NCBI RefSeq assembly: GCF_000166415.1
Contig: NC_014654.1
Coordinates: 124,001 to 188,000 of the forward strand
Source of the DNA: Halanaerobium hydrogeniformans
GTDB taxonomy: Bacteria; Bacillota; Halanaerobiia; Halanaerobiales; Halanaerobiaceae
Direction: 5' to 3'
Length of the DNA: 64,000 nucleotides
In this document: one piece after another, positions 1-64,000 of the stretch
Numbering within the stretch: position 1 is the first letter of the stretch
How the letters are laid out: every line of letters begins with the position of its first letter
The notes under the pieces: model-generated
What the model was told of the DNA's origin: nothing
The model's database searches: none
The model's input: the letters and a program-made list of their open reading frames with translations, nothing else
Program-made: the position numbers and the translations under genes

Positions 1-171
1 GGATCAACAGTTTATTGCACAAATCAACCCTGTATAATTTGCACCAAAATTTTGATAAATGCTGGGGTTAATAAAATATATTATGAAAATGCTTATGCTG
101 ATGAATTTGCAGAAAAACTTTTAAATGACTCAAATGTAGAGTTTATTCAGTATGAGAAAAAGAAAAGCTAA
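1..171 (+). CDS. dCMP deaminase family protein, C-terminal part
   Basis: This open frame enters from outside the window and ends with TAA at 169-171, so only the last 56 residues are visible. They contain the zinc-binding PCxxC motif (QPCIICTK) followed by a GVNKIYY strand, as in the deoxycytidylate deaminase / ComE operon protein 2 family. Family members deaminate dCMP to dUMP in the cytoplasm for thymidylate synthesis. The first half with the HAE catalytic motif lies outside, so the assignment rests on the second zinc motif alone. A gap of 48 bases separates it from trmO. Confidence 0.75.
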   Translation, partial: GSTVYCTNQPCIICTKILINAGVNKIYYENAYADEFAEKLLNDSNVEFIQYEKKKS

Positions 172-219
172 TGAAGTGAACTACTTAGAAAATTAGTTAA
201 TTTAGAAAGGAGCAATTTA

Positions 220-735
220 ATGGAGATAACTTACAGAGAAATTGGAAAAGTCAGATCGGCTTTTAAAAACGCAGAGGGAACACCTATTCAGCCAACCGCA
301 AAAGGTTCAGGAAAAGGAAGAATTGAATTAAAACCTGAATATAAGCCTGGACTAGAAGATTTAGATGGTTTTTCACATTTAATATTGCTATACCACTGTC
401 ATAAAGCTGGGAAGCCTTCTTTAACTGTTAAACCATTTATGGAAGATAAGCCTCACGGCATATTTTCTATTAGAGCTCCCAGTCGGCCTAATTCTATTGG
501 CCTTTCTGTTGTTAAGCTAGAAAAAATTGAGGATAATATCATATATATTAAAGATGTAGATATACTTGATAAAACACCTCTGCTTGATATTAAACCCTAT
601 GTACCAGAATTTGATAGAAGAGAAAATGTTAAAATAGGCTGGTTAGAAAAAAATGTTGATAAATTATCTTCTATGGAAGATGATGGGAGATTTACAGATA
701 AGTATAAAGATAAAGGGGATGATAAAAATGAATAA
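220..735 (+). CDS. trmO: TsaA/TrmO family tRNA (t6A37)-methyltransferase
   Basis: The 171-residue product matches the TsaA/YaeB/TrmO fold throughout. It opens with YREIGKVRS, continues with GFSHLILLYHCHKA, and carries the family signature IRAPSRPNSIGLSVVKL at about residues 83-100, then DILDKTPLLDIKPYVPEFD. Known members use S-adenosylmethionine to N6-methylate threonylcarbamoyladenosine at tRNA position 37. The ATG is preceded by GAAAGGAG. The stop overlaps the start of the next gene by 8 bases, so the two are probably translationally coupled. Assignment to the family is firm; substrate specificity is inferred from it. Confidence 0.88.
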   Translation: MEITYREIGKVRSAFKNAEGTPIQPTAKGSGKGRIELKPEYKPGLEDLDGFSHLILLYHCHKAGKPSLTVKPFMEDKPHGIFSIRAPSRPNSIGLSVVKLEKIEDNIIYIKDVDILDKTPLLDIKPYVPEFDRRENVKIGWLEKNVDKLSSMEDDGRFTDKYKDKGDDKNE

Positions 736-1066
736 AACTGTCTTTTTCGCTTTTACTGGAAACATGATGTGTTTTCAGCATATTTTACTTAATGCTTTAG
801 ATTTGGATAGCAAAGGCAAAGAAGCGGCAATAGTTATTGAAGGAGAGGCTGTAACTTTAATGCAAAAGCTGGAAGAATCAAATAATAAGCATTATTTTGA
901 GGCCAAAAAAAGAGCTTTAATTGATTGTATATGTAAGGCTTGTTCAGCTCAGCTTGGTGTATTAGAATATAATCAGGAGTTGGACATTCCTTTAAAGGGT
1001 AATATGAGTGGACATCCGGCAATGGAAAGTTATATTGAGCAGGGTTTCCAGGTTATAACCCTGTAA
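728..1066 (+). CDS. DsrE-like small cytoplasmic protein
   Basis: I take ATG 728 as the start because AAGGGG lies just upstream. A longer frame beginning at 653 would be read inside trmO. The 112-residue product begins KTVFFAFTGNMMCFQHILLNAL, and then AAIVIEGEAVTLM, a Rossmann-like alternation typical of DsrE/DsrF-like proteins. Cysteines occur in FDCICKACSAQLGV-like spacing (CICKAC, about residues 69-74), which could serve in sulfur transfer or metal binding. There is no signal peptide. It overlaps trmO by 8 bases and is followed by a terminator. Function is not known; DsrE-likeness is an inference from pattern. Confidence 0.7.
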   Translation: MNKTVFFAFTGNMMCFQHILLNALDLDSKGKEAAIVIEGEAVTLMQKLEESNNKHYFEAKKRALIDCICKACSAQLGVLEYNQELDIPLKGNMSGHPAMESYIEQGFQVITL

Positions 1067-1084
1067 ATATAATTTAATTTTATT

Positions 1085-1122
1085 CCCTGTCAGCTTTTAG
1101 GATTAGTCTGACAGGGTTTTGT
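1085..1122 (+). terminator. Rho-independent terminator after the DsrE-like gene
   Basis: CCCTGTCAG at 1085-1093 pairs perfectly with CTGACAGGG at 1108-1116, with a 14-base loop and a TTTTGTTCTT tail. It ends the trmO operon. Confidence 0.85.
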
Positions 1123-1257
1123 TCTTAAAATAAAGTTTTAAGCTTAATATTGGGATTAACTGGGATATTTTATTTACAATTATTTAAATTAATGATAGAA
1201 TTTAAATAATGCTATTAATAATAATTTTTAATTAGGATAAAAGAATGGAGGAGTTTT

Positions 1258-2418
1258 ATGAATTTTGTATTTATATCGCCATATTTTCCGGGTAATTTTT
1301 ATAAACTTTGTCAGGGTTTAAAAGCTGCCGGGATTAAAGTGCTTGGAATTGGAGATCTGGCATATGATGATTTAAGGTTTGAATTAAAAGAGGCACTAAC
1401 AGAATATTATAAAGTGGATAATTTAGAAGATTATTCACAGCTTATTAGAGCATGTGGCTATTTCACCTATAAATATGGTAAGATAGATAGAATAGAAGCT
1501 AATAATGAGTACTGGCTGGAAACCGATGCCAGGTTGAGGACCGATTTTAATGTAGAAGGTTTAAAATTAGCTGATATTGAAAACATGAAATATAAGTCAA
1601 AGATGAAAGAGGTATTCAGAAATGCCGGGATTAATGTAGCCAGAGGTAAGGTTGTAGAGAGCATTGAGCAGGCAAAAGACTTTATTCAAGAAGTTGGCTA
1701 TCCGGTTGTTGTTAAACCAGATAAGGGTGTAGGAGCAGCTGATACCTATAAACTTAATAATGAGCAAGATTTAAATGAATTTTTTGAGAATAAAGTAGAT
1801 GTAGATTATATTATGGAAGAATATATACAGGGCGAGATTCACACCTTTGATGGCCTGATTGATAAAGATGGAAATGTAGTGTTTTCTTCGTCAATGGTTT
1901 ATAAAGATGGAATCATGGAAACTGTAAATGAAGGACTTGATATGTTTTATTATATTCACCGTCAACTTCCAGAAGATATTGTAGAGGTGGGAATGAAAAC
2001 AGTTGAAGCCTTTGATCTTAAAGAAAGATTTTTTCATTTTGAATATTTCAAAATGGATGATGGAAGTATAATAGCATTAGAGGTCAATGTAAGGCCTCCC
2101 GGTGGTTTAACCCTGGATATGTTCAATTATGCAAATGATATTAATATTTATAGACAATATGGAAATATAGTTGCTAATAATACTTTTGATGCTGATCTAA
2201 GTAGAAAATATAATTGCTTTTTTGTAGGCAGAAAGAATTTCATAGATTATAAAAACTCTATAGATGATATTTTAAACAACTATGGTGAATATATTTCTTT
2301 TCATGAACCTATAGCACCCATACTGGCTCCTGCTTTAGGAGATTATGGTTTTGTTTTGAGAACAAAAGACTTAGAAAAAGGTAAAGAAATAGTTCAATAT
2401 GCGATAGAGAAAGTTTAG
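1258..2418 (+). CDS. ATP-grasp domain ligase of unknown substrate
   Basis: The 386-residue protein has a carbamoyl-phosphate-synthase-like ATP-grasp core. An N-terminal Rossmann-like region starts FVFISPYFPGNFYKLC. The ATP-binding strand VGYPVVVKPDKGVGAADTY is at about residues 147-165, MEEYIQGEIHTFDG follows, and the metal-binding EVNVRPPGG is at about 278-286. Such enzymes join a carboxylate to an amine or thiol via an acyl phosphate. It starts with ATG after GGAGG and ends 11 bases before an esterase gene, so the two are likely co-transcribed. The pairing suggests related acyl chemistry, which is inference. No substrate can be named. Confidence 0.85.
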   Translation: MNFVFISPYFPGNFYKLCQGLKAAGIKVLGIGDLAYDDLRFELKEALTEYYKVDNLEDYSQLIRACGYFTYKYGKIDRIEANNEYWLETDARLRTDFNVEGLKLADIENMKYKSKMKEVFRNAGINVARGKVVESIEQAKDFIQEVGYPVVVKPDKGVGAADTYKLNNEQDLNEFFENKVDVDYIMEEYIQGEIHTFDGLIDKDGNVVFSSSMVYKDGIMETVNEGLDMFYYIHRQLPEDIVEVGMKTVEAFDLKERFFHFEYFKMDDGSIIALEVNVRPPGGLTLDMFNYANDINIYRQYGNIVANNTFDADLSRKYNCFFVGRKNFIDYKNSIDDILNNYGEYISFHEPIAPILAPALGDYGFVLRTKDLEKGKEIVQYAIEKV

Positions 2419-2429
2419 GAGGAAGTTTA

Positions 2430-3179
2430 GTGAAAATAGAATACAGAAATTTTTACAGTTCACATTTAAATAGAGATATGCCTTTTAAAATTTATGGGCA
2501 TGCGGGGAAACCGATGCTTGTTTTTCCTTCATCAGGAGGAAGTTTTCATGAATATGAAGATTTTAATATGATCGATGCTATCTGGCCCTATATTGAAAAT
2601 GGTAATATTACAGTTTATACAGCCAGTAGTGTGGATAATGAATCCTGGTTGAACCATGGCATGAACCCTCACGATATGGCAGTAATCCATAACAATTATG
2701 ATAAATATATAATCCATGAACTACTGCCCTTTATTAAATATCATTCTGACTGGCAGGGAGGCCTAATGGCTTCCGGTTGTAGTATGGGAGCTTATCATGC
2801 TCTTAATTTTTATCTGCGCCATCCAGATGCCTTTGACACTGCAGTTGCTTTAAGTGGTATTTATGATGCAAGATTTTTTACAGGTGGGTATATGGATAAA
2901 GAAGTATATTTAAATTCACCGGTAGATTATTTAAAAGAACTAAATGATCAGTGGTATTTAAACCATTATCAGAAAAATAATCTAATAATTGCTGCTGGCC
3001 AGGGTCGTTGGGAAGAAGACACTCTCAGAGACACCCGTCTTTTGGATACGATTTTTGCTGAAAAAGGACTGCCAGCCTGGTTTGACTACTGGGGTTATGA
3101 TGTTGATCATGATTGGCCTGCCTGGAGAGAGCAGATGCCCTATTTTTTAGAGAAACTTAAAGAAAATACTGTTATATAA
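2430..3179 (+). CDS. Esterase-type alpha/beta hydrolase
   Basis: The start is GTG at 2430, preceded by AGGAGGAAG. The 249-residue protein has the alpha/beta-hydrolase nucleophile elbow GCSMGA with Ser118, an oxyanion region near FPSSGGSFHEYED, and a C-terminal DHDWPAW segment that supplies a candidate catalytic His. This is the putative-esterase (esterase D-like) family seen in short cytoplasmic hydrolases without a signal peptide. It is the second gene of a two-gene unit with the ATP-grasp protein, 11 bases apart. A terminator follows. The natural ester substrate is not evident. Confidence 0.82.
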   Translation: MKIEYRNFYSSHLNRDMPFKIYGHAGKPMLVFPSSGGSFHEYEDFNMIDAIWPYIENGNITVYTASSVDNESWLNHGMNPHDMAVIHNNYDKYIIHELLPFIKYHSDWQGGLMASGCSMGAYHALNFYLRHPDAFDTAVALSGIYDARFFTGGYMDKEVYLNSPVDYLKELNDQWYLNHYQKNNLIIAAGQGRWEEDTLRDTRLLDTIFAEKGLPAWFDYWGYDVDHDWPAWREQMPYFLEKLKENTVI

Positions 3180-3200
3180 ATATTTAATAGAAAATAAAAG

Positions 3201-3240
3201 CCCTGGGCCAGCAAAAAGTTCAGGGTATTTTTTTAATTTT
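3201..3240 (+). terminator. Rho-independent terminator after the esterase gene
   Basis: CCCTG at 3201-3205 pairs with CAGGG at 3221-3225 and is followed by TATTTTTTT. The stem is short, but the T tract is good. Confidence 0.65.
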
Positions 3241-3265
3241 AAGCAAAAGGGGTTAAAGATAAATA

Positions 3266-4594
3266 ATGTTAATAGATAATAGAGAGATAATATTAATCGA
3301 CAACTTTTATTCCCATCTACTTGATAACTTTAGAAATATTAGGCTCTATTTACCACCTTCCTATGATAATTCTCCCAACAGAAACTATCCAGTATTATAC
3401 ATTCATGATGGACAGAATGTATTTTCTTCTGAGCATTCATATTCCGGTCAATCCTGGCAGCTTCACAAAACAACAGATGCTTTGATCAAAAACGATTTGA
3501 TTGAAGAAATAATAATTGTGGCGATTGATAATATGGAGGAAGAAAGACTGAGTGAATATGCTCACGAGGATGGCTCATTTAAAGGAGAAGCTATCAAGGG
3601 AATAGGGGATAAATATCAGGCTTTTGTCATCGAAGAATTAATGCCTTTTATTAAAGAAAACTTAAGAGTTAAAACAGCTCCCAAAAACACTGCTTTGATG
3701 GGCTCTTCTATGGGAGGATTAATAACATTTAATATGGGTTTAAAGAGGCCGGATATTTTTGGCAAGTTAGCTGTAATGTCACCTTCTTTTTGGTGGGGTG
3801 ATAGTTCACCACTGCAGAAATTAAATTTATATGATTTTGATAAACTCAAAAGCAGGATCTGGCTTGATACCGGTGATTCAGAAGGTAAGTTTATGGCTTT
3901 ATCTGATAAAGAAATTGATAAACTGTTGGCAATAAGAGCCAACACCTCAGTAGACCTTTTTTATTATCTTGCTCCAGATGCGGTACATAGTGAAGAAGCC
4001 TGGGCCAGCCGGGTTCACTGCCCACTGCTTTATTTTTTCGGCAATATAGGTGAAAAAGAAAAACTTAAACTCCACGGGAGAGAAAGAATAGGTCTCAAAG
4101 GACCAGGGTTTAAAATTAATCCGGTTCTCTATTTTAAAACAGGCTTTAAACACACCATATTAGATGGGACATTTTCGTCCAGCAATAAGGATATAGTAGA
4201 TATTGATCAAAAGGGTAATCTCTTGCCTCGAAAAAAAGGTAGAACCCAGATAAAGTTTAAAGCATTAGGGTTTAAGACATCTAAAAATATTGAGGTAATC
4301 GAAAAACTAAGCAGAGATGTTAAAGTTAAAATATCTCTCGAAGTAGCAAATGATTTTCAGGATGATATATATTTAGCTATTTCTGAGCCCCGGGAAATCA
4401 AATTGCAAAAAGTTAAAAAAAATAACTATAAAACAGAGTTAAAACTAAACAGAGATGAGATGATTAGCTTCAAGTTTAGTTTGGGAAGCTGGGAATTGAT
4501 CGGAAGAGATGAAAACGGAGAAGAAGTAGGAGCTTTTTCTTTTAAGGCTACGAAGAATAAACGGCTTAAATTTAAAATTATAGATTTTAATTAA
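3266..4594 (+). CDS. Esterase with C-terminal Ig-like and carbohydrate-binding-like modules
   Basis: Residues 1 to about 262 form an esterase D-type alpha/beta hydrolase. The HDGQNVF motif is near residue 48, the nucleophile elbow GSSMGG has Ser148, DTGDSEG supplies an acid and HSEEAW a candidate His. Residues of about 265-345 look like a bacterial Ig-like (Big_2) module (ILDGTFSSSNKDIVDIDQKG, RKKGRTQIKF). The last 95 residues resemble a starch-binding-type beta sandwich, with FKFSLGSWELIGRDENGEEV. No signal peptide is seen, which is odd for an enzyme with binding modules. RBS AAAGGGG lies about 14 bases before ATG. The domain calls after residue 265 are pattern-based. Confidence 0.78.
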   Translation: MLIDNREIILIDNFYSHLLDNFRNIRLYLPPSYDNSPNRNYPVLYIHDGQNVFSSEHSYSGQSWQLHKTTDALIKNDLIEEIIIVAIDNMEEERLSEYAHEDGSFKGEAIKGIGDKYQAFVIEELMPFIKENLRVKTAPKNTALMGSSMGGLITFNMGLKRPDIFGKLAVMSPSFWWGDSSPLQKLNLYDFDKLKSRIWLDTGDSEGKFMALSDKEIDKLLAIRANTSVDLFYYLAPDAVHSEEAWASRVHCPLLYFFGNIGEKEKLKLHGRERIGLKGPGFKINPVLYFKTGFKHTILDGTFSSSNKDIVDIDQKGNLLPRKKGRTQIKFKALGFKTSKNIEVIEKLSRDVKVKISLEVANDFQDDIYLAISEPREIKLQKVKKNNYKTELKLNRDEMISFKFSLGSWELIGRDENGEEVGAFSFKATKNKRLKFKIIDFN

Positions 4595-4690
4595 ATAGAA
4601 ATGCTATTAAACAAGTCATGACAGCAATCCTGTATAATTCCTTTATGATGGACAGATTGAATAATAAAAATCTGTTCCATTAGAAAGGGA

Positions 4691-4707
4691 TTTTTTTTAT
4701 GTTTTTC
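4691..4707. repeat. Target-site duplication, left copy, IS copy 1
   Basis: The 17 bases TTTTTTTTATGTTTTTC occur here and again at 6207-6223, flanking the element. One further T is ambiguous between duplication and IS end. Confidence 0.85.
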
Positions 4708-6206
4708 TGTCAATAACTTTTGAAAATGTCACTTTTTTATACCAATTTTATCTTGAGAAAATGTCACCCCCAAAGGGGAGATATGTTTGGGGTTTAAACC
4801 AAACATATCAGGCAATTTGAGTGAGAAATATTTTTTCCAGCATTTTCAGTATATCGTGATCACTGTCTTCAAAAGTTACTTTTGGCCAGGCTTGATGTCC
4901 ATATTTATAATAATGCCCATCGTCTGGTCTGTATTTGTTATTAGAATTAGTTTTACTCTTTTTAACTTTTGATTTTTTATGTTCAGTCCAATGGATAACA
5001 TCATAAATTTTTTCACCATATTGTGCTTTCACACCGAATTTAGGACTAAGAAGAACTTTGATTTTCGATTTTGGATAGACTGACATACTATTAGTAACGA
5101 CCTTGAAGCGCTGATTATAAAAAGAAAAAGTTAGTCCATTATCAAGTATTCTTTCTTCCTTAACGCAAAGTATATTATCTATACAAATTTCTTCAGGAAG
5201 AGTTCTAAAAGCGCAAATGGTGTCTTCAGGTGCTACAGCAAATTTTTCATTAAATTTGATTAAGTAGTCAGCAAAAAACTCATTAGCCTGCTCGATAGTG
5301 GATATACCTGCTATCTTAAATTCAACAGGCAGTCTGCTTTGGAGAGTATCCCATAATCTTTCAATACGGCCTTTAGCTTGCGGTGAGCGTGCAGGGATCA
5401 TAGTAATTCCCAAGTTCTTTCATGGCTCTTCCAAACTGAGTATCTTTAACAGTTTTACCCAGCAAGTTGTTCTTCAATTGTAAGTTTGTCTGCCTTAGGT
5501 GAACGGAAGATAGTATGTCTATCGGTATAAATACTGACGGGTATACCATAATTTAAGACCACAGATCTTAAAGTTTCAAAATATCCCTGTCGGCACTCGT
5601 TTTTAGTCATGTAAAGGCCCATTATTTTACCGGTAGAATCATCTATGGCACCATGAATGTCATATTTCTCTCCAGTACCAAACCAGTCGTGTGGACTGGC
5701 ATCAATTTGGATTAATTGGCCTTCTTTTGCTTTGCGTTTACGACGGTGATGAACTTTCTTTTTGCGATGCTTTTTGGGACTTTTGACACCATTGCTGCTT
5801 AAAATAGTGTGAAGTGCGTTGTAACTAATGGTGATGTTTTCATGTTCTTCTAGTAATTCTTGAAAATGCATGAAGTTAGCACTTTGATACGAGTCTGATT
5901 TTTTCAGGGCAACAATTTTACTGACGAAATCCTCAGAAAAAGCATGACTAGGTTTACGACCTTTATTTTTATGAACTAAAAATGATGGACCTTCTTTTTT
6001 CACACCTTTCTTCAAACGAATTATTTGGCGAACACTAAGGTCTAAAGCCTGTGCAGCTTCTGAGTTGGTCATACTTTTATCAATGACCATAGAAATGACA
6101 TGATACCTATTCAATTGTGTTTGGGACATAAGATAATATTTTTCTCCTCTCATAGTGACATTTTATCAAGATAATTTCACTATGACATTATCACAAGATA
6201 ATCACA
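4708..6206 (-). mobile_element. IS1202/ISNCY-type insertion sequence, copy 1
   Basis: About 1.5 kb, nearly identical to 58708-60201. Boundaries were set by comparing the two copies and their different flanks. The ends read TGTCAATAAC and, on the other strand, TGTGATTATC. They form an imperfect terminal inverted repeat of about 24 bases ending in AATGTCA. A second related block (ATCTTGAGAAAATGTCAC and ATCTTGATAAAATGTCAC) sits just inside each end, so each terminus carries two tandem transposase-site-like repeats. The 17-base target duplication is long, as known for the IS1202 group. The single transposase gene is frameshifted. Confidence 0.88.
4808..6153 (-). pseudogene. Frameshifted IS1202/ISNCY-type transposase, copy 1
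   Basis: Read on the minus strand, 6153-5455 encodes the N-terminal HTH (SQTQLNRYHVISMVIDKSM, then LSVRQIIRLKKGVKKEG) and the first part of the rve/DDE domain (IQIDASPHDWFG, GAIDDSTGKIMG, YTDRHTIFR). The frame then stops. 5413-4808 encodes the rest (MIPARSPQAKGRIERLWDTLQ, with the last acidic residue). Compared with copy 2, this copy has an extra C in two short C runs, near 5410 and 5459, each a +1 shift. Joined, the protein would be about 447 residues. Initiation at 6129 (SQTQLNRYH) is also possible. Confidence 0.88.
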
Positions 6207-6223
6207 TTTTTTTTATGTTTTTC
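6207..6223. repeat. Target-site duplication, right copy, IS copy 1
   Basis: Identical to 4691-4707. It ends one base before the -35 hexamer of the ROK gene promoter. Confidence 0.85.
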
Positions 6224-6278
6224 TTTACATTTAAAATATTAAATGCTATAATATACTTAGTTAATTAAATTAATTAAC
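6224..6278 (+). promoter_or_regulatory. Promoter and palindromic operator of the ROK/gal operon
   Basis: -35 TTTACA at 6224-6229, a 17-base spacer, and -10 TATAAT at 6247-6252. Immediately downstream, GTTAATTAA-A-TTAATTAAC at 6260-6278 is a perfect 19-base palindrome covering the expected transcription start. This is the position expected for repression by the adjacent ROK regulator. The binding itself is inferred. Confidence 0.75.
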
Positions 6279-6297
6279 AAAGATAGGAAGTGCTAAG

Positions 6298-7455
6298 GTG
6301 ATAAAAAAAGGTAGTTTTAAAAATATGAAAAACTTAAATATGAAGAATGTTTTAACTTTGATTAAAGATCATCAGGGAATATCTAGAGCAGATATTGCTA
6401 AAAAAGTTAATCTTTCTAGAGCTGCCGTAACAAATATAGTAAACGAATTATTGGAATTAAAACTTGTTAAAGAGGTAAGAGCAGGAAAATCAAGTGGTGG
6501 TAGAAGACCAATATTACTTGATTTAAATCCTGATGGAGGCTATGTTATAGGTTTAGAATGGGGGATTTCTAGGCTTAAAGCAGTACTTTTAAATCTTGAA
6601 GCAGATATTTTAGCTGAAGAAGAAATAATCCCTATTGATAATAGTTTAAAAGAATACACTAAAAAGAGCTTTAATTTAATTGATAAATTCATATCTACTA
6701 TAAAAGATGAGGATAAAATTACTGGAATAGCAGTTGGGATTCATGGTTTAGTTGATTCCCAAAAAGGAGTTTCACTTTTCACACCTCATTTTGGCTGGGG
6801 CAGAGTAGAAATTGAAGAGATTATTGCAGAAAAATTTGATTATCCAGTTTTTATCGATAATGATGTAAGGATGATGGCTGAAGGAGAGATCTGGCAGGGT
6901 AAAAAAGATTTTATTTTTATCAATACCGGTTCAGGTGTTGGGGCAGCCCTGGTTTTTAATGCTAAACTTCACTATGGGGTTAATAATGCAGCAGGAGAAT
7001 TCGGTCATATTAAAATAACTGATGATGGCCCGATATGTGAATGCGGAAAAAAAGGCTGTTTAGAAACCCTCATTGCAGAAGAGAGAATTTTAAACAAATA
7101 TTATAATAAATTAAATGTTGATATTAAAAGATCTGAGTTGAGTATCACCCAACTGCTTAAAGATTATAAAAAAGGTAGCATTAAAGCTGTAGAAACTATT
7201 CAAGAAACATCAGAATATTTTTCGCGGGGTATAGCAGATTTAGTAAACTTATTAAATCCAGAGGCTGTTGTAATTGGTGGTTTGTTTGCCAGTTATCCGG
7301 AAATCTTTCTAGATGAATTAAAAACCTCTGTTAGTGATAAAGCACTCGATTTAGCGGTAGAAAATTTAAATATTACAACCGCTCATTATGGTGAATACGC
7401 TGGAGCAGTTGGCGCGGCAGAAAAAGTTCTCAACAATTTTTTTGCGGTAGATTAA
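6298..7455 (+). CDS. ROK family transcriptional repressor (NagC/XylR type)
   Basis: The start is GTG 6298, with AGGAAG 7 bases upstream. Residues of about 12-62 form a winged HTH (GISRADIAKKVNLSRAAVTNIVNELL). The rest is a ROK sugar-kinase-like domain with the zinc motif CECGKKGCLE at about residues 246-255 and GGLFASYPEIF near the end. ROK repressors bind a sugar or its phosphate and release DNA. The gene is 26 bases upstream of galE and has its own promoter with a palindrome, so it is probably the autoregulated controller of the gal genes. The inducer is unknown; galactose is the likely guess from context. Confidence 0.88.
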   Translation: MIKKGSFKNMKNLNMKNVLTLIKDHQGISRADIAKKVNLSRAAVTNIVNELLELKLVKEVRAGKSSGGRRPILLDLNPDGGYVIGLEWGISRLKAVLLNLEADILAEEEIIPIDNSLKEYTKKSFNLIDKFISTIKDEDKITGIAVGIHGLVDSQKGVSLFTPHFGWGRVEIEEIIAEKFDYPVFIDNDVRMMAEGEIWQGKKDFIFINTGSGVGAALVFNAKLHYGVNNAAGEFGHIKITDDGPICECGKKGCLETLIAEERILNKYYNKLNVDIKRSELSITQLLKDYKKGSIKAVETIQETSEYFSRGIADLVNLLNPEAVVIGGLFASYPEIFLDELKTSVSDKALDLAVENLNITTAHYGEYAGAVGAAEKVLNNFFAVD

Positions 7456-7481
7456 GATAATCGTTAAAGGAGGAAAATAAA

Positions 7482-8465
7482 ATGAAAATTTTGCTTACTG
7501 GAGGAGCAGGTTATATAGGAAGCCATGTTTTAAAAAGGCTGCTGGATGCCGGTCACGATACTGTTACCATCGATAATTTAAAAAAAGGACACAAAGAAGC
7601 AGTTTTGGGTGGCGAATTCATTGAGGGTGATATCGGAAACAAAGAGCTTCTTCACAGGGTTTTTGCTGAGCATAAAATCGAAGGAGTAATTCATCTGGCA
7701 GCAGATAGCCTGGTTGGAGAATCAATGAAAGATCCAGGCAAATATTATCATAACAATGTTGCTAAAGCCTTAAATTTATTGGAAGTAATGGTTGAGCATG
7801 ATGTAAATTATCTTGTTTTTTCTTCAACTGCAGCAGTTTATGGAGAGCCGGAATCAATTCCGATTGCAGAAGATCATCCAACTAATCCAGAAAATGTTTA
7901 TGGTGAAAGCAAATTATTTTTTGAGAAAATTTTAAAAAGGTATGATCAAATCCATGGTTTGAAATATATTTCTCTGCGCTATTTTAATGCAGCTGGAGCA
8001 GATCCAGAAGCTAAAATTGGAGAAGCCCATGATCCAGAAACACATTTGATCCCAATAGTTTTAGAGACTGCCCTCGGAATCAGAGATAAAATCTATATTT
8101 TTGGTGATGATTACCCAACCAAAGATGGCAGCTGTATAAGAGACTATATTCATGTTAACGACTTAGCCGATGCGCATGTATTAGCAGTTGAAGCTTTAGC
8201 TGAAGGCAAAAATAGTGATATATATAATTTAGGCTGTGGAGATGGCTATTCAGTCAAAGAGGTTATTGCAGCTGTAAAAAAAGTTACTCAAAAAGATTTC
8301 GAAGTAGAGCTTAGTGATAGAAGAGCCGGAGACCCAGCAGTTTTAATTGCAAGTTCTGATAAAATAAAAAATGATCTTAACTGGCAGCCTCAATATCAGA
8401 GTTTAGAAAAGATAATTTCTACTGCCTGGAAGTGGCATAAATCAGGAGGTTTTGTAGATGAATAA
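7482..8465 (+). CDS. galE: UDP-glucose 4-epimerase
   Basis: The 327-residue enzyme interconverts UDP-galactose and UDP-glucose in the Leloir pathway. The NAD-binding GGAGYIGSH is at residues 7-15, the catalytic Ser/Thr region SSTAAVYG at about 119-126, and the YxxxK pair is in VYGESKLF. LRYFNAAGADP and the DGSCIRDYIHVNDLADAH motif of GalE are also intact. GGAGG precedes ATG. It overlaps galK by 8 bases, so galE and galK are translationally coupled. Length and motifs are standard for the family. Confidence 0.95.
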   Translation: MKILLTGGAGYIGSHVLKRLLDAGHDTVTIDNLKKGHKEAVLGGEFIEGDIGNKELLHRVFAEHKIEGVIHLAADSLVGESMKDPGKYYHNNVAKALNLLEVMVEHDVNYLVFSSTAAVYGEPESIPIAEDHPTNPENVYGESKLFFEKILKRYDQIHGLKYISLRYFNAAGADPEAKIGEAHDPETHLIPIVLETALGIRDKIYIFGDDYPTKDGSCIRDYIHVNDLADAHVLAVEALAEGKNSDIYNLGCGDGYSVKEVIAAVKKVTQKDFEVELSDRRAGDPAVLIASSDKIKNDLNWQPQYQSLEKIISTAWKWHKSGGFVDE

Positions 8466-9627
8466 AGAATTACTATTAGAAAAATATCACAGCAAATTTG
8501 CAGATACATCATTAGCTAAAGGAGTTTATGCAGCCCCAGGCAGGGTTAATTTAATCGGTGAACATACAGATTATAATGATGGATTTGTAATGCCTATGGC
8601 AATAGAAAAAAATATCAGAATGGTTATGCAGCTCAGAAATGATAAAAAGGTTAAAGCTTATTCTCTTGATTATGATAAATTAATTGAATTTAATATAGAT
8701 AACTTACTTTATGATAAAGAAAACATCTGGGTTAATTACATTAAGGGAATTATAGATGAGTTACAAAAGTTGGGCAATAAGCTGCAGGGATTCAATTTGC
8801 TTTTTAGTGGTAATATTCCACAGGGTTCGGGTTTGAGTTCTTCTGCCGCTTTAGAGGTAGTTACTGCTATGGCTATTACTGATTTACATAATATAAAGTT
8901 AGAAGCGGTCGAATTGGCTTTATTAGCCCAGCGAGCAGAAAATAATTTTGTTAATGTACAATGTGGAATAATGGATCAATATATTTCTCGGCTTGGTAAA
9001 AAAGATAATGCCCTATTAATTGACTGCAGAAGCAATCAATATCAATTAGTGCCTTTTGCCAATGAAGACTATCAGATTGTAATCTGTAATTCAAAGGTAG
9101 AAAGGGGATTAGTTGATTCAGAATATAATAAGAGGAGAAAAGAATGTAATCAGGCAGTAGACTTTTTTGCCAAAAAACTGGATAAAAATATAACAGCGCT
9201 GCGTGATTTAGATTTAGATACTCTGCATGAATACAAAGAAGAACTTTCAGACACAGTTTATAAAAGGGCTCATCATGTAATAAGTGAAAACCAGCGAGTA
9301 CTGGCTGCTAAAAAAGCTTTGGAAAAAAATGATATGAACAAATTTGGTAAATTGTTTTATGAATCACATCAGAGCTTAAGTGATGACTATGAGGTTAGCT
9401 GTCAGGAACTTGATTTATTGGTTAAGCTGGCTTCAGAAGAAAAAGGAGTTAAGGGAGCTCGAATGACCGGAGCTGGTTTTGGAGGTTGTACAGTTAATTT
9501 AGTAAAGAAAGAATTTGTCGATACTTTTGTTGAAAATATTAAACAAGCATATTATGAAAATACCGGAATCGATACAGATGTCTATATCACTAATCCGGCG
9601 GCTGGAGCAAGAAAGTTAGAGAAGTAA
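8458..9627 (+). CDS. galK: Galactokinase
   Basis: The 389-residue GHMP kinase phosphorylates galactose at C1. The galactokinase signature GRVNLIGEHTDYNDGFVMP lies near residues 28-46, the ATP loop GNIPQGSGLSSSAALE near 118-133, and motif 3 RMTGAGFGGCTVNLV near 335-349. Its start overlaps galE by 8 bases, with the RBS AGGAGG inside galE. galT follows after 25 bases. All expected residues are present. Confidence 0.95.
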   Translation: MNKELLLEKYHSKFADTSLAKGVYAAPGRVNLIGEHTDYNDGFVMPMAIEKNIRMVMQLRNDKKVKAYSLDYDKLIEFNIDNLLYDKENIWVNYIKGIIDELQKLGNKLQGFNLLFSGNIPQGSGLSSSAALEVVTAMAITDLHNIKLEAVELALLAQRAENNFVNVQCGIMDQYISRLGKKDNALLIDCRSNQYQLVPFANEDYQIVICNSKVERGLVDSEYNKRRKECNQAVDFFAKKLDKNITALRDLDLDTLHEYKEELSDTVYKRAHHVISENQRVLAAKKALEKNDMNKFGKLFYESHQSLSDDYEVSCQELDLLVKLASEEKGVKGARMTGAGFGGCTVNLVKKEFVDTFVENIKQAYYENTGIDTDVYITNPAAGARKLEK

Positions 9628-9652
9628 ATAAATTTTAGAGGGAGGCTTATTA

Positions 9653-11233
9653 GTGAGAGAACTTAAAGCAAATCAACTGATAGAAAAACTTTTAGCCTAT
9701 GGTGAAAAAAACAATTTATTGGTTGAGTGGGATAAAATAGCTGCTAGAAATGAAATTAGAGATATTTTAGAGATCAAAGAAGCACCAGCAGAAGCATTGG
9801 ATTCGGAATCAGAGCTTGAATTAGCCGATAATCCCCAGCCAATCCTTGATGGTCTGCTTGATTTTGCAGTGGCTAAGTCTTTAATCAATGATAATCTGAC
9901 TGAAAGAGACCTTTTAGATACCAGGATCATGGGTGCCCTAACCCCCAGACAGTCAGAAATAGCCAAGCGTTTTTATGAGACCGCTGAAGAGATCGATGTC
10001 AAAGCTGCAGCCGAGCAATATTATAATTTTGCTCAAAAAAGCAATTACATCAGGCTTAAGAGAACTTCTAAAAACTTAAACTGGAAGGCAGACAGTGATT
10101 ATGGTCAAATAGAGATCACAATCAACCTCTCTAAACCAGAAAAGGATCCAGCAGAAATTGCCAAAGCCAAAGCAGAACCACAGAGCAATTACCCTAAATG
10201 TTATCTCTGTTTAGAAAATGTTGGTTATGCAGGTAGTTTAAATCATCCTGCCAGGCAGAATCATCGGGTAATCCCCTTAAAATTACAGAATGAAGACTGG
10301 TTTTTACAGTATTCTCCCTATGTTTACTATAATGAACACTGTATAGTTTTTCACCGGGAACATAAGCCGATGAACATCAACAAAAACACCTTTGCGGTTT
10401 TGATGGACTTTTTAGATCAGATACCCCATTATTTTATCGGTTCTAATGCAGATTTACCATTAGTGGGTGGATCAATCTTAAACCATGACCATTTTCAGGG
10501 GGGCAGACATATATTCCCGATGGAAGAAGCAGAAAGTGTTGCTTATTATGAACACCCCACTTTTATGGATGTTGAGATATCGAGGCTTAAATGGCCTTTA
10601 TCTGTAATCAGGCTAAGGTCAGCAGAGCGGGGAGAGCTTATTAATCTGGCCGATAAGATACTGCAAAACTGGCGTGAATATACAGACCATGGTTTAAAGA
10701 TCAAGGCCTACAGCAAAGAAGATGGCAAAAAAATAGCGCATAATACAGTTACTCCAATTGCCCGGAAAAGAAAGTATGGTGGTGAAGAACAGGCTGAACA
10801 GTATGAGCTTGATCTGGTACTGCGCAATAACCGCTGTAGTGAGGAATACCCTTATGGTATTTTCCATCCTCATCAAAAGCTGCATCATATTAAAAAAGAG
10901 AATATAGGTTTAATAGAAGTAATGGGAAGGGCTATTTTACCGGGGCGTTTAAAAAAAGAGCTTAACCTTATAGCTGAATATCTAAGTGCAAAGCTTAGCC
11001 TTGAGGAACTTAAGGCTGCAGAAGGAATGGCAAAACATTTAGAGTGGGTAGAAGAACTGGAAAGTACTTATGGAAATGAGCTTCAGTTTGAGCAGGCAGA
11101 AAAGATCTTAGAAAAAGAAACAGCTAAAAAATTCAGCCAGGTTTTAGAAAGGGCTGGAGTTTTTAAGAATGATCAAAAAGGAAATGATGGATTTAATAAA
11201 TTCCTTCAAACAATTGGAATCAAAAGAGTATGA
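9653..11233 (+). CDS. galT: Galactose-1-phosphate uridylyltransferase, class II
   Basis: The start is GTG 9653 after GGGAGG. At 526 residues it is the long Firmicute-type GalT (class II), which lacks similarity in detail to the 350-residue class I enzyme. Class II features are YPKCYLCLENVGYAGSLNHPARQNHR, the HCIVFHREHKPM segment, and GGSILNHDHFQGG, whose HDH element fits the uridylylation histidine region. It exchanges UMP between UDP-glucose and galactose-1-phosphate. It closes the galE-galK-galT run. No clear terminator hairpin follows. Confidence 0.93.
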   Translation: MRELKANQLIEKLLAYGEKNNLLVEWDKIAARNEIRDILEIKEAPAEALDSESELELADNPQPILDGLLDFAVAKSLINDNLTERDLLDTRIMGALTPRQSEIAKRFYETAEEIDVKAAAEQYYNFAQKSNYIRLKRTSKNLNWKADSDYGQIEITINLSKPEKDPAEIAKAKAEPQSNYPKCYLCLENVGYAGSLNHPARQNHRVIPLKLQNEDWFLQYSPYVYYNEHCIVFHREHKPMNINKNTFAVLMDFLDQIPHYFIGSNADLPLVGGSILNHDHFQGGRHIFPMEEAESVAYYEHPTFMDVEISRLKWPLSVIRLRSAERGELINLADKILQNWREYTDHGLKIKAYSKEDGKKIAHNTVTPIARKRKYGGEEQAEQYELDLVLRNNRCSEEYPYGIFHPHQKLHHIKKENIGLIEVMGRAILPGRLKKELNLIAEYLSAKLSLEELKAAEGMAKHLEWVEELESTYGNELQFEQAEKILEKETAKKFSQVLERAGVFKNDQKGNDGFNKFLQTIGIKRV

Positions 11234-11288
11234 AGTGTTTTAAAAGCTGATTAATCCAATTACCTCTTCTTTTATTTATTTTTAATTA

Positions 11289-11317
11289 TTGCTTTTTAAT
11301 TTAATAATTGTTAAAAT
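11289..11317 (+). promoter_or_regulatory. Possible promoter of the ArsR-type regulator gene
   Basis: TTGCTT at 11289-11294, a 17-base spacer and TAAAAT at 11312-11317 precede the GGAGGGG ribosome site of the gene at 11339. In AT-rich DNA the match could be chance. Confidence 0.4.
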
Positions 11318-11338
11318 AAAAGTACTGGAGGGGTTAAA

Positions 11339-12274
11339 ATGAAAGGTAATATACTTGAATTAAAAGATGAAGAACAGATTATCGATGTTTTTAAAGCATT
11401 GGGATCTGAACCAAGAATGAAAATTATCGAAGTTTTACAAAATGAAGATATGAATTTAAATCAGATTTCCCAATATATAGATATGCCTGCATCTTCTGTA
11501 ACAGTTAATATTAAAAAGCTTGAAGAAGCCGGATTAATTGAAACCGAATATAAGCCGGGTAATCATGGCTCTCAGAAAATTTGCAGCCTTAATTATGACA
11601 AAATTTTGATTAATTTACCCGGCTCAAGAGATCTAAAAGATAAAAATTTAATTGAAACATCTATGCCTATAGGTAATTATAAGGATTTTGAGGTTACACC
11701 TACCTGTGGTCTGGCTTCAGAAAAAGGAGTAATTGGAGAACTTGATGATGTTAAATCTTTTTTAAATCCTAATCATACTCATGCACAGATACTCTGGTTT
11801 GGTAGTGGATATATTAAATATGTATTTCCTAATGATTTGCCAAAAGGTTCTCAGGCCAGTAAATTAGAGTTAAGTATGGAAATCTGTTCAGAGACCTCAG
11901 ATTATGATGAAGATTGGCCTTCTGATATTTCTATCTGGATTAATGGGGTAGAAATAGGGGTTTGGACCTCACCAGGAGATTTCGGAGAAAAAAGAGGTAT
12001 TTTAAATCCTGACTGGTGGTATTTTGATCAAACTCAACATGGCTTATTAAAAATTTGGAAGGTAACTGAAGAAGGAACTTATATAGATGGCAATAAAATT
12101 TCTGATGTAAATTTGGCTGATATCAATATCGAAGAAAATGATTTTATTGAAGTAAAAATTGGTGTAAAAAAAGATGCTAGAAATGTAGGCGGAGTTAATT
12201 TATTTGGCAGAAAATTTGGTAATTACAAACAGGATATTATGCTTAGATATAGATATAACTTTAATAAAAAGTAA
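11339..12274 (+). CDS. ArsR-type HTH regulator fused to a beta-rich domain
   Basis: Residues of about 10-85 are an ArsR-like winged helix (VFKALGSEPRMKIIEVLQ, then MPASSVTVNIKKLEEAGLIETEY). Instead of ending near residue 110 as metal-sensing ArsR proteins do, the 311-residue protein continues with about 220 residues rich in aromatic and charged beta strands (ILWFGSGYIKYVF, SIWINGVEIGVWTSPGDFGEKRG, NPDWWYFDQTQHG). This resembles a sugar-binding beta sandwich. No paired metal-binding cysteines are seen in the HTH. It lies between the gal genes and a sugar ABC operon with a GH2 enzyme. I infer that it senses a saccharide and controls that operon. Confidence 0.75.
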   Translation: MKGNILELKDEEQIIDVFKALGSEPRMKIIEVLQNEDMNLNQISQYIDMPASSVTVNIKKLEEAGLIETEYKPGNHGSQKICSLNYDKILINLPGSRDLKDKNLIETSMPIGNYKDFEVTPTCGLASEKGVIGELDDVKSFLNPNHTHAQILWFGSGYIKYVFPNDLPKGSQASKLELSMEICSETSDYDEDWPSDISIWINGVEIGVWTSPGDFGEKRGILNPDWWYFDQTQHGLLKIWKVTEEGTYIDGNKISDVNLADINIEENDFIEVKIGVKKDARNVGGVNLFGRKFGNYKQDIMLRYRYNFNKK

Positions 12275-12493
12275 AATAAATCAAAAAAATCTAAAATAAA
12301 AGCAGGAATTTTTATTTATACCAAGAACATTTTAAATAGAGAGAGTTTTCAGAATATTTTTATGTAATTTAATTCAACTTTTATTAAACTAAACTAATTA
12401 TATATAAACTAAAGGGGAGGGATCAAGAAAAAAATAATATTCGCAATATTGTAAATCTAATTATTTGTAAGCAAATTAAAAGGAGGTTTTTAG

Positions 12494-13777
12494 ATGTTAT
12501 CTAAAAAAATGCTAACAGTTGTTTTGGTGTTGTTCCTAATTATCGGTTTATCATTTAGTGTCAATGCTTTTTTTAGTGGTGGAGACAGTGGAGAAGATGG
12601 GGTAGTAGAGGTTGAATTTTGGAACCTGTTTGGTGGTGGAGATGCTGACTTTATGGATGAAATGATAGAAAGTTTTAATGAGAGTCAGGATGAAATTGTT
12701 GTAAAACAGACCAGACTTGAATTTAGTGAATATTACACAGGTTTAATTACAGCTATAGCTAGTGGATTTGGACCAGATATTGCAATAACACATATTTCAA
12801 GGTTAGAAGAAATGGTAAATGAAGGATTGGTTATTTCATTAGATGACACTGCAGAAGAGATAGGTCTTAATTGGGAAGATTTTAATCAAAACATTTTAGA
12901 TGGAGCTTCAGTAAATGATAATTATTATGGGGTGCCACTGGATACTCATCCCCAGGTTTTATATTACAACAAAACTTTACTGGCAGAAGCAGACTTATTA
13001 GATGAAAATGATGAGCCCATAATTGATGAGACTCCAGAAGGCTTTATGGAATTTTTGACAAAAATTCAAGCTGAATCTTCAGTTCGTTATCCAATGTCAT
13101 ACTGGACTAACTTTACTGAAGATGGACATTATAGATTATGGTGGGGACTTTACAGTCAGTTAGGTGGTAATCCTATAGTTTCAGATGGTGAGTTGACTAT
13201 TGATGTAGATAAAGCTATTCAAGCTGCAGAATATATGAAATCACTTTATGATAATGGCTTTACACCAACTAATGCTGAATATGATGAAAGTGTTAACCTC
13301 TTTAGAAATGAGGATACCGCTGTATTGTTAACAGGTGTCTGGATTACTGGAACTTTAGAAAACACAGAAGATCTTGATTTTGGTGTTGTGCCAATGCCTA
13401 AAGTATTTGAGAATCAGGCTGTCTGGGCAGATTCTCATAGTTTAGTATTACCATATAATGATAGTGATCCAATTAAAGAACAGGCAGCATTAACCTTTGC
13501 TAAATGGTTAACTGATAATGGTGAGATGTGGGCGAGAGCAGGTCACATACCAAGCAAAAAAATGATCATTGAAAATGAATCATTTCAGGAGATGCCTTAC
13601 AGGATGGATTATGTAGAAGCAGCTGATTTTGCAAGTTTTGATAGTGCAGGAGATAATACCTGGGGTATTAGAAGTGAAATCACAACAGCATTGAGTGAAT
13701 ACTGGCGAGATAGAACCACAGCAGAAGAAGCTTTTACAGAAGCTGTTAGAAGAATTGAAAGAACTTTAACAAGATAA
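12494..13777 (+). CDS. Sugar ABC transporter substrate-binding protein (family 1)
   Basis: The 427-residue protein has a signal peptide (hydrophobic residues 5-22, cleavage near VNA-FF) and then an extracellular solute-binding family 1 domain (VEFWNLFGGGDADFMDEMI, YGVPLDTHPQVLYYNKTLL, AVLLTGVWITG). There is no cysteine at the cleavage site, so it is not a typical lipoprotein. A soluble periplasmic protein fits a diderm cell. The 219-base gap upstream contains AT-rich sequence, an AGGGGAGGG-type orphan ribosome site near 12413, and the small inverted repeat ATTTG-TAAG-CAAAT at 12463-12476 just before AGGAGG. Two permease genes follow. Confidence 0.9.
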   Translation: MLSKKMLTVVLVLFLIIGLSFSVNAFFSGGDSGEDGVVEVEFWNLFGGGDADFMDEMIESFNESQDEIVVKQTRLEFSEYYTGLITAIASGFGPDIAITHISRLEEMVNEGLVISLDDTAEEIGLNWEDFNQNILDGASVNDNYYGVPLDTHPQVLYYNKTLLAEADLLDENDEPIIDETPEGFMEFLTKIQAESSVRYPMSYWTNFTEDGHYRLWWGLYSQLGGNPIVSDGELTIDVDKAIQAAEYMKSLYDNGFTPTNAEYDESVNLFRNEDTAVLLTGVWITGTLENTEDLDFGVVPMPKVFENQAVWADSHSLVLPYNDSDPIKEQAALTFAKWLTDNGEMWARAGHIPSKKMIIENESFQEMPYRMDYVEAADFASFDSAGDNTWGIRSEITTALSEYWRDRTTAEEAFTEAVRRIERTLTR

Positions 13778-13791
13778 ATTTTTACTCAATT

Positions 13792-13817
13792 AATAGCGGG
13801 AAATTTTTCCCGCTATT
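13792..13817 (+). terminator. Intercistronic hairpin between binding protein and permeases
   Basis: AATAGCGGG at 13792-13800 pairs with CCCGCTATT at 13809-13817; flanking AAA/TTT can extend it inward. There is no T tract. Its place after a binding-protein gene fits an mRNA-stabilising or partial terminator element that raises binding-protein yield over permease. Confidence 0.65.
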
Positions 13818-13850
13818 AAAATTAAACTTCTTAAAGGAGGTTCGATATAA

Positions 13851-14741
13851 TTGGAATTTAACAGCAACAAAAAAAAGAACTTCGTTAAAGCTTTACCTTT
13901 TATTCTGCCATTTATGATAGTTTATTTAGTTTTTTTGGTATTTCCCATTATTCGAGGTTTTTGGATGAGTTTGCATCGCTGGACAATAGTTAGAAAAATG
14001 CACTTTGTAGGTTTAAGTAATTATATAGAAATGTTTCAAGATTCGTCTTTTTGGAGTTCATTTGGCAATACTATGATCTTTGTTTTAGTGAGTACACCTA
14101 CTATAGTTTTAGCGGGATTAGTTTTAGCATTAATTTGTAATCAGAAAATAAGAGGCAAATTATTTTTAAAAATTGCTTTTTTTCTTCCTTACGTTTTATC
14201 AGTGGCGGTAATTTCTTCAATAATGGTATATTTATTTCAGACTAACAATGGCTTTATTAATATGTTTTTAGAAGACATCGGAGTTATTTCTAATGGGATT
14301 CAGTGGTTGAGCCAGGATCTTTTAGCATGGTTTGTAATAGTATTTGCGACTCTATGGTGGACAGTCGGTTTTAATATGATCTTATATCTGGCAGCATTAC
14401 AGGATATACCAGAATCATATTATGAAGCAGCCTCAGTTGATGGAGCAACACAATTAGAGCAGTTTTTGTATATCACCTTACCTCAATTAAAGCCGATTAC
14501 CTGGGTAATAGTATTATTGCAGATCATATTTTCCTATAAGGTTTTTGCCCAGATTTGGTTGATTACAGGAGGGGGACCTGGTACATCTACCCGACCAATA
14601 ATTCAATACATCTATGAAACCAGTTTTAGACAGAACAGTCTTGGCTATGGAGCTACAATGTCCTTTACAATTTTTGTGATTTTAATTATTATTTCAGTAG
14701 CTCAAATCGTGATTAGAAGAAAGAGAAGTGATGTTCAATGA
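13851..14741 (+). CDS. Sugar ABC transporter permease (MalF type)
   Basis: The start is TTG 13851, preceded by AAAGGAGG; no ATG fits. The 296-residue integral membrane protein has six predicted hydrophobic segments and the EAA loop EAASVDGATQLEQFLYITLPQLKP, which docks the ATPase. It overlaps the next permease by 4 bases (ATGA). It belongs to the carbohydrate uptake CUT1 type, with the binding protein upstream. No ATPase gene is in the operon, so a shared MsmX/UgpC-like ATPase encoded elsewhere is expected. Confidence 0.9.
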   Translation: MEFNSNKKKNFVKALPFILPFMIVYLVFLVFPIIRGFWMSLHRWTIVRKMHFVGLSNYIEMFQDSSFWSSFGNTMIFVLVSTPTIVLAGLVLALICNQKIRGKLFLKIAFFLPYVLSVAVISSIMVYLFQTNNGFINMFLEDIGVISNGIQWLSQDLLAWFVIVFATLWWTVGFNMILYLAALQDIPESYYEAASVDGATQLEQFLYITLPQLKPITWVIVLLQIIFSYKVFAQIWLITGGGPGTSTRPIIQYIYETSFRQNSLGYGATMSFTIFVILIIISVAQIVIRRKRSDVQ

Positions 14742-15568
14742 AAAGAGAAAATTCACCTACAAAGAAAGCGGTAAAATATATTGTTTCTTATGGCATAGCA
14801 GTCTGCTTTTTACTGCCAATCATCTGGATGTTATTTGTTTCTTTAAAATCAGAAGGCTTTAGAGTGGTTAGGATAATAGATTGGTTTACACCACCATATT
14901 CCTTAGCTAACTATTTTTCTGTAATCCAAAGAGCACCAATCTTTAGATGGATGCTCAACAGTTTTATTGTTGCTTCTAGTGCTACTTTTCTGGTAATATT
15001 ATTGAGTTCGTTAGCAGCTTTTGCTTTTTCAGTTATTGATTTTAAATTTAAGAGTGCATTATTTGTATTTGCAATGGCAGGTTTGATGGTTCCAACAGAG
15101 GCTAATGTAGTAGCTTTATTTGATATTGTTGGTAATTTAGGTTTAATCAATACTTATCCAGCCTTGATATTTCCCCAGGTAGCAATTCCTTTAGGGGTAA
15201 TTATTTTAAAAGAATTTTTTGATGCAGTGCCAAGAGATCTTATCGATAGTGCACGGATAGATGGATGTGGATTATTTCGAATTTACTGGAATATTTTTAT
15301 GCCACTATCTAAAGCTGCAATAGCTGCAATAGCTATTTTCACCTTTATTCAAACCTGGAATGAGTTCCTCTGGCCTTTTATCGCAGTAATGGAGCAGTCA
15401 ATGTTTACTCTGCCTTTAGGTGTTCCTACCTTTACTGATGCTTATACACCAGATTATACTATACCAATGACAGTCAACATGCTAGCATCTTTGCCAGCAA
15501 TAGTAATATTTTTATTTTTCCAAAAACAGATTATTAAAGGTATTAAATTTACAGGAATCAAAGGTTAA
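14738..15568 (+). CDS. Sugar ABC transporter permease (MalG type)
   Basis: The 276-residue inner-membrane partner of the preceding permease carries the MalG-type EAA loop DSARIDGCGLFRIYWNIFMPLSK, followed by FIQTWNEFLWPF and a C-terminal FFQKQIIKGIKFTGIKG tail typical of CUT1 permeases. Start ATG overlaps the MalF-type stop. It is followed after 23 bases by a GH2 gene, so uptake and hydrolysis of the same oligosaccharide are probably co-transcribed. Confidence 0.9.
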   Translation: MKRENSPTKKAVKYIVSYGIAVCFLLPIIWMLFVSLKSEGFRVVRIIDWFTPPYSLANYFSVIQRAPIFRWMLNSFIVASSATFLVILLSSLAAFAFSVIDFKFKSALFVFAMAGLMVPTEANVVALFDIVGNLGLINTYPALIFPQVAIPLGVIILKEFFDAVPRDLIDSARIDGCGLFRIYWNIFMPLSKAAIAAIAIFTFIQTWNEFLWPFIAVMEQSMFTLPLGVPTFTDAYTPDYTIPMTVNMLASLPAIVIFLFFQKQIIKGIKFTGIKG

Positions 15569-15591
15569 AATCAGATGACAGGAGGAGACAA

Positions 15592-17364
15592 ATGGAGAAA
15601 AACATACCACGGCCTGAATATCCAAGGCCACAATTTAAGAGAAAGAAATGGCAAAATTTAAATGGAGAATGGAGTTTTGCCTTTGATGATAATAATCAGG
15701 GTGAAAAAGAAAGATGGTTTAAAAATGAAGGTTTTGATAAGCAAATATTAGTACCCTTTACTTTTGAAAGTAAGGCGAGTGGAATTGAAGATCGTAAAGA
15801 ACATAACTATGTTTGGTATCAGAGAACTTTTAAAGTTGAAGTAGAAAAAGATAAAAAGGTAATTTTAAACTTTGGAGCAGCAGATTATATTACCAAGGTC
15901 TGGCTAAATGGCAATTTTATCGGCAGTCATGTTGGAGGATATGATGCTTTTTCCTTTGAACTCAGTGACTATCTTAACTATCAGGCTGAGAATAATCTTG
16001 TCATAAAAATTGAAGACACATTGAGCAAATTTCAGCCGCGTGGCAAACAGAGTTATAAAAAAGATAATTTTTTGTGCTGGTATACCAGAACTACAGGAAT
16101 CTGGCAAACAGTCTGGTTAGAATATCTAGCTAGAGAAGCCTACTTAGAAGATGTTAAATTAACTCCTGATATAGATGCTCAGGAAATAGATATAAGATAT
16201 AATTTTACAACTGGTGACTTAGAAGCAGCAGACTATAAATTATTGACCGAAATTAAATATAACGATAAAGTTATTCAAAGTTTTAAATTTGATATCAATA
16301 AAGAAAGCTATAATTTCAAAATCAATGTAAGTGACAAAAATAATGAAATTAATTTATGGAGTCCAGAAAACCCAAATCTGTATGAGATTGATTTTTATCT
16401 CTATAAAGACGAGCAGCTAATAGATAGTGTAAGTTCCTATTTTGGAATGAGAAAAATATCTATTGAAAATGGCAAAATACTATTAAATAACAAACCATTT
16501 TATCAAAAGCTAATTCTTGATCAGGGTTATTGGCCAGATACTATTGCAACACCTCCTTCTGATCAGGCCCTAAAAAAGGATATTGAATTAATCAAAGAAA
16601 TGAGTTTTAATGGAGCCAGAAAACATCAAAAAATAGAAGATAACCGCTTTTATTACTGGGCGGATAAAATGGGGTTGGTGATTTGGGCCGAAATTGGCTC
16701 AACTTATGAATATGCTGATCAGGTAGTGGCTGAATTTAGCAGTCAATGGTTGAGAATTGTCAAAGAACTTTATAATCATCCATCTATAATAACCTGGGTT
16801 CCTTTTAATGAATCATGGGGAATTGAAGCTATTAAAACTAGCCGAAAAGAACAGCAGTTTACAGAAGGAGTATATTATTTAACTAAAAGCATTGATCCCG
16901 AGCGCCCTGTAATTACAAATGATGGCTGGGAACATACCATCTCAGATATTATAACTATTCATGATTATGAGGGTAGAGGTAATGATAAAGAAATAATTGA
17001 GATTTATAAAGATAACAAAGTTAATTTAGTTGAAAACAAAGAAGTTTTTAATGATGGCAAATATTTGCTGGCAGATAATTACAGCTATCAGGGACAACCA
17101 ATAATTTTTAGTGAATTTGGCGGTCTTGCTTTTCAAAATAAAGATGGCTGGGGTTATGGCAAAGGGGTAGCAGACCAAACAGAATTAATCGAAAGAATAA
17201 ATATTATGCTGGAAGAAATCAAAATGGTTGATTATTTTGAAGGCTACTGCTATACTCAGTTAACCGATGTTGAGCAAGAAAAAAATGGTCTTTTAGATGA
17301 AAATAGAAATTTCAAAGCTCCTCTTAAAGAAATAAAAAAAATTAATCAAATAATCAATAAATAA
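15592..17364 (+). CDS. Glycoside hydrolase family 2 (beta-galactosidase/glucuronidase-like)
   Basis: The 590-residue cytoplasmic GH2 enzyme begins with the sugar-binding jelly-roll (RPQFKRKKWQNLNGEWSFAFD). An Ig-like domain follows, and then a TIM barrel with acid/base Glu407 in FNESWG and nucleophile Glu508 in FSEFGG. It is much shorter than LacZ (about 1000 residues), so it lacks the C-terminal domains. There is no signal peptide, which implies the substrate is imported first by the ABC system just upstream. Neighbouring gal genes suggest a galactoside, but GH2 also includes glucuronidases and mannosidases, so the substrate remains inferred. Confidence 0.88.
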   Translation: MEKNIPRPEYPRPQFKRKKWQNLNGEWSFAFDDNNQGEKERWFKNEGFDKQILVPFTFESKASGIEDRKEHNYVWYQRTFKVEVEKDKKVILNFGAADYITKVWLNGNFIGSHVGGYDAFSFELSDYLNYQAENNLVIKIEDTLSKFQPRGKQSYKKDNFLCWYTRTTGIWQTVWLEYLAREAYLEDVKLTPDIDAQEIDIRYNFTTGDLEAADYKLLTEIKYNDKVIQSFKFDINKESYNFKINVSDKNNEINLWSPENPNLYEIDFYLYKDEQLIDSVSSYFGMRKISIENGKILLNNKPFYQKLILDQGYWPDTIATPPSDQALKKDIELIKEMSFNGARKHQKIEDNRFYYWADKMGLVIWAEIGSTYEYADQVVAEFSSQWLRIVKELYNHPSIITWVPFNESWGIEAIKTSRKEQQFTEGVYYLTKSIDPERPVITNDGWEHTISDIITIHDYEGRGNDKEIIEIYKDNKVNLVENKEVFNDGKYLLADNYSYQGQPIIFSEFGGLAFQNKDGWGYGKGVADQTELIERINIMLEEIKMVDYFEGYCYTQLTDVEQEKNGLLDENRNFKAPLKEIKKINQIINK

Positions 17365-17397
17365 TCCTCTTTTTTCCTAATAGAGATAGTTCTAGAA

Positions 17398-17452
17398 ACC
17401 CTTTTTGCTGACAGACTAGATTTTAGTCTGCACAGAAAAAGGGGTTTTCTTT
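17398..17452 (+). terminator. Strong terminator after the GH2 operon
   Basis: ACCCTTTTTGCTG... pairs with CAGAAAAAGGGGTTTT, enclosing an inner ACAGACTA/TAGTCTG-type stem. It ends in TTTTCTTTTT near 17444-17454. Confidence 0.85.
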
Positions 17453-17492
17453 TTAATCTTAATTTTGATATAGAGGAAAAAATGTTTTTGTG

Positions 17493-17522
17493 TTGAAATA
17501 AGTTAATAATGGGAGTTATTAT
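17493..17522 (+). promoter_or_regulatory. Probable promoter of the PAS/GGDEF/HD-GYP gene
   Basis: TTGAAA at 17493-17498, an 18-base spacer and TATTAT at 17517-17522 lie about 57 bases upstream of the start codon. Confidence 0.5.
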
Positions 17523-17578
17523 ATTAATAAAATAAAATTTGTCAGAAATAATGCAGTGTCAATATGAGGGGGGCATAA

Positions 17579-19333
17579 ATGTCTAATTTTGCTAAGAATA
17601 AGTTGAGACTTTTATTAACAGTTTTGAATCAAATTAAAGTGATGATCTGTTTATTTACTCCTCAGGGAGAGTTTGTATATACAAATAAAGCTGCTGCTGA
17701 TATATTAGAGTACAGTCAGGAAGAAATTTTAGATTTAAATATCTGGGATATAGTATCTGCTTATGATAAAAAAAAGCAGCCAGCTCTCTGGAAGAAAGTA
17801 AAAGAAAATGAGGTATTAGAAGCCGAACTTTGGCTTGAAAGCAAAACTGGCAAAAAATATTTTTTAAATGCTTCATATCATTATATAGAATATGGAGAAG
17901 AGGAATACCAACTATTTTTCGTGAATAACATCTCAGAAGAAAAAAAGCTGGAAACAGAATACAAGAAGTTAATAAATGGAATGAATGATACTGTCTGGGT
18001 TATAGATCTGGAAGGTAGGATTATCGAAGCTAATAATAGTGCGGTCGAACTGCTTGGTTATACTCAGGAAGAATTAAAAAATATGCCTTTAGATAATATT
18101 GATTGTCAGACATCTAAGAATGATATTTTATTTCTTATCAAAAACCTACCTGAAGAAAAAAAACAAGTTTTTGAATCAGTTCACTTAAGCAGAGAAGGAG
18201 AAAAAATTCCTGTAGAAATAAGTTCCAGCCTTATTACTTATAAGGGAGAACTTGCTGTATTAAGTATAGCTCGTGATATTAGAAGACGTAAAGAAAACGA
18301 AGCAAAGATCAAATATATGACATTTCATGATCAACTAACAGGTCTTTATAATAGACATTATTTAGAAGAAGAAATACAGCGGATAAATACTAAAAGACAG
18401 CTGCCGATTAGTGTGATAATTGCTGACTTAAATAATCTAAAAAAGGTTAATGATAACTATGGTCACCAAAAAGGAGATCAACTACTGCAGAAAGCTGCAG
18501 AGCTTATCAAAACTTCCTGCAGAGATGAAGAAATTATTGCCAGGATGGGAGGAGATGAGTTTATCATCTTACTGCCCCAGACTTCTCAAGCTGCTGCTGA
18601 GATAATTAAAGAGAGAATAATTAATAATTTTAAAAATCATAAACTAGAAGAAGAGATTCCACTCTCGATTGCACTAGGAATTGCCAGTAAAAACAAAGAG
18701 TCTGAGTCTTTTGAGGCGATTATTACAAAGGCAGAAGAAGGAATGTATATCAATAAGCTGCAAAGTAAAAGTGATCAGGGTAGAAATATTTTAGCTTCAA
18801 TTATGGAAAATCTTCAAGAAAAAAGTGATGAAAGCAGCTGCCATATTGAAGGTGTTCAAAAATACAGCCTGATGTTGGCTGAGAAATTAGAGCTCAGTAA
18901 AGCAGAAATAGATAAATTAAAAATGGCTGCTCATTACCATGATATAGGTAAAATAATTATTCCAGAAAAAACATATAACAAAGCAGAAAAATTGAGTGCA
19001 AAAGATTGGGAGAAAATAAAGATGCATCCAGATCTGGGAGCTAAAATAATTTCCTGGACAGAAATGTATGAAGATCTAGGAGAAGCTATAAAATACCATC
19101 ACGAAAAATGGGATGGTAGTGGTTATCCAGCTGGAATAGCCGGAGATAATATTCCACTTTTTCCCAGAATCATCTCAATAGCTGACGCTTTTGAGGTTAT
19201 GATCTCAGGCAGAGTATATAAAAAGAAAATGAGTTTAATAGAAGCTGTGAAAGAGCTGCAGAGATGTGCTGGAACTCAGTTTGATCCAGAGTTAGTAGAG
19301 ATCTTTATTGAAATAATTAAAGAAAAACAATAA
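17579..19333 (+). CDS. PAS-PAS-GGDEF-HD-GYP cyclic-di-GMP signalling protein
   Basis: The 584-residue protein has no membrane segment. PAS domains are at about residues 15-120 and 130-245. The GGDEF domain is at about 255-400, with intact GGDEF at 324-328. The HD-GYP phosphodiesterase domain is at about 410-580, with HDIGK from residue 454 and YHHEKWDGSGYP near 506. The diguanylate cyclase motif is complete, but the inhibitory site is RDEE rather than RxxD. A protein with both synthesis and hydrolysis modules could switch between them in response to the PAS signal. It is monocistronic, with a terminator after it. GGGG precedes ATG. Confidence 0.92.
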   Translation: MSNFAKNKLRLLLTVLNQIKVMICLFTPQGEFVYTNKAAADILEYSQEEILDLNIWDIVSAYDKKKQPALWKKVKENEVLEAELWLESKTGKKYFLNASYHYIEYGEEEYQLFFVNNISEEKKLETEYKKLINGMNDTVWVIDLEGRIIEANNSAVELLGYTQEELKNMPLDNIDCQTSKNDILFLIKNLPEEKKQVFESVHLSREGEKIPVEISSSLITYKGELAVLSIARDIRRRKENEAKIKYMTFHDQLTGLYNRHYLEEEIQRINTKRQLPISVIIADLNNLKKVNDNYGHQKGDQLLQKAAELIKTSCRDEEIIARMGGDEFIILLPQTSQAAAEIIKERIINNFKNHKLEEEIPLSIALGIASKNKESESFEAIITKAEEGMYINKLQSKSDQGRNILASIMENLQEKSDESSCHIEGVQKYSLMLAEKLELSKAEIDKLKMAAHYHDIGKIIIPEKTYNKAEKLSAKDWEKIKMHPDLGAKIISWTEMYEDLGEAIKYHHEKWDGSGYPAGIAGDNIPLFPRIISIADAFEVMISGRVYKKKMSLIEAVKELQRCAGTQFDPELVEIFIEIIKEKQ

Positions 19334-19359
19334 TTATTTAATGAATAAATATATTTATT

Positions 19360-19389
19360 CCTGCTAAAAGTTCAGCAGGATATTTTTTT
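19360..19389 (+). terminator. Terminator after the c-di-GMP gene
   Basis: CCTGCT at 19360-19365 pairs with AGCAGG at 19374-19379, followed by ATATTTTTTT. Confidence 0.8.
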
Positions 19390-19497
19390 GTTACCAGCAA
19401 TTTATAAAATATAGACTTTTTAATGAAGTTTTTATCTCTAAAATTAATGCTCAGTAGGAGATAGCTAATTAAAAAAGAGATTTAGGGGCTGATTAAG

Positions 19498-20061
19498 TTG
19501 GAATTATATTTAAGTGTTTTAATGGGAATAGGTTTAAGTGCTGCCAGTGGCTTTAAGCTTTTTGTGCCTCTTTTAATTATTAGTTTAGCAAGTTTGAGTG
19601 GGCATTTAGAATTAAGCAGCGGTTTTGAGTGGATTGGAACTTATCCTGCATTTATAATATTTTTAACAGCGACAGTTTTAGAAATTGCCGCTTATTTTAT
19701 ACCAGGGATAGATAATTTACTTGATACCCTGGAGGGACCAGCTGCTTTTGTTGCAGGAACAATTATAACAGCTGCTTTTATCGGTGAAATGAGTCCCTAT
19801 TTAAGAATAACTTTAAGTATTATTGCAGGTGGTGGAACAGCTTCAGCAGTACAGTTTTCCACAGCTACAGCTAGAGGTGGATCTACTCTCACAACTGGTG
19901 GAGCAGCAAATCCATTTTTAAATATTTTTGAAATAGTATTTTCAGTTTTAATTTCAATATTTTCTTTGTTATATCCTATTTTAGTTATTGTACTTTTAAT
20001 ATTTATGGCTTATATTTTCATCAAAAAGTTTTATCCAAAAATCAAGCAATGGAGATTATAA
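19498..20061 (+). CDS. DUF4126 membrane protein
   Basis: The start is TTG 19498. The 187-residue hydrophobic protein has about five membrane segments. It carries the DUF4126 pattern of GLSAASGFKLFVPLL near the N-terminus, DNLLDTLEGPAAFVAG in the middle, and a Gly/Ala/Ser-rich loop (TATARGGSTLTTGGAANP). Function of the family is not known. It stands alone between two terminators. The weak RBS (AGGGGCTGA about 12 bases upstream) makes the start less certain. Confidence 0.78.
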   Translation: MELYLSVLMGIGLSAASGFKLFVPLLIISLASLSGHLELSSGFEWIGTYPAFIIFLTATVLEIAAYFIPGIDNLLDTLEGPAAFVAGTIITAAFIGEMSPYLRITLSIIAGGGTASAVQFSTATARGGSTLTTGGAANPFLNIFEIVFSVLISIFSLLYPILVIVLLIFMAYIFIKKFYPKIKQWRL

Positions 20062-20087
20062 AATGCAAAGTAGGATACAATTTTACA

Positions 20088-20113
20088 AATAGTAACAATT
20101 ACTATTGCTTTTT
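20088..20113 (+). terminator. AT-rich terminator after DUF4126
   Basis: AATAGTAA at 20088-20095 pairs with TTACTATT at 20099-20106 around a 3-base loop, then GCTTTTT. It overlaps the -35 of the next promoter. Confidence 0.55.
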
Positions 20114-20133
20114 AATAAAAATAGTGGTAGAAT
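20105..20133 (+). promoter_or_regulatory. Probable promoter of the fasciclin gene
   Basis: TTGCTT at 20105-20110, a 17-base spacer and TAGAAT at 20128-20133, about 53 bases before the start codon. Confidence 0.55.
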
Positions 20134-20185
20134 TAAATTAAATTAAAATATCGTAAAAAGCAAATATATCAAGGAGGTTTTTATA

Positions 20186-20704
20186 ATGAAAAGATTAGTT
20201 TTTAAAAATGGTTCATTTTTAGTTGGGATCCTTGTTGTGGCAGTATTAATGAGTTTGGTATTTACTTCAGCTGTTTTTGCCCACGGTCATATGAATAGAT
20301 CTGATGTACTGGAAGTTGCTTTAGAAGCAGATGACTTTAATACTTTAGTAACTGCTGTTATTGAAGCAGACCTAGTTTTTGCTTTAAAAGGTGAAGGACC
20401 ATTTACAGTTTTTGCCCCAACAGATCAAGCTTTTGCTAATCTACCAGAAGGAGTTTTAGAAAGCTTGCTGGCAGATAAAGCAGCTTTAGCAGATGTACTA
20501 CTTTATCATGTTGTAGAAGGTAAAGTAATGGCTGAAGATGTAGTGACTCTTGATGGTGCAGAAGTAGCAACCCTACTGGGTGAAAATATAAGAATTACTG
20601 TTGAAGATGGAAATGTATTTATCAATGATTCTCAAGTAATAACTACAGATATTGAAGCCAGCAATGGAGTAATCCATGTAATTGATGAGGTATTAGTTCC
20701 CTAA
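20186..20704 (+). CDS. Secreted fasciclin (FAS1) domain protein
   Basis: Residues 1-32 form a signal peptide (hydrophobic core [14 protein letters not shown], cleavage near VFA-HGH). Residues of about 40-172 are one FAS1 domain with the H1 box [17 protein letters not shown], the YH motif [12 protein letters not shown], and the H2 box [17 protein letters not shown]1 domains mediate adhesion or surface interactions. The protein would be periplasmic or extracellular. RBS AAGGAGG precedes ATG. It is a single-gene unit ended by a bidirectional terminator. Confidence 0.9.
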
Positions 20705-20751
20705 ATATAATATTTAAGTAATTTAAAAATCAAAATATAATTTTAAAGTAA

Positions 20752-20793
20752 ACAAACCGCATTTTGACTTATAAGCCATAGATGCGGTTTTGT
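20752..20793. terminator. Bidirectional terminator between convergent genes
   Basis: ACAAACCGCAT at 20752-20762 pairs with ATGCGGTTTTGT at 20782-20793, with one bulge. T tracts occur on the plus side and A tracts on the other side, serving both the fasciclin gene and the fsa/pab operon. Confidence 0.8.
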
Positions 20794-20822
20794 GTATGTA
20801 AATATTAGCATTTAAAATGATA

Positions 20823-21500
20823 TCATAGTTCATAAGTTAAAATATCTTTTCCATAAACAGCTTCCCAGTCTTTTATGAACTGCTCAACACTATTTTTAGT
20901 CCCTGAATGTTCCAAAAGCTTTCCGGTTAACTCTGCTCCTGCTGTAATAGCCTGAGCTCCATTAAGGGTAACTTCATGAATCTGCTGGATATTTTTAAAT
21001 GAAGCAGCTAAAACATTTGTTTTTAAATTATTTTCTTTTATTAATTGGACAATTTCTCTTACCACTTTAATTCCACTAACATTTGTGTTAGCAATTCTAT
21101 TAACATAGGGAGCAACAAAATCAGCACCTGCTTTAGCTGCCATCAAAGCCTGTTGAGGAGTGAAAATAGCTGTGGCAGTTATCTTAATTTTTTCGGTTTT
21201 TAAATTTTTTATCGCTTTAATTCCCTCTTTTGTAACAGGTATTTTAATAAAAAGATCTCCAGAAATTTTATCATTTAGATATTGAGCCTCTTTTATCATT
21301 TGCTCAGCTTTTTCAGCTAAAACCTGAACATGTAACATTTTCTTTTCACCAATTATATTTCTAATTTCTTTTAATAAGGGAATAAAGTCCTTATTTTCTT
21401 TGGCAATTATACTGGGATTTGTTGTTACCCCATCTAATGGATAAAGATCAAAAGCTTTTTCTATTTCTTCTATTTTTGCAGTGTCTAATAAATACAGCAT
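20823..21500 (-). CDS. fsa: Fructose-6-phosphate aldolase / transaldolase-like
   Basis: The 225-residue protein is of the short transaldolase (TalC/FSA) type. It has DGVTTNPSIIAKE at residues 23-35, the Schiff-base Lys86 in LFIKIPVTKEG, and the FSA-like APYVNRI segment. Known members either cleave fructose-6-phosphate to dihydroxyacetone and glyceraldehyde-3-phosphate or act as transaldolase. APYVNRI with Tyr favours aldolase. It is last in the minus-strand operon, 21 bases after pabC, an unexpected partner for folate genes. RBS GAAAGGAG precedes ATG. Confidence 0.85.
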   Translation of the reverse strand: MLYLLDTAKIEEIEKAFDLYPLDGVTTNPSIIAKENKDFIPLLKEIRNIIGEKKMLHVQVLAEKAEQMIKEAQYLNDKISGDLFIKIPVTKEGIKAIKNLKTEKIKITATAIFTPQQALMAAKAGADFVAPYVNRIANTNVSGIKVVREIVQLIKENNLKTNVLAASFKNIQQIHEVTLNGAQAITAGAELTGKLLEHSGTKNSVEQFIKDWEAVYGKDILTYEL

Positions 21501-21521
21501 TATTATCTCCTTTCAATTTAA

Positions 21522-22307
21522 TTATATTATTTGGCTTATTTTTTCGCTAATCTTAAAATTGTTATTTTCAAATTCAGTATTTTTAATGGTTCTAACAGGC
21601 ATGATTTTTAATAAAGAATTTGTTATAAAAATTTCATCAGCTTGATTAATTAAATCTAGCTTAATGTTTTTTTCTTCAACCTCAAATTTTTTTTGTAAAA
21701 TCACCTGTCTTCTTAAAATTCCATTTAGCAAACCATTTTCAAGCCCGGGTGTATAAAGTTTTTTTTCTTTTACAATAAATATATTAGAAATTGCACCTTC
21801 AGCTAAATAACCTTTTTCATTAAAGAAAATCACTTCATCAAAGCCTTCGGCTTTAGCTTTTCTGAACTCCAGTATATTTTCTAGATAATTAGCAGTTTTA
21901 TGTTTAATGATTTTGGAAGTTGAGTTTCTTAAAACCTGGCTTATTTTTAAATTAAAACCTTTTTGATAATCTTCAGCTTGATATTCTTTCTTCTTCATAG
22001 TGATAATTAAATCACTGGAATTTATATTTTTTGCTAATAATATTTTTAAAGCTCCATTAAAGGCATTTTTTTCAATTAATTTTTCAACATAATATTTAAG
22101 TTCTTGATCTGAATAATTTAGATTAATATTTAAAGCAGTAGAACTTTTGCGTAAACGCTGGAGATGAGCATCAATATATTCTGCTGTTAGATTTGTGACC
22201 TTTATAGTTTCAAATAGAGCATACCCGTAGTTGAGAAAGTCGCTAAAAGGATTGCTATCGAATTTATCATCATTTTTATAAAAACTATCATTATGGATAT
22301 AATACAT
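21522..22307 (-). CDS. pabC: Aminodeoxychorismate lyase-type class IV aminotransferase
   Basis: The 261-residue PLP-dependent fold-type IV protein has the PLP lysine in IIKHKTANYLENIL, followed by GFDEVIFFNEKGYLAEGAISNIF, the class IV signature. Directly after pabB in the same operon (11 bases), it most likely releases pyruvate from 4-amino-4-deoxychorismate to give p-aminobenzoate. The N-terminus (YYIHNDSFYKND) matches the usual start. A branched-chain or D-amino-acid aminotransferase is the alternative, less likely from context. Confidence 0.85.
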   Translation of the reverse strand: MYYIHNDSFYKNDDKFDSNPFSDFLNYGYALFETIKVTNLTAEYIDAHLQRLRKSSTALNINLNYSDQELKYYVEKLIEKNAFNGALKILLAKNINSSDLIITMKKKEYQAEDYQKGFNLKISQVLRNSTSKIIKHKTANYLENILEFRKAKAEGFDEVIFFNEKGYLAEGAISNIFIVKEKKLYTPGLENGLLNGILRRQVILQKKFEVEEKNIKLDLINQADEIFITNSLLKIMPVRTIKNTEFENNNFKISEKISQII

Positions 22308-22318
22308 AATGTCACCCT

Positions 22319-23683
22319 CTATTCCATTTTTAGTGCTTCCACTAAGGCTTTGCCTTTATCTAATGATTCCTGATATTCAGCTGCAGCATCAGAATCCCAG
22401 ACAATTCCTCCACCTACCTGGAAATAGGCTTTTTTATCCTTTGTTACCATAGTTCTTATAACTATATTCAAATCCATATCACCATTAAAATCAAGATAAC
22501 CAATTGATCCTGTGTAAATATTTCTTTGGGTAGGCTCTAATTCATCAATGATTTCCATGGCTCGAATTTTAGGAGCGCCTGTGATTGATCCGCCCGGAAA
22601 GGTATTTCTTATACAGTCTACAGCATCATATTTTTCATCTAATTCACATTCAACCTGTGAAACAAGATGAAAAACAGTAGGATATTGTTCTAAAACAAAT
22701 AATTCTGGGACCTTTACTGTTCCAGTTTTTGCAACCTTAGAAAAATCGTTTCTTTCCAGGTCAACAATCATTAATAATTCTGCCTTGTCTTTCTCACTAT
22801 TAATTAATTCCTGTTTTAATTTCATATCTTCTGCTTTGTTTTTACCTCTTGGTCGAGTGCCTTTAATTGGTCTGGTAAAAAGCTTTTTATTTTTTGACCT
22901 TATAAATCTTTCCGGGGAAGAAGAAAGAATCTGATAATCTTGAAAATTAAGATAAGCAGCAAATGGAGCTGGATTAACCTGGCGCAATTTTGAATAAAGA
23001 GTTAGAGGTTCTTCTCTAAGTTCTGTTTCGAATCTTTGAGTCATATTTACTTGATAAATATCCCCGTTTTCAATGTATTTTTTTATTTTATTTATTGCTC
23101 TATGATATTCTTTTTTTGTGATATTAGATTTGATCTTAATATTGCTTTTGCTTTGTCCAGTTTTTAAATCTGGAACTTTAGCATCTTTTAGTTTTTTAAT
23201 CATATAATCAACTCTTGCTTTGGCTTTACTGTTAACCTGGGCATCAGTTAGAAAATATTCTCCTGTCTGATGGTTAAATACAATTCCACCATTATAAAAA
23301 CCAAGGTTAAGATCAGGTATCTTAACATCATCTACAGCTGTTCTCGGGAGTTCTTCAAAATGATGACAGAGATCATAAGAAAAATGGCCCACAGCTCCTC
23401 CGATAAAAGGCAAATTACTTTGATAATTTTTTCTATATTTAGCCAGGTATTGTTTTAAAAGTTTAATTGGTTCTGTTGTCTCAATTATTTCATTATCTTT
23501 TTCGATTATGACCTGATTATTTTTCGACTTTATTTTAATAAAAGGATTGAAACAAATAATAGAATATTCACCTAACTTTTTATATTTATCACTGCTGTCT
23601 AAAAATATTGCCTGGTCTTCCTGGGCAAAGATTTGAAAAACTTCAAATGGTTGCAAATCAATTTGCAGTTTTTTAACTATCAT
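22319..23683 (-). CDS. pabB: Aminodeoxychorismate synthase component I
   Basis: The 454-residue chorismate-binding enzyme has an intact C-terminal half: QVNMTQRFE, FTRPIKGTRPRG, VDLERNDF and PGGSITGAPKIRAMEIIDELE. The PIKGT motif with Lys, where anthranilate synthase has Ala, identifies aminodeoxychorismate synthase. It adds ammonia to chorismate using glutamine-derived ammonia from PabA. The start overlaps the pabA stop by 11 bases. The N-terminal region is shorter than in TrpE and has no clear tryptophan-binding motif. Confidence 0.92.
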   Translation of the reverse strand: MIVKKLQIDLQPFEVFQIFAQEDQAIFLDSSDKYKKLGEYSIICFNPFIKIKSKNNQVIIEKDNEIIETTEPIKLLKQYLAKYRKNYQSNLPFIGGAVGHFSYDLCHHFEELPRTAVDDVKIPDLNLGFYNGGIVFNHQTGEYFLTDAQVNSKAKARVDYMIKKLKDAKVPDLKTGQSKSNIKIKSNITKKEYHRAINKIKKYIENGDIYQVNMTQRFETELREEPLTLYSKLRQVNPAPFAAYLNFQDYQILSSSPERFIRSKNKKLFTRPIKGTRPRGKNKAEDMKLKQELINSEKDKAELLMIVDLERNDFSKVAKTGTVKVPELFVLEQYPTVFHLVSQVECELDEKYDAVDCIRNTFPGGSITGAPKIRAMEIIDELEPTQRNIYTGSIGYLDFNGDMDLNIVIRTMVTKDKKAYFQVGGGIVWDSDAAAEYQESLDKGKALVEALKME

Positions 23684-24254
23684 ATTCTTTACCTACCTTC
23701 AAAAAATTATCTAGTAATTTTAAACCCTGTTCTGTTAAAACAGCTTCCGGATGGAATTGAACTCCTGCAATAGGATAATATTTGTGACGGATTCCCATTA
23801 TTTCTCCCTGTTCTGTTTGGGCGCTAATCTCTAATATTTCAGGCAGATTAGTTTTATTGATAACTAAAGAATGGTAACGGGTTACTTTTAAAGGATTATT
23901 TAAATCTTTAAAAAGGCCTTTGCCATCATGTATCACTTCTGAAATCTTCCCATGGACTGGTTCAAGAGCTTTTATGATTTTTGCTCCAAAAGCTTCTGCA
24001 ACAGCCTGATGACCGAGGCAGATGCCAAGAATAGGATAATCAGCTTTTAATTCTCTGACAACCTTTTTGGAAATACCTGCTTCTTTAGGTGTGCATGGGC
24101 CAGGTGAAATAACAATTGTCTCAGGATCTAGATCAATAATTTCCGAGATAGTTATTTTATCATTTCTGGCTACTTTTACTTCCTGATTTAATATTTTAAA
24201 ATATTCTACTAGATTGTAAGTAAATGAATCATAATTATCTATTATTAACATCAT
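23673..24254 (-). CDS. pabA: Aminodeoxychorismate/anthranilate synthase component II
   Basis: I place the start at ATG 24254 (or 24251). A longer frame to 24377 would add 41 residues absent from the family. The 193-residue product starts LIIDNYDSFTYNLVEYF and carries the glutaminase nucleophile Cys in ILGICLGHQAVAEAFG and the catalytic His/Glu in GVQFHPEAVLTEQG. It supplies ammonia to PabB. AGAAGGTG is the nearest ribosome site, a little far (about 14 bases) from ATG. It heads the pabA-pabB-pabC-fsa operon. Confidence 0.92.
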   Translation of the reverse strand: MMLIIDNYDSFTYNLVEYFKILNQEVKVARNDKITISEIIDLDPETIVISPGPCTPKEAGISKKVVRELKADYPILGICLGHQAVAEAFGAKIIKALEPVHGKISEVIHDGKGLFKDLNNPLKVTRYHSLVINKTNLPEILEISAQTEQGEIMGIRHKYYPIAGVQFHPEAVLTEQGLKLLDNFLKVGKEYDS

Positions 24255-24425
24255 GATATAAGATATTTCACCTTCTTTCTGCTTTTTGTAATAAAAAATA
24301 TTTTTTATTACAAAAATCAAATTAAAAATACCTCTAGTTTCTAAGCTATATTTTAATATTTCAAGATTAAATAGCATTGTCCTTTTTAAAAAAATAAATT
24401 AACTTGACCTAAAACAGCCCTCAAA

Positions 24426-24454
24426 TTGACAAAAATGTTTAAGAAAGTTACAAT
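24426..24454 (+). promoter_or_regulatory. Strong promoter of the GntP-type permease gene
   Basis: TTGACA at 24426-24431, a 17-base spacer and TACAAT at 24449-24454. This shows that an upstream reading-frame extension to 24426 cannot be coding and supports the start at 24507. Confidence 0.8.
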
Positions 24455-24506
24455 AGAGCTATGTTTCTTAACACAAATTTATATATATGGTGGAAGGAGA
24501 AATATC

Positions 24507-25760
24507 TTGTTAAGTATCATAATAGGATTTATAATTTTAATTACTCTAATAGTTTTAAAAGTAAATATAGTTATTGTAGCTCCAATTTCGGTTTCCATAA
24601 TAGCTCTCATGAATAATATGAATGTACTTGAGTTATTAAACAGTCAATATCTAGCTGGTTTCGCGAATTTTGTTCAGGATTATTTACTCATCTTTTTACT
24701 AAGTGCAATTTTGGGTAAAACAATGGAAGATTCGGGAGATGCAGCTGCAATTGGTGAATTTGTATTAAATGTACTGTCATATAGATATGCTGCGGTGGGA
24801 ATATTTTTTGCCAGTGCTGTCTTAACTTATGGTGGTATTTCTGCTTTTGTATTGATTTTTACGATTTATCCTATTGCCAAATCTGTTTTTGAAGAAGTTA
24901 ATTTATCAAAGTCCCTTATTCTTGCTTCAATAGTTGGTGGTAGTTTAATTATCGGGATGCCGATGCCTGGCAGTCCTCAGATTCATAATTTGATTATGAT
25001 GGATTTTCTTGATACCTCTGCTGTTGCAGGTTTAGGGGTGGGGATTATAAGTATTACAATTGCTACTGGATTTGCCGTATATTATCTAATATTTAGAACC
25101 AGGAAATTATTGGGTGAACAATATTATGCTTCTCAGAGCAGTGTTTTCAAAAAACCAGATCCAAGAAAATTTAAAAATTTTATATTTTCTGTGTTACCAT
25201 TATTAACCGTTTTTATTTTTCTGGCAGTTTTAGCCAAACCACCCGTTATCGCATTATTACTGGGGGTAATTGTTTCAATAATAAAAAACATTAGGGAAAT
25301 AAAATTGCTTAGGGTATTAAACAGCAGTATCTCTAATGCTGTTGCACCTTTGATGTTTGCTGCTTCTGCAATGGGATTCGGCCAGGTGATTTCATCTTTA
25401 GATGTATTTATAAATTTTTTAGAAACATTATTAACTCTACCTTTGCATCCCTATCTTTTAGTAGGAATAATCACAAACATTGCTGCTGGTCTTTTAGGTA
25501 GTGCTTCTGGAGGAATGCTTCTAACAATCAGTACTGTAGGTGAAAATATCACTCAATTTGTAGAACCAGAAAAATTACACAGGGTCATTCTGATAGCATC
25601 CACTGGTTTAGATACTCTTCCTCATAACAGTGCTTATCTGGCCATGCTTGCTTATACTGGGCTTAAGTTTAAGGATACATATTTTGATTATTTTGTTATT
25701 ACCATAATAGTTCCTTTTATTTCCCTAGCAGTTGCAATTTTATATTCACTTTATATTTAA
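24507..25760 (+). CDS. GntP-family permease
   Basis: The start is TTG 24507, with GGAAGGAG 8 bases upstream; the frame extends further 5' but overlaps the promoter. The 417-residue protein has about twelve hydrophobic segments and GntP/citrate-symporter-type features: an N-terminal IVIVAPISVSIIALMNN, conserved GGISAFVLIFTIYPIAK, SASGGMLLTIS, and a C-terminal ASTGLDTLPHNSAY. Members take up gluconate or other small organic acids with protons. No sugar-acid catabolic gene is adjacent, so the substrate is open. It is monocistronic. Confidence 0.82.
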   Translation: MLSIIIGFIILITLIVLKVNIVIVAPISVSIIALMNNMNVLELLNSQYLAGFANFVQDYLLIFLLSAILGKTMEDSGDAAAIGEFVLNVLSYRYAAVGIFFASAVLTYGGISAFVLIFTIYPIAKSVFEEVNLSKSLILASIVGGSLIIGMPMPGSPQIHNLIMMDFLDTSAVAGLGVGIISITIATGFAVYYLIFRTRKLLGEQYYASQSSVFKKPDPRKFKNFIFSVLPLLTVFIFLAVLAKPPVIALLLGVIVSIIKNIREIKLLRVLNSSISNAVAPLMFAASAMGFGQVISSLDVFINFLETLLTLPLHPYLLVGIITNIAAGLLGSASGGMLLTISTVGENITQFVEPEKLHRVILIASTGLDTLPHNSAYLAMLAYTGLKFKDTYFDYFVITIIVPFISLAVAILYSLYI

Positions 25761-25864
25761 ATATCCTCCGTTTGTTTGAGAATTTTGTGTTGATTTTGTT
25801 CCAGGCTTTTTCTATATAGTAAAAAATAAAGTCATATAAAAAAAACAATTTAAAGGAGGAGCAT

Positions 25865-26560
25865 ATGAAGATTGATATATATCAATTTATAGAAGGCGCA
25901 AAAAAAGCAGAGGGGTTGGCGGTAATAATTGATGTGTTTAGAGCTTTTTCCACATCTGCTTATCTTTTGGCAAATGGTGCTCAGGCAATTTATACAGTTT
26001 CAGAAGTAGATACGGCTAGAAATCTAGCGAAACAGCTTGAAAATAATGTTTTAGTAGGAGAAAGAAATGGAATAAAATTACCTGGCTTTGATTATGGGAA
26101 CTCTCCTTATTTAGTTTCCAGTCAAAACTTCAAGGAGAAAAACATAATTTTAACCACAAGTGCAGGGACAAAAGGGATAATTAATGCTGATCAGGCTGAA
26201 GAGATTATAACAGGTAGTTTTGTTAATGTATCAGCTGTAGCTGATTATATTAACCAGAAAAATTTTAAAAAAATTTCTCTGGTTGCCATGGGGGTTAATG
26301 CAGAAAAAACTGCAGAAGAAGATATGGCACTGGCCCACTATTTGAAAAACAAATTAGAGGGCAAAGAAAATCTCAATCAGAAACAATTAAGAGAAAAACT
26401 TTACAGTCCTGCCGGTGACAAATTCTTTAATAGCAACACCCAATCAGATATGCCAGAAGAGGATTTTAATTATTGTCTCAACATTGATAGATTTGATTTT
26501 GTTATTAAAGCGGAAAAGTTTGATAATGATATTTATCGCCTAAAAAAAGTTGAGCTATAA
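25865..26560 (+). CDS. ComB-like 2-phosphosulfolactate phosphatase family protein
   Basis: The 231-residue protein follows the ComB family: AVIIDVFRAFSTSAYLLANGA at residues 19-39, GERNGIKLPGFDYGNSP near 74-90, and LTTSAGTKGI near 108. In archaea ComB removes phosphate from 2-phosphosulfolactate in coenzyme M synthesis. In bacteria without coenzyme M the role is generally unknown. No ComA or ComC gene is nearby. RBS AAAGGAGG precedes ATG. It stands alone. Confidence 0.83.
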   Translation: MKIDIYQFIEGAKKAEGLAVIIDVFRAFSTSAYLLANGAQAIYTVSEVDTARNLAKQLENNVLVGERNGIKLPGFDYGNSPYLVSSQNFKEKNIILTTSAGTKGIINADQAEEIITGSFVNVSAVADYINQKNFKKISLVAMGVNAEKTAEEDMALAHYLKNKLEGKENLNQKQLREKLYSPAGDKFFNSNTQSDMPEEDFNYCLNIDRFDFVIKAEKFDNDIYRLKKVEL

Positions 26561-26587
26561 CAATTAAATTCTTGTAGATGATTATTG

Positions 26588-26623
26588 ATCCCTGTTGTTT
26601 TAAAGCAGGGATTATCTGCTTTT
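26588..26623 (+). terminator. Possible terminator after comB-like gene
   Basis: ATCCCTG pairs with CAGGGAT (26588-26594 and 26606-26612), with only a short T run (CTTTT) further on. Confidence 0.45.
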
Positions 26624-26670
26624 AGTACTAATAGTACAACTTTTCCACATTGAAACGGAAAAAAGGTTGA

Positions 26671-26699
26671 TTGAGTTTAGCAAGATAATAATTTATTAT
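26671..26699 (+). promoter_or_regulatory. Possible promoter of the gat-type PTS operon
   Basis: TTGAGT at 26671-26676, a 17-base spacer and TATTAT at 26694-26699. It is a moderate match in AT-rich sequence. Confidence 0.4.
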
Positions 26700-26744
26700 A
26701 AACTTAAGTCAATACTGATCTTTAAAGTTGACTTATAAAAGAAG

Positions 26745-28811
26745 GTGATCAAAATTTTAAGAATATTAGGACAAAGAGTCACAAACTTGTTAATTGCTTT
26801 ATTAGAATCTGATAAAGCGTTTACTACAGCTGAATTAGCAGAAAAGCTATCAGTTTCAGCCAGGACAATCCGGAGTGACCTAAAAAAATTACAGGATTGG
26901 ATTAAAGAAAAAGAAAATATTGTTCTTTCCATAAAACCAGGGGTTGGGGTTAGTCTAGAAATATCTGAAGAAAAAAGAAAGAAACTTAAACAGAAATATT
27001 CTACGTATATGGATTATAGAGATCCTTATTCTCCTGAAAAAAGAAGACAGCTTATATTAAAATGGTTGCTTCAATCTGATGTTGATTATACAATTCAAAA
27101 ATTAGCAGACAAATTATATTTAAGTAGAACTACTGTATATAAAGATTTAGATAAGGTTGAAGAGTGGTTAAATAAATATAATTTAAAGTTACAGCGAAAA
27201 AGGCGCTATGGCCTTAAGATTAAAGGTGAAGAAAAAAATTGGCGTAAGGCAGTAGCTGATTTACTCACTTTATTAAAGGGAAGTGAAGAACTAAAACATA
27301 TACTGGGAGAAGATGATGAAATTTCTGAGATAGAAAATGAGAGTAGAATCGATATTAACACTTATCAAGATCTTAAATTATTATTTTCAGAAATAGATTT
27401 TAAAAAAATTGAAGATATATTAATTGAAGCTGAAAAAGAAGCAGATTTTTTATTTACCGATGAAACCTTAATTGGTTTAATTGTCCACCTTGCTATTAGT
27501 TTAGAACGCCTGCAGCAAGATAAAGATATCGAAATGGGAGAAAAGCAGCTGAACAAGCTGAAGAAAAAAGAAGAATTTAAAATAGCTAAATTTATTGCTA
27601 AAAAACTTGAAGATAAGTTTTCAATTTCTATTCCTGAAGCAGAGATAGCCTATATTTCTCTTCATATTCTGGGAGCAAAATATCAACAAAATATTAAACA
27701 AGCTAGATTAGAAGATATAGTAGAAGAAAGCAATTCGTCAATTGTCAAGATGTCTAAGGAAATCATAGATACTGCTGGCAAGGTTTTAGAAGTAGATTTA
27801 AGTAGAGATAGAGAAGTTTTGATTGGCTTAATTTTACACTTTAGAGCTGTTTTGAATAGACTGCAGTATGGTTTGAGTTTGAGGAATCCAATTTTAGAAG
27901 AAATCAAAGATAATTATCCAGATGTATTTGCAGCAGCCTGGAGCAGCAGTATAATATATGAAAAACACTTTAATATTCAAGTCAGTGAAGAAGAAATTGG
28001 TTATATAGCTCTTCATTTAGGAGCAGCATTAGAAAGATTAAATAAAAGCCGCAAGGTTTTAGTTGTTTGTGGTAGTGGGGGTGGGACAGCTCAACTTTTA
28101 GCAGAAAGACTAAAGAGGAGATTATCTGGACTTCAGATAGCGGGAGTGATAGCTGCTCATAAATTAGATGATTTTTCTTTTGCAGATATAGATCTTATAA
28201 TCAGCACTATTCCATTGAATAAAGAATTTAAAGTTCCGGTAATAAAAATTAGTCCTCTTTGTACAGATGAGGATATCAAATTTATTCAGCAAGAAATAAA
28301 TGGTTTAATTAAAAAAAATAGAAAACAAAAAAATCTTAGAAATAACAGGCTACATGATTTAATAGATGCAGACCTGATATTTTGTAGTTTAGATTTAAAT
28401 TCTAAAGAAGAAATAATAAAATTTCTGAGCAGAGAAATGTTAAAGAGAGGAATTGTTAAAAGGGGATTCGAAAGTTCTGTTTTTGAGAGAGAAAGATTAA
28501 CATCTACAGAGATGGGAAATGGAATAGCACTTCCCCATGCAGAAAAAAAGTATATTAATTCTTCTAAAGTGATAATTGCCAATTTAGCTAAAACAGTTCA
28601 GTGGGATGAGAGAAAAGTAAAACTTGTTTTTATGGTAGCTCTCAAATCAAAAGACGAAGCAGAGACATTTTTCAAAAAATATCTTCATATTATAGATAAT
28701 GATGAACTGTTAAAAAAATTAAAGGAAACTAACTCTAAAAAACAGGTTAAAGATATATTTTTAGGAAGCATTTCTGGGAAAAACAATGATTTTTTTGCTG
28801 AGGAGGTATAA
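26745..28811 (+). CDS. PRD-containing PTS regulator (MtlR/BglG type)
   Basis: The protein has an N-terminal HTH_11 domain (TTAELAEKLSVSARTIRSDLKKLQ), a second Mga-type HTH (YTIQKLADKLYLSRTTVYKDLDKVEEW), two PRD domains (about residues 200-400, with LIVHLAISLERL and ALHLGAALERL histidines), a GatB-like EIIB domain with Cys442 (VVCGSGGGTAQ), and a fructose-type EIIA domain with His598 (NGIALPHAEK). Such activators respond to PTS phosphorylation. GTG 26745 is the first legal start, but it lies inside the ribosome site GAAGGTGATC. ATT 26754 is better spaced. The gene abuts the PTS genes it probably controls. Confidence 0.88.
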   Translation: MIKILRILGQRVTNLLIALLESDKAFTTAELAEKLSVSARTIRSDLKKLQDWIKEKENIVLSIKPGVGVSLEISEEKRKKLKQKYSTYMDYRDPYSPEKRRQLILKWLLQSDVDYTIQKLADKLYLSRTTVYKDLDKVEEWLNKYNLKLQRKRRYGLKIKGEEKNWRKAVADLLTLLKGSEELKHILGEDDEISEIENESRIDINTYQDLKLLFSEIDFKKIEDILIEAEKEADFLFTDETLIGLIVHLAISLERLQQDKDIEMGEKQLNKLKKKEEFKIAKFIAKKLEDKFSISIPEAEIAYISLHILGAKYQQNIKQARLEDIVEESNSSIVKMSKEIIDTAGKVLEVDLSRDREVLIGLILHFRAVLNRLQYGLSLRNPILEEIKDNYPDVFAAAWSSSIIYEKHFNIQVSEEEIGYIALHLGAALERLNKSRKVLVVCGSGGGTAQLLAERLKRRLSGLQIAGVIAAHKLDDFSFADIDLIISTIPLNKEFKVPVIKISPLCTDEDIKFIQQEINGLIKKNRKQKNLRNNRLHDLIDADLIFCSLDLNSKEEIIKFLSREMLKRGIVKRGFESSVFERERLTSTEMGNGIALPHAEKKYINSSKVIIANLAKTVQWDERKVKLVFMVALKSKDEAETFFKKYLHIIDNDELLKKLKETNSKKQVKDIFLGSISGKNNDFFAEEV

Positions 28812-28816
28812 TTAGA

Positions 28817-29299
28817 ATGGCAAAAATTAAGAAAATAAATTTAGAAGATATGATAAGTGAAAAACTAATTATTTTTTCAAATAAAGCAAATAAAAAAGAA
28901 GATATTTTATTAGAAATGAGTGAACTATTATCTAAAAATGGATATGTTAAAAACAGCTTTTATGATGGAATTAAGAACAGAGAGGAAAGTTTCCCCACAG
29001 GATTAATAACACCTAGTGGAAATGTAGCGATTCCACATACAGATAGTGAACATGTAAAAAAACCTGCTATTGCTGTAGCAGTACTTAAAAGCCCAGTTAA
29101 TTTTTATAGAATGGATGATGCTTCAGAAAAAATTGAAGTAGATATAATTTTTATGCTGGCAATTAAAGAAAAGGAAAACCAGGTTGGTGTTATTAGCAAT
29201 TTAATTTCTGCCTTTAAAGGCTCGAATTTATTGGGTGATTTAAAGAAATCAAACTCAAAAGAAGAAGCATTTAAGTATATGAAAAATAACCTTGAATAA
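28817..29299 (+). CDS. PTS EIIA component, galactitol/fructose type
   Basis: The 160-residue cytoplasmic EIIA has the phosphorylatable His74 in NVAIPHTDSEHV, preceded by FPTGLITPSG, as in GatA-type proteins. It passes phosphate from HPr to the GatB-like EIIB. It starts 5 bases after the regulator gene, with AGGAGGTA upstream. The next gene is 78 bases on, a gap that holds an orphan ribosome-site-like GGGAGGTGA at 29319-29327. Confidence 0.88.
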   Translation: MAKIKKINLEDMISEKLIIFSNKANKKEDILLEMSELLSKNGYVKNSFYDGIKNREESFPTGLITPSGNVAIPHTDSEHVKKPAIAVAVLKSPVNFYRMDDASEKIEVDIIFMLAIKEKENQVGVISNLISAFKGSNLLGDLKKSNSKEEAFKYMKNNLE

Positions 29300-29377
29300 T
29301 AAAAAAGTTTATCTAAATGGGAGGTGAATAAAGTTATTTCGTTTTAGTGCATTTAATAATTAGGGGAGGTAAATTAA

Positions 29378-29665
29378 ATGAAAAAAAAGGTTTTGATAGT
29401 TTGTGGTACAGGGATTGCAACGTCAACAGTAGTAAACGAAAAAATAAAAACTTTAGCTAAAAAAGCGGGAGTAAAAGTAGATATTAATCAGGCGAAAGTA
29501 ACAGAGGCTAAAAGCGAAATAGAAAACAGTAATTATGATTTTTTAGTTACTACAACTAGTTTTTCCTATAAAGTTGATCTTCCGGTAATCAATGCAACTG
29601 CTATGATAAGTGGTATAGGTGAAGAAGAAGTAGAAGAAAAGATTATAGCTAAACTCAAAGAATAA
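29378..29665 (+). CDS. PTS EIIB component, galactitol type
   Basis: The 95-residue EIIB of the GatB family has the phosphocysteine Cys9 in VLIVCGTGIATSTVVNEKI. It receives phosphate from the EIIA encoded upstream and passes it to the sugar in GatC. RBS GGGGAGG precedes ATG. The EIIC gene starts 25 bases after its stop. Size and motif are typical. Confidence 0.9.
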   Translation: MKKKVLIVCGTGIATSTVVNEKIKTLAKKAGVKVDINQAKVTEAKSEIENSNYDFLVTTTSFSYKVDLPVINATAMISGIGEEEVEEKIIAKLKE

Positions 29666-29690
29666 ATGGAAAAAGGAGGGGCCTTAAAAA

Positions 29691-31049
29691 ATGATTGAAG
29701 CATTAGAGATATTAGCAGGATTTTTCGAGATTTTAACAGATCTTGGCGCAAGTGTGATGCTACCCATAGTAATATTTATCTTAGGAATTATATTTGGTCA
29801 AAAAATTGGCAAGGCTTTTCATTCTGGTTTATTAATTGGAGTAGGTTTTGTAGGTATCAATCTAATTTTAGATCTTTTGGTAGGCAACTTAGGGCCTGCA
29901 GCCGAAGCAATGGTAGAAAGATTTGGAATTGAATTGGGAATTATAGATGTTGGTTGGCCTGCTTCTGCAGCTATTGCTTTTGGAAGCCAGGTTGGGGCAT
30001 TAATTATACCCGTAGCTTTGGGTGTCAATATAATTATGATCTTATTTAAATTAACGAAGACAGTAAATGTAGACATCTGGAATTTTTGGCATTTTGCATT
30101 TACCGGTGCTTTAGTTGCCAGATTAACTGATAGCTTAGTTTGGGGTTTAATTGCTGCTGCAGTTAATGCGGCTGTTGTACTAGTACTTGCAGATTGGACT
30201 GCACCAATGGTTCAGGACTTTTATGATCTCCCGAATATCTCGTTACCCCATGGTTTTTCTGCAGCTTTTGTACCTATTGCAATACCACTTAATAATTTGA
30301 TAGATAAAATACCTGGGTTGAAAGAAATAGATGCAGACCCAGAAACAATTCAGAATAAGTTTGGAATATTTGGTCAACCTGTAATTTTAGGTTTAATTTT
30401 GGGTTTAGTATTAGGAGTACTTGCCGGATATGGAGCACAAGAAGTTCTTAACTTGGGAGTTACAATGGCAGCAGTAATGCTCCTATTCCCAAGGATGGTT
30501 AAAATTTTAATGGAAGGTTTAACTCCGCTTTCTGAAGCAGCTAAAAAGTTTATGAAAGAAAAGTTTGAAGAACGTGAAATCTATATAGGACTTGATTCTG
30601 CGATAGCTATTGGTCATGCTTCAGCAATATCGACAGCACTAGTTTTAGTCCCAATAACTATTTTGCTGGCAGTTATTTTGCCAGGAAATTCTGTTCTTCC
30701 ATTCGGAGACCTAGCTTCACTACCGTTTCTTGTAGTAATGATCATACCAATTACTAAAGGTAATATTTTCCGTTCCACTTTAATCGGTACTATTGTAATA
30801 GCGGTGGGTTTATATATTTCTACTGCTTTGGCAGAATTACACACAGCAGCAGCTCAGGCTGCAAACTTTGAATTCCCAGAAGGTGCTGCAATGATTTCTA
30901 GCTTAATTGATGGAGCCAATCCTTTAACCTGGATTTTGGTTAGAGCGACTGGTTTAGGGGCCTGGGCAATTGGTTTACTTGGAGTACTAACTCTGGTAGC
31001 TGGATATTATGTATTTAAAAATTACAGTGCTAGAGATGATCTTGCTTAA
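29691..31049 (+). CDS. PTS EIIC component, galactitol type
   Basis: The 452-residue integral membrane protein matches GatC: LGASVMLPIVIFILGIIFGQKIGKAF at the N-terminus, FVGINLILDLLVGNLGPAAEAM, and the conserved SLPHGFSAAFVPIAIPLNNLIDKIP. About ten to twelve hydrophobic segments are visible. It completes an A-B-C galactitol-type PTS. No polyol-phosphate dehydrogenase or tagatose-bisphosphate aldolase follows, so the sugar cannot be named; galactitol, ribitol and arabitol are possible. Confidence 0.9.
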   Translation: MIEALEILAGFFEILTDLGASVMLPIVIFILGIIFGQKIGKAFHSGLLIGVGFVGINLILDLLVGNLGPAAEAMVERFGIELGIIDVGWPASAAIAFGSQVGALIIPVALGVNIIMILFKLTKTVNVDIWNFWHFAFTGALVARLTDSLVWGLIAAAVNAAVVLVLADWTAPMVQDFYDLPNISLPHGFSAAFVPIAIPLNNLIDKIPGLKEIDADPETIQNKFGIFGQPVILGLILGLVLGVLAGYGAQEVLNLGVTMAAVMLLFPRMVKILMEGLTPLSEAAKKFMKEKFEEREIYIGLDSAIAIGHASAISTALVLVPITILLAVILPGNSVLPFGDLASLPFLVVMIIPITKGNIFRSTLIGTIVIAVGLYISTALAELHTAAAQAANFEFPEGAAMISSLIDGANPLTWILVRATGLGAWAIGLLGVLTLVAGYYVFKNYSARDDLA

Positions 31050-31078
31050 ATCGAATTTAATTTAATATAGAACATTCT

Positions 31079-31102
31079 GAGGGGAGAAATCCCCTCTTTT
31101 TT
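31079..31102 (+). terminator. Terminator after the gat-type PTS
   Basis: GAGGGGA-GAAA-TCCCCTC is directly followed by TTTTTT. Confidence 0.9.
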
Positions 31103-31268
31103 ACGCTTAGTTTTAAATTCTATTATCCCTGTATCCAGTTATAATAGTACTGAAAAATGTATACTTAATCTTCTTTCTGCATTATACTTAAATTAGAAGT
31201 AATATTCAGACTTTTTAATTGATATTAAGTTCACCAATAAAGCCAGTTAAAAGAAGGGGGTTGTTAAA

Positions 31269-31601
31269 ATGAAAAAGATTGAAGCATATATTCGTCCTGA
31301 AAAGTTAAATGATTTGATTGATATTTTAGAATCATTGGGACTTAAAGAGCTTAGCTTAAGTGAAATAAAAAATTATAATTTCAAACAGATAGACCCCAGA
31401 ACTGATTATTTTGACATTGATAAATTGAAGAGAAAAATCAAGGTTGAGTTAATTATTAACTATAATGAAGTTGATAAATTTGTGGATGCAATTAAAAAAG
31501 CTGCTAATACTGGTAATTTTGGTGATGGGAAAATTTTTGTCTATGATATAGAAAATGCAGTTAGAATTAGAACTGGAGAAGAAGGAGTAAAAGCCCTCTA
31601 A
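31269..31601 (+). CDS. PII-like signalling protein
   Basis: The 110-residue protein has the PII core: N-terminal KKIEAYIRPEKLNDLIDILESLG and the C-terminal signature GDGKIFVYDIENAVRIRTGEEGVKAL. Residues of about 36-60, the T-loop, read NYNFKQIDPRTDYFDIDKLK and lack the usual uridylylated Tyr51 context (RGRG-QKGxxRG). Regulation by uridylylation is therefore unlikely. No ammonium transporter or nitrogenase gene adjoins it; it sits alone between two terminators. The partner is unknown. Confidence 0.85.
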   Translation: MKKIEAYIRPEKLNDLIDILESLGLKELSLSEIKNYNFKQIDPRTDYFDIDKLKRKIKVELIINYNEVDKFVDAIKKAANTGNFGDGKIFVYDIENAVRIRTGEEGVKAL

Positions 31602-31619
31602 AAAAATAATTAACCCAGT

Positions 31620-31651
31620 CCCTGCTGAACTGATTTCAGCAGGGTTTTTTC
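31620..31651 (+). terminator. Terminator after the PII-like gene
   Basis: CCCTGCTGAA at 31620-31629 pairs with TTCAGCAGGG at 31635-31644, followed by TTTTTTC. Confidence 0.92.
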
Positions 31652-31711
31652 TATTTTATAATGATATTTAACTTCAAAAATGATATACTAAATAATAGCA
31701 AAATTTTGGAG

Positions 31712-34465
31712 GTGCAAAATATTAAGAAAAAAGACAAAATATTTAAGTTATTTTTAAAATTGTCAGAAAAAAATGAAATCGATGGAATAACAGCTCAAGA
31801 AATCGCAGAGAAAGCAGATATTTCACGCTCTAATGCAAGTCGTTATTTAAATCAATTAGTTAAAGAAAACAAAATAATTAAAAATAGTGGAAGACCTGTA
31901 ATTTATAAAAAGAAAAGAAAAATTAGTACTGACCCTATAAATACAAAAATAAAAAGTTTAGAAGATGTAATTGGTGCTCAAGAAAGTTTGAAAATTCCTG
32001 TACAGCAGGCAAAGGCAGCAATATTATATCCACCTAAAGGACTCCATACATTAATATTAGGTGAAACAGGTGTAGGAAAATCAATGTTTGCAAAGCTAAT
32101 GTATAATTTTTCCATCAGCGAAGAAGTGTTAGAAGCAGATGCTCCTTTTATTCAGTTTAATTGTGCAGATTATGCAGATAACCCTCAACTTTTAATGGGT
32201 CAGCTCTTTGGAGTAAAAAAAGGTGCTTATACTGGAGCAGATAAAGACAAAGTTGGTTTGCTAAAAAAAGCAGATGGGGGAATTATATTTTTAGATGAGG
32301 TACATCGGCTACCTCCTCAGGGCCAGGAAATGCTTTTTACCTTTATTGATAATGGTTTTTTCAAACCATTAGGAGAAACCAGTCAAAAGATAAAAGCAGA
32401 TTTAAAAATTATAGCTGCCACTACGGAAGCACCGGGCTCCTATTTACTGCAGACATTTCAGCGTAGAATTCCAATGGTTATTGAACTACCGAATTTAGAA
32501 GCAAGAACACTTAATGAAAGATATAAATTAATCGAAGAATTTATAAAAAATGAAGTACAGCGGGTCACAAAAGATATTTATATTTATAAAAATGCCTTAA
32601 AGTCTTTTCTGCTTTATGACTGTCCAAATAATATTGGTCAGTTAAAAAGTGATATTCAGCTAGCCTGTGCAAAAGCCTTTTTAAATTATAAGGCCAGAGA
32701 AGACAGTAAATGTGATATTTTAAAAATTGGTCAGGAAGAACTTCCCTATCATGTCAAAAAAGGCATAATGAATCTACCAGAAAACAGGGAAAAAATCAAT
32801 GATTTAATCGCTGATAAAGGGAATTTAATTTCTTTTAGCAGCAATCAGAGCGGAGATCTTGAGACTGTTGATAAAGAAGAGATACCTGATAGTGATAAAG
32901 ATTATTATTTTTATGATAATATTGAAGAAAAAATAAATTCTTTAGAAAAAAGCGGGATGAACAGAGATGAAATCAGTGAGATTTTGAATATAGATATAGA
33001 AAAACATTTTCAAAAATATATAGGTAATATCTCTAAAAATTTTAAGAAAAGCAAGATCAATAAAATTGTTGGCGAAGATATTGTAAATATTGTTGACAGA
33101 ATTTTTACTCTTGCCAGAAGCAGATTAAATAGAGATTATGATGAAAAAATATATTATGGTCTGGCCCTTCACTTAAAAAGAAGTATAGCCAGGATCAAAG
33201 GTGGAGAAAAAATATACCACCCTAAACTAAATGAGATTAGGATTAATTATTCTAAAGAATTTATTACAGCTATGGAGATAGCCTCTCTAATAGATCAGGA
33301 ATTTTCAGTAGAGACTCCTCTTGATGAGATCGGTTATTTAACCATGTTTTTAACAGAAAGACCATATAATTTTCATGGAGAAGAAGAGGTTAAAAAAGTA
33401 GGAATCATAGTTGTTATGCACGGCAGTTCAACTGCAAGCAGTATTGCTGAAGTAGCTAATAATTTAATCGGAGAAAACCATGCTGTTGCAATAGATATGC
33501 CTTTAGAAATGAATCCTCAGGAAGCTTATAAAAAAACTAAAAACAAAGCCCAAAAAATTGCTAATGGCAGTGGGATTATTTTGATGGTAGATATGGGTTC
33601 TTTAAATAGCTTTGCAGAAATGATTAATAATGAAACAGGTATAAATGCTAAAACAATTACTATGAGTAGTACCCCACAGGTTTTAGAAGCCTGCAGAAAA
33701 GCAGTATTGGGAGAGAGTATAGAAGACATAATCAATTCTGTACAAAAAATTGGTGCAGAAAGCTATCAACAAGAATTTGAGGTATCATCTGAAGAAGAGC
33801 TAGAGTCTGAAGACAGATCTGATAAAAACTTTGCCCTTGTAACAGCCTGTTTTACAGGAGATGGAGCAGCAGTGCAGATCAAAGAAATATTGGAAAAAGA
33901 AATAGAAAGCTCACTGGATATCAAGGTTATTAATTTAAACCTACTTGATCAGGAAGAGTTCGAAACAAATATCGAAAGGTTAAAAGAGAGTTTTAAAATA
34001 ATATCCATTATAACAACTATCAATAAAAAAATCGATAATATTCCTTCTTTTTCAGCTTCAGATATAATTATAGATGATGGAATTGATAAAATAAAAAATA
34101 TTATTGAAAAAGAAGAGATGTACCATAAAATAAAGGTATCAATAGATAAGCATCTAAAGAATCTGGATAGTTTTGTGATTGTGGAAGATATTAGAGATCT
34201 TATTAAAGAAACTAAAAATAATTTTAATAAAACTCTTGATTCTGGTGTTGAAATTGGAATTCTAATGCATATGGTTTATATGGTTGATAATCTACTTACT
34301 GGAGGTAGAACAGTTAAATTTGATAACTTAGCAGAGTATAAACAAGCAAATAAAGAGAAGTTCAAGGAAATCAAAAATATAATTAAAAAATTAGAAAGAA
34401 AATATAAAATTAAGATAACTGAAGATGAATATGCATATATACTTGAAATGTTTAAAAATAACTAA
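31712..34465 (+). CDS. Sigma-54-dependent PRD activator (LevR/CelR type)
   Basis: The N-terminal HTH (TAQEIAEKADISRSNASRYLNQL) is followed by an AAA+ domain with Walker A GETGVGKS at residue 117, the sigma-54-contacting GAYTGA at 171, and FLDEVHRLPP. PRD1 is at about 440-550. An EIIA(Man)-type domain has His570 (VVMHGSSTAS), an EIIB(Gat)-type region has Cys713, and a C-terminal PRD2 follows. It activates sigma-54 promoters under PTS control, and such a promoter lies 185 bases downstream. Start: GTG 31712 is within the ribosome site GGAGGTG, ATT 31721 is better spaced, and ATG 31661 is upstream of any ribosome site. Confidence 0.92.
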   Translation: MQNIKKKDKIFKLFLKLSEKNEIDGITAQEIAEKADISRSNASRYLNQLVKENKIIKNSGRPVIYKKKRKISTDPINTKIKSLEDVIGAQESLKIPVQQAKAAILYPPKGLHTLILGETGVGKSMFAKLMYNFSISEEVLEADAPFIQFNCADYADNPQLLMGQLFGVKKGAYTGADKDKVGLLKKADGGIIFLDEVHRLPPQGQEMLFTFIDNGFFKPLGETSQKIKADLKIIAATTEAPGSYLLQTFQRRIPMVIELPNLEARTLNERYKLIEEFIKNEVQRVTKDIYIYKNALKSFLLYDCPNNIGQLKSDIQLACAKAFLNYKAREDSKCDILKIGQEELPYHVKKGIMNLPENREKINDLIADKGNLISFSSNQSGDLETVDKEEIPDSDKDYYFYDNIEEKINSLEKSGMNRDEISEILNIDIEKHFQKYIGNISKNFKKSKINKIVGEDIVNIVDRIFTLARSRLNRDYDEKIYYGLALHLKRSIARIKGGEKIYHPKLNEIRINYSKEFITAMEIASLIDQEFSVETPLDEIGYLTMFLTERPYNFHGEEEVKKVGIIVVMHGSSTASSIAEVANNLIGENHAVAIDMPLEMNPQEAYKKTKNKAQKIANGSGIILMVDMGSLNSFAEMINNETGINAKTITMSSTPQVLEACRKAVLGESIEDIINSVQKIGAESYQQEFEVSSEEELESEDRSDKNFALVTACFTGDGAAVQIKEILEKEIESSLDIKVINLNLLDQEEFETNIERLKESFKIISIITTINKKIDNIPSFSASDIIIDDGIDKIKNIIEKEEMYHKIKVSIDKHLKNLDSFVIVEDIRDLIKETKNNFNKTLDSGVEIGILMHMVYMVDNLLTGGRTVKFDNLAEYKQANKEKFKEIKNIIKKLERKYKIKITEDEYAYILEMFKNN

Positions 34466-34487
34466 AATCTAATAAGCTAATAAGGCA

Positions 34488-34522
34488 ACAAATAGTGTGC
34501 AGATTGTTTGCACACTATTTGT
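34488..34522. promoter_or_regulatory. Perfect 14-bp inverted repeat: activator site and/or terminator
   Basis: ACAAATAGTGTGCA at 34488-34501 and its exact complement at 34509-34522 flank 7 bases. It lies about 130 bases upstream of the sigma-54 promoter, the usual distance for an enhancer bound by a LevR-type activator. It also follows the activator gene and is trailed by TTCTTT, so it could terminate that gene. Confidence 0.7.
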
Positions 34523-34649
34523 TTCTTTAAAAAAACATTTATTTTTAAAAAAATAATTATTTAATTTAGAATTATAATCCCTTTCATAACAGCTATTATA
34601 GCGTTTTTTAATAAAACAATAATAAAAAATCTAGAAAATAATCAAACTC

Positions 34650-34665
34650 TGGCATCTTTTATGCA
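34650..34665 (+). promoter_or_regulatory. Sigma-54 (-24/-12) promoter of the cellobiose-type PTS operon
   Basis: TGGCATCTTTTATGCA has GG at 34651-34652 and GC at 34663-34664, exactly 10 bases apart, as sigma-54 requires. It follows the sigma-54 activator gene and precedes HPr-EIIB-EIIC-EIIA. An open frame starting at 34661 would begin inside it, so it cannot be the true gene start. Confidence 0.85.
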
Positions 34666-34723
34666 TTATATTATAGGTGAGCAAAACAAAAAACAATATT
34701 ATTTCATGAGGAGGTTAGTTAGC

Positions 34724-34981
34724 TTGAGAGTTCTTGAAATTAAACTTGAAAACAAATCAGGTCTTCATGCAAGACCAGCATCACAGTTCGTATCAGAATG
34801 TCAGAGTTTTGAAGCAAAGATCGAAGTAGAAAAAGAAGGTCAAACTGTAAATGGAAAAAGTATAATGTCATTGATGACTCTGGGAGCTTCTTATGGTGAT
34901 TCCATAAAAGTAAAAGCAGAGGGAAAAGATGAAGAAATAGCAGTAAAAAAACTAAAAAATTTAATTAAAACTTTTAAATAA
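34724..34981 (+). CDS. HPr phosphocarrier protein of the cellobiose-type operon
   Basis: The start is TTG 34724, with GAGGAGG 9 bases upstream. This gives an 85-residue protein in which the active His falls at position 15 (GLHARPAS) and the HPr-kinase serine at position 46 (NGKSIMSLM), the canonical HPr numbering and strong support for this start. It transfers phosphate from EI to EIIA. A private HPr at the head of a sigma-54-controlled PTS operon suggests the system brings its own phosphocarrier. Confidence 0.92.
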   Translation: MRVLEIKLENKSGLHARPASQFVSECQSFEAKIEVEKEGQTVNGKSIMSLMTLGASYGDSIKVKAEGKDEEIAVKKLKNLIKTFK

Positions 34982-35012
34982 TTAAAAGCAAAAATCTAAG
35001 GAGGAAATATTT

Positions 35013-35318
35013 ATGAAAATTTTATTGGTCTGTAATGCCGGAATGAGCACAAGTTTATTGGTGGAAAAAATGAAAGAAGCTGCTGAAAACAGAGAGTTAG
35101 ATATTTTAATTAATGCAGTCTCATGTGGAAAGTTCGAAGACAGTTTTGAAGAATATGATGTTGTTTTATTAGGACCTCAAATAAAATATAAAGAAAAATC
35201 TATGCGAAAGATTGCAGAAGCAAAAGGAACAGCTCTGGATGTTGTTGACTCTGCCGCTTATGGAATGGTTGATGGAGAAAAAGCACTGGATCAGGCAATA
35301 CAACTTGTAAAGCAATAA
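35013..35318 (+). CDS. PTS EIIB component, lactose/cellobiose type
   Basis: The 101-residue EIIB has the phosphocysteine Cys8 in KILLVCNAGMSTSLLVEKM, then VVLLGPQIKYKEKSM, characteristic of the cellobiose/lichenan group. Phosphate arrives from the EIIA encoded at 36673 and goes to the sugar in the EIIC. RBS AAGGAGG precedes ATG. Confidence 0.92.
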   Translation: MKILLVCNAGMSTSLLVEKMKEAAENRELDILINAVSCGKFEDSFEEYDVVLLGPQIKYKEKSMRKIAEAKGTALDVVDSAAYGMVDGEKALDQAIQLVKQ

Positions 35319-35367
35319 TATATTATCAAAATATTTAAATCAAAAAAATTAGAAAAGGGTGAAAATA

Positions 35368-36645
35368 ATGAGTAATAAGTTTTATAGTTTTTTAGAAGAT
35401 AAGTTTTTACCATTAGCTGGAAAAGTAGGAGAACAGAGACACTTGCAGGCAATTCGTGATGGCTTGATTGCAATCTTACCAATGCTTATTATAGGTTCTG
35501 TAGCTTTAATCGTTGCTTTCCCACCTATACCTGCCTTACAGGAATTAGTGGACCCTTATGTAGGTAGGATATTGATGATCGAGAGCGCAACATTTGGTTT
35601 AATGGCACTTTTTGCTGCTTTCGCTATTTCTTATGCATTGAGCAAGAAATATGATATGGATCCACTTGAATCAGCAGTTTTGGGGGTTGCAGCATTTATT
35701 CTGTTAGTTCCAGCAAGTGAGAATGGAAATATTATTTCTTCCTGGATGGGTTCAGATGGATTATTTATAGCTATTATAGTTGCACTTTATTCTGTTGAAG
35801 TTCAGAGATTTGTAGTCAAAAAAGATCTTGTTATTAAAATGCCAAAAACCGTACCACCAAATGTTACAAGATCATTTACTGCTTTGATTCCGGGTTTTAT
35901 TATATTATTCTCTCTCTGGGTATTTAATCAGCTTGCTGTAACATTTACCGCTACTACAATTCCAGAGTTAATAAACACCGTTATTACAGCACCTCTTTTA
36001 AGAATAGGTGGAACCTTTCCCGGAGTTGTATTTTTGGTCTTAGCTATTAGTATTTTCTGGTTTGTTGGTATTCATGGCTCAGCCCTTGTAATGGGTACTG
36101 CTGGACCTGTACTTTTAACATTATTAGATCAGAACACAAGCGCTCTAGCTGCTGGAAGGGATGTATTGCCCAATATAGTTAATACACCCTTTATAGATAT
36201 ATTTATCAATATGGGAGGTTCAGGCTCTACCTTTGTGTTAGCTTTATTATTGCTATTTGCTGCTAAGTCTAAAAGATTTAAAGCGATTGGTAAAACAGCG
36301 ATTGGGCCCGGGTTGTTTAATATAAATGAACCGATCATTTTTGGAATGCCGATAGTCATGAGCCCGGTTATGCTAATACCATTTATTCTGGCTCCACTTT
36401 CTGCAGCCACCATAACCTATATCGCAATGGCTTTAGAACTTGTAGCAAGACCATATACTTTAATTCCCTGGACAACACCACCTTTAGTAAGTGGGTTTTT
36501 AGCTACTGGTGATTGGAGAGCAGTAATTTTACAGTTGATAACAATGTCAGTTGCAGGTTTAATTTATTACCCATTCATGAAAATACTGGATAATAAAAAT
36601 TTAAAAGAGGAAAAAGCTTTAGCAGAAGAAGCTGAGGCAGCTTAA
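35368..36645 (+). CDS. PTS EIIC component, cellobiose type
   Basis: ATG 35368 is chosen over an in-frame GTG at 35359, which lies within the ribosome site AAAAGGGTG. The 425-residue membrane protein has the CelB-type N-terminus (NKFYSFLEDKFLPLAGKVGEQRHLQAIRDG), the conserved FWFVGIHGSALV and GLFNINEPIIFGMPIVMSP, and about ten membrane segments. It translocates and phosphorylates a beta-glucoside, probably cellobiose in view of the phospho-beta-glucosidases downstream. Confidence 0.93.
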   Translation: MSNKFYSFLEDKFLPLAGKVGEQRHLQAIRDGLIAILPMLIIGSVALIVAFPPIPALQELVDPYVGRILMIESATFGLMALFAAFAISYALSKKYDMDPLESAVLGVAAFILLVPASENGNIISSWMGSDGLFIAIIVALYSVEVQRFVVKKDLVIKMPKTVPPNVTRSFTALIPGFIILFSLWVFNQLAVTFTATTIPELINTVITAPLLRIGGTFPGVVFLVLAISIFWFVGIHGSALVMGTAGPVLLTLLDQNTSALAAGRDVLPNIVNTPFIDIFINMGGSGSTFVLALLLLFAAKSKRFKAIGKTAIGPGLFNINEPIIFGMPIVMSPVMLIPFILAPLSAATITYIAMALELVARPYTLIPWTTPPLVSGFLATGDWRAVILQLITMSVAGLIYYPFMKILDNKNLKEEKALAEEAEAA

Positions 36646-36672
36646 TAAATATACACTTTAGGAGGAAAAATA

Positions 36673-37014
36673 ATGGATTACGAACAGTTAGTATTTACGA
36701 TCATATCAAATGCAGGTGATGGCAAGAGTTTTATTTTTGAAGCATTAAGTCATGCCAGAAATGGAGAATTTAACTTAGCTGAAGAAAAGCTAGAAGCAGC
36801 TAATGATAGCTTAAATAAAGCCCATGATAAACAAACAAATCTACTGACACAAGAAGCAAAGGGAGATAAAACTGAAATTGGATTATTAATGATCCATGCT
36901 CAGGATCATTTAATGAATGCTCTTCTGGCAAAAGATCTAGTAGAAGAAATGATAGAAACACAAAAGCAATTGCATGAGTTAAGAAATCAAAGGAGGCAAA
37001 AAGAAATTGGTTGA
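36673..37014 (+). CDS. PTS EIIA component, lactose/cellobiose type
   Basis: The 113-residue all-helical EIIA (LacF/CelC type) has ISNAGDGKSFIFEAL near the N-terminus and the phosphorylatable His in MIHAQDHLMNALLAKDL. It overlaps the GH4 gene by 8 bases. RBS AGGAGG precedes ATG. Confidence 0.92.
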   Translation: MDYEQLVFTIISNAGDGKSFIFEALSHARNGEFNLAEEKLEAANDSLNKAHDKQTNLLTQEAKGDKTEIGLLMIHAQDHLMNALLAKDLVEEMIETQKQLHELRNQRRQKEIG

Positions 37015-38320
37015 TAAAAAAGGTCTAAAGGTAGCAACAATTGGTGGAGGGAGCAGTTATACTCCAGAAATTATAGAAGGTTTTATAAAAAGACATGATG
37101 AATTACCCGTTAAAGAATTATATTTAGTGGATATTGAAGAAGGAAAATGGAAATTAGATATTGTTGGTAATCTGGCTAAAAGAATGGTAGAAGAAGCCGG
37201 GATAGATATGGAAATACATCTTACACTGGATAGAAGAGAGGCAATTAAAGATGCTGATTTTGTCACAACTCAGTTTAGAGTTGGTCTATTAGATGCAAGA
37301 ATTAGGGATGAAAAAATTCCTTTGCAATATGATTGTATTGGCCAGGAAACAACAGGAGCCGGAGGTATGGCTAAAGCATTAAGAACAATTCCAGTTATTT
37401 TAGATATAGCAAAAGATATGGAAGAATTGGCTCCTGATGCCTGGTTGATCAACTTTACAAATCCCAGCGGTATTATAACTGAAACTGTTAGTAAATATAC
37501 TGACATCAATGTTTTAGGACTTTGTAATGTGCCAATAGTGATGGAAAAAATGACTGCAGAAATTTTAGATGCTGATGCAGACAAGCTTAGAATGGATTTC
37601 GTTGGCTTAAACCACCTTGTCTGGGGTAGAGCTGCTTATTTAAACGGTGAAAACAAAATTTCGGAAGTGCTGGATGAACTGGCCACCGGGAACTTTAAAG
37701 ATGTTGAAAATGTTCCTGATTATGAATGGGGAAAAGAGTTTCTTCAGTCACTGGGTATGCTCCCCTGTCCTTATCATAGATACTATTACTTAACTGATTT
37801 AATGCTTCAGGAAGAAATTGAAGCAGCAAAGAACGAAGGTACAAGAGGTGAGGTAGTTAAAGGATTAGAAGCAAGCCTTTTTGAGCTCTATAAAAATGAA
37901 GATTTAAAAGAAAAACCAGAAGAGCTTGAAGAAAGAGGAGGTCAGTATTACTCAGATGCTGCCTGTGATTTAATCAGTGCTATTTATAATGATAAAGGTA
38001 CTCTGCATTATGTAAATGTCAAAAATAATGGAGCAGTTAATTGTCTACCAGAGGATTCTGTTATAGAAAGAACATCTTTAATAGCTAAAAATGGAGCAAC
38101 ACCTCTTAATGTAGATCCATTACCTCCTCAGGTTAAAGGCTTATTACAGGTTGTAAATGAATATGAGACTTTAACCATAGAAGCAGGTGTACATGGTGAT
38201 TATGGTGCTGCTGTACAGGCACTCACTATTCATCCACTTGTAGAAAGCAGTGTAGTTAAAGATTTATTAGATGATATTATTGAAAAAAATATTAATTATC
38301 TACCTCAGTTTAATAAATAG
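37007..38320 (+). CDS. 6-phospho-beta-glucosidase, GH4
   Basis: The start is TTG 37007, with AAAGGAGG about 10 bases upstream, inside the EIIA gene. The 437-residue NAD- and metal-dependent GH4 enzyme has the dinucleotide loop IGGGSSYTPEII at residues 9-20, DFVTTQFRVG, the metal ligands Cys173 (GLCNVP) and His203 (LNHLVWG), and YSDAACDLISAIYND. It hydrolyses phosphorylated beta-glucosides by an oxidation-elimination route. It is followed after 30 bases by a GH1 enzyme of presumably overlapping role. Confidence 0.9.
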   Translation: MVDKKGLKVATIGGGSSYTPEIIEGFIKRHDELPVKELYLVDIEEGKWKLDIVGNLAKRMVEEAGIDMEIHLTLDRREAIKDADFVTTQFRVGLLDARIRDEKIPLQYDCIGQETTGAGGMAKALRTIPVILDIAKDMEELAPDAWLINFTNPSGIITETVSKYTDINVLGLCNVPIVMEKMTAEILDADADKLRMDFVGLNHLVWGRAAYLNGENKISEVLDELATGNFKDVENVPDYEWGKEFLQSLGMLPCPYHRYYYLTDLMLQEEIEAAKNEGTRGEVVKGLEASLFELYKNEDLKEKPEELEERGGQYYSDAACDLISAIYNDKGTLHYVNVKNNGAVNCLPEDSVIERTSLIAKNGATPLNVDPLPPQVKGLLQVVNEYETLTIEAGVHGDYGAAVQALTIHPLVESSVVKDLLDDIIEKNINYLPQFNK

Positions 38321-39763
<1,443 letters not shown>

Positions 39764-39793
39764 AACAAATAAAAGCTTTTAAATATAGATATG

Positions 39794-39830
39794 AATACCA
39801 GCCTGGCTAAAAAAGCAGGCTGGTATTATT
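39794..39830 (+). terminator. Hairpin after the GH1 gene
   Basis: AATACCAGCCTG at 39794-39805 pairs perfectly with CAGGCTGGTATT at 39816-39827. The T tract is weak (ATTAAATATTT), so read-through to the Cof gene is possible. Confidence 0.75.
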
Positions 39831-39878
39831 AAATATTTCACAGATATCCTCAAGTAGATTGAGGAGGAGGTTTTCTGA

Positions 39879-40757
39879 ATGAATAGTTATAAAAAAATGA
39901 TTTTTATTGATCTTGATGGAACCTTATTAAATTCAAGGTCTGCAGTATCAAAAACAAATAAAAAGATTATAAAAAAATTAATAGCTTTAAATTATGCAGT
40001 AATAATTGCAACTGGAAGAAACTATCATGAAGCAGCAAAATTAACTAAGGATATTGAAGGACTAGCATATATAACTACAAATGGCAGCCATATTGTTGAT
40101 TTTGATCAAAGCGAAATCTTTAATAAGCCTCTGAACAAAAAGATTTTGATCTCAGTAATTAATAATTTAGAACAATATCAGAATCTAATTTATTATATTA
40201 CCTCCCCCGATGAAATTATTGCTAAAAATAAATATAAAATCTTTAAAAATATTTTGTTCATGGAGGGCTTTGGAAAATTATTCTCTTTAGATGGTATCAT
40301 CAGATTGATAAATAATTATAAGCTTATATCTGTAACAGAAAAAGATGATATAATAAATTTTTTAGATCAAAGAGAAATGAAAGTACAAAAAATCTATGTA
40401 ATGGGTAGAGAAGAAGAACTTAAAAAAGCCAAAAAAAATATTTGTCAAAACTTTAATGGAAGGATAAAAGTTGCCACTTCAGGAAATCATAATCTTGAGA
40501 TTAATGCTGCAGAGATATCAAAAGGCCATGCACTAAAATTCCTTTCAAAAAAATGGGGAATACCTCTAGAAGAAACTATTGCTTTTGGAGATGGAAATAA
40601 TGACCTGGAACTTCTGGAAACAGCCGGAACCGCTGTTGCAATGGAAAACACAGATTCAAAAGAACTATTAAAAAGAGCAGATTTAATTGCTCCAAATAAT
40701 GATCATGATGGAGTAGCTAAAATGCTGATCAAACTAATTCCCGAAGATCTTCTTTAA
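39879..40757 (+). CDS. Cof-type HAD phosphatase
   Basis: The 292-residue HAD hydrolase of the Cof/IIB subclass has motif I FIDLDGTLLNS, motif II-like IIATGRNYHEA, the Lys in SKGHALKFL, and motif IV FGDGNNDLELL. Family members dephosphorylate sugar phosphates or flavin nucleotides. Its place after the cellobiose-type operon suggests relief of sugar-phosphate stress, which is inference. RBS GAGGAGG precedes ATG. Confidence 0.9.
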   Translation: MNSYKKMIFIDLDGTLLNSRSAVSKTNKKIIKKLIALNYAVIIATGRNYHEAAKLTKDIEGLAYITTNGSHIVDFDQSEIFNKPLNKKILISVINNLEQYQNLIYYITSPDEIIAKNKYKIFKNILFMEGFGKLFSLDGIIRLINNYKLISVTEKDDIINFLDQREMKVQKIYVMGREEELKKAKKNICQNFNGRIKVATSGNHNLEINAAEISKGHALKFLSKKWGIPLEETIAFGDGNNDLELLETAGTAVAMENTDSKELLKRADLIAPNNDHDGVAKMLIKLIPEDLL

Positions 40758-40847
40758 AATATCAAAACTACTTCCCCAATTTGCAGGAGAATATATTTTT
40801 ATGTCGAATTTTAAAGTATATTAAAATTATGACAGGGGGAGGTAATT

Positions 40848-41906
40848 ATGTCTAAAAAAAGCATTATTTTTTTGATGCTGATTTTTTTATTATTTAGTCT
40901 TATTTTGCCGGGGGCAATTTTTGCCGGGGAGGATGTTGAGGGCAGCAGTGATCATCCGTTGATTTCCCGTTTTCAGGACTCTTATATAATCGGCTATGAG
41001 AGTGTTTCTTATGATGAATATATTATAGCTCTTGATGGTATTATTACAGAAGCGGTGCAGGAAGGTGAAACAACAGCAGAGCATGAAGTAATTAGGGGTA
41101 GCAATAAGCGTTTTCCTGCTGAGCATGAAAAACTTGAAGGAGTAATTACAAAAATTACTTATCTGGCACCTGAAGATCGTTCATCACTGGAAATATTCCG
41201 CAATTATGAGATGGAATTGCAAAATGCTGGTTTTGAAATAATTTATCAAAGTAGTGGTGATGAGATTAGGCATTATGGAGACTGGCATGGAAGAAAATAT
41301 CCTTATGAACTAGATTTTTCTAGAGGCTATTCTAGACATACTTATTTAGATGCACCAGAAAATCCTAGATATTTAGCAGCTAAATTAGATAGAGCAGAAG
41401 GAGATATTTATCTAGCTTTATTTGTCCATACTGCTAACCGCTTTGCCATGGCTCCATCTACTGGAGCTAAGGCTAAAATACAATTGGATGTTGTAGAATT
41501 AGCACCGATGGAAGAGGGCCTGGTTAGTGTAGAAAATATGGAAGATGATCTCAGCAGAACTGGTAAAGCTGCAATTTATGGGATTAATTTTGAGTTTGAC
41601 AGTTCTCAAATTCTAGCTGACTCCCATGATGTTTTAGCTGAGATAGCAAAATTGCTGCTCGAAAATCCAGAATTAAGATTATATGTTGTTGGTCATACAG
41701 ATGATCTCGGTTCACTACAGTATAATAGAAATTTATCTGAAAGAAGGGCAGAGTCTGTTGTAGATTTTTTAATTGACAATCATGATATTGCCAGTGACCG
41801 TTTAATTTCTGCTGGAGTTGGTCCTTTAGCTCCAGAAAGCACAAATAAAACTGAAAGTGGAAGGGCTTTAAATAGAAGAGTAGTTTTGGTGGAAATAACA
41901 GAGTAG
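40848..41906 (+). CDS. OmpA-family cell-envelope protein with DUF4892-like N-terminus
   Basis: A signal peptide covers residues 1-26 (IIFLMLIFLLFSLILPGAIFA-G). Residues of about 30-200 resemble DUF4892 (SDHPLISRFQDSYIIGYE, APEDRSSLEIFRNYEMELQNAGFE). Residues of about 235-350 are an OmpA C-terminal peptidoglycan-binding domain (FEFDSSQILADSHDVL, VVGHTDDLGSLQYNRNLSERRAESV, GRALNRRVVLVE). Such proteins tether the outer membrane to the wall. Finding one in a Firmicute-like genome supports a diderm envelope. It is a single-gene unit with RBS GGGGGAGG. Confidence 0.92.
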   Translation: MSKKSIIFLMLIFLLFSLILPGAIFAGEDVEGSSDHPLISRFQDSYIIGYESVSYDEYIIALDGIITEAVQEGETTAEHEVIRGSNKRFPAEHEKLEGVITKITYLAPEDRSSLEIFRNYEMELQNAGFEIIYQSSGDEIRHYGDWHGRKYPYELDFSRGYSRHTYLDAPENPRYLAAKLDRAEGDIYLALFVHTANRFAMAPSTGAKAKIQLDVVELAPMEEGLVSVENMEDDLSRTGKAAIYGINFEFDSSQILADSHDVLAEIAKLLLENPELRLYVVGHTDDLGSLQYNRNLSERRAESVVDFLIDNHDIASDRLISAGVGPLAPESTNKTESGRALNRRVVLVEITE

Positions 41907-41940
41907 TAAAAATTATAATAATTAAATAAGACTTGAACTT

Positions 41941-41992
41941 GTGAACCTCACCATCTAAATATTTCATTTGTTTGGAGAGGTTCACTTATTAT
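41941..41992 (+). terminator. Possible terminator after the OmpA-like gene
   Basis: GTGAACCTC at 41941-41949 pairs with GAGGTTCAC at 41977-41985. The loop is 27 bases, the tail TTATTATC. Confidence 0.55.
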
Positions 41993-42064
41993 CGTCAAAA
42001 ATAATATCATAAGAAAGAGTCAAAAAACATATTTATTCGACACAAGAAAAAATATCTCAAAAGC

Positions 42065-42093
42065 TTGCAAAAATAAAATAATAATGTTACAAT
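42065..42093 (+). promoter_or_regulatory. Promoter of the N-acetylglucosamine PTS operon
   Basis: TTGCAA at 42065-42070, a 17-base spacer and TACAAT at 42088-42093. Transcription would start about 15-20 bases before the first RAT sequence. Confidence 0.7.
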
Positions 42094-42116
42094 TAAGAAA
42101 ATTGAATAAATCTGAA

Positions 42117-42215
42117 GAGTGTTACTGTTAAATCAGGCATAATCTAGGGGAGAATATAAATTTCTTTAATTTAAATGTTTATTAAAGGAAATTATATTTT
42201 TTTCTAGATTTTTTT
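42117..42215 (+). promoter_or_regulatory. RAT antiterminator site 1 and overlapping terminator
   Basis: GTGTTACTGTTAAATCAGGC (from 42119) matches the ribonucleic antiterminator recognised by BglG/LicT/GlcT proteins. Just downstream, AATCTAG at 42141-42147 pairs with CTAGATT at 42204-42210 and an imperfect inner AT-rich stem, followed by TTTTT. It forms a terminator whose 5' arm abuts the RAT. The antiterminator gene at 42250 would thus control itself. Confidence 0.82.
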
Positions 42216-42249
42216 ATTTATTAAAATTTTAGCTACAAGGAGGAATTTT

Positions 42250-43113
42250 ATGGCTGCTAGAGATTTTTATAGGGTGAAAAAAGTTTTTAATAATAATGTT
42301 ATTCTAGCAGAAAAAGCAGAAGAAAAACAGGAATACATTTTAATTGCTAAAGGAATAGGCTTTTCTAGCAAAAAAGGAGAAGAAATTGACAGGAGTAATT
42401 TTGAGATAGAAAAAGAATTCATTCCTTTAAGGGGTGAGAAAAGAAAAAATTATTTACAACTTTTAGAAGAGGTTGAAAGTAAAGTTGTTGCAGTAACAGA
42501 AGAAATAATAACTATGGTAGCTGATGAACTGGAAGAAGATATCAATCAGTATATTAGAATCGGACTTACCGATCACATAGCATTTACTCTTAAACGAATT
42601 AGAGATGGAATAGAAATAGCCAACCCTTTTTTAGCTGAAACTAGAACCCTCTATAATGAAGAATACAGTCTGGCTAAAAAAGCGGTAAAGATGATGGAAA
42701 AAAGTTTTAATCTAAAAATTCCAGAAGCTGAAGTAGGATTTATAGCTTTTCATATTCATGGAGCTAGAAGCAATAGTGAGGTTTCTAAAACAGTTCAAAA
42801 TACCTCTTTAATAAAAAAGCTAGTATCAAAAGTTGAAACTGAGATAGGCCATAAATTGGCTTATCAAAGTTTAAATTATGCCCGTCTGATTAATCATTTA
42901 CGTTTTGCTTTAGAAAGAATTGAGAATAATAATGATGATAATATAAACCCTCTACTTGATAATATTAAAGATAATTTTGCTGAATCATTTAATTTAGCTG
43001 CAAAACTGGCAGAAATTATAGAAAACCGTCTGGACTGTAAGATAACTGAAGATGAAAAAGGCTATCTCGCTATTCATTTGCAGCGTTTAAAAAGAGAAGT
43101 TGGAATTAATTAA
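42250..43113 (+). CDS. BglG/LicT/GlcT-type transcriptional antiterminator
   Basis: The 287-residue protein has an N-terminal CAT RNA-binding domain (residues 5-60, VKKVFNNNVILAE, GIGFSSKKGEEI) and two PRDs. PRD1 has His in LTDHIAFTLKRI and in FIAFHIHGA; PRD2 has NHLRFALERI and YLAIHLQRL. There is no EIIA/EIIB domain. Phosphorylation of the histidines by PTS proteins sets its RNA-binding activity. Nearly the same RAT sequence occurs before this gene and before the PTS gene downstream, so it most likely controls both. RBS AAGGAGG precedes ATG. Confidence 0.93.
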   Translation: MAARDFYRVKKVFNNNVILAEKAEEKQEYILIAKGIGFSSKKGEEIDRSNFEIEKEFIPLRGEKRKNYLQLLEEVESKVVAVTEEIITMVADELEEDINQYIRIGLTDHIAFTLKRIRDGIEIANPFLAETRTLYNEEYSLAKKAVKMMEKSFNLKIPEAEVGFIAFHIHGARSNSEVSKTVQNTSLIKKLVSKVETEIGHKLAYQSLNYARLINHLRFALERIENNNDDNINPLLDNIKDNFAESFNLAAKLAEIIENRLDCKITEDEKGYLAIHLQRLKREVGIN

Positions 43114-43140
43114 AATAGTTAAGATAAAAATAATATTTAA

Positions 43141-43222
43141 GGCGTGTTACTGTTAAATCAGGCAAGAGCCGAAGAGATAATATCACATTATATAGTGGTA
43201 GATCTCTTCGGCTTTTCTATTT
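43141..43222 (+). promoter_or_regulatory. RAT antiterminator site 2 and overlapping terminator
   Basis: GTGTTACTGTTAAATCAGGC (from 43144) repeats the core of RAT 1. AGCCGAAGAGAT at 43167-43178 pairs perfectly with ATCTCTTCGGCT at 43202-43213 and is followed by TTTCTATTT. RAT and terminator overlap, so binding of the antiterminator would exclude the terminator and allow transcription into the PTS gene. Confidence 0.9.
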
Positions 43223-43243
43223 GCTTAAATTAATTGAAGATAA

Positions 43244-43264
43244 AATTACAGTTTAACTGTAATT
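43244..43264. promoter_or_regulatory. 21-bp perfect palindrome before the nagE-type gene
   Basis: AATTACAGTT-T-AACTGTAATT lies between the terminator and the ribosome site. A TATAGA at 43269-43274, 17 bases after TTACAG, could form an internal promoter overlapped by the palindrome. The protein that would bind is unknown. Confidence 0.55.
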
Positions 43265-43310
43265 ATTATATAGATTTGTTTGGTTAATAATAAAACAGGA
43301 GGTTTATAAA

Positions 43311-44717
43311 ATGAAAAAAGTATTTTCACAATTACAGAGAATAGGTAAATCTTTAATGCTACCCATTGCAGTTCTTCCAGCGGCAGCTCTGCTGCTCAGA
43401 TTTGGTGCTCCAGATGTTTTTGATATTCCCTTTATAATGGCTGCAGGAGGAGCAATTTTTGATAATCTTGCCATATTATTTGGGATTGGTGTTGCCGTAG
43501 GTATAGCTCATGATAGTTCTGGTTCAGCTGGTCTTGCAGGTGCAGTAAGTTATTTTATAATAACAAATTCAACTGAGGCTATTAATCCTGATATTAATAT
43601 GGGAGTGCTAGCGGGTATAATTGGTGGTTTGACAGCTGGATTTCTTTACAACCGTTATTATAATATTGAGTTACCTGATTTTCTAGGTTTCTTTGGTGGT
43701 AAACGTTTTGTTCCTATAGTTACAGGTGCAGCCAGTGTTATTTTAGCAGCAGTGTTTGGTTTTGTCTGGCCCCCTATTCAGGAGACAATCCATCTGTCAG
43801 GACAGTGGATAATAGGAGCAGGTCCGATTGGAGTATTTGTATATGGATTTTTAAATAGATTATTGATTCCAGTTGGTCTTCATCATGTTCTTAACAGTTT
43901 TATCTGGTTTGTTTTTGGAGAATTTACAACAGCAGCAGGTGAGGTAGTAACAGGAGATTTATCACGGTTTTTTGCTGGTGATCCTTCGGCTGGATTCTTT
44001 ATGTCAGGATTTTTCCCGATCTTTATGTTTGGTCTTCCAGCAGCAGCATTGGCCATGTATAACTCAGCCAAAGAAGCAAACAAAAAAGCCGTTGCCGGTA
44101 TATTTTTAAGTGTTGCTTTAACAGCCTTTTTAACCGGAATAACTGAGCCAATAGAATTTGCATTTATGTTTTTAGCTCCTGCCCTGTATGTTATTCATGC
44201 TGGACTGACTGGATTATCACTGGTAATAACCTATATTTTTGGGATTCAACATGGTTTTGGCTTTTCAGCCGGTGCAATAGATTACTTTTTAAACTATGGA
44301 CTTGCCACAAGACCATTGATGATAATTCCAATTGGAATCGCAGTCTTTGCAATTTATTATTTTCTTTTCCGCTTTGTAATAGAAAAATTTGATATTGCCA
44401 CACCGGGACGATTGGATTCAGAAGGTGGAGGTAATGAGATGAGCGTTATGCCAGAGAGTCAGCGCAAAAAATCTCAGTCTTCTTCAGATATAACAATGCA
44501 GTATATTGAAGCTCTTGGTGGTAAAGAGAATATTAAAAAAGTAGATGCTTGTATTACAAGATTAAGATTAGAAGTAAATGATTCAGATAAAATAAATGAA
44601 AAAGTTTTAAAACAGATGGGTGCTTCTGGAGTATTAAAAGCAAGCAAAACCAATGCTCAAATTGTGGTCGGTACCAAAGCAGAAATGATTGCAGATAAGA
44701 TCAAAAAAGAACTGTAA
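43311..44717 (+). CDS. nagE: PTS EIICB component, N-acetylglucosamine/glucose type
   Basis: The 468-residue protein has a membrane EIIC domain at residues 1 to about 360 (SLMLPIAVLPAAALLLRFG, PVGLHHVLNSFIWF, GITEPIEFAFMF) and a C-terminal EIIB domain with phospho-Cys414 (VDACITRLRLEV). The PTS Glc superfamily includes PtsG and NagE. nagB and nagA in the same operon make N-acetylglucosamine the likely sugar. RBS AGGAGG precedes ATG. Expression is gated by RAT site 2. Confidence 0.88.
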   Translation: MKKVFSQLQRIGKSLMLPIAVLPAAALLLRFGAPDVFDIPFIMAAGGAIFDNLAILFGIGVAVGIAHDSSGSAGLAGAVSYFIITNSTEAINPDINMGVLAGIIGGLTAGFLYNRYYNIELPDFLGFFGGKRFVPIVTGAASVILAAVFGFVWPPIQETIHLSGQWIIGAGPIGVFVYGFLNRLLIPVGLHHVLNSFIWFVFGEFTTAAGEVVTGDLSRFFAGDPSAGFFMSGFFPIFMFGLPAAALAMYNSAKEANKKAVAGIFLSVALTAFLTGITEPIEFAFMFLAPALYVIHAGLTGLSLVITYIFGIQHGFGFSAGAIDYFLNYGLATRPLMIIPIGIAVFAIYYFLFRFVIEKFDIATPGRLDSEGGGNEMSVMPESQRKKSQSSSDITMQYIEALGGKENIKKVDACITRLRLEVNDSDKINEKVLKQMGASGVLKASKTNAQIVVGTKAEMIADKIKKEL

Positions 44718-44734
44718 ATATTTCTTATAAGCTA

Positions 44735-44773
44735 TTTATTTAAGCCGGAGCATCAAGCTTCGGCTTGAATAAA
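44735..44773 (+). terminator. Intercistronic hairpin after the EIICB gene
   Basis: TTTATTTAAGCCG at 44735-44747 pairs with CGGCTTGAATAAA at 44761-44773, with one G-U pair. There is no T tract, so it more likely attenuates or protects mRNA. Confidence 0.6.
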
Positions 44774-44845
44774 TGAATTATTAAAGATAAGATTATAATT
44801 AACAACTTTAAATCATTATAAAATTAAAGCAGAGGAGGCATTTGA

Positions 44846-45325
44846 ATGTTTAATATATTCAAGCAAAAAGAAATATATATAAATGCTCCTTTTAAAGGAG
44901 AGATAATTCAGCTGCAAGATGTAGCTGATCAGGCATTTGCTCAAAAAATGCTTGGGGACGGTTTTGCAATTATTCCAGAAGAAAACATTCTTCAATCACC
45001 AGTCTCAGGGGAGATAATTCAGATTTTTCCAACTGGTCATGCACTAGGAATAAAGACTAAAAATGATTTAGAAGTACTAGTTCATATTGGAATTGATACT
45101 GTAGAACTTGCCGGGCAGGGCTTTAAGAAATTAGTTAAGCAAGGAGAAAAGGTTGAAGTAGGTAGGGCATTAATTGAATTTGATTTAGATTATATTAAAG
45201 AGAATTCTCCTTCAATTGCTACACCTGTAATAATTACTAATATGGAAAAGGTTAAAAATATGGAACTATTAAAAACAGCTTCTGTGAGAGCAGGGGAAAA
45301 GGTATTAAAAATTATTTTGGCTTAA
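44846..45325 (+). CDS. PTS EIIA component, glucose (Crr) type
   Basis: The 159-residue beta-rich EIIA has the phosphorylatable His80 in EVLVHIGIDTVELAGQGF and the partner His in TGHALGIKT. LGDGFAIIPEE and VSGEIIQIFPTGHA are standard. It is a stand-alone protein that phosphorylates the EIIB domain of the preceding EIICB. RBS AGAGGAGG precedes ATG. Confidence 0.92.
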   Translation: MFNIFKQKEIYINAPFKGEIIQLQDVADQAFAQKMLGDGFAIIPEENILQSPVSGEIIQIFPTGHALGIKTKNDLEVLVHIGIDTVELAGQGFKKLVKQGEKVEVGRALIEFDLDYIKENSPSIATPVIITNMEKVKNMELLKTASVRAGEKVLKIILA

Positions 45326-45369
45326 TAAATTAAAATATTTTGAGATATAAATTTGAGGAAGTGATAGAA

Positions 45370-46140
45370 ATGAAAATTATTGTAGAAGAAAATTATGAAA
45401 AGATGAGCAATAGGGCAGCTTTACTGCTGGCAAGTCAGGTTCATTTAAAAGAAAATAGTAAAATTGGTCTGGCTACTGGTGGAACACCAATGGGGATGTA
45501 TAATAAATTAATCGAGATGTATGAAGCAGAAGAAATTGATTTTTTTCAGGTAACTACTTTTAATTTAGATGAATATTGTGGTTTGAGTAAAGAAAATCCC
45601 AACAGCTATCATTATTATATGTTCGATAATTTTTTTAACCATATAAATATAAAAAAGGAAAATATAAACATTCCAAATGGGATGGCTGCAGATTATAATA
45701 AAGAATGTAGAGATTATGAATCTTTGATAGAAAATGCTGGGGGCATAGATCTGCAGGTTTTAGGAATCGGGGCCAATGGACATATTGGGTTTAATGAGCC
45801 AGCAGAGAAATTAAATGTAATGACAGAGGTAGTAAATTTGCGGGAAGAAACTATTAAAGCAAATAGCCGTTATTTTGAAGCTGAAGAAAAGGTCCCTAAA
45901 CAGGCTATTTCTATGGGGATGGCAACAATCTTAAAATCCAAGCGGATCATTTTATTGGCCAGTGGTAAAAATAAAGTTGAAGCAATTAAAGCAACAGTAA
46001 GTGGTAAAATCTCTACCAGGGTTCCAGCTTCATTACTACAAACACATCCAGAAGTTACCATGATCATTGATAAAGATGCCGCAGCTTTGATTTCAGAAGA
46101 TAATATTTCTGCTAACTGTCAGCTTGAAATTAAATATTAG
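45370..46140 (+). CDS. nagB: Glucosamine-6-phosphate deaminase
   Basis: ATG 45370 is preferred, with GAGGAAGTG upstream, over an in-frame TTG at 45340. The 256-residue enzyme turns glucosamine-6-phosphate into fructose-6-phosphate and ammonia. ATGGTPMGMY near residue 36, FNLDEYCGL, LGIGANGHIGFNEP with the catalytic residues, and SMGMATIL are intact. It starts 44 bases after the EIIA gene and is 15 bases before nagA. Confidence 0.95.
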   Translation: MKIIVEENYEKMSNRAALLLASQVHLKENSKIGLATGGTPMGMYNKLIEMYEAEEIDFFQVTTFNLDEYCGLSKENPNSYHYYMFDNFFNHINIKKENINIPNGMAADYNKECRDYESLIENAGGIDLQVLGIGANGHIGFNEPAEKLNVMTEVVNLREETIKANSRYFEAEEKVPKQAISMGMATILKSKRIILLASGKNKVEAIKATVSGKISTRVPASLLQTHPEVTMIIDKDAAALISEDNISANCQLEIKY

Positions 46141-46155
46141 TGAGGGATGATAGCT

Positions 46156-47298
46156 ATGAAAGCAATTAAAAATGTTAATATTATTTTGCCAGACAGGATT
46201 ATAAATAATGGAGCCTTAATTTTTTCTGAAAAAATCAAGGCTGTAAATAGCTTTTTTCTAGAAAAAGACTATTCTGAACTGGAAATTATTGATGGGGGAG
46301 GTGCTTATTTAAGTCCAGGCTTTATTAATATTCATATCCATGGTGCAGGTGGTATGGATACCATGGAAGCAACTACTGTTTCTTTAGACAAAATAAGTCA
46401 AACAATTATCAAAGATGGAGTGACTTCCTATTTACCGACCACAATGACGATGAAGTTAGATAATATTTTTCAAGCTTTAGATAATGTAAAAAATTATCTT
46501 AATAAATCTACCACTGGAGCTCAGGTATTGGGAGTACATTTAGAAGGACCCTTTATAAATGAAGCCAAAAAAGGTGCTCAATCAGCAGAATATATAATCA
46601 ATCCCTCCCTGGAAATCTTTGTTGATTATTTAGATATTATAAAGATTATGACCCTGGCAGTTGAAAAAGAAGGAGCATTAGAGCTGATCGAAAAAATTCA
46701 TCAAAGGGGTATTATAGGTTCACTCGGTCATTCTGAAGCAGAATACGAAGAAGTTATGACAGCTCAAAACCATGGTTTGTCGTTAATAACTCATCTTTAT
46801 AATGCAATGTCAGGACTTCATCACCGCAAACCGGGAATAGTTGGAGCAGCCTTAAACTCTGATATAAAATGTGAAATAATTGCCGATGGAATTCATATAG
46901 ACCCTGCAGTTATAGAGTTAACAACAAAAATCAAAACAGCTGAACAGCTTATTTTAGTTACAGATGCAATGGAGGCTTCAGGCTTAGATGAAGGCGAATA
47001 TAATTTAGGGGGTCAAAAAGTAACTGTTGAAAATGGTAGTGCCAGACTTAAAAATGGCACTCTAGCAGGTAGTGTGTTAACAATGGATCAGGCGGTTAGA
47101 AACATGTTAAAATTCAGCAATTTAGAACTACCGGAAGTCATACGAATGGCTACCTTAAACCCTGCGCGTTTATTAAATCTGGACTATAAAATTGGGCAGA
47201 TAAAAGTTGGTAAACAGGCAGATTTTGTGCTCTTAGATAGAAATCTAAGAGTAAAAGAAGTCTATCTTAAAGGTAAAAGCCAAAATATACAAAAGTGA
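46156..47298 (+). CDS. nagA: N-acetylglucosamine-6-phosphate deacetylase
   Basis: ATG 46156 has GAGGG 9 bases upstream; an ATG at 46147 is too close to it. The 380-residue amidohydrolase has FINIHIHGAGGMDTMEA, VLGVHLEGPF with the metal Glu, GSLGHSEA, LITHLYNAMSGLHHRKPG, and the catalytic Asp in LVTDAMEASG. It deacetylates GlcNAc-6-phosphate, feeding NagB. It is last in the operon; no terminator hairpin is clear before the next promoter. Confidence 0.95.
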   Translation: MKAIKNVNIILPDRIINNGALIFSEKIKAVNSFFLEKDYSELEIIDGGGAYLSPGFINIHIHGAGGMDTMEATTVSLDKISQTIIKDGVTSYLPTTMTMKLDNIFQALDNVKNYLNKSTTGAQVLGVHLEGPFINEAKKGAQSAEYIINPSLEIFVDYLDIIKIMTLAVEKEGALELIEKIHQRGIIGSLGHSEAEYEEVMTAQNHGLSLITHLYNAMSGLHHRKPGIVGAALNSDIKCEIIADGIHIDPAVIELTTKIKTAEQLILVTDAMEASGLDEGEYNLGGQKVTVENGSARLKNGTLAGSVLTMDQAVRNMLKFSNLELPEVIRMATLNPARLLNLDYKIGQIKVGKQADFVLLDRNLRVKEVYLKGKSQNIQK

Positions 47299-47315
47299 GA
47301 AAATTAAAAAAACAC

Positions 47316-47344
47316 TTGACAAATAAAAATCAATAGATTATACT
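47316..47344 (+). promoter_or_regulatory. Strong promoter of the oxidoreductase leader
   Basis: TTGACA at 47316-47321, a 17-base spacer and TATACT at 47339-47344. Transcription would start near 47351, leaving a leader of about 320 bases before the gene. Confidence 0.85.
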
Positions 47345-47358
47345 TTAAATAAGTTAAA

Positions 47359-47373
47359 TGTTAATTGTTAACA
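47359..47373. promoter_or_regulatory. GntR-type palindromic operator
   Basis: TGTTAA-TTG-TTAACA covers about +9 to +23 of the predicted transcript. It matches TGTTAA-CTG-TTAACA at 54965-54979 and relates to the AACTGTTAACAGTT palindromes at 54121, 60273 and 60377. Position fits repression. Confidence 0.65.
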
Positions 47374-47572
47374 AAAACCGAATATCGTTTAACTCGTATG
47401 AAGCTTAGAGGAAAATACTAATTCATATATGAATTATGTTGCCAACGGGGGAAGGAAGTAAAACTTCTGAATCTGACCAGGTAGCCGAAACTTTAAGTGG
47501 ACGACCCTTTGAACTATAACTTTATGGGACTGAGGAAAATCATTTTTAATGATTTTTCTGAGTCCCTTTCTC
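47374..47572 (+). promoter_or_regulatory. Structured leader RNA ending in a terminator (riboswitch-like, class unknown)
   Basis: Between the promoter and the oxidoreductase gene lies a non-coding leader. It contains TAATTCAT/ATGAATTA (about 47419-47436), a GTTGCC/GGTAGC pairing (47439-47444 with 47480-47485) that encloses a GAAG-TAAAA-CTTC hairpin, and G-rich then purine-rich single strands (AACGGGGGAAGG). A 19-bp near-perfect terminator stem (GGGACT...AGTCCC, 47526-47566) with TTTCTC follows. The layout is aptamer then terminator. I could not match it to a known riboswitch. Slight likeness of CCAGGTA and GTGGACGA to glycine aptamers is not convincing, because the conserved GCCGAAGG is absent. 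The remaining bases to 47671 hold an orphan AGGAGGTGA at 47608-47616. Confidence 0.6.
47526..47572 (+). terminator. Terminator within the oxidoreductase leader
   Basis: GGGACTGAGGAAAATCAT at 47526-47543 pairs with ATGATTTTTCTGAGTCCC at 47549-47566, with one mismatch and one G-U pair, then TTTCTC. It precedes the gene, so it acts as an attenuator or ends a small RNA. Confidence 0.85.
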
Positions 47573-47671
47573 AATTTAAATTCTTCGTTTTATTATTTTG
47601 CTCAACAGGAGGTGAAGATTACTATAATTTAGGTAGAAATCTTTTAGATATTTAAAAAAGAGGTGAAAAAT

Positions 47672-49603
47672 ATGGAAAAAAAGATAATGCAGGAGATAAA
47701 CATTAATGGTATGAAATTAAAAAATCGTATTTCTATGGCTCCAATGTATAGCAAATATGCAAGTGAGTCAGGAGAAGTTAGCGATAAATTAATTGAGTAT
47801 TTTGTTCGGAGAGCTAAAAATGGGGTTGGCCTAATTATATTAGAAAACACATGTATAGAATGGGAACAGGGTAGGATTTTCGGAAACCCTGTAGCAATAT
47901 ATGATGATAGGTTTCTGCCTGGTTTAAATGAACTTGTTAAGGCTGTTCATCGTTACGGTACTAAAATCATTCCAGAAATACATCATGTCGGTAGACAGGT
48001 ATTTAGCGATCACATAAATGGCAAGCCACCTTTGGCCCCATCAGCTGTAAAATCTAAAGTTGGTGGAGATATGCCTAAAAAAATGACAGAAGAAGAAATT
48101 ATATCAACCATAAAAGCTTTTGGGGATGCAGCTCTTAGGGCAAAAAAGGCTGGTTTTGATGGAGTTGAATTACATGGAGCCCATGGATATTTAATTCAAG
48201 AATTTATTTCACCTTTAACTAACCTTAGAAATGACAGATGGGGAGGAAGTTTTGAGAACAGATGTAGATTTGCTATAGAGATAATCCGTGAGATTAGAAC
48301 TAAGGTTGGAGAAGAGTTCCCGCTCTTTTTTCGTTTTAGTGCAGAAGAATCTTCACCTGGAGGATTAACTTTAGAAGAAGGATTAAAATACGCAAAAGTA
48401 TTGGAATCAGAAGGGGTAGATTGTCTTGATGTAACTCATGGCAATTATGAAAGTTTAAAACATTTTCCGATGCAGGGTGATAGTTTTGATCAGTTAATTT
48501 ATTTATCAGAAGCTGTAAAAAGTGAGGTTTCGATTCCAGTTATTGCAGTTGGTAGTCTTGGTATAAAACCTGAAATTGCCAACAATGTTTTAGAAGCTAA
48601 AAAGGCTGATCTAGTAAATATTGGGCGAGAACTTCTGGCAGATTCTGAGTTTGCCAAAAAAGTTGCCAATGACAATTTTGATGAGATTAGAACCTGTCTT
48701 AGATGTAATGAATGTACAGGTAGTGTTGATACAGGGAAATATTTAGCCTGTGCAGTTAATCCTGAATTAGGATATGAATATAAGGATTTATTGAAGTCAA
48801 GGCAAAAACGAAAAAATATAGTTGTTGTTGGTGCTGGGCCGGCTGGATTAGAGTATTCAATAACTGCTGCTAAATTAGGTCATAAAGTAACAATTTTAGA
48901 AAAAAATGATTACATTGGTGGGCTAGTTAAAATAGCATCAATTCCAAACTATAAAAATACTGAATTTAGTGGTTTATTAAACTATTACATGACCATGATT
49001 AAGAGATTAGGTATTAATCTTAATTTATCCATTAAAGCAACGGCAGAAATAATTGAAGAATATTCACCTGATCTAGCCGTGCTGGCAGTTGGATCAAAAG
49101 CAGTCAAATTACCGATAAAAGGTAATCAATATTCTGAGATAGCAGTTGAAAAATTGTTGGATAATGGACAGGGTCTGGGAGAAGATATCTGTGTTATTGG
49201 TGGTAGTGGTGTAGGAATTGATATAGCTATGTTTTTAAGAGAAAAAAATAAAAATGTTAAGATATTAGAGATGCAAGCAGAAATTGGTGGTGAGTTAAGT
49301 CCTATGTTATCTACTCATCTTAAAGAAGTCGTTAAAGCAAATAATATTGAGGTATTAACTTCACATTTGGTTAAAGAAATAAAAGAAAATAGTGTTATTG
49401 TAGAACATAATGGTCAGGAAAAAGAAATCAATTGTGACAATATCTTAAGTGCAGTTGGATTCAAAAATTTAGATACAACTGGACTAGAAAAAAGTTTAAA
49501 GGATAAAGATATAGAAGTTCAAACTTTAAGTGTTGAAAATGGTTGTGGTCATATAATGGATGCTACTAGAAATGGTTTTTGGAGCGCTTTGGAATTAGAT
49601 TAA
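47672..49603 (+). CDS. Old-yellow-enzyme-type FMN/4Fe-4S/FAD oxidoreductase
   Basis: ATG 47672 follows AAAAGAGGTG. The 643-residue protein has an OYE TIM barrel (residues 1 to about 335, with HHVGRQ, FDGVELHGAHGYLIQEFISP and NLRNDRWGGSFENR). A 4Fe-4S site follows with Cys342, 345, 348 and 360 (CxxCxxC-x11-C), and then FAD and NAD(P) domains (VVVGAGPAGLEYSITAA, ICVIGGSGVGIDIA). This is the 2,4-dienoyl-CoA reductase / enoate reductase / trimethylamine dehydrogenase architecture. The substrate cannot be told. It sits behind a regulated leader with a GntR-type operator. Confidence 0.9.
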   Translation: MEKKIMQEININGMKLKNRISMAPMYSKYASESGEVSDKLIEYFVRRAKNGVGLIILENTCIEWEQGRIFGNPVAIYDDRFLPGLNELVKAVHRYGTKIIPEIHHVGRQVFSDHINGKPPLAPSAVKSKVGGDMPKKMTEEEIISTIKAFGDAALRAKKAGFDGVELHGAHGYLIQEFISPLTNLRNDRWGGSFENRCRFAIEIIREIRTKVGEEFPLFFRFSAEESSPGGLTLEEGLKYAKVLESEGVDCLDVTHGNYESLKHFPMQGDSFDQLIYLSEAVKSEVSIPVIAVGSLGIKPEIANNVLEAKKADLVNIGRELLADSEFAKKVANDNFDEIRTCLRCNECTGSVDTGKYLACAVNPELGYEYKDLLKSRQKRKNIVVVGAGPAGLEYSITAAKLGHKVTILEKNDYIGGLVKIASIPNYKNTEFSGLLNYYMTMIKRLGINLNLSIKATAEIIEEYSPDLAVLAVGSKAVKLPIKGNQYSEIAVEKLLDNGQGLGEDICVIGGSGVGIDIAMFLREKNKNVKILEMQAEIGGELSPMLSTHLKEVVKANNIEVLTSHLVKEIKENSVIVEHNGQEKEINCDNILSAVGFKNLDTTGLEKSLKDKDIEVQTLSVENGCGHIMDATRNGFWSALELD

Positions 49604-49800
49604 AACTTTGATAACGTCAAATAAAATATGATAGTTACCATAAAATGTAAGCAAATAGTAATAGAGCACCACTAATTACGATTATAATGAAAATGATCAG
49701 AATGTCAAAAGTTTAAAGTTGTAAATAAAGTAAGAAAATGGTATTTAGTGATTATAAATATCTAAAGAGATAAAACATGATTTTTCTAAAAGATATTTAA
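49604..49800. other. Gap with no supported gene
   Basis: AT-rich sequence between the oxidoreductase and the transposase gene. I see no terminator, promoter or terminal inverted repeat that I can defend. It must include the downstream end of the transposase-bearing element. Confidence 0.4.
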
Positions 49801-51162
49801 TTACCTATCAGTTTTGGTGATCCATCTGATAAGTTGGGCCCAGGATTCGATAGGCTGACCTCTTGCTCCTTCCACTATCAGTGGTGGTTTATCATTAAAG
49901 GAACTATGAGGTTTTAAATAATTAAAATAGAGCTGATAAAGAGTTATATGAGTAAGTGCACCATCAAAAGAGCTAAAGCTTTTATGGCGTTTGTAATGGG
50001 CTTTATAAGTACCGAAAAACCTTTCAATGATGTTTTTATAAGGTCTGTAAATTTCATCTGAGTTATCATCGTTAGCAAATAGCCCCTTAAGTTGTTTGTG
50101 GTCAATATTGGTTTTCAAAAACACTTTAGCAGCATGGACAGCAGCTCTGTAAATTGGAGCCATATCAGTAACTAGAACAAATTTTTGGTCTTGATATTGG
50201 TCGATTATTCTTTTTAAAATGGTTATTGCACCTTTAGCGTCGCGATTTTTAGAAAGATGCTGAGCGATAACACAGCCATTTTCACCATCTATGGCAGTAA
50301 AAAGATAATGCCAGCTGCCTTTTATTTTAATATATGTTTCATCAACAGCAACAATACCAGATAAAGGCAGATCAAGCTCATTGATTTTAGGAGCAAGTCT
50401 GTAAGCTAAAGAGACAGTCCAATTTTGGATGGTTTGAGCTGAAGGTGAAACACCATAGGCAAGTTTAAGAGCTCTTTCAGCCTGTCTTAAAGAAAGACCA
50501 AGACTGACATAAAAGTCAATAGCCTTAGAGATGGTAAAGTTTCCATAGTGAGAATGATCAAGGTTAACAGGTTCTTTATCAGGTCTGGAAAGTTCAAGCT
50601 TATTGATATCAAAATTATAGGCTCTGTAGCGATAACGCTTATGTTCATTTTTCCATTTAGAACAGTCATCATTGCGGCATTTATACTTGGTAAAATGCTT
50701 GCGCTTTTTCTCTTTAGCAAGAGCATAGTTGCAGAAAGGACAGCGATATGTAGGGTGGTTCTTAGGTTTTTTAGGTTTCTTAGGAGCCCACTGATGTTTA
50801 CAGAGTTTACACTGGAACTTTTGGTATCCATCTGGATCATGACCGAAACTGTAGAGATATTTTTTGGGAGCTCCACATTGAGAGCACTCCTCAACCTTTA
50901 CAGTTAGAGGTTTATTGCGATTAACAGGCTGAATAGTTTCACCATTTTTTTCAGCTTCAGCTAGAATATCGCGATAGTCAACCTGATTATATTCTATAAT
51001 AGGTTGTGGGTCATCAAAACTGTTAAATTTAGTATAACTATCATCGAGTTTATTATTGGGTTCAAAATCAACCTGGAAAAGTCTGGCGAAAAAAAGATAG
51101 GTCAAAAGAACAAAATTCATGATAGGTTTAAGCAGGAAATTAGGTATTTTTCGAGAAAACAT
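49801..51162 (-). CDS. IS6/IS240-like DDE transposase with zinc ribbons
   Basis: The 453-residue product is intact. The N-terminal third has three cysteine pairs of zinc-ribbon type (CSQCGAPK...CKLCKHQW, CPFCNYAL, CRNDDCSKW). The catalytic part has IVAVDETYIKIKGSWHYLFTAIDGENG (first Asp), VLVTDMAPIYRAAV (second Asp) and NIIERFFGTYKAHYKRHKSF (Glu), very like IS6/IS240 transposases but nearly twice their length. RBS GGAAGG precedes the start on the minus strand. I could not identify terminal repeats or a target duplication, so element ends are not called. It splits the oxidoreductase from the cupin gene. Confidence 0.85.
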   Translation of the reverse strand: MFSRKIPNFLLKPIMNFVLLTYLFFARLFQVDFEPNNKLDDSYTKFNSFDDPQPIIEYNQVDYRDILAEAEKNGETIQPVNRNKPLTVKVEECSQCGAPKKYLYSFGHDPDGYQKFQCKLCKHQWAPKKPKKPKNHPTYRCPFCNYALAKEKKRKHFTKYKCRNDDCSKWKNEHKRYRYRAYNFDINKLELSRPDKEPVNLDHSHYGNFTISKAIDFYVSLGLSLRQAERALKLAYGVSPSAQTIQNWTVSLAYRLAPKINELDLPLSGIVAVDETYIKIKGSWHYLFTAIDGENGCVIAQHLSKNRDAKGAITILKRIIDQYQDQKFVLVTDMAPIYRAAVHAAKVFLKTNIDHKQLKGLFANDDNSDEIYRPYKNIIERFFGTYKAHYKRHKSFSSFDGALTHITLYQLYFNYLKPHSSFNDKPPLIVEGARGQPIESWAQLIRWITKTDR

Positions 51163-51346
51163 AACTTACATCCCTTCCTTTCTGGGTCTAGTAGGTTGTG
51201 ACTTTCTCAATTACTATTTACTAGCTCAGGGGGAGGGATTCCTTCTTTTTATGGAGATTCCTAGCCTGACAACTATGATAACTATTAATATTTTTGAAAA
51301 AACTATTAGATTTGACGTAACAAAAACTTTTAAAGGAGGAAAAAGC

Positions 51347-51727
51347 ATGATTAAAAGAGGTAAAGATGATGTAGAACAGGTATATATTGAGACTCTCGGT
51401 GGAAAGGGAAAAATGTATATCACACAGTTAATGGGTAAAGATGCTGCTCTACCTGATGTAGATGGTTTTCCGGATGATTTTGATTCCTCACTCCATTTTT
51501 TACATGAACTAATTTTAGAACCAGGAACACAAATTGGAGAACATACACATGAGGGAAGTGAAGAAATATATTTTATGGTAGAAGGAACCGGAGAAATGAC
51601 GGTTGATGGCAAACTGGTAAAAATGAAAGCTGGTGATGCTGTTTTAACCAAAAATAACAGTACCCATTCCTTCGTAGTTACCAGTGATGAGCCTGTAAAA
51701 TTGTTTGTTGTAGAAGCAGGAGTTTAA
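51347..51727 (+). CDS. Small cupin-domain protein
   Basis: ATG 51347 follows AAAGGAGG. The 126-residue single-domain cupin has motif 1 GTQIGEHTHEGSEEIYFMVEGTGEM (metal His/His/Glu) and motif 2 NNSTHSFVVTSDEP (metal His). Such proteins are sugar-binding, isomerase or dioxygenase-like; specificity is not visible. 28 bases later begins an AEC transporter, likely co-transcribed. The promoter is not obvious, and the transposase gene lies just upstream. Confidence 0.88.
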   Translation: MIKRGKDDVEQVYIETLGGKGKMYITQLMGKDAALPDVDGFPDDFDSSLHFLHELILEPGTQIGEHTHEGSEEIYFMVEGTGEMTVDGKLVKMKAGDAVLTKNNSTHSFVVTSDEPVKLFVVEAGV

Positions 51728-51755
51728 AATAATAATAAAAGGAGACATTGGTCTG

Positions 51756-52682
51756 ATGGAAAGTATTTATCCAATATTAGAGCAGTTATTATTAATGGCA
51801 GTATTAATTTCGCTTGGCTTTTATTTGAAGCGCTCCGGTAAAATCAACCAGGCAGCTGAAAAAGGAATAGCAGAACTGACAATTGATATTGCTTTTCCGG
51901 CCTTAATATTTACAAATATAGTTAAGGATTTTAACTTAAATCTATTGAAAAGATATTTAATTATACCCTTGTCTTCTTTTATTATAACCGCTAGTTCCAT
52001 TTTAATAATTCTCTTGATAGCTAAGTTATTTAGATATTCAAAAAATGAAAGCAAAGAGATAGCTTTTGTCAGTTCTTTTAGTAATAATATTTTTGTCGGT
52101 GCACCAATAGCCATTGCAATTTTTGGTGCTCAGGGTTTGATCATAGCCATATTTTATGATTTTGGTATGCATTTAGTGGTATGGAGTTTAGGCGTTTGGT
52201 TATTAAATAGCAGTGGACAAAAGAAAAAAATAAATTTTTTCAAAAATATTTTCTCTGCTCCAATAGTAGCACTTTTATTTAGTATAGCAGTTGTAATTTT
52301 AGGTGTTGAAGTTCCACAGACATTAATTAATATCAGTGAAAACATAGGTAATATAACAGTACCTTTGGCCATGATATTTATTGGTTTAAAACTTGCTCAA
52401 AGTAGATTTAAAGATCTACTGGGCAATAAAAAAATATATTTAGTATCATTTTTAAGGTTATTGTTAATTCCAATTCTAGTATATTTGGGAACTGGGTTAT
52501 TTGCATTGCCAGAGTTATATAGAGGTGTAATAACTATATTAGCATCAATGCCGGTCTTTGCTACTTCACCAGTAATTATGCAGAAGTATGGTCATAAAGG
52601 AGATTTAGCCTCAGAAGCGATTTTTGCAACTATAGTTTTTATGATCTTTACACTACCATTTTTCATTTTCATGATCGTATAA
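51756..52682 (+). CDS. AEC (auxin efflux carrier) family transporter
   Basis: The 308-residue membrane protein has ten hydrophobic segments in two halves. It shows the AEC pattern: LISLGFYLKRSGKINQAAEKGIAELTIDIAFPALIFTNI at the N-terminus, SNNIFVGAPIAIAIFG in the middle, and ASMPVFATSPVIMQKYG near the C-terminus. Bacterial members move organic acids such as malate or malonate. It forms a unit with the cupin. The start codon is ATG with AAAGGAG upstream. Confidence 0.88.
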   Translation: MESIYPILEQLLLMAVLISLGFYLKRSGKINQAAEKGIAELTIDIAFPALIFTNIVKDFNLNLLKRYLIIPLSSFIITASSILIILLIAKLFRYSKNESKEIAFVSSFSNNIFVGAPIAIAIFGAQGLIIAIFYDFGMHLVVWSLGVWLLNSSGQKKKINFFKNIFSAPIVALLFSIAVVILGVEVPQTLINISENIGNITVPLAMIFIGLKLAQSRFKDLLGNKKIYLVSFLRLLLIPILVYLGTGLFALPELYRGVITILASMPVFATSPVIMQKYGHKGDLASEAIFATIVFMIFTLPFFIFMIV

Positions 52683-52824
52683 TTGATTCAAATAAAGGAA
52701 TCATCTAAAAAAATTGTTATATACTAAGATTTGTGAAATTTTTCTTAAAGAGTAAATTCGTATTTTTTTACAGCTTAATTAAACGTATTTTTAACATCAA
52801 CAGGCAAAAAATCGGTTAAATAAC

Positions 52825-52873
52825 TTGACCTTTAAGTAACTTTGAATTATTATTATAATATGATAACAGTTAT
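52825..52873 (+). promoter_or_regulatory. Promoter of the HPr-variant/GntR operon, with operator-like half sites
   Basis: TTGACC at 52825-52830, a 17-base spacer and TATTAT at 52848-52853. ATAAC-A-GTTAT at 52863-52873 follows and contains AACAGTTA, the half site of the palindromes found elsewhere in this region. Confidence 0.55.
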
Positions 52874-52909
52874 AAGTTAAATTATATATAAAAATAGGAG
52901 GTAATAATA

Positions 52910-53185
52910 ATGGCTTTTGAAAAAGATGTAAAAATTAAAAACAAAACAGGTATGCATGCTAAACCAGCAGCAGACTTTGTGAAAAAGGTGAACAAATATT
53001 CCTCAAAAATAAGTGTGATTTTTGAAGGGAAAGAGGTTAATGCCAAAGATGTTATGGCAGTAATGGGTTTAGGTGTTGCTAAAGGTAATCAAATTACAAT
53101 TAAAGCCGAAGGAGATAATGCCAAAACAGCGGTTGAAGAAATAATTGATTTTGTAAAAAATGATATGGTTACAAATGATTACTAA
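52910..53185 (+). CDS. HPr-family phosphocarrier variant with Asp at the Ser46 position
   Basis: The 91-residue HPr-like protein keeps the active His (His16 in GMHAKPAADF), but the neighbouring Arg17 equivalent is Lys18. The HPr-kinase serine is replaced by Asp47 (NAKDVMAVMGLG). In ordinary HPr, Asp at this place mimics the phosphoserine form that binds CcpA and is a poor phosphate carrier. It is cotranscribed with a GntR regulator and has no EII gene adjacent. A regulatory role is inferred. RBS AGGAGGTAA precedes ATG. Confidence 0.88.
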   Translation: MAFEKDVKIKNKTGMHAKPAADFVKKVNKYSSKISVIFEGKEVNAKDVMAVMGLGVAKGNQITIKAEGDNAKTAVEEIIDFVKNDMVTNDY

Positions 53186-53258
53186 AGATTTAAGAAGGTA
53201 AAAAATAGACTTCTATAATTGATTATCCATAAAATATAAAAGAAAGGGGGAGATGTTT

Positions 53259-53981
53259 ATGGATAAAATTAAAAGAAATATATCTAGATATGTGAATAAT
53301 GAATATAAATTCTCTGAAAAGCTAGGGCAAAAATATAAAAATCTGGGTGATGAAGTATATGAAACAGTAAAAAATAAAATTATAAATCATGAAATTAAAC
53401 CCGGAGAAAGAATTATTGATAAGAACTTAGCAGAACAGCTAGGTGTGAGCAGAAGTTTAGTTAGACAGGCTTTAACAATACTTGAAAAAGAAGATCTTGT
53501 AACTTCGGTTCCAAGAAGTGGATTTTATGTAAAAGAAATAAAAGAAAGAGATGTTGTGGAAATATATGAGATAAGAAAAATATTAGAAAAAGCCGCCACC
53601 GAAAAAGCTGTACCAAACATACCAGAAAAAGATATAGCTAAGCTGAATACTATATTTGAAAATGCCAAAAAAGATTTAGACAAAGATAAAGTAGTTGAAT
53701 TTATAAAAGCTGATAGTGAACTACATAAGGTAATCATTAATAATTGTGGTAATCAAAGATTGATCAAATTAATAAATAGTTATAATACTTATATTGCATT
53801 TTATAGAGTGGTTGATTTATCGAGGGTAGAGAGGGCAAAAGAAGCTTATTTTGAACATCTTGAAATTTTCAATGCTGTTAAAGAAAGAGATGTTGAACTA
53901 ACCGTAGAATTAATGGCTAAACACATTGATAATGCTAAAAATATTATTATTGATAATTTCTATGAATACACGTATAAATAA
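53259..53981 (+). CDS. GntR-family regulator, FCD subfamily (paralogue 1)
   Basis: ATG 53259, with AAAGGGGG 8 bases upstream, is preferred to ATG 53253. The 240-residue protein has a GntR winged helix at about residues 30-95 (NHEIKPGERIIDKNLAEQLGVSRSLVRQALTILEKEDLV) and a helical FCD ligand domain with metal-site residues (DSELHKVI, HLEIF, HIDNAK). FCD regulators usually sense carboxylic acids or sugar acids. It is roughly half identical to the protein encoded at 54196. It sits 73 bases after the HPr-variant gene. Confidence 0.92.
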   Translation: MDKIKRNISRYVNNEYKFSEKLGQKYKNLGDEVYETVKNKIINHEIKPGERIIDKNLAEQLGVSRSLVRQALTILEKEDLVTSVPRSGFYVKEIKERDVVEIYEIRKILEKAATEKAVPNIPEKDIAKLNTIFENAKKDLDKDKVVEFIKADSELHKVIINNCGNQRLIKLINSYNTYIAFYRVVDLSRVERAKEAYFEHLEIFNAVKERDVELTVELMAKHIDNAKNIIIDNFYEYTYK

Positions 53982-54028
53982 AATTTGTATTAAGCTATTA
54001 TAATTAGCTAGAATGAGTATTAAAGATA

Positions 54029-54056
54029 TAATCGCTTCTAGAAGCATTAAATTTTT
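54029..54056 (+). terminator. Terminator after the first GntR gene
   Basis: AATCGCTTC-TA-GAAGCATT with one bulge, followed by AAATTTTTT. Confidence 0.55.
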
Positions 54057-54076
54057 TATAAATTCTTATAAATTAA

Positions 54077-54134
54077 TTGACAAATTAGAAAAATAAAAAT
54101 ATAATATCTGTATACAAAAAAACTGTTAACAGTT
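54077..54134 (+). promoter_or_regulatory. Consensus promoter and operator of the second GntR gene
   Basis: TTGACA at 54077-54082, a 17-base spacer and TATAAT at 54100-54105 form a perfect sigma-A promoter. AACTGTTAACAGTT at 54121-54134 is a perfect palindrome starting about +10. A further CTGTTAAC half site lies at 54162-54169. The arrangement suggests autorepression. Confidence 0.85.
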
Positions 54135-54195
54135 AAAAGAAAACAAGATATTGCTAATGATCTGTTAACTTATAAGAAATTATGAGGTGCTAGAT

Positions 54196-54933
54196 ATGGA
54201 AGTAAAAAGCGATATAAAAGAAAATCTTTTAAATTTATACACTAAAGAGCAATTAAGTAATGAAAACAATAAATTAGGAATGAAATATCAAAGTTTAAGT
54301 GATCAAATATATGAATTGATTAAAAAGAAAATCATATGTCATAAAATAAAGCCTGGAGAACGAATTATTGACCAGGATATTGCAGAAGAGTTTGGTGTGA
54401 GCAGAAGCTCGGTAAGACAGGCTTTTAATATACTTGAAAAAGAAGAGCTGCTTACCTTGATTCCAAGGAATGGATTTTATGTTAGGAAAATTAAAAGACA
54501 AGATGTAAAAGAGATATATGAAATAAGAAATATATTAGAGACATCAGCAACAAGACTGGCAGTTGAAAGAATTCCAGATAATGAAATAAAAAAAGTTGAG
54601 AAAGTTTTTAATGCTGCAGAAAAAGATCTCAAAAATGATAAAGTGAAAAACTGTATTAAAGCAGATGCATTTTTACATGAAATGATTAACAGCAATTGTG
54701 GAAATAAGCGCTTAAATAAAATGATTAATAAGTATAATGGTCATTATGTATTCTATAGAATTATTGATTTATCAGGAATAGAAAGAGCTAAAGAGGCATA
54801 TTATATGCATCTAAAAATTTTTGAAGCAGTAAAAAGTAGAGATGTGGATTTATCAGCCAATTTAATGAACCAGCATATAAGACAAGCAAAAAAAATAATT
54901 CTTGAAAATTTCGAAGAATATACAAACTATTGA
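54196..54933 (+). CDS. GntR-family regulator, FCD subfamily (paralogue 2)
   Basis: ATG 54196 has GAGGTG 6 bases upstream. The 245-residue protein has a GntR HTH (CHKIKPGERIIDQDIAEEFGVSRSSVRQAFNILEKEELL) and an FCD domain (DAFLHEMI, HLKIFEAV, HIRQAK). It is strongly similar along its whole length to the gene at 53259, so the pair arose by duplication. Its own promoter carries the palindrome that recurs before neighbouring operons, so it is the best candidate for the local regulator. Confidence 0.92.
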   Translation: MEVKSDIKENLLNLYTKEQLSNENNKLGMKYQSLSDQIYELIKKKIICHKIKPGERIIDQDIAEEFGVSRSSVRQAFNILEKEELLTLIPRNGFYVRKIKRQDVKEIYEIRNILETSATRLAVERIPDNEIKKVEKVFNAAEKDLKNDKVKNCIKADAFLHEMINSNCGNKRLNKMINKYNGHYVFYRIIDLSGIERAKEAYYMHLKIFEAVKSRDVDLSANLMNQHIRQAKKIILENFEEYTNY

Positions 54934-54955
54934 ATAAGGTATTTTATTTTTCTTT

Positions 54956-55000
54956 AATCATATGTGTTAACTGTTAACACAACAGTTAACACATATGATT
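54956..55000. promoter_or_regulatory. 45-bp perfect inverted repeat containing GntR operators
   Basis: Arms 54956-54975 and 54981-55000 are exact complements of 20 bases around AACAC. The arm contains GTGTTAACTGTT, and the site TGTTAA-CTG-TTAACA (54965-54979) spans arm and loop, with a mirrored half on the other arm. It can act as terminator for the regulator gene, as operator for the importer, or both. The T tract is poor. Confidence 0.8.
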
Positions 55001-55074
55001 AACTGACACTATTATTTTAACAATATTCAGAATATTTTTTATCAGGTATTGTTATCAAAAAGGGGAGCTAAAAA

Positions 55075-56583
55075 TTGGCAACAGTTTTGCAAATGAAAAA
55101 CATATCTAAATTTTTTCCAGGTGTTAAAGCTTTAGATAATGTTGATTTCTCTCTTGAGTCAGGAGAAATCCATGTTTTGGCAGGAGAAAATGGTGCTGGG
55201 AAATCAACTTTAATTAAAATACTTTCTGGTGCCTATACAAAAAGTGAAGGAGAAATTTTTCTGCATGGGGAAAAAGTAGATATAAATAACCCGATTAAAG
55301 CCAAAAAATTAGGTATCAATGTAATTTATCAAGAGCTTGAATTAGCATTAAACATGACAGTGATGGAAAATATTTTTCTGGGCAAATTACCTCTTTCAAA
55401 TAGAGCATTGGGTACAGTTAATTTTAATAAAATATATAAAGAGACTCAAAAAATACTGGATAAGCTAGGTTTAGAGTTTAGCCCTAATGCAATAGTAGGA
55501 GATTTGAGGGTTGCTGATCAACAGATGGTTGAAATTGCCAAAGCCTTATTAGGAAACCCAGAAATATTAATTATGGATGAACCAACTTCTTCTTTATGTG
55601 ATAGTGAGATAGAACGTTTATTTACTGTAATGGAGGATCTAAGAAAATCTGGTAAAAGCATTGTTTTTATTTCACACAGGATGAAAGAGCTCTGGGAGGT
55701 TGGAGACAGGATTTCCATTCTGCGCAGTGGCAAAATGATTATTACGGAGTCACTAGCTAAAATTGATGAAAATGGTGTTACTAGTGCTATGGTTGGAAAA
55801 GAAATAGAAAATAAATTTCCCAAACAAAAGGTGAGTATGGGAGATGAAGTTTTAAGAGTAGAAGCTTTGAGCAGCAAAAATGGTATTAAAAATATTTCAT
55901 TTAATGTTAAAGCAGGAGAAATTTTAGGAATATCAGGACTAGTGGGTTCGGGAAGAACCGAAATATTAAGGGCAATTTTTGGTGCTGATAAAACAGAAGA
56001 AGGAGAGATATATGTAAAAGGAAAGAAAGTTAATATCAAGAACCCTAATGATGCAGTTAAATATGGAATAGGACTTATACCTGAAGATCGCAAACAACAG
56101 GGATTAGTTTTAGATTTAAATGTAAAAGATAATATTACTTTATCAATTTTAAAAAAACTGGCTAATACCGGAGTATTAGATCAGAAAAAGATGAAAGAAG
56201 TATCAAAAGAATATATTGAAAAATTGAGCATTAAAACCCCGAATATGAATTTTAAGAGCAAGTTATTAAGTGGGGGTAATCAACAAAAAGTTGTATTAGC
56301 AAAATGGTTATGTGCCAAATCGAATGTATTTTTATTTGATGAGCCTACTCGTGGTATAGATGTAGGAGCAAAAGTTGAGGTGTATGAATTGATGATAGAA
56401 TTAGCTAAAAATGGAGCTGCTATTATTATGGTTTCATCAGAGATGCCAGAGATATTAAATATGAGTGACAGAATATTGGTTATGCATGAAGGCAAAATAA
56501 CCGGTAAATTCAGGGCAGAGGATGCAAAAGCAGAAAATATCTTAAATTGTGCAATGGGCGGTGAATTAAGTGATAACGAGTAA
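55075..56583 (+). CDS. Sugar ABC transporter ATPase, RbsA type
   Basis: The start is TTG 55075 after AAGGGGAG. The 502-residue protein holds two ABC domains. The first has Walker A GENGAGKST near residue 38 and Walker B ILIMDEPTSS; the second has the degenerate GLVGSGRTE, an intact LSGGNQQKVVLAKWL signature, and FLFDEPTRGIDVGAK. This fused form is typical of ribose/xylose/galactose (CUT2) importers. Its stop overlaps the permease start by 14 bases. Confidence 0.93.
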   Translation: MATVLQMKNISKFFPGVKALDNVDFSLESGEIHVLAGENGAGKSTLIKILSGAYTKSEGEIFLHGEKVDINNPIKAKKLGINVIYQELELALNMTVMENIFLGKLPLSNRALGTVNFNKIYKETQKILDKLGLEFSPNAIVGDLRVADQQMVEIAKALLGNPEILIMDEPTSSLCDSEIERLFTVMEDLRKSGKSIVFISHRMKELWEVGDRISILRSGKMIITESLAKIDENGVTSAMVGKEIENKFPKQKVSMGDEVLRVEALSSKNGIKNISFNVKAGEILGISGLVGSGRTEILRAIFGADKTEEGEIYVKGKKVNIKNPNDAVKYGIGLIPEDRKQQGLVLDLNVKDNITLSILKKLANTGVLDQKKMKEVSKEYIEKLSIKTPNMNFKSKLLSGGNQQKVVLAKWLCAKSNVFLFDEPTRGIDVGAKVEVYELMIELAKNGAAIIMVSSEMPEILNMSDRILVMHEGKITGKFRAEDAKAENILNCAMGGELSDNE

Positions 56584-57544
56584 TCAAAGTACAAGTGCAA
56601 ATAATAATTACAGTAAATTAAAAAGCTTTACCTACAAGTATATATATCTAGTTATAATTCTGGTATTTGTTGTTGCATTAACATTTTTATCACCTCATTT
56701 TTTTTCTTATAATAATTTTATAAATATATTTCGCCAGGTGTCAGTAAACTTTATTTTGGGAGTAGCATTAACATATGTTATTATTACAGCGGGAATTGAC
56801 TTATCGGTTGGTTCAATATTAGCTTTTGCTGGTGTTACAGCAGGCTTATTTTTAAGAACAGGTGGCAATTTTATTTTAGCAATATTAATTGCTTTATTAA
56901 TCGGATCAATCTGTGGTTTGATCAATGGTATTTTAGTTTCGAAAGCTAAGTTAGCACCATTTATAGCTACTCTTGGTATGATGAGTATTGCAAGGGGATT
57001 AGCTTTAGTAGTTACTTCAGGGAATTCAATTACTATAGATAATGTTAATTATACTTTTTTGGGCTCTGGTATTATTTATTCTATTCCAATGCCTGTTATA
57101 ATTGCAATTATTGTATTGCTTATTAGTTCTTTTGTACTTAAGAAAACATGGTTTGGGCGCTATTTATATGCTATTGGTGGGAGTCATGAAGCCTCTCGAC
57201 TTTCGGGAATTAAAGTAGATAAACTTATAATGATTACCTATACTATTTCTGGATTTCTGTCAGGATTGGCAGCAGTAGTACTTACTGCAAGACTTTGGTC
57301 GGCTCCTCCTATCGCCGGTCAGGGATATGAACTAGATGCAATTGCAGCAGCAGTTATTGGTGGAGCAAGTTTAATGGGAGGAAAAGGGACGATTTTAGGA
57401 ACCCTTTATGGGGCTATGGTAATAGGAATTATTAGAAATGGACTTAATTTATTGGGTGTATCTTCATTTTTGCAGCAGGTTGTTATAGGTGTAATTATCA
57501 TTTTGGCAGTTTTCCTGGATAAAATGAGAAATAAAGGTGAATAA
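56570..57544 (+). CDS. Sugar ABC transporter permease, RbsC type
   Basis: The start is GTG 56570, inside the ATPase gene. The 324-residue membrane protein has the RbsC hallmarks ITAGIDLSVGSILAFAGVTAG, NGILVSKAKLAPFIATLGMM, AIGGSHEASRLSGIKVD and AAVIGGASLMGGKGTILGTLYG. It forms a homodimeric channel with the RbsA-type ATPase. The substrate is not determined by sequence. Confidence 0.93.
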   Translation: MITSNQSTSANNNYSKLKSFTYKYIYLVIILVFVVALTFLSPHFFSYNNFINIFRQVSVNFILGVALTYVIITAGIDLSVGSILAFAGVTAGLFLRTGGNFILAILIALLIGSICGLINGILVSKAKLAPFIATLGMMSIARGLALVVTSGNSITIDNVNYTFLGSGIIYSIPMPVIIAIIVLLISSFVLKKTWFGRYLYAIGGSHEASRLSGIKVDKLIMITYTISGFLSGLAAVVLTARLWSAPPIAGQGYELDAIAAAVIGGASLMGGKGTILGTLYGAMVIGIIRNGLNLLGVSSFLQQVVIGVIIILAVFLDKMRNKGE

Positions 57545-57620
57545 AAGTCTAGCTTAAAGGAGGTGGGGATTTAAAAAGGTCGATTTTTTGGAGATTAGTA
57601 CAATAAATGGGGGTATATAA

Positions 57621-58586
57621 ATGAAAAAAACAAATACTTTAATTATCTTTTTAGGTTTGATGCTTATAATCACAGGCTTTTTAAACATAACTGTTCAAGC
57701 ACAAGACGATGTAATTGGTGTTGCTGAAGAAGATGCAGAATATAATATTGGTTTTATAGTTAAAACCATGGCTAACCCTTATTTTGCAAGAATGAAAGAT
57801 GGTGCTGAAGAAGCTGCTCTGGATTTTAATATTAATCTAACCTGGGTATCAGCTCAAGAACACACTGATGCAGAAGGACAGCTAAACTTAGTTGAAGATA
57901 TGATTCAAAGAGAAATGGATGCGATTGTGATAAATCCAGTTGGACCCGAAGCTATTGTTCCGGCAATAAAACAGGCTAATGAGCGGGGTATACCGGTTGT
58001 TATTGTAGATACAACTGCAGCCGGCGGAGATATAGTTACTTTTGTAGGAATGGATAATGTTGATGCTGCAAGTGATATAGCAGAATATGTAGCTCAAGAA
58101 ATGAATGGTAAGGGTAACATTGCCATACTAGAAGGTGTAAGAGGGCATTCAACAGCCGAAGAAAGATTAGTTGGCTATAATAATGTTATCGATCAGTATC
58201 CAGAATTAAATGTAGTTGCTTCACAAGCTGCAAATTATGATAGATCAGAAGGAATGAGAGTAACTGAAAACTTTTTAGTTAGCAACCCAGATTTAGATCT
58301 TATTATTAGTTCAAATGATGAAATGGGACTTGGCGCAATAAGAGCTATTATGGCAGCTGGAAGACAAAATCAAGTTAAAGTTGTTGGTTTTGATGCAATT
58401 GATGATGCTTTAGTATCTGTCAAAAACGGAGAAATGTTGGCCACTGTAGAAAGTGTTCCAGACATGCAGGCTTATGAATCTGTAAAAGCAGCAGTTGATT
58501 ATCTTAATGGTAAAGAAGTACCATCAGAAATTATTGTTCCCTGTGTTGTAGTAGACCAAAGCAATGTTGATGAGTTTTTAGACTAA
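57621..58586 (+). CDS. Sugar ABC transporter substrate-binding protein, RbsB type
   Basis: The 321-residue protein has a signal peptide (core IIFLGLMLIITGFLNI, cleavage near VQA-QDD) and a periplasmic binding protein type 1 domain (IGFIVKTMANPYFARMKDGAEEAA, DAIVINPVGPEAIVPAIKQAN, VTFVGMDN, VVGFDAIDDALVSVKNG). There is no lipobox cysteine. It completes the RbsABC-type importer. In the 76-base gap upstream, AAAGGAGGT at 57556-57564 is a ribosome-site-like sequence with no start codon after it. The functional site is nearer the ATG (GGGGGT). Confidence 0.92.
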   Translation: MKKTNTLIIFLGLMLIITGFLNITVQAQDDVIGVAEEDAEYNIGFIVKTMANPYFARMKDGAEEAALDFNINLTWVSAQEHTDAEGQLNLVEDMIQREMDAIVINPVGPEAIVPAIKQANERGIPVVIVDTTAAGGDIVTFVGMDNVDAASDIAEYVAQEMNGKGNIAILEGVRGHSTAEERLVGYNNVIDQYPELNVVASQAANYDRSEGMRVTENFLVSNPDLDLIISSNDEMGLGAIRAIMAAGRQNQVKVVGFDAIDDALVSVKNGEMLATVESVPDMQAYESVKAAVDYLNGKEVPSEIIVPCVVVDQSNVDEFLD

Positions 58587-58607
58587 AAATTATACTTCAA
58601 ATATAAG

Positions 58608-58685
58608 CGGGATTTTACTTGATTCAATAAATTCTCCTTCTTGATTTTATAAGATAATCTGATCTTATAAAAAAATAAAATCCCG
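58608..58685 (+). terminator. Nested hairpin after the importer operon
   Basis: CGGGATTTTA at 58608-58617 pairs with TAAAATCCCG at 58676-58685. Inside, TTTTATAAGAT at 58645-58655 pairs with ATCTTATAAAA at 58662-58672. It probably ends the ABC operon. Confidence 0.65.
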
Positions 58686-58690
58686 TTTAT

Positions 58691-58707
58691 AAAAGTGTCT
58701 AATAATT
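58691..58707. repeat. Target-site duplication, left copy, IS copy 2
   Basis: AAAAGTGTCTAATAATT occurs here and at 60202-60218; one extra T is shared with the IS end. Confidence 0.85.
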
Positions 58708-60201
58708 TGTCAATAACTTTTGAAAATGTCACTTTTTTATACCAATTTTATCTTGAGAAAATGTCACCCCCAAAGGGGAGATATGTTTGGGGTTTAAACC
58801 AAACATATCAGGCAATTTGAGTGAGAAATATTTTTTCCAGCATTTTCAGTATATCGTGATCACTGTCTTCAAAAGTTACTTTTGGCCAGGCTTGATGTCC
58901 ATATTTATAATAATGCCTATCGTCTGGTCTGTATTTGTTATTAGAATTAGTTTTACTCTTTTTAACTTTTGATTTTTTATGTTCAGTCCAATGGATAACA
59001 TCATAAATTTTTTCACCATATTGTGCTTTCACACCGAATTTAGGACTAAGAAGAACTTTGATTTTCGATTTTGGATAGACTGACATACTATTAGTAACGA
59101 CCTTGAAGCGCTGATTATAAAAGAAAAAGTTAGTCCATTATCAAGTATTCTTTCTTCCTTAACGCAAAGTATATTATCTATACAAATTTCTTCAGGAAGA
59201 GTTCTAAAAGCGCAAATGGTGTCTTCAGGTGCTACAGCAAATTTTTCATTAAATTTGATTAAGTAGTCAGCAAAAAACTCATTAGCCTGCTCGATAGTGG
59301 ATATACCTGCTATCTTAAATTCAACAGGCAGTCTGCTTTGGAGAGTATCCCATAATCTTTCAATACGGCCTTTAGCTTGCGGTGAGCGTGCAGGGATCAT
59401 AGTAATTCCAAGTTCTTTCATGGCTCTTCCAAACTGAGTATCTTTAACAGTTTTACCAGCAAGTTGTTCTTCAATTGTAAGTTTGTCTGCCTTAGGTGAA
59501 CGGAAGATAGTATGTCTATCAGTATAAATACTGACGGGTATACCATAATTTAAGACCACAGATCTTAAAGTTTCAAAATATCCCTGTCGGCACTCGTTTT
59601 TAGTCATGTAAAGGCCCATTATTTTACCGGTAGAATCATCTATGGCACCATGAATGTCATATTTCTCTCCAGTACCAAACCAGTCGTGTGGACTGGCATC
59701 AATTTGGATTAATTGGCCTTCTTTTGCTTTGCGTTTACGACGGTGATGAACTTTCTTTTTGCGATGCTTTTTGGGACTTTTGACACCATTGCTGCTTAAA
59801 ATAGTGTGAAGTGCGTTGTAACTAATGGTGATGTTTTCATGTTCTTCTAGTAATTCTTGAAAATGCATGAAGTTAGCACTTTGATACGAGTCTGATTTTT
59901 TCAGGGCAACAATTTTACTGACGAAATCCTCAGAAAAAGCATGACTAGGTTTACGACCTTTATTTTATGAACTAAAATGATGGACCTTCTTTTTTCACAC
60001 CTTTCTTCAAACGAATTATTTGGCGAACACTAAGGTCTAAAGCCTGTGCAGCTTCTGAGTTGGTCATACTTTTATCAATGACCATAGAAATGACATGATA
60101 CCTATTCAATTGTGTTTGGGACATAAGATAATATTTTTCTCCTCTCATAGTGACATTTTATCAAGATAATTTCACTATGACATTATCACAAGATAATCAC
60201 A
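58708..60201 (-). mobile_element. IS1202/ISNCY-type insertion sequence, copy 2
   Basis: Nearly identical to the element at 4708-6206, five bases shorter through single-base indels in homopolymers, with at least two substitutions (near 58918 and 59521). It has the same ends and tandem subterminal repeats and a 17-base target duplication. It sits between the ABC operon and the promoter of the dehydrogenase operon. Its transposase gene is also frameshifted, at other places than in copy 1. Confidence 0.9.
58808..60148 (-). pseudogene. Frameshifted IS1202/ISNCY-type transposase, copy 2
   Basis: Relative to copy 1 this copy lacks one T and one A near 59963-59977 (in the HTH-to-catalytic linker) and one A near 59123. 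The stretch 59868-59029 keeps the whole DDE core in one frame, from the SYNALHTIL region through IQIDASPHDWFG and YTDRHTIFR to RSPQAKGRIERLWD, exactly where copy 1 is broken. The N-terminus and last 90 residues are in other frames. Confidence 0.88.
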
Positions 60202-60218
60202 AAAAGTGTCTAATAATT
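60202..60218. repeat. Target-site duplication, right copy, IS copy 2
   Basis: Identical to 58691-58707; it ends immediately before the -35 hexamer at 60219. Confidence 0.85.
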
Positions 60219-60286
60219 TTGACAAAGGAAGATTATTACGATATAATCAATTTAATATAATATTAATAATTAACTGTTAACAGTTA
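60219..60286 (+). promoter_or_regulatory. Consensus promoter and GntR-type operator of the dehydrogenase operon
   Basis: TTGACA at 60219-60224, a 17-base spacer and TATAAT at 60242-60247. TAACTGTTAACAGTTA at 60271-60286 is a perfect palindrome identical in its 14-base core to that at 54121-54134, placed at about +17 to +32. Confidence 0.85.
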
Positions 60287-60370
60287 TTAAAGAAGAAAAT
60301 AATAATAATAAAAATAATTATTTTGGATACTACTAATATTAAAGAAGAGCTGCTATATAAATATTTTTTT

Positions 60371-60396
60371 ATCATTAACTGTTAACAGTTAATGAT
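60371..60396. promoter_or_regulatory. Second operator palindrome before the dehydrogenase operon
   Basis: A perfect 26-base palindrome centred on the same TTAACTGTTAACAGTTAA core, with ATCA/TGAT ends. It lies 70 bases before the start codon and about 100 bases after the first operator, spacing that would allow looping. Confidence 0.8.
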
Positions 60397-60465
60397 TAGA
60401 TTACACAATTAATAACTGTAGTTAGATTTTTATAGTAAATATTTTCTTAATAGGGGGTTATTTTA

Positions 60466-61428
60466 GTGGAGAAATCAAAAGAAACATTACTTGATATGTA
60501 TGAAAAGATGTATAAAATAAGATTGTTTGAAGACAATGCCGTAAAATTATTTAATCAAGGTCTTGTAAGAGGTCCAATGCATGTTTATACAGGTGAAGAA
60601 GCAGTTGCAGTTGGAGCCTGTAGTAATTTAAATGATGATGATCTTATAACAAGTACACACAGAGGGCATGGGCACTGTATTGCTAAGGGTGGCCGAGTTG
60701 ATAAAATGGCGGCAGAGTTATTAGCAAAGGGTACCGGATACTGTAAAGGTAAAGGTGGATCAATGCACATAGCTGATCCTGATATAGGTATCTTAGGAGC
60801 AAATGGTATTGTTGGTGCTGGTTTACCGATAGCTACCGGATCAGCTTTATCATCTAAGATGAGAGGGACAGATCAGGTTACTATCTGCTTCTTTGGAGAT
60901 GGAGCTACAAATGAAGGTGCTTTTCATGAAGCATTAAATATGGCAGCTATTTGGGATCTGCCGGTTGTATTTGTTTGTGAAAATAATTTATACGGTTTAA
61001 CTGGCCCTGCTGATGAGATGGTTTCTGTTAAAGATGTAGCTTCAAGAGCTGCCAGTTATGATATACCAGGTGTAGTTGTTGATGGTAATGATGTATTAGA
61101 TGTTTATGAAACAGTTGGTGAAGCAATTAAGAGAGCCAAAAATGGTGGAGGTCCATCATTAATTGAGGCCAAAACATATCGGATAAAAGGTCATTTTGTT
61201 GGAGATCCACAAGTTTATCGTGATGATGAAGAAGTTGAGAAATGGAAAAAAAGATGTCCAATTAAAAAACATAGGAATTATTTAATTGAAACAGTAGGAG
61301 TTGCTTCTGAGGAGCTGGCTGAAATTGAAGCAAAAGTAAAAAAAGAAATAAAAGAAGCGGTTAAATTTGCTAAAGAGAGTCCAGATCCAGAAATTGAAGT
61401 TGTATTTGAGGATGTCTTTTCTAAATAA
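60466..61428 (+). CDS. Thiamine-diphosphate 2-oxoacid/acetoin dehydrogenase E1 alpha
   Basis: The start is GTG 60466; AGGGGG is 13 bases upstream, a wide spacing. The 320-residue protein has HRGHGHCIAKGG, GKGGSMHIADPDIGILGANGIVG, and the ThDP/Mg motif FFGDGATNEGAFHEALNMAAIWDLPVVFVCENN. The short length and sequence resemble AcoA (acetoin dehydrogenase) as much as pyruvate dehydrogenase E1 alpha. With E1 beta it decarboxylates a 2-oxo acid or cleaves acetoin, and passes the acyl group to E2 lipoate. Confidence 0.9.
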   Translation: MEKSKETLLDMYEKMYKIRLFEDNAVKLFNQGLVRGPMHVYTGEEAVAVGACSNLNDDDLITSTHRGHGHCIAKGGRVDKMAAELLAKGTGYCKGKGGSMHIADPDIGILGANGIVGAGLPIATGSALSSKMRGTDQVTICFFGDGATNEGAFHEALNMAAIWDLPVVFVCENNLYGLTGPADEMVSVKDVASRAASYDIPGVVVDGNDVLDVYETVGEAIKRAKNGGGPSLIEAKTYRIKGHFVGDPQVYRDDEEVEKWKKRCPIKKHRNYLIETVGVASEELAEIEAKVKKEIKEAVKFAKESPDPEIEVVFEDVFSK

Positions 61429-61458
61429 ATTAATTTTTGGGGGGAAGGAGTTTAGATT

Positions 61459-62442
61459 ATGAGAACAATAACTGTAAAAGATGCTTTAAAAGAAGCAATA
61501 ATAGAAGAAATGGACCGTGATGAAAATGTATTCGTTATGGGAGAAGATATTGCAGAGCACGGTGGAATTTATGGAGTGACAGCAGGTTTGTTAGATAAAT
61601 ATGGTAAAGAAAGAATTAGAAATACTCCTATTTCTGAATCTGCTTTAATAGGTAGTGCTTTAGGAGCTGCTATTACAGGTATGAGACCAATTGCAGAATT
61701 GATGTATATTGACTTTACCGCTGTAGCAATGGATCAAATTGTGAATCAAGCAGCTAAAATGAGATACATGTTTGGAGGTAAAGTTGACGTACCACTTGTT
61801 ATTAGAACTCAAGGTGGAGGTGGAAGAGGTAGTGCTGCACAGCACTCTCAGAGTTTAGAAGCATGGTTTATGCATGTTCCAGGACTCAAAGTTGTTATGC
61901 CTTCAACACCATATGATGCCAAAGGTTTATTGAAAACAGCTATTAGAGATGATAATCCGGTAATGTTTATAGAACAAAAGATGGCCTATAGTTTCAAAGG
62001 AGAAGTTCCAGAAGAAGAATATCTGATTCCTTTTGGGCAAGCTGATATAAAAAGAGAGGGTAGTGATGTTACCTTAGTTGCAAATTCCTATTTATTACCG
62101 AAAGCATTAAAAGCAGCAGAAATAATGGAAAAAGAAGAGGGGATAAATGTTGAAGTTATTGACCCATTAACTTTAGTACCTTTTGATGAAGAAACAATAA
62201 TAAAGTCTGTGTCAAAAACCGGCAGGCTTATCGTTGTTCATGAGGCGGTTAAAAGGGGAGGGTTCGGTGCAGAAATAGCGGCTAAAATTTTTGAAAGCGA
62301 TGCTTTTTATTATCTGGATGCACCTCTACAGAGAGTAGCTGGATTAGATGTACCAACTCCATATAATGAAAAATTAGAGAATTTTGCGATGCCAGACCTA
62401 GAAAACATTAAAGAAGCAATTAAGAAGACTTGTTATTTATAA
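61459..62442 (+). CDS. Thiamine-diphosphate 2-oxoacid/acetoin dehydrogenase E1 beta
   Basis: The 327-residue partner of E1 alpha has VFVMGEDIAEHGGIYGVTAGLLDKYG, NTPISESALIGSALGAA, RTQGGGGRGSAAQHSQSLEAWF and IDPLTLVPFDEETI, all typical of the E1 beta/AcoB family. It lies 30 bases after E1 alpha and 23 bases before E2, in one operon. RBS GGGGGGAAGGAG precedes ATG. Confidence 0.92.
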   Translation: MRTITVKDALKEAIIEEMDRDENVFVMGEDIAEHGGIYGVTAGLLDKYGKERIRNTPISESALIGSALGAAITGMRPIAELMYIDFTAVAMDQIVNQAAKMRYMFGGKVDVPLVIRTQGGGGRGSAAQHSQSLEAWFMHVPGLKVVMPSTPYDAKGLLKTAIRDDNPVMFIEQKMAYSFKGEVPEEEYLIPFGQADIKREGSDVTLVANSYLLPKALKAAEIMEKEEGINVEVIDPLTLVPFDEETIIKSVSKTGRLIVVHEAVKRGGFGAEIAAKIFESDAFYYLDAPLQRVAGLDVPTPYNEKLENFAMPDLENIKEAIKKTCYL

Positions 62443-62465
62443 ACTATATTAAAGAGGTGATTTAG

Positions 62466-63773
62466 TTGGCTTATGAGGTGAAAATGCCTAAATTTGGAGA
62501 AACAATGACAGAGGGTACAATCTTTACTTGGTTCGTAGAAGAGGGTGATAGTGTAGAGTCAGGCGATCCTCTTTTTGAAGTAGAAACAGATAAAGCTAGT
62601 TTGGAAGTTGAAGCAGAGCAAACAGGGGTATTGGCAAAAATTTTGATTAAAGAAAATGAAACTGCTCCAATAGGAGATGTTGTTGCTTTAATTGCTGAAG
62701 AAGGTGAAGATATAGAATCACTCGATTTCGGTGCAGAAAGCAGTAAAGAAGCTGCTGAAGAAGAAAGCACAACAAAAGTAGAAAAAACAGCTGAGAAAAT
62801 CGAGAAAGTAATCCGGGCAGAGGGCGAAAAAATTAAAGCTTCACCAGCGGCAAAAAGACTTGCAAAAGAGAAAAATATTGAATTAAATAAAGTTCAAGCA
62901 GGTGATGGCAGAGAAGCGATTATAGAAGCTGATGTTAGAGATTACATAAATACAAATCTACCTTCAGCAACTCCAACAGCTGAAAAGAAAGCTGCAGCAC
63001 AAGGGATAGATTTAAGTAAACTCGAAGGAACAGGTGCTGGAGGAAGAATTCAGAGCAGTGATCTTGACAGCTATACTGTAGAGAAAACTGAAACTGATCA
63101 GGAGATTCCATTTACCGGGTTGAGAAAGGTCATTTCAAAGAGAATGAGCCAGAGTTTTCAGGAAGTACCACAGGTAACTACAACAGTAAAAGCTGATATG
63201 AAAGAAATTAAAGATTTAAGAGAAAAGATTAAAGAATTATCAGAAGAACATATTTCCTATACCGATATTTTGCTATTAATTGCTTCAAGGATGCTTAAGA
63301 AATATCCTAAGATAAATTCTCATATCAGTCAGGATAAAATGATAGTTAAAAGCAGTATAAATATTGGCATTGCAGTAGATGTTCCAGGTGGCTTAGTAGT
63401 ACCAGTAATTAAGAATGTTGGAAGAAAGAGTTTAGAAGAGATTGCAAAAGAAAGAAAAATTTTAGTTAAAAAAGCTAGAGAAGGTAAACTGAACAATGAC
63501 GATCTAAGTGGTGGAACCTTTACAATCACTAATCTTGGTGGATTTGAAACAGAGATATTTACACCAATTGTAAATCAACCAGAAGCAGCAATTTTGGGAG
63601 TAGGGCAGATTTCAGATGAAGTTGTTCCTGTTGATGGAGAAGTTACAATTAGACCTATGCTATGGTTAAGTATGGCTTATGACCATCGTGCAGTTGATGG
63701 GGCACCAGCTGCAGAATTTTTACAGAAGATTAAAAATGCTCTGGAAAATCCAGTTAGCTTATTATTATCATAA
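62466..63773 (+). CDS. Dihydrolipoamide acyltransferase (E2) with two E3/E1-binding modules
   Basis: The start is TTG 62466 after AGAGGTGA. The 435-residue protein has a lipoyl domain at residues 1-80 with lipoyl-Lys43 (ETDKASLE), then two consecutive peripheral-subunit-binding-like domains, about 125-161 (ASPAAKRLAKEKNIEL) and 168-203 (ATPTAEKKAAAQGIDLSKLEGTGAGGRI). The catalytic domain has His407/Asp411 (DHRAVDGAPAAEF). Two such modules with one lipoyl domain are uncommon. No E3 gene lies in the window. Confidence 0.9.
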   Translation: MAYEVKMPKFGETMTEGTIFTWFVEEGDSVESGDPLFEVETDKASLEVEAEQTGVLAKILIKENETAPIGDVVALIAEEGEDIESLDFGAESSKEAAEEESTTKVEKTAEKIEKVIRAEGEKIKASPAAKRLAKEKNIELNKVQAGDGREAIIEADVRDYINTNLPSATPTAEKKAAAQGIDLSKLEGTGAGGRIQSSDLDSYTVEKTETDQEIPFTGLRKVISKRMSQSFQEVPQVTTTVKADMKEIKDLREKIKELSEEHISYTDILLLIASRMLKKYPKINSHISQDKMIVKSSINIGIAVDVPGGLVVPVIKNVGRKSLEEIAKERKILVKKAREGKLNNDDLSGGTFTITNLGGFETEIFTPIVNQPEAAILGVGQISDEVVPVDGEVTIRPMLWLSMAYDHRAVDGAPAAEFLQKIKNALENPVSLLLS

Positions 63774-63857
63774 TTATATAAAAATCATATCGGCAAAATA
63801 TGATTAATTATTTAGATAATAAGTTAAAAGAAGTATTACTACAGAGGGGGACAGGTA

Positions 63858-64000
63858 ATGAGTACTGGCAAATTGGGTAAATTTGACAAAGAGAGGGTAC
63901 TAGAGATAATTAAGGATCAAGGGATATTAATATTTTTTGCTTTATTATTATTTAGCGTTTCTTTGTTATCAGACCGTTTTTTAACTACGAGAAATATTAT
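63858..64000 (+). CDS. RbsC-type ABC transporter permease, N-terminal part
   Basis: The open frame from ATG 63858 (RBS AGAGGGGGAC) runs off the window. The visible 47 residues comprise a charged N-terminus and the first membrane helix with the CUT2 permease pattern LIFFALLLFSVSLLSDRFLTTRNI. It would be a second RbsC-type permease of this region, 85 bases downstream of E2, and suggests that transport genes belong to the dehydrogenase operon. Confidence 0.8.
   Translation, partial: MSTGKLGKFDKERVLEIIKDQGILIFFALLLFSVSLLSDRFLTTRNI

Follow-up and report, generated by a model that had tools for sequence, protein, structure and literature searches.

What kind of RNA lies ahead of an OYE-type oxidoreductase gene of Halanaerobium hydrogeniformans, and which molecule might it sense? 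We analyzed a 64,000-nucleotide stretch of this genome (NC_014654.1, positions 124,001 to 188,000; the genome is a single contig of 2,613,117 bases), hereafter termed the window. Within it, a folded RNA of about 150 nt, enclosed by a promoter and a terminator, precedes a forward-strand gene for an OYE/BaiCD/FadH-like flavin oxidoreductase (PF00724 and FAD/NAD domains; 47672-49603, start probably the ATG at 47672). The original prediction had described this leader as an aptamer with an expression platform that could not be assigned to a known class, and had seen only a faint likeness to glycine aptamers. The layout was borne out, and the faint likeness proved to be the key clue. Overall, we estimate a probability of roughly 0.7 that 47393-47566 is a cis-acting ON riboswitch controlling transcription termination, derived from a type-1 singlet glycine riboswitch, with a rewritten core and a ligand that is most likely not glycine.

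The leader is stable and well delimited. The sigma-70-type promoter (TTGACA-17-TATACT, 47316-47344, forward strand) matches 11 of 12 consensus positions and stands where it had been placed before; it is also kept in the aligned leaders of H. polyolivorans and the Halanaerobium MAG M55B147. The folding energy of 47350-47572 is -57.8 kcal/mol, compared with a mean of -40.7 for shuffled sequences (z = -4.2), and none of 200 shuffles was as stable as the native sequence. The leader also offers no convincing candidate for a leader peptide. An Rfam search of 47351-47572 and a collection of homologues examined for covariation had been suggested as checks. The former gave no match at the gathering score; over 411 bases the Glycine model still gave none when E was relaxed to 10, other models yielded chance matches only, and a search of the whole genome with RF00504 found only the copy before gcvT.

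The homologue collection was informative. A blastn search of 101 genomes recovered three further copies, which an exact 18-mer scan assigned to H. polyolivorans, Halanaerobium sp. M55B147 and H. salsuginis. Across 84,980 genomes, the exact core 18-mer occurred in three Halanaerobium genomes and at two unrelated sites, which we rejected as homologues because the similarity did not continue into the RNA. blastn also gave weak matches in other genera, but these fell in unrelated sequence and were likewise discarded, and the RNA patterns were found neither in the plasmid collection nor in IMG/VR. The known variant set consists of four sequences, three of them close relatives. The homologues were aligned over the promoter, the inverted repeat TGTTAATTGTTAACA, the RNA core and the terminator.

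The origin of the leader was revealed by two covariance models. The first, R1, was built from the four Halanaerobium homologues. In 38 genomes of the order it recovered, besides these four, 14 full-length matches (E 1e-9 to 4e-3), every one of which is an Rfam glycine riboswitch aligned end to end. Similarly, when R1 was run on 398 genomes from the phylum, the sole further strong matches were canonical glycine riboswitches, and across 59 genomes of the class no score fell between theirs and those of the four variants. For the reciprocal search we trained a second model, R2, on canonical glycine singlets only, 22 sequences with no variant among them. With filters off, its match to the window element (47393-47539) reached 77 bits (E 6e-19), compared with 13 bits for the next-best match in the window; genome-wide, the element ranked second (E 2.5e-17), behind the gcvT switch. 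The other three variants scored 90-92 bits, and a weak R2 match in another genome (G002, L085) was rejected as resembling coding sequence. The covariation check pointed in the same direction. In the joint alignment with canonical singlets, 90.2% of cells were paired and 29 of 36 pairs had changed on both sides, a level reached by none of 500 shuffles, and structures slid along the alignment dropped to 27-53%. Covariation within the four variants alone was not significant because their core barely varies, so the covariation case rests on the joint alignment. The leader is therefore a relative of the glycine riboswitch by descent that has kept the scaffold, sharing with RF00504 the P1, P2, P3/P3b and kink-turn linker architecture.

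The retained parts, all on the forward strand, can be followed along the RNA. The P0 or kink-turn leader arm (47394-47402; bulge UAU, then GA) was assigned from the literature, and its UGAA never changes among the variants and hardly ever among canonical glycine singlets. We discarded a U-A pair at 47397-47501 as the closure of P0, since canonical members have G.A at that position, in keeping with the kink-turn bulge. P1 (47403-47410 with 47491-47498) is supported by covariation: each of its 8 pairs has changed on both sides among 24 distinct sequences, including a G-C to A-U change within the variants. It is followed by the J1/2 segment of the core (47411-47415), which reads GAAAA in place of the GAGAG of canonical aptamers. 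The P2 hairpin (47419-47436; stem 47419-47425/47430-47436) differs in stem sequence yet pairs in all four homologues. Its strands are the TAATTCA/TGAATTA pairing of the original prediction, and the other pairings named there exist as well, (T)TGCC/GGTA(G) being P3 and GAAGT/ACTTC being P3b. P3/P3b with the predicted ligand-binding core spans 47440-47483 and carries substitutions at 47444, 47446, 47451, 47475 and 47477. After the 3' strand of P1, the GGACG linker (47499-47503) forms the second kink-turn arm, and its GGAC is invariant in variants and canonical singlets.

The ligand pocket departs from this pattern of retention. All four variants share the changes 47413 G>A, 47444 G>A, 47446 A>C, 47475 C>G and 47477 U>C, together with a purine inserted at 47476; additional core changes lie at 47415 (G>A), 47451 and 47439-47440. 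The near-invariant glycine-binding core of RF00504 (GAGAG, GCCGAAGG, CUC-UCAGGC) is accordingly not preserved. Both among 19 canonical sequences from Halanaerobiia and among 57 canonical aptamers from Bacillota, this core hardly varies, a uniformity that is partly by construction, the canonical set having been gathered with glycine models; the R1 searches, which lean toward the variants, recovered no intermediates either. The change at 47413 stands against 56 of the 57 canonical aptamers, the variant base at each of the five core positions occurs in 0-1 of the 57, and of seven diagnostic bases the canonical aptamers carry 0-1 and the variants 6-7. We take A68, G69, the A70-U80 pair and U81 of the V. 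cholerae switch to be equivalent to 47446, 47447, 47448-47475 and 47477, respectively, on a mapping made via the conserved motif with a V. cholerae sequence that fits the published residue identities. In that switch, these residues lie at the ligand (PMC12060979). By our mapping, two ligand-near residues (A68 and U81) and the closing pair would thus be changed, with G69 kept. Within the variants, 35 of 39 core columns are invariant versus 42 of 79 elsewhere (p = 7e-5), which argues against a decaying element.

Could such an RNA still sense glycine, its core changes compensating one another? We regard this as unlikely, although it would fit the shared scaffold and ghost aptamer and the retention of 47447, the equivalent of G69, along with most of the remaining core. 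It has to accommodate the altered U81 and A68 equivalents, the change of G66 to A, the insertion, and the loss of the pair closing the pocket, where 47448-47475 has become G.G. The genomic setting argues against it as well. Each of the four variant genomes has one separate canonical glycine riboswitch, which in the window genome precedes gcvT-gcvH-gcvPA-gcvPB (names taken from translations) and serves this operon. The genes downstream of the variants are not those of glycine cleavage or transport and have no glycine link: the OYE oxidoreductase gene in the window genome, H. polyolivorans and M55B147, and a hydroxypyruvate-isomerase-like gene in H. salsuginis. Canonical singlets also occur in pairs: two complete copies lie about 400 bases apart in one genome (L047, G050:C3, about 77031-77583), forming a tandem of singlets, and a similar pair was seen at L058.

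The leader also retains the switching part of its ancestor. A type-1 singlet is defined by a 3' ghost aptamer (PMC6944388), the part to which GGACG-CCUUUGAAC...GGGACUGAGG corresponds in the alignment. The corresponding antiterminator helix, CCUUUGAAC...GGGACUGAGG (47506-47535, forward strand), is predicted in all four homologues when the 3' arm of the terminator is absent. The terminator hairpin (47526-47566, forward strand) folds, and relatives have homologous hairpins with T-runs. Positions 47526-47535 are at once the 5' arm of the terminator and the 3' strand of the ghost helix, an overlap present in 4 of 4 homologues, so that the two structures are mutually exclusive, as is characteristic of transcription-termination riboswitches. 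The strong terminator that had been proposed before the gene thus stands as a hairpin with a long stem, but its own U-tract is poor (TTTCTC), which is why a consensus scan missed it; two relatives are better at this point (ATTTT and ATTTTTTT).

An attenuator that needs no ligand, or a small RNA acting on its own, either of them derived from an old glycine riboswitch, would fit the RNA's own promoter and terminator and the different downstream gene in H. salsuginis. We nevertheless consider this improbable, and the small RNA of the original prediction has lost ground accordingly, because the ghost helix and the terminator with which it competes use the same strand in all four homologues; moreover, few parts are as conserved as the core loops, as expected for a cis binding site. 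The further proposal of a wholly new, unrelated riboswitch class, which the empty Rfam searches, even at relaxed thresholds for Glycine, had seemed to favor, is refuted as regards descent by the whole-length reciprocal matches with glycine singlets and has next to no chance of being right. Antitermination of the BglG/LicT type (a LicT-like gene lies at 42250-43113) was another candidate, which we rejected on the ground of the leader's homology to glycine riboswitches.

For the riboswitch with an altered pocket, we propose the following model. A type-1 singlet glycine riboswitch, comprising aptamer, kink-turn linker and 3' ghost aptamer, was the ancestor of 47393-47566, and its binding core was rewritten on the retained scaffold in one branch of Halanaerobium. 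Without ligand, 47526-47535 would be taken by the terminator and transcription would stop before the OYE gene. A ligand bound in P3 would let the aptamer dock on the ghost-aptamer helix, holding this strand and permitting read-through. The B. subtilis glycine switch is an ON switch acting through a terminator (PMC5666159), and by analogy ligand binding should most likely favor the ghost helix and read-through here. The ligand itself would be another small molecule than glycine, linked to the OYE/cupin catabolic operon, and a GntR/FCD operator over the start region would add a second layer of control.

The earlier suggestion that GntR-type control is stacked on the RNA has gained a probable operator, the inverted repeat TGTTAATTGTTAACA (47359-47373, forward strand), through which such control could act. 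The repeat is identical in the two relatives sharing the OYE operon. Its exact sequence occurs once in the genome, with one-mismatch copies at 54965-54979 of the window and at G000:C1:196619, the latter between an M24-family gene and an acylating aldehyde dehydrogenase gene. Palindromes resembling the 47359 site lie on both sides of the second GntR gene. Overall, TGTTAAyWGTTAACA-like palindromes number 11 matches in the window versus 2 expected, probably marking a GntR regulon; they were observed at 47359-47373, 54124-54138, 54965-54979 and 60261-60394, neighboring GntR/FCD genes, a ribose-type ABC transporter and a pyruvate-dehydrogenase-like operon.

The OYE gene is followed by a cupin gene, an AEC-type transporter gene and two GntR/FCD regulator genes. 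A transposase-like ORF (49801-51162, reverse strand) lies between the OYE and cupin genes and may cut the operon; these genes are adjacent in H. polyolivorans and M55B147, so the insertion is lineage-specific. Beyond the window, a large catabolic cluster (L122, G000:C1:183000-202000) encodes two ribose-type ABC systems, a MocA-type dehydrogenase, a TIM-barrel isomerase, an SDR, an M24-family hydrolase, an acylating aldehyde dehydrogenase and a succinyl-CoA-synthetase-like pair. Among 12 genomes searched, the four that have a close OYE homologue are also the only ones to carry the M24 gene, and M24 and OYE may therefore serve one pathway. The H. salsuginis isomerase and the TIM-barrel gene of this cluster are not orthologous, so the neighboring genes do not point to a single ligand. 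In another family (G046), an OYE orthologue with 60% identity has no such RNA upstream; this OYE-cupin pair (L072, G046:C106) shares its contig with an M24 gene and lies beside lipA, lipB, an aldehyde ferredoxin oxidoreductase gene, malic enzyme genes and a gene for a LarA-type malate racemase.

If our reading is true, a metabolite aptamer has switched its ligand within one genus while the ancestral glycine copy was retained in the same genome, and old and new pockets could be compared directly. The riboswitch would also be a pointer to the substrate of the uncharacterized OYE/cupin catabolic operon. Since the carriers include cultured species, a ligand search is practical, and searches with such models could reveal further variants missed by Rfam.

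How does this element relate to known systems? With the type-1 singlets of RF00504, such as the one before gcvT in the same genome, it shares the kink-turn, P1, P2, P3/P3b, the GGAC linker, the ghost helix and the order of these parts. In contrast to them, several near-invariant core nucleotides are changed and one purine is inserted, and it falls below Rfam detection and does not precede glycine genes. Weinberg et al. (2017, PNAS), as described in PMC9481103 and PMC6944388, reported variants of the glycine riboswitch whose cores are mutated and which reject glycine. Going by these descriptions, the principle is the same, and a mutated core on a retained glycine scaffold is what we find here; those variants are, however, described as mostly metagenomic. 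Our literature search found no published report of such a variant in Halanaerobium. Glycine variants that reject glycine were thus known, and a Halanaerobium variant whose specificity, judged from its sequence, is likely altered would be new. We think it probable that it represents a non-glycine riboswitch class that evolved on the glycine singlet scaffold within a single Halanaerobium branch, occurs in cultured species and escapes Rfam. Variant classes on old scaffolds have precedents in the 2'-dG and adenine classes derived from guanine riboswitches and the ppGpp and PRPP classes derived from ykkC (PMC7266159). These likewise keep the old fold, have few pocket substitutions and stand in a new gene context, and differ from the Halanaerobium element in using other scaffolds and having known ligands.
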